The notes under the pieces are model-generated. The model saw only the letters and a program-made list of their open reading frames with translations. It was not told the origin of the DNA and did not search any database. Below are positions 1 through 37,820 of a stretch of DNA of 37,820 nt, one piece after another (within the stretch, counting starts at the first letter, position 1; each line of letters opens with the position of its first letter). Source of the stretch: Okeania sp. KiyG1 (GTDB lineage Bacteria > Cyanobacteriota > Cyanobacteriia > Cyanobacteriales > Microcoleaceae); assembly GCF_014132355.1 (NCBI RefSeq), contig NZ_BLZO01000146.1, forward strand, positions 1 to 37,820, given 5' to 3'. Position numbers and translations under genes: made by a program.

Positions 1-690
1 GCTTGGTTAATTAATAATCCTCTAAAACCAGAACAATCAATAAATAATTCCCCTTCAATATCTCCATGATTTTCGGTTTTCAGAGACTTAATAAAACCTT
101 GTTCAGTTAAGTTCACATCTTGAACTTTATCAACAATGTGATTAACTCCCCTTGAAATAGCCTTTTCTTTTAAATAAGTAGCTAATAATCCTGCATCTAA
201 ATGGTAGCCATAATCAAGTTTTCCTTTGTAATCATCTTCAGTCCCTAATTTCGGAGATTTTTGAGCTAAACAAATAGGAACTTCTTTATGATAACTTTGT
301 AAGTCAAAATCTGGATTATTAAGTTTTTTATCTACTACATAATGAGATAACTCTAACCCATTAACTTCAGGTAATTCGTTAAAAGGATGCCAGAAAACAT
401 CATTTTTTCCTAACCAGTTAACAAATTTTATAGCGATTTTAAAAGTCGCATTACAGCGAGTCATCCATTCTGTTTCATCTAAATCTAAAGATTTAAAAGT
501 TTCTCGAACATTTTGAATGGTAGCTTCTCCAACTCCTACAGTGGGAATGTCAGAAGATTCAATCAGGGTAATGTTACATTTTGGCTTTTCAGGACCTGCT
601 TTATAATCTAAAAAGTTATTAAGTACAAAGCTGATAACCAACCTGCTGTTCCCCACCGACAATAGTAATTTTAGTGATTGGTTTAGTCAT
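1..690 (-). pseudogene. Flavin-dependent tryptophan halogenase, 3'-partial, two frameshifts near the start
   Basis: Reading the minus strand from an ATG at 690 gives MTKPITKITIVGG, the start of a Rossmann FAD-binding site. The expected GGGTAGW only appears if one G is restored in the C/G run at 651-654. A second base must be restored near 619-620 to continue as ALYLNNFLDYKAG. After that the frame is open to the window edge and contains VGVGEATI, the conserved second FAD-contact motif of tryptophan halogenases, then WMTRCNATFKIAIKF and a DCSGFRG-like segment. The family oxidises chloride or bromide with FADH2 and O2 to halogenate Trp, either free or within a peptide. The WxWxIP motif and catalytic Lys lie partly or wholly outside the window, so activity cannot be judged. 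It lies 66 bp downstream of the JmjC gene on the same strand and near the Trp-rich precursors, so a peptide substrate is plausible. Both breaks are one-base losses in short homopolymers: decay or sequence error. Confidence 0.85.
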
Positions 691-756
691 TATTTATTTG
701 TTTTTCAAAACAACAAGATTTTAATTGGGAATGAGAATTAACTAAAATAGGAAAGT

Positions 757-1679
757 TTAAAGCTTAATATTTAAGGCATTAGACTTTGTCGATTTCAGTT
801 TACTCAATGAGAAAGAAAGACTCGAATCAGATACAAGATTAAGTTGACTAAGTTGACTATTTACCGTTGCTTTTTGTTTTGTATTTAATCGTGATTTACG
901 CTGCTCTAAACTATTTTCAAGATTGTAAAGAATAGAGTTAAAACCGTAAGCAATTGCTTGTATTAGATTAAATAAATTATAGGTAATCGCAATGGAATCA
1001 GAGACATTACAAACCTGATGTAACCATTTGGCTGGTAAATACACCATTTCTCCTGCTTGAAGATCAAACTCATAATAAACATCTACTTTTTCTTTTAGTT
1101 CAGAAGTATTAGGTGTAAATTCATCTAAGTAATCTTCAAGTTTTTGCCCTTCTTGAGGATCGACTACAAACCAACGTTTAACTCCCTTGACTAATCCCAT
1201 CCAATTAGGAGTATTACAGACATCAATATGAAGTTGACTTCCTGTGTTTGCATAACCAATTAAAATACGAGGATAAATAGGACGCAAAGATAAAGGAATC
1301 ATATTTAACCACTGAGGATTTTGTAAACAGGATGGAATCTTAATTTCCTCCAGCATTTCGGGATGGGTCAGAGGAAACAACCATTCATCCGCTTGATATT
1401 CTAGGGTAGTAATATTGAGTTTTTTCCGAATTTGAGGTAAATGATTAGGCTGACATTTTTGCCAAATTTCGGTTTTAGGATCTCGAATTTGAACTTTGTT
1501 TAAATTTCCTCGATCTTCTCCCTTATAAGGAATCTTTTTAAATAAGTTAAATCCCAAGTATTTGCACCCCATTGACTAACACACCCTCGAATAATACAAG
1601 GTTTTTGATTCCAATAATCCTTGACAAAACAACTCTGAAAAGTAGTTTCATAATCAAGATAATCAATATTTTTTTGCAT
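757..1679 (-). CDS. JmjC/cupin-like Fe(II)/2-oxoglutarate oxygenase (one frameshift)
   Basis: The product starts MQKNIDYLDYETTF at 1679, runs through KPCIIRGCVSQWGA and WDLTYLK, then must shift frame at the T/A run 1535-1539 (one base missing) to continue as the 757-1572 frame. The catalytic part is intact in that second frame. It has the Fe-binding H-x-D in SQLHIDVCNTPNW, a basic residue in KGVKRWFVVDP for 2-oxoglutarate, and the distal His in GEMVYLPAKWLHQV. This is the layout of cupin-8/JmjC hydroxylases, which hydroxylate side chains such as Arg, Lys, Asn or His in proteins or peptides. It sits between the NHLP precursors and the halogenase on the same strand, which suggests that it modifies the Arg-rich cores; that substrate is inferred. 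A start at 1733 is also open, but 1679 fits the family N-terminus better. Confidence 0.8.
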
Positions 1680-1786
1680 TATATTTCTGATAATTTTGAC
1701 ATGACTAAGCTTAATAGCAGGGGAAGAAAGCAATTTTATTCTTACTTCTCCCCACTTAATATTAGATAGTCAATCTATTCAGTATT

Positions 1787-1903
1787 TACCAACCAATAGA
1801 CCAACAACGTAAGACACTACTTCTTCTTCAATAGTCTGTTTAGGACTTTGGATTAATTTTTGTTTAAAGGTGTTGTCTTGGCTAGCTTTTACCTCTAAAA
1901 TTT
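1787..1903 (-). pseudogene. Deleted remnant of a third NHLP precursor
   Basis: On the minus strand this segment reads KASQDNTFKQKLIQSPKQ, which is the start of the fourth NHLP repeat of the two complete precursors. It then jumps directly to sequence matching the last codons of precursor B; read in the matching frame the end is CWSIGW then stop, against RRWSIGW in B. The core-coding DNA and the second half of repeat 4 are therefore lost. The segment abuts the 3' end of precursor A, and the last residues of A (RAKF) are created at the junction. It shows that the array once held at least three precursors and shrank by recombination between repeats. Confidence 0.75.
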
Positions 1904-2812
1904 AGCACGGTAAATAGGTATAGTAGGAGTCCGCCAAGGACGACGAAACCAACGACGAGTACGGATACGGAACCAACGACGACGACGACGCCAACCACCA
2001 GTAACTGACATCATTTCTTCCGATTCCACTTCCTCTTCTGAGGGTAAATGTGGTATGATAAAATAAGATGTATTAGAAGTTTCTTCCAGAACTTCTACTT
2101 CAACCCAAGAAGGAAGAGTGAACCCTAATTCTTCTTCAATAGTCTGCTTAGGACTTTGGATTAATTTTTGTTTAAAGGTGTTGTCTTGGCTGGCTTTTAC
2201 CTTTAAAGCACTTAAGGGATCGCTTTCTTCTCCTTCTTGGGTATTCATTTCATCTTCTAAAAGAATATAGCGTTGAAAATCAGTTTCTTCCTTGACTTGG
2301 ATTTCTTGATTCTCATCCGCTACAATACCAATCTGTGCCAAAGTAGATTTCGGTTCACTTAACAAGTTTTGTTTAAAGATAGGATCTTGCCATGACCGTT
2401 CAATCACATACTGCATATCCGGTTGAGGTGGAATTACCAAATAACGAGTATCAGCAGTTTCCTCAACTACAGTAACTTCAACATTCTCAGGAATAGCTTG
2501 GCCTAATTCTTCGCTTAAAACTGTTTTAGGATTAGCTAACAAAGCTTGTTTAAATGCCTCATCCTGCATAGCTTTACTGCGGACATATTCTAATAAAGTC
2601 TCAGCACCTTTGTCAGGTGAGCCTTCCACAGGAATTACGATATAACGATGAGCATCCGTTTCAGCAACAGCAATGAAATTAATTCCTTCGGGTAGGGTAA
2701 TTCCTTCTTGTTGCAAGGTAGCAAGAGGATTATCGAGTAAACTTTGCTTAAATTGGGGTTCACGCCATGCTTTTTCATAGATAGGCGTTAAACCAGTTGG
2801 ACTTTCTTTCAT
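1895..2812 (-). CDS. Proteusin-like RiPP precursor A: four tandem NHLP domains, GG, Arg/Trp-rich core
   Basis: 305 residues. Residues 1-267 are four repeats (about 1-70, 71-132, 133-198, 199-267). Each carries the nitrile hydratase alpha-subunit-like leader signature: an aromatic/acidic helix ending FKQ.LL..P, then L...G, and a beta segment ending ET...RY.VIP. A linker rich in Glu leads to SVTGG (GG at 272-273), a double-Gly type leader cleavage site. The remaining 32 residues begin WRRRRRWFRI and contain 13 Arg and 4 Trp. Known NHLP (proteusin) precursors normally have one leader domain; four in series is unusual. Function inferred: ribosomally made, modified by the adjacent halogenase and JmjC oxygenase, cleaved after GG. 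The start at 2812 gives the full first repeat. The strongly basic, Trp-rich core would suit an antimicrobial or nucleic-acid-binding peptide, but nothing here proves that. Confidence 0.85.
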   Translation of the reverse strand: MKESPTGLTPIYEKAWREPQFKQSLLDNPLATLQQEGITLPEGINFIAVAETDAHRYIVIPVEGSPDKGAETLLEYVRSKAMQDEAFKQALLANPKTVLSEELGQAIPENVEVTVVEETADTRYLVIPPQPDMQYVIERSWQDPIFKQNLLSEPKSTLAQIGIVADENQEIQVKEETDFQRYILLEDEMNTQEGEESDPLSALKVKASQDNTFKQKLIQSPKQTIEEELGFTLPSWVEVEVLEETSNTSYFIIPHLPSEEEVESEEMMSVTGGWRRRRRWFRIRTRRWFRRPWRTPTIPIYRAKF

Positions 2813-3494
2813 TTTTTGATTGATTACAATTGCTTAATGTGTAGATTTAGTTTTTTAATCTACATTGCTTTGATTTTTAATGCAATCTACTTAAGATTTT
2901 TCAAGGATTGCGATCGCCCTTCGTTAGAAAAGAGGAGGAGACGGCAGGATGGCAAGGATTTAACCTTATTATTAAGTTAATAAGGTTCACAAAAAGTGCC
3001 AACAACTCATCTCACAGAGCTGCCGAGGCAAAATTGCCAAAGCTGATGCAGACCAACTTCAGAATTTATCAGGAATTGATAATAGCTTCGGAAAATTTTT
3101 GTCAGAAAACAGACTCGAACAGAAGTGGGAAAAAACGCCCCATCAAAAGCACCTTGGAAAAGCTAGACCTGATTAGTGGCAAGCCAAGGGGCTGAAGTTA
3201 CAAAAGAGAGTCGTCGGAGTACACTCAAAAAAAAGTGTTTCCTATTGATGAGTGCCAACGACTCGTATCATAGAGCTGAGGAAGATACCAAGACCCTCAC
3301 AGGGATAGAAGTCAATAGAAGACGACCCTGGTTTGTTGTCCTGGGTAAACGCCCAACATTTTGCCGAGACGTTTACCTGTTTGGGGAATAAACATAGTGG
3401 GTTCTAGAACATCTTCCTTCAGGTGAGAGAACCACAGCAACTTTATGAAGTGCTAGACTGGATATCTCTATGATGGAAAATTCCTAATAAGTAT
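2813..3494. other. Spacer between the two precursor genes, with a long inverted repeat and no recognised gene
   Basis: No recognisable protein. Two open frames on the plus strand (2908-3195, 3176-3391) have no family features and odd composition. The block AGTGCCAAC.ACTC followed by AGAGCTG occurs twice (about 2996 and 3251). GAGTCGTCGG...CACTC (3208-3226) pairs with GAGTGCCAACGACTC (3250-3264). A further 8 bp pair is GGTAAACG (3344-3351) with CGTTTACC (3370-3377). This could be an insertion-sequence remnant or a structured RNA. A HIP1 site lies at about 2909. Confidence 0.5.
3208..3264. repeat. Long imperfect inverted repeat
   Basis: The arms at 3208-3226 and 3250-3264 share about 15 complementary bases, with a one-base mismatch and a four-base bulge (AGTA). 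The A-rich loop contains a nested CACT/AGTG pair. It could be a transposon end or a folded RNA; the inner arm motif is repeated near 2996. Confidence 0.5.
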
Positions 3495-4433
3495 TTACCA
3501 CCCGATAGACCAACGGCGTGTGCCACTACGGCTTGTATAACCGATACCGCCGCTACGTCCAAGGCGAACACCCCAGCTACCACGAGCACGAATCCAACGA
3601 CGACGACGACGCCAACCACCAGTAACAGCCATTATTTCTTCTGATTCTACTTCCTCTTCTGAGGGTAAATGTGGTATTATAAAATAAGATATATTGGGAG
3701 TTTCTTCCAGAACTTCTACTTCAACCCAAGAAGGAAGAGTGAACCCTAATTCTTCTTCAATAGTCTGCTTAGGACTTTGGATTAATTTTTGTTTAAAGGT
3801 GTTGTCTTGGCTGGCTTTTACCTTTAAAGCACTTAAGGGATCGCTTTCTTCTCCTTCTTGGGTATTCATTTCATCTTCTAAAAGAATATAGCGTTGAAAA
3901 TCAGTTTCTTCCTTGACTTGGATTTCTTGATTCTCATCCGCTACAATACCAATCTGTGCCAAAGTAGATTTCGGTTCACTTAACAAGTTTTGTTTAAAGA
4001 TAGGATCTTGCCATGACCGTTCAATCACATACTGCATATCCGGTTGAGGTGGAATTACCAAATAACGAGTATCAGCAGTTTCCTCAACTACAGTAACTTC
4101 AACATTCTCAGGAATAGCTTGGCCTAATTCTTCGCTTAAAACTTTTTTAGGATCAGCTAACAAAGCTTGTTTAAATTCCCCATCCTGCATGGCTTTACTA
4201 CGCACATATTCTAATAAAGTCTCAGCACCTTTGTTGGGTGAGCCTTCTACAGGAAGTACCATATAACGATGAGTATCAGTTTCAGCAACAGCAATGAAAT
4301 TAACTCCTTCGGGAAAGGTCATTCCTTCTTGTTGCAAGGTAGCAAGAGGATTATCAAGTAAATTTTGCTTAAATTGGGATTCACGCCATGCTTTTTCATA
4401 AATAGGCGTTAAAGCAGTTGGATTTTGTTTCAT
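3495..4433 (-). CDS. Proteusin-like RiPP precursor B: four tandem NHLP domains, GG, Arg/Trp/Gly-rich core
   Basis: 312 residues. The leader is exactly as long as in precursor A (273 residues, ending AVTGG) with the same four NHLP repeats. Residues about 106-245 are identical or nearly so to A, also at DNA level, while residues 1-105 differ at many positions. That pattern suggests recent duplication or gene conversion of the middle. The 39-residue core starts WRRRRRWIRAR like A, then diverges to a Gly/Ser/Arg-rich tail ending RRWSIGW, with 5 Trp and 12 Arg. Constant leader with variable core is the usual pattern for a promiscuous RiPP machinery. It is the most upstream gene of the minus-strand cluster; the tnpB element lies just upstream. 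Substrate role for the neighbouring halogenase and oxygenase is inferred. Confidence 0.85.
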   Translation of the reverse strand: MKQNPTALTPIYEKAWRESQFKQNLLDNPLATLQQEGMTFPEGVNFIAVAETDTHRYMVLPVEGSPNKGAETLLEYVRSKAMQDGEFKQALLADPKKVLSEELGQAIPENVEVTVVEETADTRYLVIPPQPDMQYVIERSWQDPIFKQNLLSEPKSTLAQIGIVADENQEIQVKEETDFQRYILLEDEMNTQEGEESDPLSALKVKASQDNTFKQKLIQSPKQTIEEELGFTLPSWVEVEVLEETPNISYFIIPHLPSEEEVESEEIMAVTGGWRRRRRWIRARGSWGVRLGRSGGIGYTSRSGTRRWSIGW

Positions 4434-4589
4434 TTTTGATTGAGTAGAATTGCTTAACTAGATTTATTAGTTAGCTACTATACAACTACTTTTATTGGAA
4501 CTGCAATATAATTAATATTTTATTTAGTATTTTTACACTAATTCATAAATACTTGTTAAGTACCTAAACAAAATTATTTACCGGAAAAT

Positions 4590-5960
4590 TGGGGTAGGTG
4601 CCTCCCCCTTTGAGGGGGACTTTTTAATGTATATATTAGTTGCAGATATGCTGAACTGTGTGCTATATTTTTATCGTAGCATTAAAAGATAAAACATTTC
4701 TATGCTCATCTATGAAATGAAGTTGCAAGGCACACAAGGCCAGTATAATCAGCTAGACTCAGCCATTAGGACTGGTCGATTTGTGCGCAATAGCATTATC
4801 CGAGCATGGATAGACAGAGAAGTTAAAAGTCGTAACGATGCCTACAAATACTGCACAAAACTAGCACACAATCCTAAATTTCCCTGGGCCAAGCAACTTA
4901 ACTCCATGGCAAGACAAGCTCATGCTGAGAGAGCATGGGCAGCAATAGAAAGATTCTATCAAAACTGTAAAGCTAATGTTGCTGGTAAGAAGGGTTTTCC
5001 CAAGTTTAAAAAATACCAAATTAGAGACTCAGTAGAATACAAAACTAGCGGATGGAAACTATCAGAAGATAGACGCTATTTAACTTTTACTGATGGCTTC
5101 AAAGCAGGTACTTTTAAGCTTTGGGGTAGTCGAAACCTTCATTTCTATCAAATCAATCAAATCAAACGAGTCAGAGTTGTCAGAAGGTATGATGGCTACT
5201 ATGCTCAATTCTCAATCGACCATACTAGAGAGGAGAAGAAAAATCTTACAGGAACTCAGTTAGGAATAGACTTAGGTTTAAATCATTTCTACACTGACTC
5301 AGCTGGTGAAAAAGTAGATAATCCGAGATTTTTGAGACAAGGTGAACGTAAAATCAAGAAACTACAACGTCGCCTTTCTCGTACTCAAAAGGGTAGTCAA
5401 AATAGGAGTAAAGCTAGGAATAGGTTAGGTAGAGCGCATCTAAAGGTTTCACGCAGACGTAACGACTGGGCAGTTAAATTAGCGCAGCGCGTCATACAAT
5501 CTAACGATTTGGTAGCGATAGAAAACCTGAAAGTGCGTAACATGATGAAAAACCATAAGTTAGCGAAGTCCATAGCAGATGCAGCATGGTACAGGTTTAG
5601 AGAATGGTTGGAGTATTTTGGCAGAGTCTATGGTGTGCCTGTAGTAACAGTAGAACCTGCATATACTTCTGTAAATTGTTCAAGTTGCGGTGAGAAAGTT
5701 GTGAAGACCCTCAGCACTAGGACTCATCAATGTCCACACTGTGGTTATGTTGCCGACAGGGACGAGAATGCAGCTATCAATATACTCCAATCAGCATTAA
5801 GAGAATTAGCAACTACCCTGGGGCACAGGGAAAGTCACGCCTCTGGAGAGAACGACCTCTGCTTGGTTGAGGAAACTCAGGCAAGTAAGCCGACTCGAGG
5901 AAAGAGGAAAGTCCCGCAGTGATGTGGGAATCCCCTCGCCTTTAGGCAGGGGAGGATGTC
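4590..5960 (+). mobile_element. IS200/IS605-group solo tnpB element (IS1341-like)
   Basis: Left-end hairpin TCCCCC-TTTGA-GGGGGA at 4603-4619, then tnpB, then a right-end hairpin about 5931-5953 (CCCCTCGCC, loop TTTA, GGCAGGGG) followed by GGATGTCAA. No tnpA Y1 transposase is present, so it is a non-autonomous or relic solo-tnpB type common in cyanobacteria. The 3' end of tnpB plus the right end is where a guide (omega) RNA would be encoded. Exact ends are approximate. Confidence 0.7.
4702..5922 (+). CDS. tnpB: TnpB RNA-guided nuclease of IS200/IS605 family
   Basis: 406 residues with a complete RuvC fold. The first catalytic Asp is in QLGIDLGLNHF, the Glu in LVAIENLKVRNM, a four-Cys zinc ribbon in CSSCG and CPHCG, and the last Asp in VADRDENAAINIL. 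All three acidic residues are kept, so the protein may be active. TnpB proteins are omega-RNA-guided DNA endonucleases that help IS200/IS605 elements persist after excision. The C-terminal tail beyond about residue 365 is low in family features and probably overlaps the RNA-coding right end. It stands alone without tnpA. Confidence 0.93.
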   Translation: MLIYEMKLQGTQGQYNQLDSAIRTGRFVRNSIIRAWIDREVKSRNDAYKYCTKLAHNPKFPWAKQLNSMARQAHAERAWAAIERFYQNCKANVAGKKGFPKFKKYQIRDSVEYKTSGWKLSEDRRYLTFTDGFKAGTFKLWGSRNLHFYQINQIKRVRVVRRYDGYYAQFSIDHTREEKKNLTGTQLGIDLGLNHFYTDSAGEKVDNPRFLRQGERKIKKLQRRLSRTQKGSQNRSKARNRLGRAHLKVSRRRNDWAVKLAQRVIQSNDLVAIENLKVRNMMKNHKLAKSIADAAWYRFREWLEYFGRVYGVPVVTVEPAYTSVNCSSCGEKVVKTLSTRTHQCPHCGYVADRDENAAINILQSALRELATTLGHRESHASGENDLCLVEETQASKPTRGKRKVPQ

Positions 5961-6027
5961 AAATGAAAAATAGTATTGTGTTAAACTATTTGTGATTATC
6001 AAAATCAAAGAGTAATAAAGTCAATGT

Positions 6028-9000
6028 ATGTCACTCCCTGCTGTTTTACATCCTGATATAGTTGAATTTCTCCGAAAAGATGCGGAAAGTAATTTACAAA
6101 AAAAAAGTATGGGAATGTATTAAAAAACTAAAGCAGCAAAAATTTGATAGTGGGTTACGAGTTAAAAAGCTGAAGGGGATAAATAAAAGAGTATGGGAAG
6201 CTAGAATTAATAGTGCTAGTCGCTTAATTTTTACCTACAATAAATCATCAGAACCAGAGACAGGAAAAATGCAAGTTTATCTGGCAATTCAAGATATTTG
6301 TGTAGACCATGATGATGTATCACGACGTGCTAAAGCGAGGAAGAAAAGTCCTGATTCAGAATGGTTAGAAACAGAAGAAGTAGAAGTGGTTTTAGAAACT
6401 AGCAATTTTCAAAACCAGAATAATTACAGCGATGAAAATAATCAATACTCAGCAGTAGAACAAACAAATATTGAAATAGTAGAAGCTCTAAAGTTGGAAC
6501 TCAATTCAGATTTGACAGATGATGAGTTGTTAGGAAATATTCAGTGGCGAGTATTAGAGTCAGAAGCGGAATGGCAAAAGGCAATTATTGAGCAAAATAC
6601 AGATTTACCTTTAAAGCTGACAGCAGAAGAGTATGAACTTGCTAGACTCTCAGGAAATCTTTTATTAAATGGTAGTGCTGGTACAGGTAAAACCACAGTT
6701 GCATTATATAGAATGCTGCAAAAAAGAAAGTATAACAATTCAGGGAAACGTTTATATATTGCCTATAATCATTTGCTAGTTAATCACGCAAAGGAACAGT
6801 TTGATAAAATAGTCGCAGATAGTGAATTAGAAAAAGCAGAAAATAATCAAATAAGTCAAATAATTTTTGAGTTTAAAAATCTTCAGGAACTATGTTTGGA
6901 AATTCTGAGTAACTATCATCAAGAATATTACGTTCAAGATGAAGTAAATTATCAAGTTTTTTCGGAAATTTACAAAGCACACCCTCGAAAAAAACAATAT
7001 TCAACAGCTTTAGTATGGGAAGAAATTAGAAGTGTTATTAAGGGTAAACAGTTAGCTACTACAGAAGATGTTTTATCTGAAAAAGCTTATGAAGAAATTA
7101 GTAAAAATAGTATGGTTTGTCTGGAGGAAAAGCATCGCAGAGAAATATATAATATTGCAAAGTGGTATCAGAAAAAGCTGCAAAAAGAAAAATTATATGA
7201 TGAAATAGATTTAGTTAGACAAGTGTTGAGATTGATTGAAAATAATTATAGTGAAAAATATGATTTGATTGTTTGTGATGAGGTACAAGATTTAACAGAA
7301 ATACAATTAGAGTTATTGTTTAATTTAGTGGGTCCTAATGGCAATTTGTTTTTTGCTGGAGACTCCTATCAAATGATTAGTCCTAGTGGTTTTCAATGGG
7401 AAAAACTCAAACATAAATTTTATCCTCACAGAAAAGTAGATAGACAAACTTTAAAATTTAATTTTCGTAGTGTAGGAAGCTTAGTTAATTTAGCCAATCA
7501 ACTACTAAAATTACGTTCTCGATACTTGGCAGAATCAACAGAAAGTTACTCTACGACAAACAGTAGCAATGGTCAATTAGCTAGGATGATTTCAGCAGAT
7601 TGTTCAACATTAATCAAAACATTAAAAGAAACATCTTTATATCCTGGTGATGCTATTTTAGTCAGAAAAGAATCAGATAAAGAAAAAATTAGATCCGAAC
7701 TAAATTCTAGTTTTGTTTTTACAATTGAAGAAATAAAAGGATTAGAATTTGATACAGTTTTTCTCGTAGAATTTTTTCAGCCTACAAAAAAACTTTGGGG
7801 TAAAGTCATACGAGGTAGCTTATTAAAAGAAAAAGAAAAACCAGCATTTAAACTAGAATTAAATTTACTTTATGTAGCAATTACCCGTGCTAGTAGAATA
7901 TTAAATATTTGGGAATCACAACTTAGTGCACTCTGGCAAGAACCAGAATTAACAGGTTTATTTCAATCAATAATTCCCGAATTAGTAAGAAGCGATCGTG
8001 TAAATCCTAGTTCAGAAACATGGCGTAAACAAGGAGAATATTATTTGAAAGCAGGATTCTATCAACAAGCAAAAGAATGCTTTACTAAATCCGGCGATCT
8101 AATTTTAGAAAAACAAGCTCAAGCCAAATTATTAGTTCAAAAACAAGCTTATGAAGAAGCAGCAAAAATATTTTTTGAACTAAAAGAATGGCAAGAAACT
8201 GCACTACTATTGGAGAAATTAAAAAAATGGCAATCAGCAGCAAGATGTTGGGCAAAAATTGGAGAAAAACAGAGGCAAAAAATTTGTGAAGCTTACAACT
8301 TAGAAGAAAACTTAGAATGGTTAGCAGCAGCAAAAAAATGGCAAGAACTCGAAAACTTTGCTAATGCTAAACGCTGCAAGATGAATATTCCCGAAAAAAA
8401 AGCAGAATACCAAGCTATTCAATTTGAAAATAAAAAACAATGGCTTAAAGCTGCTTATGAGTATGACTTAGCAAAAATTCCTCGGAAAGCCGCATTGTGT
8501 AGAGCCAAAGAATTTGAAAATAAAAAACAATGGGAAAAAGCTATTATTCAATATCAAATAGCAGGAATGAAAGAAAAAGCCAAAAACTGTAGGGTTCGAG
8601 GAGTAAATGAACTACATAAACAAGGACTGATTAAACTACAAAAAAGAGATAATATTGGCGCTCTAGAAAACTATAACCGAGCAATAATACTAGATCCAAA
8701 TAATCATCAATTTTACAATAACAAAGGTATTATAATGGCTCAATTGGGAAACTTCAAGGCAGCAATAGCAAATTTTCACAAAGCATTAAAACTTGAACCA
8801 AAAGACCCCCAAAGTTATCATAATTTAGGGGCAGCTTATGCAGAATTAGGCAAATTTAATCAAGCCATAAATCTTTTTTATCAAGCTCTGAAACTTAATC
8901 CTCAAGACTCTCAAATTTACCATAACTTAGGAGTAGTTCGTTTTAAAGCAGGAGACGCAAAAGGAGCAATAGCAGATTACGATCGAGCAATAAAATTTAA

Positions 9001-10303
9001 TCCCACAAAAATCGAAGCTTACTATAATCGAGGTATTGCCCGTCGTTTCCTTGGAGACCAGCAAGGTGCAATTGATGATTTCACCACATTATTAAAACTA
9101 AATCCTCAAGTTGTAGATGCTTATATACAACGAGGTAATGTTAGGTTTAATATGAAAGATATAAAAGGAGCGATGGCCGACTTCAACGAAGCAATTAAAC
9201 TTAATCCTAAACATCCTGAAGCCATTTACAACCGAGCTATAGTCCGTCGTTTGATGCGAGATAACAATGGCTCCCTAGAAGATTTTAACCAGGTGATACA
9301 AATTAATCCTAACTATGTGGATGCTTATATCAAACGAAGTATAGTTCGTTTCGATCTCGGAGAGCATCGCGGTGCTTTAGAAGACTTAAACCGTGCAGTA
9401 CAACTTCAACCCAAAAATGCAGAAGCTTTTTATCATCGAGGTAACACTAAGCGAAGTCTGGGAAACTTTCCTGGAGCAGTCGCTGATTTTCAGACCGCCA
9501 TAAATCTCAACTCCCAATATCATCAAGCTTATAACGACCTTGGCATTGTACGTCTGAGAATGGGAGATATAAAAGAGGCAATGAAAGACTTTGAAGCAGC
9601 TATACAAATTAATCCTAACTATGCTGAGGGTCATAATAACCGAGGCTTTACCAAATTTAGATTAGGAGATATAGAAGGGGCAATGAAAGACTTTGAGATA
9701 GCTCTAAAAATTAATCCTAACTATGCCGAAGCACATAATAATCTCGGAAATGCTCGCTTTCAAACAGGAGATTTTCAGGGAGCTATTTATGAGTTTGGCG
9801 AGACTATACGTATTAATCCCAACTATGTTCCTGCTTATAATAATCGAGGTTTAGCTCGTTTGAAATTAGGAGGTTTTTCTGAGGCGATCGCTGATTGTCA
9901 AGCAGCGCTAAAAATTAACCCTAACTATGCTTTGGCCTACTATAACTTGGGCTTAATTCACTGTGAAATGGGAGATTTGCAGCAAGCGATCGTAGACTAT
10001 AATGAAGTATTAAAATTGTATCCGAGAAAAATAGACGCTTATATTAACCGAGGGTTAATTCATATGAAGTTAAAAGACTATGCTCAAGCGGTTAAGGATC
10101 AAAGCAGTGCTATAAATATTAATCCGAATCTCGGTCGCGCTTATTGTTGTCGTAGTGAAGGATATATGAAGTTAGGAAATATTCAAGCGGCTCTTGATGA
10201 TTTACATAAAGCAGCAGAAATTTATCAACAACAAGGAAAGAGAGGAGAATACGAAAAGATTATCAAGACTATTAATAGTATGAAAGATGATAGCGATCGA
10301 TAG
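6028..10303 (+). CDS. RelE-like domain / UvrD-type SF1 helicase / TPR giant fusion (N-terminal frameshift at an A9 run)
   Basis: The longest frame opens only at a TTG at 6062 directly after TAG. A better N-terminus, MSLPAVLHPDIVEFLRKDAE, starts at ATG 6028 in the neighbouring frame and joins by a one-base shift in the run of nine A at 6098-6106. Numbering below follows the 6062 frame (1413 aa). Residues 10-95 resemble a RelE/HigB-type toxin fold (RVKKLKGINKRVWEARI, HDDVSRRA). Helicase motifs follow: Walker A GSAGTGKT at 204-211, Walker B DEVQD near 407, GDSYQM, FNFRSV, EIKGLEFD, and YVAITRA near 605. A helical zone (about 655-845) leads into 16 TPRs of 34 residues with NPNYAEAHNN-type spacing. 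Likely a nucleic-acid helicase scaffolded by TPR protein contacts; a defence role is possible but unproven. Monocistronic, AT-rich like its surroundings. Confidence 0.88.
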
Positions 10304-10305
10304 GT

Positions 10306-10377
10306 GGGGAGATGGGGAGATGGGGAGATGGGGAGATGGGGAGATGGGGAGATGGGGAGATGGGGAGATGGGGAGAT
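10306..10377. repeat. Nine perfect copies of the 8-mer GGGGAGAT
   Basis: 72 bp of uninterrupted GGGGAGAT x9 starting two bases after the helicase stop codon. Related arrays occur at 12782-12836 and, reversed, at 33166-33189. It is a short tandemly repeated repetitive (STRR-like) sequence common in filamentous cyanobacteria. Confidence 0.95.
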
Positions 10378-11380
10378 TCGTATATTTGCACAATTTTTCG
10401 TATTTCATATTAATACTGGAGTTTAGACTAAATAGTTGAAAATGGGCGATCGGTAGTTTTGATACCAAAACGTATGCTAAGACTATTTGAGCTGCTGTGA
10501 GAATCCTTAAAACCCTGATTAATTCCTAGACACTACACCTCAGAAGTTGATGGCCTGCAAAATTTATCTAAAAAATGGGTGGCTAAAATTAAATTATAGT
10601 AAGAGTTTCAGCCTTAGCGCACAAATCCTTACCGTTACTACTGATCGCCCGTACTGATAACTGAAATGACCCTACCTTTACAGAGAATGTCAATGGGGTT
10701 GGTGGCGTGAAAATTCCCATCGACCCCATTCTCAGTCCCGATAACTACTGACTACTAATTACTGACTACTGACTAATTATTCAAAAATTTTTGTCAGCCA
10801 AAAGTATGATTTTTTTCTGCTTGATAGTCATAGCTACTAAATCTTTGTGATTCTCTCTCCTCCTGTACTTTGCTAATCGGACGGCTGCTCTACCTGACTA
10901 TTCCTGACTTAACCTATTTGATGAAGAATTTTGATTTTTTTCTCCTCTGTATATTCTCTAGATAGTGCAAAGTTCATCGTTTTTTTGGAGAACTTTGTAC
11001 TCTTCAGTATATTCTCTATTTTATTAAAATTATAATCTTCAGTTTTTTATATATTTTAACAATAAAATAAATCCATTTTATTTGCTCAATTCAATAGCGT
11101 ACAATAAAAATAGAGAGCAAGAAACACCTAGTCGTCTGCCAAACTTCTTTAGTGTGTTTTTGCCCTCATTTCATTAACTTTTACGGTATTTAGATATCGG
11201 CTTTTACACCAATATTTTTGGTAAATACTGAAAATAGTGTTAATAAAGAAGTGTTATGATTACGCTTCTACAATTCCTATTTTACCACAGTTTTTAGCTT
11301 TCACCATAATATTAATAGACATAAAAGTTTATATTCTAATACTCTAAAAGGCTTACTCTCATTAAATTTCAGTTAATTCT
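10378..11380. other. Gene-free kilobase with STRR repeats and a hairpin
   Basis: No supported gene. It contains STRR-type heptamers (ACTGACT family, 10740-10785). An 11 bp inverted repeat, GTGCAAAGTTC against GAACTTTGTAC (10965-10975, 10990-11000), has one mismatch and is flanked by two copies of GTATATTCTCTA (about 10949 and 11008). The rest is AT-rich and could hold the promoter of the small gene at 11381. Confidence 0.6.
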
Positions 11381-11677
11381 ATGAAAAGTACAAGTACTAC
11401 GCCTGCTAGGGAAAAAAAGAATAGGACTTTAATCCAGTCATTTTCAAAACCGATTGTTAATCCGCAACTAATTTCAAAAAAGGAAGATAAACTTTTATGT
11501 AGAACTATTCGTTTTACTACCACACTTTTATTCTTTCTGAATCAATTGATGTCGTATAGTATTGCAATTGAAATAGACCAAGGTAATATCAGAAGAATAG
11601 AAATGAGCCAAAAATCTAGTAAATTGATAGAAAAAGTTGTTAACTTTATTTTTGGTGAAGATGATGTAAATAGTTAA
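11381..11677 (+). CDS. Small hypothetical protein (98 aa)
   Basis: Not recognised. The N-terminal third is basic and Ser/Thr-rich; the middle has a hydrophobic stretch (TTTLLFFLNQLMSYSIAIEI) that may be a membrane segment or buried helix; the C-terminus is Lys/Glu-rich and ends acidic (FGEDDVNS). The best support that it is a gene is indirect: a 13 bp perfect stem-loop begins 35 bases after the stop. Codon use is AT-rich like the neighbours. Confidence 0.4.
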   Translation: MKSTSTTPAREKKNRTLIQSFSKPIVNPQLISKKEDKLLCRTIRFTTTLLFFLNQLMSYSIAIEIDQGNIRRIEMSQKSSKLIEKVVNFIFGEDDVNS

Positions 11678-11711
11678 CAATAATAGTTAATTTCAAAACT
11701 GGCGTTATATG

Positions 11712-11752
11712 TGCTATATTCAGTGAAAATAAAATTTAAACTGAATATAGCA
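11712..11752 (+). terminator. Strong stem-loop after the 98-aa gene
   Basis: Perfect 13 bp arms TGCTATATTCAGT (11712-11724) and ACTGAATATAGCA (11740-11752) with a 15-base AT-rich loop. A T-run (GTTTTTTAG) follows about 15 bases later. It fits an intrinsic terminator, possibly bidirectional; a transposon-derived palindrome is the alternative. Confidence 0.55.
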
Positions 11753-12101
11753 TAGAATATAAAGATAGTTTTTTAGTAAAAAAATAATTATGTAAATTTT
11801 CTTTTAATTGGAATTTAGACTAACTAATTATTCGTAACATTCCTTTTTTTATCAGGAAAGGCAGAGGGCAGGAGGCATTTATGCAGAAGAGAATTCTGAC
11901 AACTGATAACTGATAACTGAAATTACTCCAGCTCCCGCTGCTCGTGACCTCTAGGGAACAAGGGTATAATACCCCATCGTCAGCGAGGGTGTCTACAATT
12001 GATTGGAGTCAGAAATACCATCCAATTGTTCCTTCTGCCTTCTGCCTTCTGCTTTCTGCCTTCTGCCTTCGTTGATTGGTATAGTACAACAGACGAAAAA
12101 T
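11753..12101. other. Intergenic region with STRR repeats
   Basis: No gene seen. TGATAACTGATAACTGA at about 11903-11920 and a CTGCCTT heptamer array at about 12033-12070 are STRR repeats. The array reads through in the frame of the next gene and creates a spurious N-terminal extension. Confidence 0.6.
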
Positions 12102-12731
12102 ATGACAGCAATTATCCAAGCAAATAAACTAAATATGATTGATGTTGAGCATAAATTTAGTCTCAACCAAACAGATGATATTCAATTTTTTAGAGAATGG
12201 CTTGATAATTTACCCGAGATAACCGATATAGAAAAACAAGTATTAGACCGAGCAAAATCAAATTATTTGAATGCCATTAAACATCGGGAAATTTCAGAAA
12301 ATTTGGTAAAAATGACAGTAATTGCTCCCTTACTTGCTTGGGCAGATTTTTATCAACTTCCTTTTGATATTGTAGATGAAAATTCTATTGATATTTCTGT
12401 GGAAACACAGGATGAACTTATTAAAGGTCGGATTGATATAATAGTTTTTAAACATCACCTGTGGTTATTAGTAATTGAGTCAAAAAATGCTGGATTATCT
12501 ATAATTAATGGTATCCCTCAAGCCCTCACTTATATGATGGCTAATCCTCATCCGAAAAAACCAATTTTTGGATTAGTAACCAACGGAGATGATTTTCAAT
12601 TTATCAAATTAGTCAAACAAAATTTACCTCAATATGCTTTATCTAAAAAATTCACAATTTCTAATCCCCAAACTAATGAACTTTATCATGTACTCAGTAT
12701 CTTAAAAGGATTAGGTCAAGTTATCAATTAA
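12102..12731 (+). CDS. HsdR-N-like PD-(D/E)XK domain protein (209 aa)
   Basis: The reading frame is open from 12003, but residues before the ATG at 12102 (MTAIIQANKLN) are translated STRR repeat, so 12102 is preferred. The central part GRIDIIVFKHHLWLLVIESKN has the D-(x)n-E-x-K active site of PD-(D/E)XK nucleases as in the N-terminal domain of type I restriction HsdR subunits (Asp of RID, Glu and Lys of ESK). It is followed by a helix (GIPQALTYMMANP) and FGLVTNGDDFQFI. Such stand-alone proteins are common in cyanobacteria and their biological role is not established. No restriction or methylase subunits lie nearby. Confidence 0.75.
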   Translation: MTAIIQANKLNMIDVEHKFSLNQTDDIQFFREWLDNLPEITDIEKQVLDRAKSNYLNAIKHREISENLVKMTVIAPLLAWADFYQLPFDIVDENSIDISVETQDELIKGRIDIIVFKHHLWLLVIESKNAGLSIINGIPQALTYMMANPHPKKPIFGLVTNGDDFQFIKLVKQNLPQYALSKKFTISNPQTNELYHVLSILKGLGQVIN

Positions 12732-13083
12732 ACATTTCCAAGAATAAAAAATCGGTGGTGGTGCATAGTAATGGTAGAGAGAGTGTGGGGGGATGGGGAG
12801 ATGGGGAGATGGGGGATGGGGGGATGGGGAGTGTGGGAGAAATTAAAAATATATATCCTCACCATTACCATGCAGGACTACCAAAAAATCAAATCAATTA
12901 TCGCACAGAAATTATCAATTATTCCCCTCCTGGGAGGGGTTAGGGGTGGGTTCCCTACTCCCTACTCCCTCTTTTCCGGAGAAGTCTATTCTTATATTTT
13001 CTGTTCCCTGTTCCCTGTTCCCTGTTTCCTGTTCCCTAGAGCAATAAAACTTTGTACCTCCAACGAAAACTGCTGTAATTATT
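12732..13083. repeat. Repeat-filled intergenic region
   Basis: It contains an irregular GGGGAGAT array (12782-12836), the dispersed phrase GGGAGGGGTTAGGGGTGGGT (about 12930-12950, also near 33203), CTCCCTA/CTACTCC heptamers, and CCTGTTC-type heptamers (about 13003-13038). Three overlapping small open frames here are translated repeat and are not genes. Confidence 0.8.
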
Positions 13084-14253
13084 ATGTTAAAACGTCCTAT
13101 ATATCTCGACTGCAATGCTACTACTCCTCTTGATGAACGAGTATTAAAAACAATGTTGCCCTATTTCACCGAACATTTTGGCAACCCCGCCAGTGTTACT
13201 CATCAATATGGTTGGGAAGCAGAGGCAGCAGTTAAAAAAGCTAGAGAAATTTTAGCTTCAGCTATTAATGCCACCCCCGAAGAAATTGTGTTTACCAGTG
13301 GAGCGACAGAAGCAAATAATTTAGCAATAAAAGGAGCCGCCGAAGCTTACTTCAATAAAGGTAAACATATTATTACTATTACCACCGAACATAACGCCGT
13401 TCTCGACCCCTGTACATATTTACAAAACTTGGGATTTGAAGTTACTTATTTACCGGTAAATACAGATGGAATTATTGATTTAACTTCCCTAAAAACTGCT
13501 TTACGTCCTGATACAATATTAGTCTCTGTTATGGCAGCAAATAATGAAATTGGCATCTTACAACCATTGGCAAAAATAGGAGAAATATGTAAAGAAAATT
13601 CCGTTATTTTCCATACTGATGCTGCACAAGCTATTGGGAAAATTCCTCTAGATGTGCAGACAATGAATATTGATTTACTATCATTAACCGCCCATAAAGT
13701 TTACGGTCCAAAAGGTGTTGGCGCTCTCTATGTGCGTCGTCGTCATCCCAGGGTAAAATTAGCACCTCAAATACATGGCGGCGGTCACGAAAGAGGAATG
13801 CGTTCTGGCACTTTGTATACTCCCCAAATAGTCGGTTTTGGTAAAGCTGTGGAAGTGGCAATAGCAGAAATGGAGTCAGAGGCAAAACGGTTAACTACTT
13901 TGCGAAAACAGTTGTGGAAAAAGCTGCAAACAGTGGAAAATATTTTTCTCAACGGACATCCAACTCAGCGTTTGCCTGGAAATTTGAATATTAGTGTTGA
14001 GGGTGTGGATGGACAAGCATTGTTATTGGGGTTACAACCTGTGGTGGCAGTGTCTTCTGGTTCCGCTTGTACTTCCGCAAAAATAGCACCTTCCCATGTT
14101 TTGGCAGCTTTGGGGCGTTCAGAAAAATTAGCCTATGCTTCCGTGCGTTTTGGCATTGGGCGGTTTAATACTGCAGAAGAAATAGACTTGGTGGCCGAAC
14201 ACGCGATCGCTACTATTACATCTTTACGTCAAGTAAGTAGAAGTCAGGGCTAG
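13084..14253 (+). CDS. Cysteine desulfurase (IscS/NifS family)
   Basis: 389 residues, the normal length for group I cysteine desulfurases. The N-terminus is LDCNATTPLD, with the cofactor-site TSGATEANNLAIKG and the aldimine-contact His of TTEHNAV. The PLP-binding Lys is K205 in SLTAHKVYGPKG, and the catalytic Cys is C329 in SSGSACTSAKIAPSHVL; the C-terminal RFGIGRFNTAEEID matches the family. It removes sulfur from cysteine as a protein persulfide to supply Fe-S cluster, tRNA thiolation and other pathways. No isc, suf or nif partners are in view, so the specific branch cannot be assigned. The ATG at 13084 gives the canonical start. Confidence 0.96.
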   Translation: MLKRPIYLDCNATTPLDERVLKTMLPYFTEHFGNPASVTHQYGWEAEAAVKKAREILASAINATPEEIVFTSGATEANNLAIKGAAEAYFNKGKHIITITTEHNAVLDPCTYLQNLGFEVTYLPVNTDGIIDLTSLKTALRPDTILVSVMAANNEIGILQPLAKIGEICKENSVIFHTDAAQAIGKIPLDVQTMNIDLLSLTAHKVYGPKGVGALYVRRRHPRVKLAPQIHGGGHERGMRSGTLYTPQIVGFGKAVEVAIAEMESEAKRLTTLRKQLWKKLQTVENIFLNGHPTQRLPGNLNISVEGVDGQALLLGLQPVVAVSSGSACTSAKIAPSHVLAALGRSEKLAYASVRFGIGRFNTAEEIDLVAEHAIATITSLRQVSRSQG

Positions 14254-14480
14254 AAAAGGATTTGGCCACGGATGCACGGATGGATGCACAGAGTCCGGTA
14301 GGGTTTTAATACAAAAATTTCCACTACTGTCTATTGCCTCCATACTTCTTTTCTGGAGATATTAAATGGCTGATGTCAAAAAATTATAACTATTGTCCAA
14401 CAGATGAATCAAACTTCAATCTCTAGAAACTGAATCAAGCTGGTCTACGTTTCATGTAATTCCAGTTGCTGCTCTATAAA
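14254..14480. other. Short gene-free spacer
   Basis: No gene, RNA or clear hairpin seen between the cysteine desulfurase and the right end of the minus-strand tnpB element. Confidence 0.5.
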
Positions 14481-14499
14481 ACTGATACAAAGCGTCACA

Positions 14500-15730
14500 T
14501 AACGTTACAATTTGATGTTTACTTCCTGCTTCCACTGAGGCCGTTGGCGGTTACTCATCCACAGGCATTCACGGTCAAGCCGACCGCATCTCTTGAGTGC
14601 GTCTTACATTCTGAGGTTTCCTCAGAATTACGCACTCGCTTTCTTAAATTTATACTGGCATTTAAATCTCTATCCATTGATAAGCCACATTCTGGGCAAT
14701 CATAAGTTCTCAGATTTAATGGCATATCTTGGACGTGACCACAGTTTGAGCAAGTCTTTGATGATGGAAAAAATCTATCAACTACCACTAGCTCAGAACC
14801 GTACCATTCACACTTGTACCCAAGCTGTCTCCTAAACTCATAAAATCACTATCTGCTAACTGATTTTCGCCAGCTTATGATTGGCTAACATTCCCCTCAC
14901 ATTCAAATCTTCAATTGACACACTGCCGTGGTTTTTGGCTAAGTATGTTGTCAATTTATGAAGTGCGTCTTTACGGATGTTAGCTACTTTTCCATGTAAC
15001 CTAGCTATCTTCAGTTGTGCTGCCCTCCAGTTAGCAGAACCCACCTTTTTATGACGATTTAGGTATTGACATCTAGAGAGTTTAGCTTCAAATCTCTGAT
15101 ACGATTTCACACTTTCAAATACTTTTCCATCACTTAAAGTAGCTAAGGTTTTTACACCTAAATCTACACCTATGACATCAGTTGTTTTGGGTGTGGTTGT
15201 GGCATGAAATTCATAGCTACAACTGATATACCAATCCGAAGCTTGCCTACTAATGGTTATTTTTTTAGTTGTTGCTTCAATCGGTTCATAAGTTTTTACC
15301 CATCCAATGAAAGGTAATTTATGATCCCATCCATTTAATTCTATTGGCTTTCCACAATTATCAATTGTGTTTGCGTAGCATTCCGTAGGAAAAGAATCAG
15401 ACTTACCTTTCTTCTTAAACCGTGGGCATTTACCCAATCCTTGAAAAAACCTTTTAAATGCTTCACCCAAGTTAATAAAAGCATATTGATAAACTTTAGA
15501 TGACAAGTTTTTCATCCAAGGATAAAGTGGTTTTGTGTGATTGGTAAAAACCTCTCTCAACTTACGAGCATTTGGTTTATAGCTATCTTTATATGCCTGA
15601 TTCCACAAACTTAAACCCCAGTTATAACACCAGCGTGAATAGCCAGCGTGTTGAGCCATCAGAGTTTTCTGTTTATTATTAAGTTTCAGCTTTGTTCTAA
15701 TGGATTTCATTTATGGGTGAGTGCAGTCTG
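14500..15730 (-). mobile_element. Solo tnpB element, decayed
   Basis: Contains the broken tnpB below. Downstream of the tnpB stop on the minus strand is GAGTAACCGCCAACGGCCTC and then GTGGAAGCAGGAAGTAAAC, the kind of right-end/omega-RNA sequence found after this TnpB type in cyanobacteria. No tnpA. Borders are approximate. Confidence 0.6.
14555..15710 (-). pseudogene. tnpB: tnpB, frameshifted twice
   Basis: Residues 1-284 of the first frame carry the TnpB N-terminus (GYSRWCYNWGL), RuvC-I DVIGVDLGVKTLA and RuvC-II VSIEDLNVRGM. The frame then breaks after NHKLAKIS. Restoring one base at 14858-14859 and one at 14842-14845 yields the family sequence DSDFYEFRRQL and KCEWYGSELVVVDRFF, followed by the zinc ribbon CSNCG and CPECG and the last catalytic site MDRDLNASINL. 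All catalytic residues are thus present in the DNA but not in one frame. Both lesions are one-base losses in short runs. It is a different TnpB lineage from the copy at 4702. Confidence 0.88.
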
Positions 15731-15801
15731 CCTAAAAGTATGTTTTTTAATGCATTATATCGTTATTCTCTGATTAAGTCAATGCTCCCGATCGCTCAAT
15801 T

Positions 15802-16146
15802 GTGGAAATTAGGTCGAAGGTTATGCCTGTATCCAACTGGAAGTATATGCAGCAGGAATGGAATTCTTGGAATTATTTTGCACAGCGAAAATGGGATAAG
15901 TATGGTACGAATAATGAGGACGACCCCCTCGCTTCTGGGGATTTTATAGCTGAGGATATTTATGTGTGCGAACAACAACAACGGTCACTAAAGTCTCCTT
16001 ATTTTTCTATTGGCGCGATCGCGAAAAATTTAGAACAATCAGTCTATCAATATCAAATAAATTTGCTAAATTATATGAAATCTTCAGAAAAGAAGTCAGG
16101 AGTCAGGAGTCAGGAGTCAGGAGGAGATAGAATCACAAAGATTTAG
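15802..16146 (+). pseudogene. Remnant of a Rieske-type aromatic-ring-hydroxylating oxygenase (C-terminal part)
   Basis: The open frame reads VMPVSNWKYMQQEW and then EDIYVCEQQQRSLKSPYFSIG with LEQSVYQYQINLL. This resembles the C-terminal catalytic region of Rieske oxygenase alpha subunits, where the helix EDI..CE..Q.....S follows the Fe-binding core. The Rieske domain and the mononuclear iron site are absent, and no upstream part is found on the other side of the neighbouring tnpB element. The frame ends in STRR repeat (GGAGTCA units at about 16095-16122), so the stop region is repeat-derived. Assignment rests on motif resemblance only. Confidence 0.45.
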
Positions 16147-16448
16147 TAGTTATGACGATTGGAGATTTTTTTTATGTCCAATCAAACGAATTTGATATAG
16201 TATCATGTCCGGATAATAGGGCGATAAAAAAACTTTATCCCTTCTAATATCAAGTCTCATTAATTAGCCATAATAAATTAGCTATCTTTAGTCATCTTTA
16301 GATGACTTCTGCTATGCAGCCCAGAAATTTATTTCTTGGCTTGGCGGATGACTTGATATAAGCTTTTCTTCCCTTCTGCCTTCTGCCTTCTGCCTTCTGC
16401 CTTCTGCCTTCCTTCCTCCAAAGTGTAAGTATTCAACCAGACATGATA
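16147..16448. other. Spacer with hairpins and STRR repeats
   Basis: No gene. AGTCATC-TTTA-GATGACT (16290-16307) is a perfect 7 bp hairpin. GGG.GATAAA and TTTATC.CC (about 16219-16241) form another. A CTGCCTT heptamer array lies at about 16374-16412. One hairpin may end transcription of the minus-strand glycosyltransferase. Confidence 0.5.
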
Positions 16449-17636
16449 TTACCAAACCACTTGCAACCTTTCTGCTGCTACTCTCTGATAAACCATATCT
16501 GTTTGTTTCGCTATCCTACCCCAACAGAATTTATACTCTAATTCCTCATAAGCATTACTAACCAATTTTTGCATATAATCAGAGTCTCTCAACACTTCCA
16601 AAATGCCTTGTGCTAAAGAAGCAGAATTACCAACTTTCGTAACAATACCTGTTCTACCATGGTCCACCACTTCTGGCAAACCACCCGTATCCGAAACCAC
16701 CACAGGCACCCGCGCGGCAAAACTTTCTAGGGCAACAATACCAAAAGGTTCGTACAGACTGGGAAATACTGCACAGTCAGCGATCGCTTGAAACTTATCT
16801 AAATTTTCATCAGACATAAACCCAGTAAAATGAAACCATTCAGAAACTCCCAAATGCCATACTTCTTTTTTCCAAAGGTCTGTTTTTCCGCCACCGATCA
16901 TAATAAATTTTACCCTGTCTCCCATTTCTTCAATTACTCTCGGCGCTGCATGAATTAACACAGAAAGACCTTTTTCTGGGGTCATCCTACCTAAATAGTA
17001 GACAATTTTTTCTCGATCCTCTGCAAAATGCCTGCGGAAACTTACTGCATCAAACTCATCTCGACTTGGTTTTTTTGCGGCACAAATACCATTATAAATT
17101 ATATCTATTTTATCCCAAGGACTGTCTAAAGTTCTTGCTACTTCTACCTGCATATATTTAGAGCAAACAATTACTCGCCAAGCATTATAAACTAGCTCTT
17201 TTTCCTTTGCATTTATGTACTGTTGGCTATGATTATGAATACCATTGTGACGGCCATTTTCTGTGGCATGAATTGTAGCTATTAATGGTAGTTTAAAGAT
17301 ATGTTTCAGAGCGATCGCTGCATCAGTGACTAACCAATCATGGGCATGAATTATATCAAAATTTTTCTCTTCTTTTATTAGTTTACCTCCATGACGACCC
17401 ATCGCTTCATTCATATTTGCTATCCAATGAAAGAAGTTTTGACTTGGTCCAACTGGCACTCTATGTACTTCTATTCCTTCCACAATTTCATACATTGGTG
17501 CTTCGCCAGACTTGACTGTGATTAAATGCACTTCATGTCCTAATTTCGCAATTTCTGGGTATAATTCTGCAACATGACGTGCTATGCCTCCAATAATTCT
17601 TGGCGGAAACTCCCAGCTTAATACAAGAATTTTCAT
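16449..17636 (-). CDS. Glycosyltransferase family 4 (GT-B fold)
   Basis: 395 residues. The N-terminal Rossmann half begins KILVLSWEFPPRIIGGIARH, with the Gly-rich acceptor loop. The C-terminal half has YYLGRMTPEKG and MIGGGK, and the retaining GT4 signature E-x7-E as E296 PFGIVAL E304, followed by SDTGGLPEVV, which contacts the nucleotide. GT4 enzymes move a sugar from an NDP-sugar donor to polysaccharide, lipid or small acceptors. The WEFPP..GG..RH start resembles the subgroup related to glycogen/starch synthases. The acceptor cannot be told from sequence, and no polysaccharide genes flank it. Start ATG at 17636 is the first in-frame codon before the beta-1 strand. Confidence 0.92.
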   Translation of the reverse strand: MKILVLSWEFPPRIIGGIARHVAELYPEIAKLGHEVHLITVKSGEAPMYEIVEGIEVHRVPVGPSQNFFHWIANMNEAMGRHGGKLIKEEKNFDIIHAHDWLVTDAAIALKHIFKLPLIATIHATENGRHNGIHNHSQQYINAKEKELVYNAWRVIVCSKYMQVEVARTLDSPWDKIDIIYNGICAAKKPSRDEFDAVSFRRHFAEDREKIVYYLGRMTPEKGLSVLIHAAPRVIEEMGDRVKFIMIGGGKTDLWKKEVWHLGVSEWFHFTGFMSDENLDKFQAIADCAVFPSLYEPFGIVALESFAARVPVVVSDTGGLPEVVDHGRTGIVTKVGNSASLAQGILEVLRDSDYMQKLVSNAYEELEYKFCWGRIAKQTDMVYQRVAAERLQVVW

Positions 17637-18100
17637 TACTACATCACTCCCATTTTTTTACAATTCTTAATCTTTAGTTATTTTACTTCAAAGATTATTT
17701 TTAATATTTAATATTTTTCCCAATAAATAGAATCAATGCTTTAAGCTAAGTATTATTCACTATAACCTTATATTCTTGACAATGTGAGTTAATTCCGGTT
17801 AATTACTATACAAAAAAATATGCTTAATAATGCTACTTACCCAAGTAATATTTTTATCTCTAGACTATTTTATAAATTTTGTCAAGGCTATTAAATGACT
17901 GAAATACGAATTTGAACTTGTTAAAGAATTAGTATATGCATAATAATTTTACTTAATATTAATAACTATTATTCTATTATCTTTAAGATATCATTAATTT
18001 CCGCTAATTCACAATCTGAAACAATCAATAAAAATAAGTGTAAATATACAAATATTATGAATTATTAAAAATCATGAAGCAACTGCGATCGCTCTATTTA
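17637..18100. other. AT-rich gene-free region
   Basis: Very AT-rich sequence with no gene, hairpin or RNA recognised; one HIP1 site at about 18084. It would contain the promoter of the minus-strand glycosyltransferase. Confidence 0.5.
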
Positions 18101-18109
18101 GCCTGTAAG

Positions 18110-18356
18110 TAATGCTCTGCATTTATCCCCTGAACTCTCAAAATATCAAAATCATAGAGACCAGAGCTAAATTATAAATTATTGCCGTTGCTGCGATGAA
18201 TAGATCGGCATTTTATATTGTTCTTCCTTTTCGTCTCAGGTTTACATTAACTTCTGATGCTTTTTCGATAATTGATAAATTGTCTAACAATAAAATTGTA
18301 ATTTCTTAACAAAACTCATTAAACACGGAAGCTTGAATCATCATATACTCCTGTAA
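18110..18356 (-). pseudogene. PIN-toxin/antitoxin remnant (copy a)
   Basis: DNA closely related to the 3' half of the PIN toxin at 18389-18803 (same run of codons for DNLSIIEKASE and AATAIIYNL) but full of frame changes. At about 18325 it joins directly to the antitoxin start (MIQASV) and its ribosome binding site. So the toxin N-terminal half and nearly the whole antitoxin are deleted. Confidence 0.65.
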
Positions 18357-18388
18357 ATTGACTTTAATTAAACAGCGATTTTACTCTA

Positions 18389-18803
18389 TTATATCTCTAA
18401 CCAATTCTCTAATTTTATTCCTTCAATTCTTAACATATCAGAATCATTAGAAACCAGAGTTAAATTATGAATAATTGCCGTTGCTGCAATAAGTATATCA
18501 GCATCTTGGTATTGGTCTGCCTTTCCGCCTCAAATCTATATAAATTTCTGATGCTTTCTCAATAATTTCTAAATTGTCTAAGAATAAAATTGTAACTTCT
18601 TGACAAAATTCGTTAAACTGGGAGAGTTTTCGAGTAGCATTCACATATAATAATCCTCTTTTTACTTCATAAAAGGTAATACAGCTAATATAAGCATCTT
18701 CTTCTCTGACATCTACCTCCTGTAGTTTATCTATAATTTTTTGATTCCGATTCACAACTGCTGAAACTATGTTAGTATCTAATAGATAATTCACCTTTCC
18801 CAT
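18389..18803 (-). pseudogene. PIN-domain (VapC-type) toxin, one frameshift (copy b)
   Basis: The first frame (101 aa) gives VNYLLDTNIVSAV with the first PIN Asp (D9) and CITFYEVKRG with the conserved Glu (E46). After RRKGRPI an extra base near 18508 shifts the frame. The correct continuation, ADILIAATAIIHNLTLVSND, carries the remaining acidic residues and ends at 18389. VapC-like toxins are Mg2+-dependent RNases that cut tRNA, rRNA or mRNA and are held by the cognate antitoxin. The start overlaps the antitoxin stop by 13 bases, a usual toxin-antitoxin layout. As written the toxin lacks its C-terminal catalytic Asp residues. Confidence 0.82.
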
Positions 18804-19093
18804 CTCCCTTCTACTGCAGCATTAAACATTTCTTTTTCTTCTGGGGTAAAATCATCAAGTATTGTCGATAATAATTCTGTTGCCATGACTCTCCTAACTC
18901 TTTTTTTCAGCCTTTCATCATTGAGAGGTAGGAGAATTTGAGGTGACACTCTATCTAATAAAGTCGAAAAAGTCTGAATAAGTTGATTTTTATCTAATTC
19001 TTGATAAATACTTTTGCTTTCCATTACTTGGTCAATTGCTTCTGAAATTCTTTTAAGAGCTGTATTCTTTTCCACGGAAGCTTGAGTCATCAT
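18791..19093 (-). CDS. Antitoxin of PIN-toxin module (copy b, intact)
   Basis: 100 residues, MTQASVEKNTALKRISEAID at the start, then an acidic helical middle with SIYQELDKNQLIQTF and a C-terminal FTPEEKEMFNAAVEGRW. No ribbon-helix-helix or AbrB motif is obvious, so the antitoxin class is not named here. The role is inferred from strict pairing and overlap with the PIN toxin in several copies. A strong Shine-Dalgarno AGGAGG lies a few bases before ATGATG. Five or more related copies in this window allow comparison; this is one of two unbroken ones. Confidence 0.75.
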   Translation of the reverse strand: MMTQASVEKNTALKRISEAIDQVMESKSIYQELDKNQLIQTFSTLLDRVSPQILLPLNDERLKKRVRRVMATELLSTILDDFTPEEKEMFNAAVEGRWER

Positions 19094-19172
19094 CTCCTCC
19101 TATAATTTTTTGATTCTGATTTACAACTGCTGAAACTATATTAGCATCTAATAGATAATTCACTTTTCCCAT
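19094..19172 (-). pseudogene. Toxin stub (copy c)
   Basis: MGKVNYLLDANIVSAVVNQN followed by QKII, then a direct jump to the GGAGG ribosome binding site of the next antitoxin. Only the first 24 or so codons of the PIN toxin remain. The same junction is seen in copy d. Confidence 0.75.
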
Positions 19173-19461
19173 CTCCCTTCTACTGCAGCATTAAACATTT
19201 CTTTTTCTTCTGGGGTACAATCATCAAGTATTGTCGATAATAACTCTGTTGCCATGACTCTCTTAACCCTTTTTTGAGCCTTTCATCATTGAGAGGTAGG
19301 AGAATTTGAGGTGACACTCTATCTAATAATTTCGAGAAAGTCTCAATCAGTTCATCTCGATCTAATTCTTGATAAATACTATCGTTTTCCATTGCTTGGT
19401 CAATCGTTTCTGAAATTCTTTTAAGAACTGTATTCTTTTCTGTAGAAGCTTGAGTCATCAT
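19160..19461 (-). pseudogene. Antitoxin, frameshifted (copy c)
   Basis: Close paralogue of the antitoxin at 18791 (MTQASTEKNTVLKRISETID). A T-run near 19270 has six T where copy b has seven, shifting the frame after NDERLKK. Restoring the base gives the normal end VEGRWEK and stop at 19160, overlapping the toxin stub start as in the intact pair. Confidence 0.75.
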
Positions 19462-19532
19462 GTCCTCCTATAATTTTTTGATTCTGGTTTACAACTGCTG
19501 AAACTATACTAATATTTAGTATATCACTTACC

Positions 19533-19814
19533 TTAATATCTCCCTTCTACTCCTGCATTAAACATTTCTATTTGCTCTGGGGGAAAATCATCAAAAATTC
19601 TATTGACATTACTCCTCTAACTTTTTTTGTCAGTCGTTCGTCATCTAGAGATATTGTTATTTTAAGTGACACTTTCTCTAAATTATTAGAGAAAGTCTGA
19701 ATTAGTTCATCTCGATCTAATTCTTGATAAATACTTTTGCTTTCCATTACTCGAACAATCATTTATGATTTTTCTTGTAATAGCTGTATTATTTTTAGTA
19801 TAAACTAGAGTCAT
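19533..19814 (-). pseudogene. Antitoxin, decayed (copy d), with toxin stub downstream
   Basis: The N-terminus is diverged (MTLVYTKNNTAITRKI from 19814), then shifts frame to MESKSIYQELDRDELIQTF. The C-terminus again shifts before AGVEGRY and stop at 19533. A toxin stub equal to that of copy c follows at about 19466-19530. Most diverged member of the left array. Confidence 0.7.
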
Positions 19815-20050
19815 AGCATTTATTATCCTCATTATTCAGATAAGTGAAAAAAGTTTTTGATTACTAGAAAAACTCTTGAATTATAGACTATTTCAAATGG
19901 GTAATTTTATTCTGCAATTCATCCTCTTTATTACTTTTGAGTGCAAATTAGTCCAAACTCAAGTATTATTTAATTGCACTAATCCGAACTTTGAACAGAG
20001 CATTGACCTAATCAAAGAATAACGGTATAACTTGAAAAAATACTTAAGTA

Positions 20051-20791
20051 ATTTCTAAACAAACTACACAATTATCTCTTGATGAATTGAAACACGTCTT
20101 TGATTCATTTGATACTGATGGTAATGGCTCATTATCACCTGAAGAGGTAATGAATGTTCTGCGTTATCTGGGAATGAACCCAAGCACTGAAGATATAGAT
20201 TCCATCTTCATTAGTACTGATAAAGATGTAAGCAATACGATTGAGTTTGACGAATTTTCTCAATGGATTTTAGATAAAGTCGATATAACTTCTAAAAACG
20301 ATTTATTAGAGATTTTTCGCCTAATTGATTTGGATAACAACGGTACTATCTCAACTGATGAACTACGAGAGTTACTTTATGGGTTAAATATTAACGTCAG
20401 CGATCGCGAAATCGAAAGGTTGATGCAACAAGCTGATGTCAATGGTAATGGTCTCATTGAGTTCGATGAATTTGTCAAAAGTGGGGGTTTATGGACTCGT
20501 ATTAAATTAACAGTTGGTGTGGTACGTTCCTTTTACATACAAGCAGAATTCGACTCACTCGCACGACAATATAATCAACTCATCCGTTTGTGGGTTCCCT
20601 GGTACGAAGAGAATCTTGGGGTAACGCTGGATAACTTACAAAATGAATTAGATGCGCCGAATATCCTTGAACTAGGTGGTGGCACTGGTAATCTTTCCGC
20701 TGCTGTGCTAGAACGCTACTCACAAGCCAATGTTCATGTTGTAGATAGTTCTAGTAAGATGATCGATTTTCTGATATTTTCCCGTTCCTGA
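20051..20791 (+). pseudogene. EF-hand (calmodulin-like) domain fused to a truncated SAM methyltransferase
   Basis: Numbering from the TTG at 20087. Residues 9-20 (DTDGNGSLSPEE), 81-92 (DLDNNGTISTDE) and 117-128 (DVNGNGLIEFDE) are canonical Ca2+-binding EF-hand loops; a fourth at about 43-54 (STDKDVSNTIEF) is degenerate. A linker leads to a class I methyltransferase: motif I NILELGGGTGNLS at 192-204 and post-I VHVVDSSSKMI. The protein then stops, so the rest of the methyltransferase is missing. The frame is open upstream to 20048 without ATG (reading TTQLSLDELKHVF), so the true start is uncertain or lost. The break coincides with a dispersed repeat at about 20790-20860. Ca2+-controlled methylation would be the inferred role of an intact version. 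Confidence 0.75.
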
Positions 20792-20984
20792 TATTTTCAC
20801 CTCAGGCAGGGACAGGCAGGATGCCTGCACAAGGGAGGGCGAATGGTATTCGCCCCTACAGATGACTTATATTCATCCCACCCCTCAGCAATACCTTTTT
20901 TCTTGAGTCACTTGCACCTGCCCAAGAAGAAAATTTTTCTCCAACTAAAGGTAATCCTACACTTGCTAATTTCATTGCTTAAAA
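20792..20984. repeat. Dispersed palindromic repeat and possible methyltransferase tail
   Basis: GGGCGAAT-GGT-ATTCGCCC (about 20837-20855) and GCAGG-ATG-CCTGC are typical cyanobacterial intergenic palindromes. After it, about 20900-20980 on the plus strand reads LESLAPAQEENFSPTKGN and ends with a stop; it may be the displaced C-terminus of the EF-hand/methyltransferase gene, which I cannot confirm. Confidence 0.5.
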
Positions 20985-22151
20985 CTATGATGAAAATTTC
21001 AATGCTTTAAATATTTTTGTTTCCCAATCTTCATAACGTTCAGGATAATTCAAAAGAAGTTTTGCTGCTTGATTGAGGATATCTTCTAGCAAAATATTAT
21101 CTGGTATTTTTTCAATTTCACTATCATCTATTAAAGGTGTTTCATAACGCTGACAATCTGGTAATAATTCCTGAATGGTTAAAATAGCAATCTTTACAAT
21201 ACTTTTTAATAAAGGTTCTGCACAAATCAAATTAAAATCCGAAGATTTATGATTATTATTTGTATAGTCATTCCATGAATTTTTTGCTATGATTGTAATC
21301 TTTTCTTTTCTTTGAGTAGGAGTAAGTGTTTGATAGCAAGCATATACTCGTGCATACAAAGGCGGATGTTCGTCTCTAAAATCCACATCATAGGGTTTCT
21401 CTTTAAAACGAATCCCCATATCAATACAAGAAATATAATGAGCAATCCCACAGGTAAAAGTACCAAAAATATCACAGAATATTTCATTTAATCTTTCTGT
21501 ATTCCAATATTCTAATGCTTCCTTGATTTTTTGTTTTTGCCGATCTTTACTTTCAGGATTTAATCGCCCTAATTCGCTGCTTAATTTATTAAAATGCGAG
21601 GAAACTGTTCGATAAAGTTGTTTGTCAATCTCCTCGAATTTCTGAAAAACATCATGCCCAAGTTCGTGGTAAAGTCCTGGTATTTCTAGTAGAGAAATAG
21701 CTTGCTGAGGAGGCGAAAAAATAATAGGATATTCTGGTGGTGATGGAATAATAGCTAGGGGTTCATCCGAACATATAATAATATCTTTTACCCAAAACAT
21801 ACTCAACCGTTTAGCACTTGAAAGTAAAAGTTCTCTTAGTGCTAAATCTGCACTATTTTCCTTTTGCAGTGCAGGAAGATAATTATAATTAATTGAATAA
21901 ATAGAATATTCAAGAAGGTGAATTTGAGTAACTGCTTTATTAAGCAAGTTTTGCTGCCCAGTATTTTTATTTACAATTGACTTAAGACGCTTATGTGAAA
22001 TCTGTGCATCTTTAAGTTGGTCTTGTAAATAGTTAATAAGCCATTGATGTTCTGCTTTTTTATGAGCAAGAGCTTGAAGCTCTTTGTTAATTCGAGAAAG
22101 AATAATAGCATATTCCGTCGTTTTTGCTTTTAGATACTCCAAATTAGCCAT
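20985..22151 (-). CDS. Putative zinc metallopeptidase (HExxH), Argonaute-operon neighbour
   Basis: 388 residues. The first about 75 are strongly helical and charged, probably a coiled coil. H162-E163-L-G-H166 (LYHELGHDVF) is a gluzincin-type zinc site. E223 in NEIFCDIFG, with D227 four residues on, matches the E-x3-D third-ligand helix of that clan. EHPPLYARVYAC at 261-272 is a further conserved-looking block. No signal peptide or membrane segment, so it is likely cytosolic. I do not recognise a named family. It is the last gene of a minus-strand run: nuclease, Argonaute, small coiled-coil protein, this gene. A 118 bp gap holding a 9 bp perfect hairpin separates it from the small gene. Role as protease effector or regulator of the Argonaute system is inference. 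Confidence 0.75.
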   Translation of the reverse strand: MANLEYLKAKTTEYAIILSRINKELQALAHKKAEHQWLINYLQDQLKDAQISHKRLKSIVNKNTGQQNLLNKAVTQIHLLEYSIYSINYNYLPALQKENSADLALRELLLSSAKRLSMFWVKDIIICSDEPLAIIPSPPEYPIIFSPPQQAISLLEIPGLYHELGHDVFQKFEEIDKQLYRTVSSHFNKLSSELGRLNPESKDRQKQKIKEALEYWNTERLNEIFCDIFGTFTCGIAHYISCIDMGIRFKEKPYDVDFRDEHPPLYARVYACYQTLTPTQRKEKITIIAKNSWNDYTNNNHKSSDFNLICAEPLLKSIVKIAILTIQELLPDCQRYETPLIDDSEIEKIPDNILLEDILNQAAKLLLNYPERYEDWETKIFKALKFSS

Positions 22152-22213
22152 AAATCAACAAATTATTTTTGTGCAGTTGAGCAACTATAATGAACTTCTT
22201 ACTTCCAACAATT

Positions 22214-22237
22214 AGGGAGGTTATATCCAACCTCCCT
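22214..22237. promoter_or_regulatory. Perfect 9 bp stem-loop inside the Argonaute operon
   Basis: AGGGAGGTT (22214-22222), loop ATATCC, AACCTCCCT (22229-22237), with no U-run on either strand. It lies between the small coiled-coil gene and the metallopeptidase. It could be an attenuator, RNA-processing site or a partial terminator that lowers peptidase expression. Confidence 0.45.
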
Positions 22238-22268
22238 ACTATTATGGTTAATCTATTAGACATCACAA

Positions 22269-22678
22269 TTAACGGGAATAGAGTCTTCGAGCATTTTTGA
22301 CAAATTCATTATCTAAGAATGATAAAATATCATCCATAATTGACAGAGATTCACTGTCTATTAGATCCGACGATTTAAGTTTAGTAGAAAGACTGTTTAA
22401 ATCTTCTTGCCAATCTTCTATTGGTTTTTCGTCTTTTTCTATTTGCTGAACAAGCTTCTGAATATCACTTGGGATTTCATTTCCAGCAAGTGCAGATTCT
22501 AGACTAACAATAAAATCATAAATAATTTTTTGCTATTCAATATATCTTCCTCTGAAAATTCTAAATCAGCTTCTAAACCCGAAGCTTTCGCTTCTAATGC
22601 TAATGATGCTGTATTTAGCTCGCAAAGTAATTTTTGCTCCCGTTCCAGATGTCCAGATACGAACCCTAATTTACTCAT
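22269..22678 (-). CDS. Small helical coiled-coil protein (one frameshift)
   Basis: Starts MSKLGFVSGHLEREQKLLCE at 22678, 49 bp after the Argonaute stop. It shifts frame at the T/A run 22526-22531 (one base missing) and continues as IIYDFIVSLESALAGNEIPS and later DWQEDLNSLSTKLKSSD to a stop at 22269. About 136 residues, very acidic, predicted almost entirely helical with heptad-like spacing; no known domain recognised. The two halves make one continuous amphipathic protein only after repair of the run, and codon use is continuous, which supports a single gene. The position between Argonaute and the metallopeptidase suggests a partner, chaperone or inhibitor of one of them (inference). Confidence 0.6.
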
Positions 22679-22726
22679 AAGTCCGATTCCAACTCTTTAT
22701 TTTATTGTACTCTCTAAATTATCAAA

Positions 22727-25114
22727 CTAATCCTCTTCATCCTCTCTTTCTTCATCATTTTCTTCTTCGTCTTCAAAAGGTGAATGGAAATTTGCCCGTA
22801 GTGCTTCATCTGTCCAACGTATAGTTACTGGAAGAGCTATTTCAATATTAGGTGCATTCCAATTTAGATGGGAGAGACAATAAGCATCCTCAGCAATATT
22901 TTGAATTTTTAAATCGCCAATTGTTTCTACAATTTCTAATAGTAAATTATTCGCTGTTTTACCACGATCATCCCATTGTTTTGGTCTACCAGTAGTAGAT
23001 AGAATAACTCGTTTTTTATCTAAAATTAGATAAGTTCCAAAAATAGGATTCTGTGAAAATTCTCTACCTTTTTCTTCTACTGCTGTAAATAAACGAACAG
23101 GCAAATGATTTTTGCGAATTTCTACCACAGCACAACTAAAGTTTTCGGGTAAAATATTTTCTTCTTTCAAATTTTTTATTGTTTCCTGAAGTGCAGAACT
23201 TTCACTAGGCCACCAACGACCATCACGATGAATTATCATGTTGTTTATCTGATGACCTTGTTCAATAATAATAGTTTTTATAGATTCCGTAAGACGCTTT
23301 TGTAACTCTGGCTTTTTTATAGCTTCTTTCATGCGATATTTACTTATAGATTCTCCAAATTGCCTATCTACTAATCTGCCTCCTGTTCCATAAAAAAAGT
23401 GATATCCAATATTGCCATAAAGTAAATCAATACCAATGTGTAAATCGTGATTTAGATTTGACAAAACCCAGGGTTGACCACCAACTTCAGTAAATACTGC
23501 TAGAGCTAAATTTTGTAATTGACTTATAGCTTTTTGAGAATTTTGAGAATTGATAATATTATGAACTACTTTCTGTGTTACACATTGGGAAAAATGTGGT
23601 TTTACAGTATCTTTAATTTCCCTATATACGCTATCTAGTAGACCATTCCATAAAACAACAATTATTAAAGCGTTGTTTTTAGTTTCAGATTTTATTTCTT
23701 TTAATTTCTGTAGCAATGAGCTTCCTGACCGCTCTTTTTTTCCAGTAGAATAAGATCTTTGCAAGACAATGGAACAATCTAATTCAGTGTGTTGTTTAAT
23801 TTCTGTTTTTAGATCATTCAAAAAAGTTTCGCGATCGCCTCGTTTTAATGTGTCAGGATATAACAAGATAGTGTCAGGAAAAGGAAATTTAGAGTAAGAC
23901 TTATTTCTGTATAGAGCTGATAATTTACTTGAAGCCCATTTTTTTACTTGATAGTCAAAATTTTTACTTGTTTTTTGGGGAATATTTGAAGTAAAGAAAG
24001 GTTTATGAAGTTCACCACTACCGTACTCTAAATTTGGAGGGATAAAAACGGTTCTCTCTCTTTTTAAATGTTGTTGTTTAATTTCAACTGGTTTATTTTC
24101 ATACTCCACACCAGATAATTCATCGATAAAACTGGAAATTATCCTAACTCGTTCATCTGGGCTAAGTTGAGGACGAATAGAACATTTTCGTAACCCTTCA
24201 TACTCCGTTGTAAAAATTGGAAAAAGACGTGAAATAGGAACAGCTATAAATTTATCTTTCTCCAAACGATCTTTTACAAAAACTGCTTCCTCATTAGGAG
24301 ATATTTTAAGCTGTGAATATTTTTGGCAATAATATTCATAAACAGTCTTACCCAAATCCTTAACAGTATATTGACCTATCGTTTTTTCTGTAGTACCTAC
24401 ATAACGACAAGGAATTTTTACCGTTCCATTATCACGAAGGAAAAAAGCTCTTTTTTCATCATTAACTGTTAAATCTATATGTTCTTGGAGAATCTCATTT
24501 TTTTGATTATCTGTATAGTCTGCTAAAGACTTTTTACCAACATATTTGGTTCTTATATCCGCAGCAAAGTAAAACCCATCACCTTCTAAATAAACAATAC
24601 GAAATTTGAAACCACGGTAAGCATTGACAATATCTTGATTTACACCTTCATTTTCCGGAATTTGTCTAAAAAATAATGTCCAATTTGAACGCCAAAATTT
24701 ATCATCAAGGCTCTTAAATTTGTCTGTAAAAGGTCTTTCCAACATCCTACAAACAAGTTCTCTTTCTTTACCAATAGCATCTTCAATTTTCACATCCAAA
24801 GTTTCTTCAGTCACTTCGATAAAATAAACTTTATCAGGTACATCTTTTATTTCAAATCTCTTTCCTGCTTCTGGGCTATTTCCATTAGGAATTAGAAAAG
24901 CTGGATCATCAAAACATTTAGTAGGATAAACAGGACAAAATAGTTCTTCTCGCCATAATTTATCAGCCCATCTTTGAAGTCGAATTGGTTGATTATTATC
25001 TTTAGGAATCTTCTCCATTACTTTAAGTACCCGAAAACTATAGAGATTTTTTTCAACACCTAATAAAGGGTATAAAGTTGCACCAATATATCGCATTTCT
25101 GTTGATTGATTCAT
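22727..25114 (-). CDS. Long prokaryotic Argonaute (N-PAZ-MID-PIWI)
   Basis: 795 residues, the size of long pAgos. A PAZ-like region around 245-305 reads GQYTVKDLGKTVYEYY and later AVPISRLFPIF, as in canonical PAZ domains. MID about 375-535 includes FPDTILLYPD and CVTQKVVHNI, near where 5'-phosphate-binding residues lie. PIWI about 540-775 has D563 in IGIDLLYG, a candidate glutamate finger E597 (or E603), D631 in IIHRDGRWW and D769 in PVTIRWTDEALR. So a DEDD catalytic tetrad seems kept and the enzyme is probably a guide-directed nuclease. The C-terminus ends in an acidic tail (EDEEENDEER), which is unusual. Its start overlaps the upstream nuclease stop by 4 bases (translational coupling). Such pAgos use short DNA or RNA guides against plasmids and phages. 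Confidence 0.92.
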   Translation of the reverse strand: MNQSTEMRYIGATLYPLLGVEKNLYSFRVLKVMEKIPKDNNQPIRLQRWADKLWREELFCPVYPTKCFDDPAFLIPNGNSPEAGKRFEIKDVPDKVYFIEVTEETLDVKIEDAIGKERELVCRMLERPFTDKFKSLDDKFWRSNWTLFFRQIPENEGVNQDIVNAYRGFKFRIVYLEGDGFYFAADIRTKYVGKKSLADYTDNQKNEILQEHIDLTVNDEKRAFFLRDNGTVKIPCRYVGTTEKTIGQYTVKDLGKTVYEYYCQKYSQLKISPNEEAVFVKDRLEKDKFIAVPISRLFPIFTTEYEGLRKCSIRPQLSPDERVRIISSFIDELSGVEYENKPVEIKQQHLKRERTVFIPPNLEYGSGELHKPFFTSNIPQKTSKNFDYQVKKWASSKLSALYRNKSYSKFPFPDTILLYPDTLKRGDRETFLNDLKTEIKQHTELDCSIVLQRSYSTGKKERSGSSLLQKLKEIKSETKNNALIIVVLWNGLLDSVYREIKDTVKPHFSQCVTQKVVHNIINSQNSQKAISQLQNLALAVFTEVGGQPWVLSNLNHDLHIGIDLLYGNIGYHFFYGTGGRLVDRQFGESISKYRMKEAIKKPELQKRLTESIKTIIIEQGHQINNMIIHRDGRWWPSESSALQETIKNLKEENILPENFSCAVVEIRKNHLPVRLFTAVEEKGREFSQNPIFGTYLILDKKRVILSTTGRPKQWDDRGKTANNLLLEIVETIGDLKIQNIAEDAYCLSHLNWNAPNIEIALPVTIRWTDEALRANFHSPFEDEEENDEEREDEED

Positions 25115-26078
25115 ATTTCAAGTTCCTTTTGACATAACCTTTTAAACTCACAGAATTTACAAGCATTTTCATAACTAGCAAAATCAAAATCTTCTAATAA
25201 AAATTCAACTCCTGAATCTGGTTCATGAAAGCGTTTAAGTTGAGCAATACTCTGACGAATTAAACTCAGTATTTTTTCTTTTTCTTCCCAATTTATCTGA
25301 TGAATTTCATGTTGTACGGAATTATTTCCAAAGCCAACTAAATGAGCCTCAATTACTTCCAACGGATATTTTAACGTCAAGTGAGGCCAAAGTTGATAAA
25401 CTCCTATTTGAAACTCAGCTTGGGAAAATTGTCGCGATTTTTTTAATGAAAAATTACCAGTTTTCCAATCAAATATTTTGAATTTACCGTCTTTTGTAAC
25501 TAATGCTAAATCTACTTTAGTTATTACCTCAATGTCGTCAAGTTTAAAACCAGGTGCATTACTACCATGAATTTTAGGTTCAATCCAAACTTTCTTGGCA
25601 TTTTGTAATAGTTGCTTCAAATTATTTTCTTCTAACCAATTGAAAAATTGATTAACCCATGCTTCAACTGAGTTGAAAATTTCTCTAGGATTTTGTTCTT
25701 TTATTTCTTCATTATATTCATGCTCAAAGAGTACTATCTTACCATTTTCACCAAGATTTTTACGGTCTTCACGGAATGCTTTGCTTTCAGAAAAATTCCA
25801 CTCTTGATTTATTTTATCCTCAAGTTCACTCCGCCAATTTTGCGGTAATACAAAATCTTCATCTTTCAGTCTTTGAAGAGATTCAGCAACTATCGAATGA
25901 AAAATTTCTCCTTTCCACATAGGAATATTTGTGAGTTTTTTAAGAATCCTATTTCTTTCAAAAAAGAGTCACGACTGTTAATTCTTGCTTTTGAAAGGTA
26001 TTCAAAATAGTACCGTCGCTCACAAGTATTAAAAACTTGATAACGACTTACCGACCAATTTTTTATCAACTTTGACAT
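25111..26078 (-). CDS. Cas4/RecB-like PD-(D/E)XK nuclease with four-Cys Fe-S staple (one frameshift)
   Basis: The N-terminal part (from 26078) reads SVSRYQVFNTCERRYYFEYL, the Cas4/AddB-type first Cys. It leaves frame at the T/A run 25936-25941; one restored base links it to the 269-residue frame starting MWKGEIFHSIVAE. In that frame H8, D137 (TKVDLAL) and D151-W-K153 (IFDWKTG) form the nuclease site and QAEFQIGVYQLW is the QxxxY-type motif IV. C254, C257 and C263 (CKFCEFKRLC) complete the four cysteines for a 4Fe-4S cluster. It is transcribed just before, and overlaps by 4 bases, the Argonaute gene. Cas4/RecB-like nucleases are known partners of some pAgos and may process ends or guides, or destroy targets. 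The one-base loss may be a sequencing artefact, since both halves are conserved. Confidence 0.85.
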
Positions 26079-26191
26079 CTCTAGATTACAGCGTCATATT
26101 AGTACACCAGTCGCGGGCAAGATACCCGCACTACGAACACTTTATATTAATAACTTGGGTAAAAATCTCTTTAATTTTATTCCACATCTAA

Positions 26192-26585
26192 CTAATTCTC
26201 TAAATTTATTCCCTCCACCCTAGACATATCAGAATCATTAGAAACTAAAGTTAAATTATGAATAATTGCCGTTGCTGCAATGAGTATATCAGCATCTTGA
26301 ATAGGTCTACCTTTCCTTCTCAAATCTATGTGAATTTCTGATGCTTGCTCAATAATTTCTAAATTGTCTAAGAATAAAATACTCCACCTTCTGCTACACA
26401 AATCATTAAAGTCAGATAGCTGTCTTGTAGCATTAACATATAATAATCCTCTTTTAATTTCATAGTAAGTAATGCAACTAATAAATAATGACTTACCTTG
26501 AAATTAACTAATTTTAATTTATTTATTAATCCTTGATTTTTTTGATAATAGCTGTCACTATATTTGTCTCTAATAAGTAACTCAT
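26192..26585 (-). pseudogene. PIN-domain toxin, decayed (copy e)
   Basis: Starts MSYLLETNIVTAIIKK, two bases after the copy-e antitoxin stop. Several frame changes follow (YYEIKRGLLYVNATRQLSDF in another frame), then the C-terminal frame ADILIAATAIIHNLTLVSND. The last codons are cut by TGG to TAG relative to copies f and g. The first PIN Asp is replaced by Glu (LLETN). Non-functional as written. Confidence 0.75.
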
Positions 26586-26587
26586 TC

Positions 26588-26881
26588 TTATGATTTGCCT
26601 GCTACTCCTGCTTCAAAAATTTCTATTTTTTCTGGCGTAAAACTATCTAATAAATGAGACATTGCGTCTACTATAATTACTCCTTCTATTCTTTTTCTTA
26701 ATTCCCGATTATCCAGAGAGTTTATCTCTTGAGGAGAAATTTTGTCTAATAATTTCGAGAAAGTCTCAATTAGTTCATTTCGGTCTAATTTTTGATAAAT
26801 GTTCTCCTTTTCCATTATTTTATCAATCATTTCTGAAATTCTTTTAAGAACTGTATTCTTTTCTGTAGAAGCTTGAGTCAT
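26588..26881 (-). CDS. Antitoxin (copy e, intact)
   Basis: 97 residues, MTQASTEKNTVLKRISEMID at the start, with IYQKLDRNELIETFSKLLDK in the middle and FTPEKIEIFEAGV at the end. It is more diverged from copies b, c and f than they are from each other, so it represents an older split. The reading frame is whole although its toxin has decayed, which is what selection to keep an antitoxin would leave. RBS AGGAGG precedes ATG. Confidence 0.7.
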   Translation of the reverse strand: MTQASTEKNTVLKRISEMIDKIMEKENIYQKLDRNELIETFSKLLDKISPQEINSLDNRELRKRIEGVIIVDAMSHLLDSFTPEKIEIFEAGVAGKS

Positions 26882-26926
26882 TATATCCTCCTAGAAATTG
26901 AACTTAGTTAAATGGTAATTATCTAC

Positions 26927-27337
26927 TCTATATCTAACCAATTATCTAAATTTATTCCCTCTACCCTAGACATATCAGAATCATTAGAAACTAGAGTTAA
27001 ATCATGAAGAATTGCCGTTGCTGCAATGAGTATCTCAGCATCTTGAATTGGTCTGCCTTTCCTTCTCAAATCTATGTGAATTTCTGATGCTTTATCGATA
27101 ATTTCTAAATTGTCTAAGAATAAAATTGTAACTTCTTAAAAAAAATCGTGAAACAGGGAGAGTTTTCGAGTAGCATTCACATATAATAATCCTCTTTTAC
27201 TTCATAAAAGCTAATGCAGCTAATATAAATATCCTGTTCTCTAGTATATACCTCCAGTAATTTATCTCTAATTTTTTGATTCTGATTCACAAACGCTGAA
27301 ACTATATTAGTATCTAATAGATAATTCACTTTTCCCA
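26927..27337 (-). pseudogene. PIN-domain toxin, decayed (copy f)
   Basis: Starts MGKVNYLLDTNIVSAFVNQN at 27337, overlapping the copy-f antitoxin stop as in copy b. It loses frame after SFYEVK (one A missing before the GGLLYV equivalent) and again at an expanded A/T run near 27140; the C-terminal DNA still encodes the PIN end down to about 26927. Confidence 0.75.
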
Positions 27338-27559
27338 TCTCCCTTCTACTACAGTATTAAACATTTCTATTTCTTCTGGGGTCAAATCATTAGGTGTTGT
27401 CCATAATAATTCTGTTGCCATAACTCTCCGAACTCTTTTTTTCAACCTTTCATCATTGAGAGATAAGAGAATTTGAGGTGACACTCTATCTAATAATTTC
27501 GAGAAAGTCTGAACAAGTGCATCTCGATCTAATTCTTGATAAATACTTTTGCTTTCCAT
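27326..27559 (-). pseudogene. Antitoxin truncated by a tnpB insertion (copy f)
   Basis: Sequence is nearly that of copy b from MESKSIYQELDRDALVQTF to VEGRWEK, but the first about 23 residues (MTQAS...) are absent: the DNA changes abruptly at about 27560 to a tnpB remnant. The Met at the junction is an internal residue in the other copies. Confidence 0.75.
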
Positions 27560-27576
27560 AATCGAAGTCAGGATAG

Positions 27577-28298
27577 TACCTGCTACTAGCTGCTATATAA
27601 TTGAAGTAGTGTATGAAAAAACGAATCAGGCACAAATACACTCAGCATATGTAGCCGGAATAGACTTAGGGATTGACAGTAAGGTAGCTCTATCTACAAA
27701 CAAGCCCGGTGTGAAACCTATGCTTGTGAATGGGAAGCCACTAAAAAGTGTCAATCAGCTTTACAACAAGCGTAAAGCCAAGCACCAAAGTCATCTCAAA
27801 GGCAACAGAAAAACTAGCCGTAAGATTGAGGCCTTAACCTATCACCGAAATCGTTTTGTCGAGAATTATATGCATAACACCAGTAAATTAGTTGTCAATT
27901 ATTTAGTGACTAATAATATTGGTACTGTAGTAATTGGAAAAAATGATAACTGGAAACAAGGTGCAAATATAGGCAAAAAAAACAACCAAAATTTTACCCA
28001 AATACCACATGATAAGTTAGTAAAGCAAATTACTTATAAATGTCAGCTAGCAGGAATCAAGGTGATTGAAACAGAGGAAAGCTATACAAGCAAAACATCT
28101 GCCGTTGACCTTGAGGAACCAATTAAACATGAAACTTATGTGGGAAAACGAGTCAAACGTGGCTTGTTTAGAAGTGCAACAGGTAAAGTAATTAATGCCG
28201 ACGTTAATGGTAGTCTTCAGATAATTAGAAAGAAATTCCCAGAGGCATTTACTGCCGAGGGAATAGTGAGCTGCGCCGAGAGCGCCAGTATTGGTTAA
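27577..28298 (+). pseudogene. tnpB: tnpB, 5'-truncated
   Basis: Begins inside the RuvC domain: VAGIDLGIDSKVALS (first Asp), VVIGKNDNWKQG, a Cys-less zinc-ribbon equivalent (EESYTSKTSAVDLEEP), KRVKRGLFRSATGKVINADV with the last Asp, and LQIIRKKFPEAF. The N-terminal third of TnpB is missing. The Cys-free ribbon and VIGKN block place it in a third TnpB lineage, different from the copies at 4702 and 14555. The position usually holding the catalytic Glu is not acidic here; some TnpB lineages place that residue elsewhere. The insertion removed the start of antitoxin copy f. Confidence 0.85.
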
Positions 28299-28744
28299 TC
28301 CAATATCAAGATATTAAGCTCAGATCGATTTTCTACAGTTTAGTTCGTACGGTAGGATTCAACTGAGATGGCCTAAACCTGAATCAAGAAGTCCCAAATC
28401 TGAACCGAGAGGTTTCAAACCTCAACTTCCTCAAAAGATGCGCTTAGGGCTTCTATAAAATAAATTTCAAAGGCTCTCTATTTCTGGAGAACCTCTTTAA
28501 TTATAATTGATAATAAAGTCAATAAAAACCAAATCGACTTATGCTTTAGTTTTAACTATTAGTATCCAATAGCATTTTTAGTATTAGTTTAAGTTCTAAT
28601 GAAATTGGTAATCTATCAATTTCTCTACATAGATTTAATAAAGGTTAAACATCTGATTTTCTCTGTAGATAAACTCCTTTCAACAAACTCCCTATTTAAC
28701 AGAGAAAATTGTATTAATAGCTTGGGCAAGAATCTCTTTAATTC
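28299..28744. other. tnpB right end, then decayed copy of the small hydrophobic gene
   Basis: About 28340-28430 (containing GAGGTTTCAAACCTC) is probably the right end of the tnpB element. 28471-28492 is a terminator-like hairpin copy. About 28560-28700 on the minus strand matches the C-terminal coding part of the small protein at 29888 (LPISLELKL and YLQRKSD still readable) with stops and frame changes. Confidence 0.6.
28471..28492 (-). terminator. Terminator-like hairpin, copy 1 (imperfect)
   Basis: GGCTCTCTATTTCTGGAGAACC, a diverged version of the repeated hairpin at 29481, 29801 and 30391. On the minus strand it follows the decayed small hydrophobic gene. Confidence 0.5.
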
Positions 28745-29152
28745 TTTTCCACATCTAACCAATTGTCTAAATTTATTCCCTCTACCCTAGGCATATCAGA
28801 ATCATTATAAACTAAAGTTAAATTATGAATAATTGCCGTTGCTGCAATGAGTATATCAGCATCTTGTATTAGCCTGCCTTTCCTTCTCAAATCTATGTGA
28901 ATTTCTGATGCTTGCTCAATGATTTCTAAATTGTCTAAGAACAAAATTGTAATTTATTGACAAAACTCATTAAACTTAGAGAGTTGTCTGGTAGCATTGA
29001 CATACAATAATCCTCTTTGAATTTTATAATAACTAATGCAACTGATAATATAGATATTATTCCAAAAATTTAACCTGCTTAAATTTATCAGTTGCTATTT
29101 TATTCTGTTTCAAAATTCAGTAACTAAATTTGTATCTAGTAGATAACTCACC
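28745..29152 (-). pseudogene. PIN-domain toxin, decayed (copy g)
   Basis: Opens with GTG then SYLLDTNLVTEF and a stop. The C-terminal part is readable as FLDNLEIIEQASEIHIDLRR followed by DADILIAATAIIHNL. Multiple lesions; clearly the same family as copy b. Confidence 0.75.
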
Positions 29153-29157
29153 TGATT

Positions 29158-29451
29158 TTATCTCCCTTCTACTACTGCATCAAAAATTTCTATTTGCTCT
29201 GGAGTAAAATCATTAAATATTGTCGATAATAGTTCAATTGACATTACGCCTCTAACTTTCTTTGTCAGTCTTTCATCATCTAGAGATATTACCATTTGAG
29301 GTGAAACTTTATCTAATAATGTCGAGAAAGTCTCAATGAGTTGATTTTTATCTAATTCTTGATAAATACTTTTGCTTTCCATTGCTTGGTCAATTGTTTC
29401 CTAAATTCGTTTAATTGCGGTATTTTTGTCTAGAGAAGCTTGAGTCATCAT
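29158..29451 (-). pseudogene. Antitoxin with premature stop (copy g)
   Basis: From ATGATG at 29451 (MTQASLDKNTAIKRI) a TAG replaces the usual Ser codon at about residue 17. The rest, from ETIDQAMESKSIYQELDKNQ to DAVVEGR, is open. An internal start at 29382 could give a shortened product. A Shine-Dalgarno AGGA is kept upstream. Confidence 0.7.
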
Positions 29452-29480
29452 ATCCTCCAATTATATAAAAAAATTTAAAA

Positions 29481-29502
29481 GGTTCCCTATTTCTAGAGAA
29501 CC
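29481..29502 (-). terminator. Terminator hairpin, copy 2
   Basis: GGTTCCCTATTTCTAGAGAACC; the arms GGTTC.CTA and TAGAGAACC pair, and on the minus strand TTTTAAATTT follows. The adjoining sequence to about 29610 repeats the DNA downstream of, and the last codons of, the small protein at 29888. Confidence 0.65.
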
Positions 29503-29613
29503 TCTTTAATTATAATTGATAATCAAGTCAATAGAAACCAAATCGACTTATCCTTGAGTTTGAACTTTTAGTATCCAATAGCATTTTTTAGTGTTAGTTT
29601 AAGTTCTAATGAA

Positions 29614-29633
29614 AGACGTTCCATGGAACGTCT
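29614..29633. repeat. Perfect 20 bp palindrome
   Basis: AGACGTTCCATGGAACGTCT, flanked by CTAC on one side. It is a dispersed cyanobacterial palindrome. It marks the exact point where the decayed copy of the small hydrophobic gene ends. Confidence 0.85.
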
Positions 29634-29800
29634 CTACAAGGTTTTGGTTGTGACAACGTGGTTTATAAATCTAAAAAGTGCTTTAGAAAAAAGTAAAATC
29701 AATTGCCTGATATTTCTTTCATTGTTAGCAAAAAGTTTAGCCAAGCTTGGTGTATTAACAAAAAAATGTAGGAGCCTGCTATTATAAAATAAATTTAAAA

Positions 29801-29822
29801 GGTTCTCTAGAAATAGAGAACC
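29801..29822 (-). terminator. Terminator of the small hydrophobic gene (copy 3, perfect)
   Basis: GGTTCTCTAGAAATAGAGAACC: perfect 9 bp arms with a 4-base loop, about 65 bases after the stop at 29888, followed on the minus strand by TTTTAAATTT. Intrinsic terminator. Confidence 0.75.
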
Positions 29823-29887
29823 TCTTTAATTATAATTGATAATCAAGTCAATAAAAACCAAATCGACTTATGCTTTAGTTTTAACTA

Positions 29888-30223
29888 TTAGTATCCAATA
29901 GCATTTTTTACTATTAGTTTAAGTTCTAATGAAATTGGTAAACCATTAATTTCTTTAGAGAGATTTGATAAAGGTTCACCATCGGATTTTCTCTGTAGAT
30001 AAACTCCTTTCAATAAAGCTTCTAACCCATACTTTGTCAGTGCATCTGATGCAAGTCCGATTATTCCCAAAAATACAACACCACCAATCATTCCACCCGG
30101 TCCTAACATTGCTAATGCTGCTGTAATTGCTGCAGCACCACTGAAACCTGTCGTTGCTATTGCAATTAAAAGTATAACACCAGGCAATCCTACACCTGCT
30201 ATCTTTCTTACAGCTTCATCCAT
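29888..30223 (-). CDS. Small hydrophobic two-helix membrane protein (111 aa)
   Basis: MDEAVRKIAGVGLPGVILLI starts a first hydrophobic helix (about 12-32). A Gly/Ala-rich second one follows (AAAITAALAMLGPGGMIGGV, about 33-58), then an amphipathic C-terminal half (LASDALTKYGLEALLKGVYL) and LPISLELKLIVKNA. I know the type only as small Gly-rich hydrophobic proteins of unknown function scattered in bacteria; a bacteriocin-like or membrane-active role is a guess. It has its own terminator. Two decayed partial copies (28560-28700 and 29500-29610) show that it has been duplicated in situ repeatedly. The start at 30223 is the only one that precedes the first helix. Confidence 0.7.
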   Translation of the reverse strand: MDEAVRKIAGVGLPGVILLIAIATTGFSGAAAITAALAMLGPGGMIGGVVFLGIIGLASDALTKYGLEALLKGVYLQRKSDGEPLSNLSKEINGLPISLELKLIVKNAIGY

Positions 30224-30557
30224 AACTATTTTTTCTTGTTATTAAGTAAATATTTTTCTTAGTGTAATTATAACTGTCTAAATATTTCCTCAGCAATAGT
30301 AAAATCACGGAAAATCAACTTATTTTTTATTAATAAAAATAAGAATCAATCCTGAAAAATACTCAAGGAAATTGCTATAAAAATTTAAAAGGTTCCCTAT
30401 TTCTAGAGAACCTCTTTAATGATAGTTGAAATTTTGAGATAGCTAATAGGCAAATATAGCACTACACACTGAAATTAAGATAACTATAAAACTTTACAGA
30501 TAATAAGCTTTAAAGTTTTAATTATAGCTGAGTGCTAAATGCCGATCACTATCAAAA
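30224..30557. other. Spacer between the small gene and tkt
   Basis: It holds the fourth copy of the repeated hairpin (30391-30412) and otherwise AT-rich sequence; the promoter of the small hydrophobic gene should be here. No gene. Confidence 0.6.
30391..30412 (-). terminator. Terminator hairpin, copy 4, downstream of tkt
   Basis: GGTTCCCTATTTCTAGAGAACC, same sequence as copy 2 and followed on the minus strand by TTTTAAATTT. It lies about 145 bases after the tkt stop, so it may now terminate tkt. Confidence 0.6.
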
Positions 30558-32576
30558 CTAACCTAATACTTCCTTAGCTTTAGCAACAATGTTATCAACA
30601 GTAAACCCAAACTTCTCGAGTACAACACCACCAGGAGCAGAAGCACCAAAAGTATCAACACTCAAAGTTGCACCTTCATCAGTCACATAACGATGCCAAC
30701 CAAAACTAACACCAGCTTCCACTGCCAAACGTTTCTTCACAGATGCAGGGAACACAGACTCCTTATAAGCTGCATCTTGCTCTTCAAATAATTCCCAACA
30801 TGGCATAGAAACCACCCGCACATTCTTACCTTCAGCACGGAGTTTTTCACCAGCTTCCACACACTGATAAGTTTCGCCACCAGTACCAATTAAGATAATA
30901 TCTGGAGTACCTTCGCTGTCACTAACAATATAAGCACCTTTAGCAACCGCATCAATAGAACTACCAGCTAAATTAGGCAAACCTTGACGAGACAATGCTA
31001 ATAGAGTAGGTTGAGGATGAGTTCCTTTAGCCTTTTCCACTGCAACCTTATACGCACCAGAAGTTTCATTACCATCCGCAGGACGCATCACAAGTAATTG
31101 TGGAATCAAACGTAAAGATGCAATATGCTCAACTGGTTGGTGAGTTGGTCCGTCTTCACCTAAAGCAATAGAGTCGTGAGTCATTACCCAAATAACACCA
31201 GCTTCCGCTAGAGCAGACAAACGGATGGAGTTACGCATATAGTCAGTGAACACCAAGAAAGTTGCACCATAAGGAATTAACCCAGAACCATGTAGAGCAA
31301 TACCATTACAAATTGCTCCCATACCATGTTCCCGCACACCAAAACGCATATTCCGGTTTTGATATTGACCTTTTTGGAAATCTCCCAAACCTTTGAGTAG
31401 AGTTTTGTTGGAAGGTGCCAAGTCAGCAGAACCACCAATTAATTCTGGTAAAACACCAGCTATAGCATTCAGTGTTGCACCAGACTGGTTACGAGTAGCA
31501 TCCTTCTTGCTTTCAGGAGTATATTTAGGTAGTGCATCTGCCCAACCTTCAGGTAATTTACCACTTACCATCCGCTCCAAAGTAGCTGCATCTTCAGGAT
31601 ATTTGGATTTATAGTCAGAGAAAAGCTTATCCCATTCTTCCTGATATTTTGCTCCTCGGTCAACTGCTTGGCGGAAATGACTCAGAGCATCCGCAGGAAC
31701 TTCAAATTCTGGATATTCCCAACCAAGATTTTTGCGAGTAGCTGCTACCTCATCGGGTCCCAGTGCTGCACCGTGAACATCGTGAGTATCAGCTTTATTC
31801 GGAGAACCATAACCAATAAGAGTGGTAACCTTAATCATAGAAGGTTTGTCAGTAACCGCTTTTGCTTTTTCAATAGCTTCAGCGATCGCGTCTAAGCCAG
31901 TATTACCATCAACAACGTGCTGAACGTGCCAACCATAAGCTTCAAAACGCTTACTTACATCTTCAGTAAAGGAAATATCTGTATGACCGTCAATGGAAAT
32001 GTGGTTATCATCATAGAAAGCAATTAACTTACCTAACCCCCAATGTCCAGCTAAGGAAGCAGCTTCACCAGAAATTCCTTCCATGTTACAACCATCACCC
32101 ATAATCACATAAGTGTAATGGTCAATTAGGTTACAGTCTGGCTTATTGAATGTAGCAGCTAAATGAGCTTCAGCAGCAGCTAATCCAACAGCATTAGCAA
32201 TACCTTGTCCAAGTGGCCCGGTAGTAACCTCGATACCTTCAGTGATGTGATTTTCTGGGTGGCCAGGAGTTTTAGAATCCCACTGACGGAATTGTTTAAT
32301 TTCCTCCATAGGTACGCTGTCAAAACCTGTGAGGTGCATAAGAGCGTAAAGTAACATACATCCGTGGCCTGCCGAGAGAACGAAGCGATCGCGATTTAAC
32401 CATTTAGGATTTTTGGGGTTAAAGCGCATGAACTTATCCCAGAGGACGAAGGCCATTGGTGCTGCACCCATGGGTAGTCCTGGATGGCCAGAGTTAGCCT
32501 TTTGAACTGCATCAATTGCTAAGAAGCGGATTGAGTTAATACAAAGTTCTTCGAGTGATTGAGTTGCAACAGCCAT
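30558..32576 (-). CDS. tkt: Transketolase
   Basis: 672 residues, full length. TPP-site residues are seen in [15 protein letters not shown] and [19 protein letters not shown], with the thiamine-binding DGC...N pattern ending [10 protein letters not shown]. The pyrimidine-binding domain carries [15 protein letters not shown], and the donor phosphate site is in [19 protein letters not shown]. It moves two-carbon units from ketose to aldose phosphates in the Calvin cycle and the oxidative pentose phosphate pathway; in cyanobacteria it is essential for regenerating ribulose-1,5-bisphosphate. In many cyanobacteria tkt directly follows fabF; here the two are on the same strand but separated by a plus-strand lipoxygenase and repeats. 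Start ATG at 32576 matches the usual N-terminus ([20 protein letters not shown]). Confidence 0.98.
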
Positions 32577-33375
32577 AGTTATCGTTTCTATATACTTAAT
32601 TGAATGTGTGAATGCCGGAGCGAATAAACCAGATATTTGTCTACAGTAATACTACAGTCATACTACTCTGGAATTGTTCTCAGGCCATATACATTACAGA
32701 TCATCTCATTGTAGGGATCTCTAGGCAAGGGAAGTTATCAAGTCATTTCAGTTATCAGTTATCAGTAGCTCTTACTTCAGCATAGAAGCTTGAAATAATG
32801 AATATTCTCTTTCTCTTGGTTGATTTGATCTGGCGCAGGTTTCCTCACCATCCCACCCTACGGGAAGCTGCTAAGATTGACCGCTTTTTATCCCCTTAAA
32901 AGAGCTATCCCTGATAAGGAACTCCTGAAACCCTTGTGGGAGGGTGGGGAGGAGGGGGAGGAGGGGGAGGAAAAATTCTGTCTACAGTTATCAAAAAATG
33001 TGTTTTTCAACACACTTTTCTCCCAAAAAGCCTTTTAGAGGTTATATCATAACCTGTCTATTTTGTCAATTTTTATGTTAAGAAAGATGTTTATAAAGCA
33101 TAGAGAGCAGGGCTAATTCTTTGTCGTCAGAGAATATTCATCAGAAATACATTTAATTGTGCAAATCTCCCCATCTCCCCATCTCCCCACATTCGTCACC
33201 TGGGAGGGGTTAGGGGTGGGTCCCCATCAATTTTTCTCTAGTGACAATAAATAGACCTTGCCTTAAAAGGGGCTATTTACCAAAATTTTTCGGTCAAAAA
33301 TTTTAAGGCCCTTATGAAGTTAAACTTATGGTGTGGAGTTTAGTCCTTATTGTTAGGTTAAGGATTCTTAACAGG
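32577..33375. other. Gene-free region with STRR repeats upstream of tkt
   Basis: TCAGTTATCAGTTATCAGT (32748-32766), a GGAGGGG array (about 32938-32971), reversed GGGGAGAT units (33166-33189) and the phrase GGGAGGGGTTAGGGGTGGGT (33203-33222). The tkt promoter would be here. No gene seen. Confidence 0.6.
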
Positions 33376-33484
33376 ACTTACGCACGAGGCACAAAAAAGT
33401 AGCGTTTGAGATTGCTTTCTGTTCCGGACTGCTCCGCAAACCCTGTAGATCGCTTCGGACGGAAATAGCTTTTACTGCGTAAGT
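33376..33484. mobile_element. MITE-like element with 9 bp terminal inverted repeats
   Basis: ACTTACGCA at 33376-33384 and TGCGTAAGT at 33476-33484 are perfect inverted repeats; the 109 bp between have no coding capacity and a GTTCCGGA/TCGGACGGAA-rich centre. No clear target duplication was seen. Confidence 0.55.
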
Positions 33485-33498
33485 CGTGATTATACTAA

Positions 33499-33647
33499 AA
33501 TAAGTGGCGTTGGTGAATCAAACTATGAATTAAGATATTTGGGCGAGCAGTAATCAATATCTGTAGGGACTTTGCATGCAACGTCCCTACCTATTCCCTA
33601 TTCCCTAAGCACGAAAATCATAGCTAAATTCACCAACGCCAAATAAG
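33499..33647. mobile_element. MITE-like element with 14 bp terminal inverted repeats and 6 bp target duplication
   Basis: TGGCGTTGGTGAAT (33505-33518) and ATTCACCAACGCCA (33628-33641) are perfect inverted repeats. They are flanked on both sides by AATAAG (33499-33504 and 33642-33647), as expected of a target-site duplication. Inside is a 28 bp near-palindrome (33563-33590) and CTATTCC repeats. It lies 31 bp before the lipoxygenase start. Confidence 0.65.
33563..33590. repeat. Dispersed 28 bp near-palindrome
   Basis: GTAGGGAC...GTCCCTAC with centre TTGCATGCAA, one mismatched pair. Same kind of intergenic palindrome as at 29614. Confidence 0.8.
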
Positions 33648-33678
33648 CCTCAATGTTTTCTAACGGAAGGAGCAAAAG

Positions 33679-35843
33679 ATGTCTGAAATCCAACTAGCAA
33701 ATTCTTTACCTAAAAATAGCGAAAAAAACACTGCCAGGAATCTAGTCAAATTGGCAGCTTTTTTAGTAGTTTTATACATCATAGAGCGTGACTACCCAGC
33801 TGAATATGAATATAATTACAGCTATCTCAATCCTCTGGCGATGACAAATGTACCAAAAAGCAAATTTTTAGAGAAAATCGTAGGTTTTCCTTTAATACAG
33901 CTACCTAAAGGCACATTTCCAACTCTGCAATGGCTGATCAAGGTAGTATTATCCCTGCTCAAAATATTCATAAATGAATCCCTTTCCAAAAATTCTGGCT
34001 TATCAAAAGCAAAGTCTTTTGAATGGACTAAATTATTTCCAATTAGTAATGATTTTGGCGACATCCCAAAGGAAAGTTTAAAAGATATAGTTGAGCAATT
34101 AAATTTAAACTTAGAAAAATTGACAAAGACCCGGAAATTGACGGCCAATGGCAAAAACTTTGTCAACAAAAATCTGCCGAGGAAAACCTTGTGCAAATAG
34201 TTGATAATGATTTTAAAGAAATTGAAAATAAATTATCTCAAATCCCCCAAGAAAAGATCGATGAGTTAGCATCTACTGGTGAAAAAACTTTATTAGACAA
34301 TCTTCAGAAAATAGTCAAATACAGTGCCAAACTAGCAGAAATAGCTGATGCTAATAAGCTTTCAACTTCAGATTCAACTGTAGAATTTTCTCCACAGTCT
34401 CCCACTCTTGATGATTACGACCAGCAATTCACAATTATCCGCAAACCGGCGATCGCCTATAACTTCCAACAAGACCTGATCTTTGCTTATTTACAAGTTG
34501 CTGGACCAAACCCCCTGGTAATTGAGCAATTCCAAGTCAGTGATTCTCGTTTACCAGTTACCGCAGAACAATATTCCCAAATTGCGGCCAAGTTTGGGTT
34601 TGCTGATTCACTGGAGGCAGCAATGGCAGACGATCGGCTTTACATTGCCGACTATGCGCTTTTGAATAGCTTGGTCAACGGTTCTTTTATTAGCCAAGAA
34701 TTAGAACAGCAAAAGTATATTGCTACTCCAGTAGCACTATTTGCCGTTCCACCTGCTGACAGTTGGTCTAGACCTTTATTTCCGGTTGCCATTAGTTATC
34801 AACGAACAGCCATTAGCACTGAATGGATTTTGTTTACGCCCCTAGATGGGGAATCTTGGATGACTGCTAAAAACATAGTCCAAATGACTGATTCTAACTA
34901 TCATGAACTCATCAGCCATTTAGGACGCACTCATTTAGTGGTGGAGCCTTTTATTGTCCCAACTAATCACTTACCCGAAGATCATTGTTTAAGAAAACTG
35001 TTGGTACCTCATTTCGAGGGGACTGTGCTGATCAATTATGGCGCTCATGCAATATTAGTTGCGCCTGGTGGTTCGGTAGACTCTCTATTAGCCAGCAGCG
35101 TCGGTGGCGATCAAGCTATGGCAGCTAAAGCTACACAAAGTTATTTGTTTAACTTTAATGAAATTTCATTTCCCCAAACTTTAGCCAATCGGCGTGTAAC
35201 TGATATTAACAAGTTACCAACCTATCCCTACCGAGATGACGGGTTACTGATTTGGAATGCCATTGAAATTTGGGTACGAGATTATTTCAGCATTTACTAC
35301 AGCAACGACTCAGCAGTTAAGAATGATACCTATTTACAAACTTGGGCATCAACATTAGTCTCTTTACAAGGGGGACGGTTGCAAAACTTTGGTGATGATG
35401 GACAAGGCAAATTTAACACCATAAATTGTTTAGTCAAAACAATCTCGACATTGATTTTTACAGCGAGCGCTCAACACGCAGCGGTGAACTTTTCTCAACA
35501 AGAAATGATGTACACGCCAGCATTCCCTTTGGCTCGCTATCTTCCAGCCCCAATAAATCCCCAAGATCCTGAGAGTTTCATCAAAGGTTTGCCTTCACTC
35601 ACTCAAGCTCAAAACCAGATTAATACGCTTTATTTACTTGGCTCTGTCTATTACACCCAGCTAGGTAAATATTCCCCATCAGCATTTCCAAATAATAATC
35701 AATTGCAAGCGGCTTTGAAGAAATTCCAGGACAATTTAAAAGCGGCTGAGACTACAATTAAAGAGCGAAATCGCAATGCTGACCGTTTAATGCCTTACGA
35801 GTTTTTACTACCTTCCCAAATTCCTCAAAGCATCAATATTTAG
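33679..35843 (+). CDS. Lipoxygenase (one frameshift in the N-terminal part)
   Basis: The first frame (33679-34200) starts MSEIQLANSLPKN after GGAAGGAG and ends out of frame. One base restored at the TT of 34120-34121 gives KDPEIDGQWQKLCQQKSAEE and joins the 34191 frame, so the full product is about 720 residues. The catalytic half is intact. Numbered in the 34191 frame it has H238-ELIS-H243-LGRT-H248 followed by EPFIVPTNHLP, H429 and N433 in SAQHAAVNF, and the C-terminal Ile550 (PQSINI). The expected iron ligands are H243, H248, H429, N433 and the Ile carboxylate. It adds O2 to polyunsaturated fatty acids to make hydroperoxides, the start of oxylipin pathways. There is no N-terminal PLAT motif that I can see. 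Whether it is functional depends on whether the missing base is real. Confidence 0.93.
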
Positions 35844-35844
35844 C

Positions 35845-35899
35845 ACCTTTGAAAAACCTAGCCAATCCTAGACATTTTTAGGAATTGTCTCTCAAAGGT
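35845..35899 (+). terminator. Stem-loop after the lipoxygenase
   Basis: ACCTTTGA (35845-35852) pairs with TCAAAGGT (35892-35899), enclosing a second pair CCTAGACA/TGTC. It starts two bases after the stop codon. No strong U-run, so an intrinsic terminator is likely but not certain. Confidence 0.4.
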
Positions 35900-36872
35900 T
35901 GCAGATTAAGTCTTAACTGACTATGTTGGCTGGTCACGACCACCATAAGTGAACTCCAGCTTATGTGCTGGTCGCTCTAAATTAAGGACAGCGTTAAAGT
36001 GCGCCCATCGGAAGTGGGTTTGATACCGATAGTGTTTAGAGCATGAACAAGCCTGGCCAACATAATCGAGGAACACTTTACTGAAAAGGACTAGACACCA
36101 CAATGTCTAATACTAATTACGTTTTCGCGACTAGATAAAAATAAAAAACCATTACAACCTTGCAAACCAACTGTAGCTCGTAGGTTGTTAAATTCTGGCA
36201 GAGCTGCTGTCTACAGATAGCAAAGTGGGGAAATGCGATCGCTTTCCATCAGGCTATTCATCTACTAGAGTTGTCGCTAAATAGAGGGAAAAAATCGCTC
36301 CCACCTAGACAGAGCAACAATTCCAATATATTTTAGCCTCCAATAGCTACAATGCTTATAGAATAAGGTTTTTGGAGATTTTTTAAGTTATAAAGCGACA
36401 AGTCTACTATATCCGCCTGAATATTTTGAGGTTACATTCCTCAAAGTATTAAGTTCTAAGCATTGGAAACTCCTAGATGACTTATATCATGTCCGGTTGA
36501 ACAGTTATAAATAAACTACTAAGGAGTCAGGAGTCAGGGGTGGGTTGACTCCTAAGTAATTAAGATTAATATCATACACGCGCCTTACCAACGCCAAGTC
36601 TTGAAATAGCAGTCAGCACCTCAGCGGTCAGCGGTCAGCTCTCAAGGCGTATGATGGGGTTTGAATCCCCCAGAACACGCACACCACTAATTTTTAAAAT
36701 AAGCGTGGGGACACCGAACCCGCCGATTTTAGCTGTTTGCGTAGCATCCCGCAGGGAAGCGCTGATAGCTTGTTAAAAAGCGTTTCCGTTCCGGAATCTC
36801 CGCAAACAGATACCATTATCTATGCACTACCTTTTTAGGCTGATAGCTGACAGCTAATAGCTAATAGCTAGT
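35900..36872. other. Gene-free region between lipoxygenase and fabF
   Basis: It contains short palindromes around 35930-35970 (CATAAG/CTTATG, GGTCGTGACC), a HIP1 site at about 36236, GGAGTCA heptamers (about 36522-36540) and the palindromic element at 36733-36809. A minus-strand open frame at 35921-36103 has no family features. No gene supported. Confidence 0.55.
36733..36809. repeat. Short palindromic element with 9 bp terminal inverted repeats
   Basis: CTGTTTGCG (36733-36741) and CGCAAACAG (36801-36809) are perfect inverted repeats around GCGTAGCATCCCGCAGGGAA and GTTCCGGA. The GTTCCGGA...CTCCGCAAA part is shared with the element at 33376-33484, so the two are related dispersed repeats. Confidence 0.6.
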
Positions 36873-36894
36873 AAAAAAGGGGGCTTGCGCCCCC
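36873..36894 (-). terminator. Intrinsic terminator of fabF
   Basis: On the minus strand GGGGGC-GCAA-GCCCCC is followed by TTTTTT: a 6 bp all-GC stem, 4-base loop and U-run, 24 bases after the fabF stop. The clearest intrinsic terminator in the window. Confidence 0.9.
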
Positions 36895-36917
36895 TAAATA
36901 ATTTCTAATCCTAACCT

Positions 36918-37820
<903 letters not shown>

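What the first reader, a model, noticed from the sequence alone, without database searches (positions are those of the whole stretch)
1..4433. RiPP cluster with quadruple-NHLP leaders, Arg/Trp-rich cores, a tryptophan halogenase and a JmjC oxygenase
Seen: two precursors each with four tandem NHLP domains, a GG motif, and 32- or 39-residue cores starting WRRRRRW with 12-13 Arg and 4-5 Trp. A JmjC HxD...H oxygenase and a tryptophan halogenase follow on the same strand. Known: NHLP leaders define proteusins, normally with one leader domain, and flavin halogenases that brominate Trp in NHLP-type precursors have been described from sponge-associated cyanobacteria. Inference: the halogenase acts on core Trp and the JmjC enzyme on Arg or another core side chain. 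Four leader domains on one core, and an oxygenase with an Arg-dense core, may be a new architecture. Several leaders could dock several enzymes at once.
Basis: partly seen in the sequence, partly recalled or inferred. Interest (0 to 1): 0.88.

Follow-up and report, generated by a model that had tools for sequence, protein, structure and literature searches.

The report
Four-leader, arginine-rich modified peptide cluster
This is the left-hand remnant of a cyanobacterial gene cluster that most likely makes short arginine- and tryptophan-rich peptides, carried on an unusual leader of four repeated domains, with arginines turned into ornithine and tryptophan halogenated; the chemistry is predicted, not yet shown.

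Summary
In detail: two precursors (1895-2812 and 3495-4433, minus strand) each carry four TIGR03793 NHLP domains (E 5e-60 and 4e-60), a GG motif and Arg/Trp-rich cores of 32 and 39 residues, followed by a JmjC gene and a Trp-halogenase gene. In this assembly both enzyme genes are interrupted by single-base homopolymer differences, and the halogenase runs off the contig end.

Relatives supply what lies off the edge. Okeania sp. SIO3B5 (L034) and a cyanobacterium of another family (G538, L123) have the cassette intact: quad-NHLP precursor(s), JmjC, halogenase, an arginase-like domain fused to TPRs, and an MBL-fold protein. The arginase keeps all six Mn ligands, and its profile's best PDB hit is the peptide arginase OspR (E 0.0026). 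In biphenomycin biosynthesis a UPF0489 arginase annotated as a TPR protein makes ornithine and a JmjC enzyme then hydroxylates it (PMC12707348).

Best reading: a proteusin-like RiPP cluster for an ornithine-rich peptide, probably hydroxylated and halogenated, perhaps at its C-terminal Trp. Products are not shown. It is a new variant of a known kind; the four-domain leader and the enzyme combination are the new parts.

The parts
3495..4433 (-). precursor W2: four NHLP domains, GG, 39-residue core ending ...RRWSIGW
1895..2812 (-). precursor W1: four NHLP domains, GG, 32-residue core ending ...IYRAKF (3' end probably a recombination junction)
4239..4403 (-). W2 NHLP repeat 1 (profile 9-63 of 77)
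4038..4211 (-). W2 NHLP repeat 2 (profile 7-63)
3864..4031 (-). W2 NHLP repeat 3 (profile 8-63; below the cut-off on its own)
3615..3827 (-). W2 NHLP repeat 4, the only one that runs to the profile's end (9-77, ends at GG)
3498..3614 (-). W2 core peptide (12 Arg, 5 Trp, 0 Lys)
2618..2782 (-). W1 NHLP repeat 1 (profile 9-63)
2417..2590 (-). W1 NHLP repeat 2 (profile 7-63)
2243..2410 (-). W1 NHLP repeat 3 (profile 8-63; below the cut-off on its own)
1994..2206 (-). W1 NHLP repeat 4 (profile 9-77)
1898..1993 (-). W1 core peptide (13 Arg, 4 Trp, 1 Lys)
1786..1910 (-). relic of a third precursor: piece of NHLP repeat 4 followed, in another frame, by a core tail ...RCWSIGW and stop
757..1572 (-). 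JmjC/Cupin_8 oxygenase, catalytic part (HID...H kept); frame broken near 1535
1536..1733 (-). N-terminal piece of the JmjC gene in another frame (part of ORF 1500-1733)
3..662 (-). flavin-dependent Trp halogenase, N-terminal two fifths; frame broken near 610 and 651; cut by contig edge

Best explanation
The window holds the precursor end of a proteusin-like RiPP cluster. Two precursors present variable, Arg/Trp-rich cores on a conserved leader of four NHLP domains. Shown by sequence: two intact relatives encode, with their precursors, a JmjC oxygenase, a Trp halogenase, an arginase-TPR protein and an MBL-fold protein; the last three follow one another in both, while the JmjC gene lies after the precursor in L123 and the window and before two precursors in L034. 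Inferred: (1) the arginase-TPR enzyme hydrolyses core Arg to ornithine; (2) the JmjC enzyme then hydroxylates ornithine, as BipG does after BipC; (3) the flavin enzyme halogenates core Trp, perhaps the C-terminal Trp that ends 6 of 7 complete cores; (4) enzymes are guided by the leader, whose fourth repeat alone has the docking tail; (5) the acidic leader (net -27 to -31) also offsets the charge of the basic core (+8 to +16); (6) cleavage at GG and export use an NHLM C39 transporter encoded elsewhere. The MBL protein's step is unknown. In this genome the arginase gene was not found and two enzyme genes are frame-broken, by sequencing error or very recent decay.
For: Four NHLP per precursor in two cyanobacterial families: by profile in the window, L034 (Okeania) and L123 (G538), by alignment in L004. 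Full cassette intact in L034 and L123. Arginase domain: six metal ligands invariant in 6 of 6 intact homologues; NCBIfam peptide-arginase model NF052474 hits all 6 at E 4e-9 to 7e-6, though far under its cut-off; profile's top PDB hit is OspR 8BRP, E 0.0026. In 7 of 7 genomes found with this arginase an MBL gene and a NHLP or Nif11 precursor lie beside it, some judged by eye. Cores hold 81 Arg and 1 Lys while their leaders hold 42 Arg and 121 Lys (Fisher p 7e-32, rows not independent; with W1 and L123 only, p 5e-11). C-terminal Trp in 6 of 7 complete quad cores, in a further core tail at the edge of L034 and in 8 of 8 Nif11 cores of L109, L124, L125, L110, against 4 of 202 background ORFs. BipC/BipG chemistry: PMC12707348 passages; SrpI and C-terminal Trp: PMC12615548 passages. 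Selection, from small counts: dN/dS 0.11 halogenase (9 synonymous, 4 non-synonymous codons), 0.22 leaders, 0.47 JmjC.
Against: No product or activity is known. The arginase domain fails the Pfam UPF0489 cut-off (14.5 against 27 bits); a single-sequence PDB search found no arginase; in the OspR match the best stretch alone scores only 14.4 bits, E 0.22; the second Glu of the EEH(N/H)EAF motif is absent (EEHSS/EEHSA). No arginase-domain match in G000 itself. The halogenase groups with free-Trp halogenases, and the lost amino-acid clamp is also lost in L112, L114 and L115, which show no precursor. No BipG, BipC or SrpI sequence was compared. W1, a window core, does not end in Trp. L124 has Trp cores but no halogenase gene noticed. 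No exporter or protease was noticed in L034 or L123. JmjC dN/dS of 0.47 hints at weak constraint. The AlphaFold model of the precursor is of low confidence (mean pLDDT 46).
Confidence: 0.6

Rival explanations
1. The enzymes modify the core, but differently: the arginase-like protein is not an arginase on this peptide, and the JmjC enzyme acts on Arg, Trp or another residue directly; the product keeps its arginines.
For: Arginase domain is under the Pfam and NCBIfam cut-offs and lacks one motif Glu. JmjC's best solved relatives are JMJD6 and histone demethylase-type enzymes at weak E-values (1.8e-7 and worse).
Against: Six Mn ligands invariant; OspR is the profile's best PDB hit; cores use Arg to the near exclusion of Lys, which charge alone would not require; the arginase accompanies RiPP precursors with Arg in the core in 7 of 7 genomes, though with only one Arg in the cores read of L107 and L126.
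Confidence: 0.2
2. The four-NHLP protein carries an unmodified cationic, Trp-rich peptide that is simply cut at GG and released; the neighbouring enzymes serve something else, for example free tryptophan.
For: The halogenase's nearest solved relatives (5lv9, PrnA, Thal) are tryptophan halogenases by name. Arg/Trp-rich peptides can be membrane-active without modification (recalled).
Against: Same genes together in two families; halogenase lacks PrnA Y443, Y444, E450 and F454 that clamp the free amino acid (roles recalled); an arginase is hard to place with an unmodified Arg peptide.
Confidence: 0.1
3. In this particular genome the cluster is decaying and silent: the frame breaks are real, and the arginase and MBL genes are gone.
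For: Breaks in JmjC and halogenase, relic third precursor, W1 core junction, no arginase match in G000; JmjC dN/dS 0.47.
Against: The coding breaks seen are one-base changes in homopolymers of 5 or more, and a gene outside the cluster (helicase-TPR, near 6106) shows the same kind, as base-calling errors would; halogenase dN/dS 0.11; the contig ends inside the halogenase and the assembly is 92% complete, so the missing genes may just be unassembled.
Confidence: 0.3

Closest known systems
Proteusins (NHLP-leader RiPPs), e.g. landornamide A with peptide arginase OspR (Kamptonema)
   Same: NHLP leader, GG boundary, cyanobacterial host, arginase-type gene with Arg in the core (papers PMC10028609, PMC12703449, passages read)
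   Different: Four NHLP domains instead of one (single domain of OspA recalled); Trp halogenase and JmjC instead of OspD and OspM (epimerase and, recalled, lanthionine synthetase); more Arg in the core (landornamide has two ornithines); arginase here has a TPR C-terminus
SrpI/SrpE: leader-dependent proteusin Trp brominase of sponge microbiomes
   Same: Flavin-dependent halogenase beside an NHLP precursor; C-terminal Trp as target or as core end; hydrophobic-x4-hydrophobic tail before GG
   Different: SrpI sequence not compared here; no arginase or JmjC is mentioned for srp in the passages read; single leader domain
Biphenomycin (bip/bpm/pbs): arginase BipC/PbsE plus JmjC/cupin ornithine hydroxylase BipG/PbsQ
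   Same: UPF0489 arginase annotated as TPR protein, with DxHxD motif, in one cluster with a JmjC-type oxygenase (PMC12707348, PMC12257519, passages read)
   Different: Streptomyces or Peribacillus hosts, FRF core, MNIO and B12-rSAM cross-linking; no halogenase and no NHLP leader in the gene lists seen
Nif11-leader clusters with the same arginase-TPR and MBL pair (L109, L124, L125, this work)
   Same: Arginase domain 57-58% identical to the Okeania one, adjacent MBL gene, short Trp/Arg cores ending in Trp, PF04820 gene in two of three
   Different: Nif11 leader, no JmjC gene recognised, a FAD_binding_4 oxidase (profile-tested in L109) instead, different PF04820 subtype (443 aa)
Two-NHLP precursors elsewhere in cyanobacteria; fused TIGR03795 pairs in Delftia and Acidovorax (PMC2887384, passages)
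   Same: More than one NHLP unit in one polypeptide
   Different: Two units, not four; no Arg/Trp-rich core in the two read here (L117, L118)

Membership tests
Proteusin / NHLP RiPP precursor (TIGR03793) | NHLP leader domain over the curated cut-off | tested here: met
   199.2 and 199.8 bits, cut-off 50.9, four stretches each
Proteusin / NHLP RiPP precursor (TIGR03793) | Gly-Gly leader/core boundary after the last domain | tested here: met
   GG at 272-273 in both; profile runs to position 77 at that point. Cleavage itself not tested
Proteusin / NHLP RiPP precursor (TIGR03793) | Maturation enzymes encoded beside the precursor in more than one genome | tested here: met
   L034 and L123 hold precursor, JmjC, halogenase, arginase-TPR, MBL
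Proteusin / NHLP RiPP precursor (TIGR03793) | NHLM C39 exporter beside the cluster (usual, not obligatory) | tested here: not met
   TIGR03796 search places the G000 match on C183, the G001 matches listed on contigs other than C345 and C410, the G538 ones on contigs other than C137 (list cut)
Peptide arginase (Pfam UPF0489 / NF052474) | Curated profile cut-off | tested here: not met
   UPF0489 14.5 bits against 27 (L034 domain); NF052474 25.8 to 36.3 bits against 350, E 4e-9 to 7e-6
Peptide arginase (Pfam UPF0489 / NF052474) | Six Mn-coordinating His/Asp in EEH, DxHxD and DIDID motifs | tested here: met
   H12, D33, H35, D37 and D164, D166, D168 (among which the last two ligands) invariant in 6 of 6
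Peptide arginase (Pfam UPF0489 / NF052474) | Full EEH(N/H)EAF motif | tested here: not met
   EEHSS or EEHSA in 6 of 6
Peptide arginase (Pfam UPF0489 / NF052474) | Arg to Orn activity on a peptide | not testable with these tools
   needs expression and mass spectrometry
Flavin-dependent Trp halogenase (PF04820) | Profile match over cut-off | tested here: met
   L034 490.9 bits, L123 500 bits, window fragment 184.8, cut-off 21
Flavin-dependent Trp halogenase (PF04820) | Catalytic Lys and Glu (PrnA K79, E346; roles recalled) | tested here: met
   conserved in L034 and L123; Lys also in the window fragment, Glu lies beyond its edge
Free-tryptophan halogenase (PrnA type) | Amino-acid clamp Y443, Y444, E450, F454 (roles recalled) | tested here: not met
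   L034 has other residues at 443/444 and a gap over 450 to 454; the segment is absent in 7 of 9 aligned homologues (L034, L123, L110, L111, L112, L114, L115) and present in L113 and L116, so its loss is not special to the cassette
JmjC 2-oxoglutarate oxygenase | HxD...H iron ligands within a JmjC/Cupin_8 match | tested here: met
   HID...H in window, L034 and L123; window PF02373 49.4 bits against 24
BipG-type ornithine hydroxylase | Sequence kinship with BipG and activity on peptidyl ornithine | not tested

The most novel reading that the evidence does not exclude
A new proteusin subclass in which a four-domain, strongly acidic NHLP leader acts as a multi-enzyme docking scaffold and charge mask, allowing one polybasic core to be processed by arginase, ornithine hydroxylase and halogenase into an ornithine/hydroxyornithine-rich, halotryptophan-ended peptide that would otherwise harm the producer.
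Probability: 0.3. Interest if true: 0.8.

Novelty: new variant of a known kind. Interest (0 to 1): 0.62.

Why it matters
What several structured NHLP domains do on one precursor can be tested directly here: SrpI needs only the tail of its leader, while the YcaO enzyme MprC needs the folded part too (PMC10858898, PMC12455567, passages), so a leader with four folded parts and one tail separates the two. The cassette also joins three side-chain chemistries that were not found together in the papers seen here: peptidyl Arg to Orn, ornithine hydroxylation and Trp halogenation. The arginase-TPR plus MBL gene pair is a usable genome-mining handle: in 7 of 7 genomes found with it, a RiPP precursor lay beside it.

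Tried and rejected
Window-only reading: it cannot explain the Arg, because the arginase lies past the contig edge; relatives were needed. A search for the missing halogenase C-terminus and the arginase elsewhere in G000 found neither (the other PF04820 matches, on C127, are weak, 50 and 40 bits). Full-length arginase-TPR as a genome query was swamped by TPR proteins: 56 of 62 genomes matched, but in the rows listed only G001 matched in the arginase domain, so the domain alone was used. Plasmids: no arginase-domain match; the precursor finds only distant NHLP or nitrile hydratase matches in 7 records; the halogenase finds 91 records, the ten rows listed all under 42% identical. Six halogenase homologues from other genomes (L111 to L116) showed no GG-type precursor that I could recognise nearby; the pattern scan gave three small ORFs in L112, L113 and L115 that I set aside by eye, and L116 is only 4 kb. 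So this halogenase family is not RiPP-only. Orthology of the four repeats by position: repeats 1, 3 and 4 of W1 match the same-numbered repeat of L123 best (49, 49, 59%), repeat 2 does not (39%; its best is 47%, to L123 repeat 3). Structure prediction of the precursor (4 sequences) gave mean pLDDT 46, pTM 0.27; it draws four three-helix units and one extra helix at 259-265, but I do not rely on it and ran no fold search. Literature: no paper came up in the held library that joins halogenase, arginase and JmjC in one RiPP cluster or describes four-NHLP precursors. I saw listings with starts of abstracts, and opened eight papers for passages (PMC12703449, PMC12615548, PMC10858898, PMC12455567, PMC2887384, PMC12707348, PMC12257519, PMC10028609; of the first also the opening fifth). 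Two listed papers with three of the terms (PMC10373908, PMC12710340) were not opened, and subscription papers are mostly absent.
Full report
What is in the window. The window is the whole of contig C146 of genome G000 (10.98 Mb, 198 contigs, 92% complete). On the minus strand, reading from about 4433 down to 1, come precursor W2 (3495-4433), precursor W1 (1895-2812), a JmjC/Cupin_8 gene (757-1572) and the first part of a PF04820 halogenase (3-662). Both precursors hit TIGR03793 with four stretches (199.2 and 199.8 bits, cut-off 50.9). A whole-genome search with that family finds eight matches, all of them these; two of the eight (repeat 3 of each) are under the cut-off on their own. Repeats 1 to 3 of each precursor align to profile positions 7-63 at most, while repeat 4 alone aligns to the end, 9-77, where the GG lies. 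In 202 background ORFs none has more than five Arg in its last 32 residues; W1 has 13 and W2 seven in that stretch.

Damage. The JmjC N-terminus is in another frame and the halogenase N-terminus is broken twice. Compared with the Okeania relative, the breaks are one-base differences in homopolymers near 610, 651 and 1535. A gene outside the cluster, helicase-TPR, has the same kind near 6106, and non-coding homopolymers at 701, 2897 and 4433 differ too. This looks more like base-calling error than old decay. Substitution patterns agree for the halogenase (dN/dS 0.11, from 9 synonymous and 4 non-synonymous codons) and leaders (0.22 and 0.22), less clearly for JmjC (0.47), against 0.26 for the helicase-TPR gene. 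Directly after W1 is a relic of a third precursor: a piece of repeat 4 followed, in another frame, by a core tail ending RCWSIGW and a stop (1786-1910). Its homology starts inside the last codons of W1, so the odd end of the W1 core (AKF) is probably a junction.

Who has it. The nearest relatives are Okeania sp. SIO3B5 (contig NZ_JAAHHG010000468.1, 7901 b, the same length and precursors as G001:C410, so I take G001 to be that organism) and a fragment at a contig edge of Trichodesmium sp. MAG_R03. Near-full-length precursors are in 2 of the 6 genomes of the window's genus searched, own included, and an edge fragment is in one further genus of the family; the other matches in that search of 60 relatives are distant. 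Since G001 is of the same genus as G000 by the tool's kinship column, the window is probably an Okeania; this is inference. A search of 388 genomes of the class found NHLP domains in 80; in the rows listed only G000 has four in one frame, while two per frame occur in several (for example G242, G307, G375, G247, G315) (the list is cut). A search of 217 genomes of G538's family with the G538 precursor found matches in 56, but only G538 itself over the full length; no other listed match spans more than about 162 residues.

The intact cassette. G001 has a second contig (C345 = L034, 9197 b) with, on one strand, JmjC 8096-9019, two quad-NHLP precursors 7001-7930 and 5814-6740, halogenase 4054-5649 (531 aa), an arginase-like protein with TPRs 2615-4045 (476 aa), an MBL-fold protein 750-2213 and a 65-residue peptide with a GG and an Arg/aromatic tail 373-570. 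Before the JmjC gene the contig edge shows one more core tail...GRSPWRIRW and a stop. G538, of another family, has in L123 a quad-NHLP precursor 6071-7048 (206.7 bits, four stretches), JmjC 4846-5607, halogenase 3210-4823, arginase-TPR 1724-3169 and MBL 174-1649. In the window the contig stops inside the halogenase, where arginase and MBL would follow. G000 has no match to the arginase domain and no second match to the halogenase.

The arginase. Pfam calls only TPR-type families in the full protein; UPF0489 appears at 14.5 bits, below its cut-off of 27, when the N-terminal domain is scanned alone. NF052474 (peptide arginase, FlmR/OhkR family) matches all six intact homologues over the same stretch, E 4e-9 to 7e-6, far under its strict cut-off. 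The metal ligands of peptide arginases (motifs from PMC12703449 and PMC10028609, passages) are invariant, but the second Glu of EEH(N/H)EAF is not there. A single-sequence PDB search finds no arginase. A profile of the six finds OspR (8BRP) as the best PDB sequence, E 0.0026 for the whole chain (best stretch alone 14.4 bits, E 0.22), aligned over all three motifs. So it works like a peptide arginase on paper, but by curated cut-offs it is not a filed member. The domain was found in 2 of 388 class genomes, 6 of 192 genomes of family f25 including those two and G001 in the own family: seven genomes. In seven of seven an MBL gene and a NHLP or Nif11 precursor lie beside it; the precursor of L125 and the MBL genes of L123 to L126 were recognised by eye (that of L123 also by weak profile matches), the others by BLAST or profile. 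In one, G472, the arginase is internally shortened to 192 aa.

The substrate side. Over seven cores there are 81 Arg and 1 Lys, over their leaders 42 Arg and 121 Lys. If only charge were wanted Lys would do as well, so Arg seems required as such, as an arginase would demand. The seven rows are related; with W1 and the G538 precursor alone the contrast remains (30 to 1 against 13 to 38, p 5e-11). Six of seven complete cores end in Trp, W1 being the exception. All eight Nif11 cores read in L109, L124, L125 and L110 end in Trp too, against 4 of 202 background ORFs. The two NHLP clusters that have the arginase but in which I noticed no halogenase (L107, L126) have no Trp in the core read, and only one Arg. 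L124, with Trp cores, also shows no halogenase gene in the stretch read, so the link is not perfect; L124 and L126 were judged from the ORF listing, not by profile.

The halogenase. In the PDB it is closest to tryptophan halogenases (5lv9, PrnA, Thal; E 2e-134 to 8e-120) and clearly further from the RiPP chlorinase MibH (5uao, 3e-61) (that 5uao is MibH is from PMC10858898). Aligned to PrnA it keeps K79 and E346 but has other residues at Y443/Y444 and a gap where E450 and F454 lie. Of nine homologues aligned, L113 and L116 keep that segment and seven lack it: the two cassette enzymes, L110, L111 and also L112, L114 and L115. That the segment holds the free amino acid is recalled. The thermophilic halogenase 5lv9, a tryptophan halogenase by name, is also short there, so the loss allows but does not prove a peptide substrate. 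SrpI brominates a C-terminal Trp in a leader-dependent way (PMC12615548, passages) through a LXXXXL motif just before GG (PMC10858898, passages). The quad leaders have hydrophobic residues at matching spacing there (V-ESEE-M, I-SEEE-M), single NHLPs have L-SEEA-L.

The oxygenase. The JmjC protein keeps HID...H and matches JmjC and Cupin_8 over cut-off. The solved relatives are weak, JMJD6 first at 1.8e-7. In G538's family 18 of 217 genomes match the L123 JmjC at E 1e-15; apart from G538 itself the listed matches are 27-38% identical. In biphenomycin biosynthesis the UPF0489 arginase BipC is annotated as a TPR protein and the JmjC enzyme BipG hydroxylates ornithine but not arginine (PMC12707348, passages); PbsE is called TPR-rich, and PbsQ and BpmG behave like BipG (PMC12257519, passages). 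The same pair of gene types here makes ornithine hydroxylation the best guess; I had no BipG sequence to test kinship.

The leader. Repeats 1, 3 and 4 of W1 and of the G538 precursor match best by position, repeat 2 does not, so a four-repeat ancestor is likely but not certain. The leader carries a net charge of -27 to -31, the core +8 to +16. Two roles are open: extra folded parts as docking sites, since MprC binds the folded part and SrpI only the tail (PMC12455567, PMC10858898, passages), or charge masking of a polybasic core. Nothing here decides between them. An AlphaFold model of the W1 precursor is of low confidence.

Export. I saw no exporter in the first 10 kb of the window or in the ORFs listed for L034 and L123. 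An NHLM peptidase/ABC gene (TIGR03796) is present on G000:C183 but in two frames around what looks like a low-complexity stretch; in G001 the match is divided at nearly the same profile position on two contigs; G538 has full-length copies on other contigs. Whether these serve the cluster is unknown.

Novelty. I found no paper in the held library that describes four-NHLP precursors or a cluster joining halogenase, arginase and JmjC (listings and passages only). Fused pairs of NHLP-family precursors are in print for Delftia and Acidovorax (PMC2887384, passage). Each enzyme type except the MBL protein has a counterpart in RiPP pathways in the papers seen; the leader architecture and the combination appear new. 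I file it as a new variant of a known kind.

Noticed in passing
window 1786-1910: Relic of a third quad-NHLP precursor; its homology begins inside the last codons of W1, so the W1 core end looks like a recombination junction.
   Followed up: partly
window 1898-1993 and 3498-3614: Core Arg codons are almost all CGT (12 of 13 in W1, 10 of 12 in W2), which would let the runs change length by slippage.
   Followed up: no
window 4702-5922 (+) and 14856-15710 (-): Two TnpB/OrfB-type transposon genes; the first sits between the precursors and the helicase-TPR gene and was not among the ORFs listed for the matching Okeania contig L004.
   Followed up: no
L034 373-570 (-): 65-residue peptide with a GG and an Arg/aromatic tail ending FFFRRR after the MBL gene; no family match; maybe another substrate.
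   Followed up: no
L034 5717-5929 and 6907-7119 (-): DNA like that of the JmjC C-terminal tail is repeated behind each precursor (second place 65% over 37 residues by BLAST, first by eye), as if precursor copies spread with a piece of the neighbouring gene.
   Followed up: no
L034 about 9150-9197: The last bases of this Okeania contig resemble a sequencing adapter (recalled), so the contig end is probably an artefact just beyond the core tail GRSPWRIRW.
   Followed up: no
L169 (G000:C183) 7354-9518 (-): NHLM C39 exporter split in two frames around what looks like a low-complexity stretch; in G001 the match is divided at nearly the same profile position.
   Followed up: partly
L107 (G208) and L126 (G472): Clusters with the arginase-TPR and MBL pair plus NHLP precursors, NHLM-type exporters and rSAM-type genes (TIGR04517 epimerase and exporters profile-tested in L107 only), with an NRPS-like gene alongside; arginase internally deleted in L126.
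   Followed up: partly
L109, L124, L125: Nif11-leader peptides with short cores such as WFENLRIRLGNDAPITIRQW beside the arginase-TPR and MBL pair, a FAD-linked oxidase and, in L109 and L125, a 443-residue PF04820 protein: apparently a second RiPP type that I did not find described.
   Followed up: partly
L110 (G167:C26): Close halogenase relative beside a Nif11 precursor with core FYYGNSRGSSCSQW, a radical SAM-like gene (by eye) and a 2OG oxygenase.
   Followed up: no
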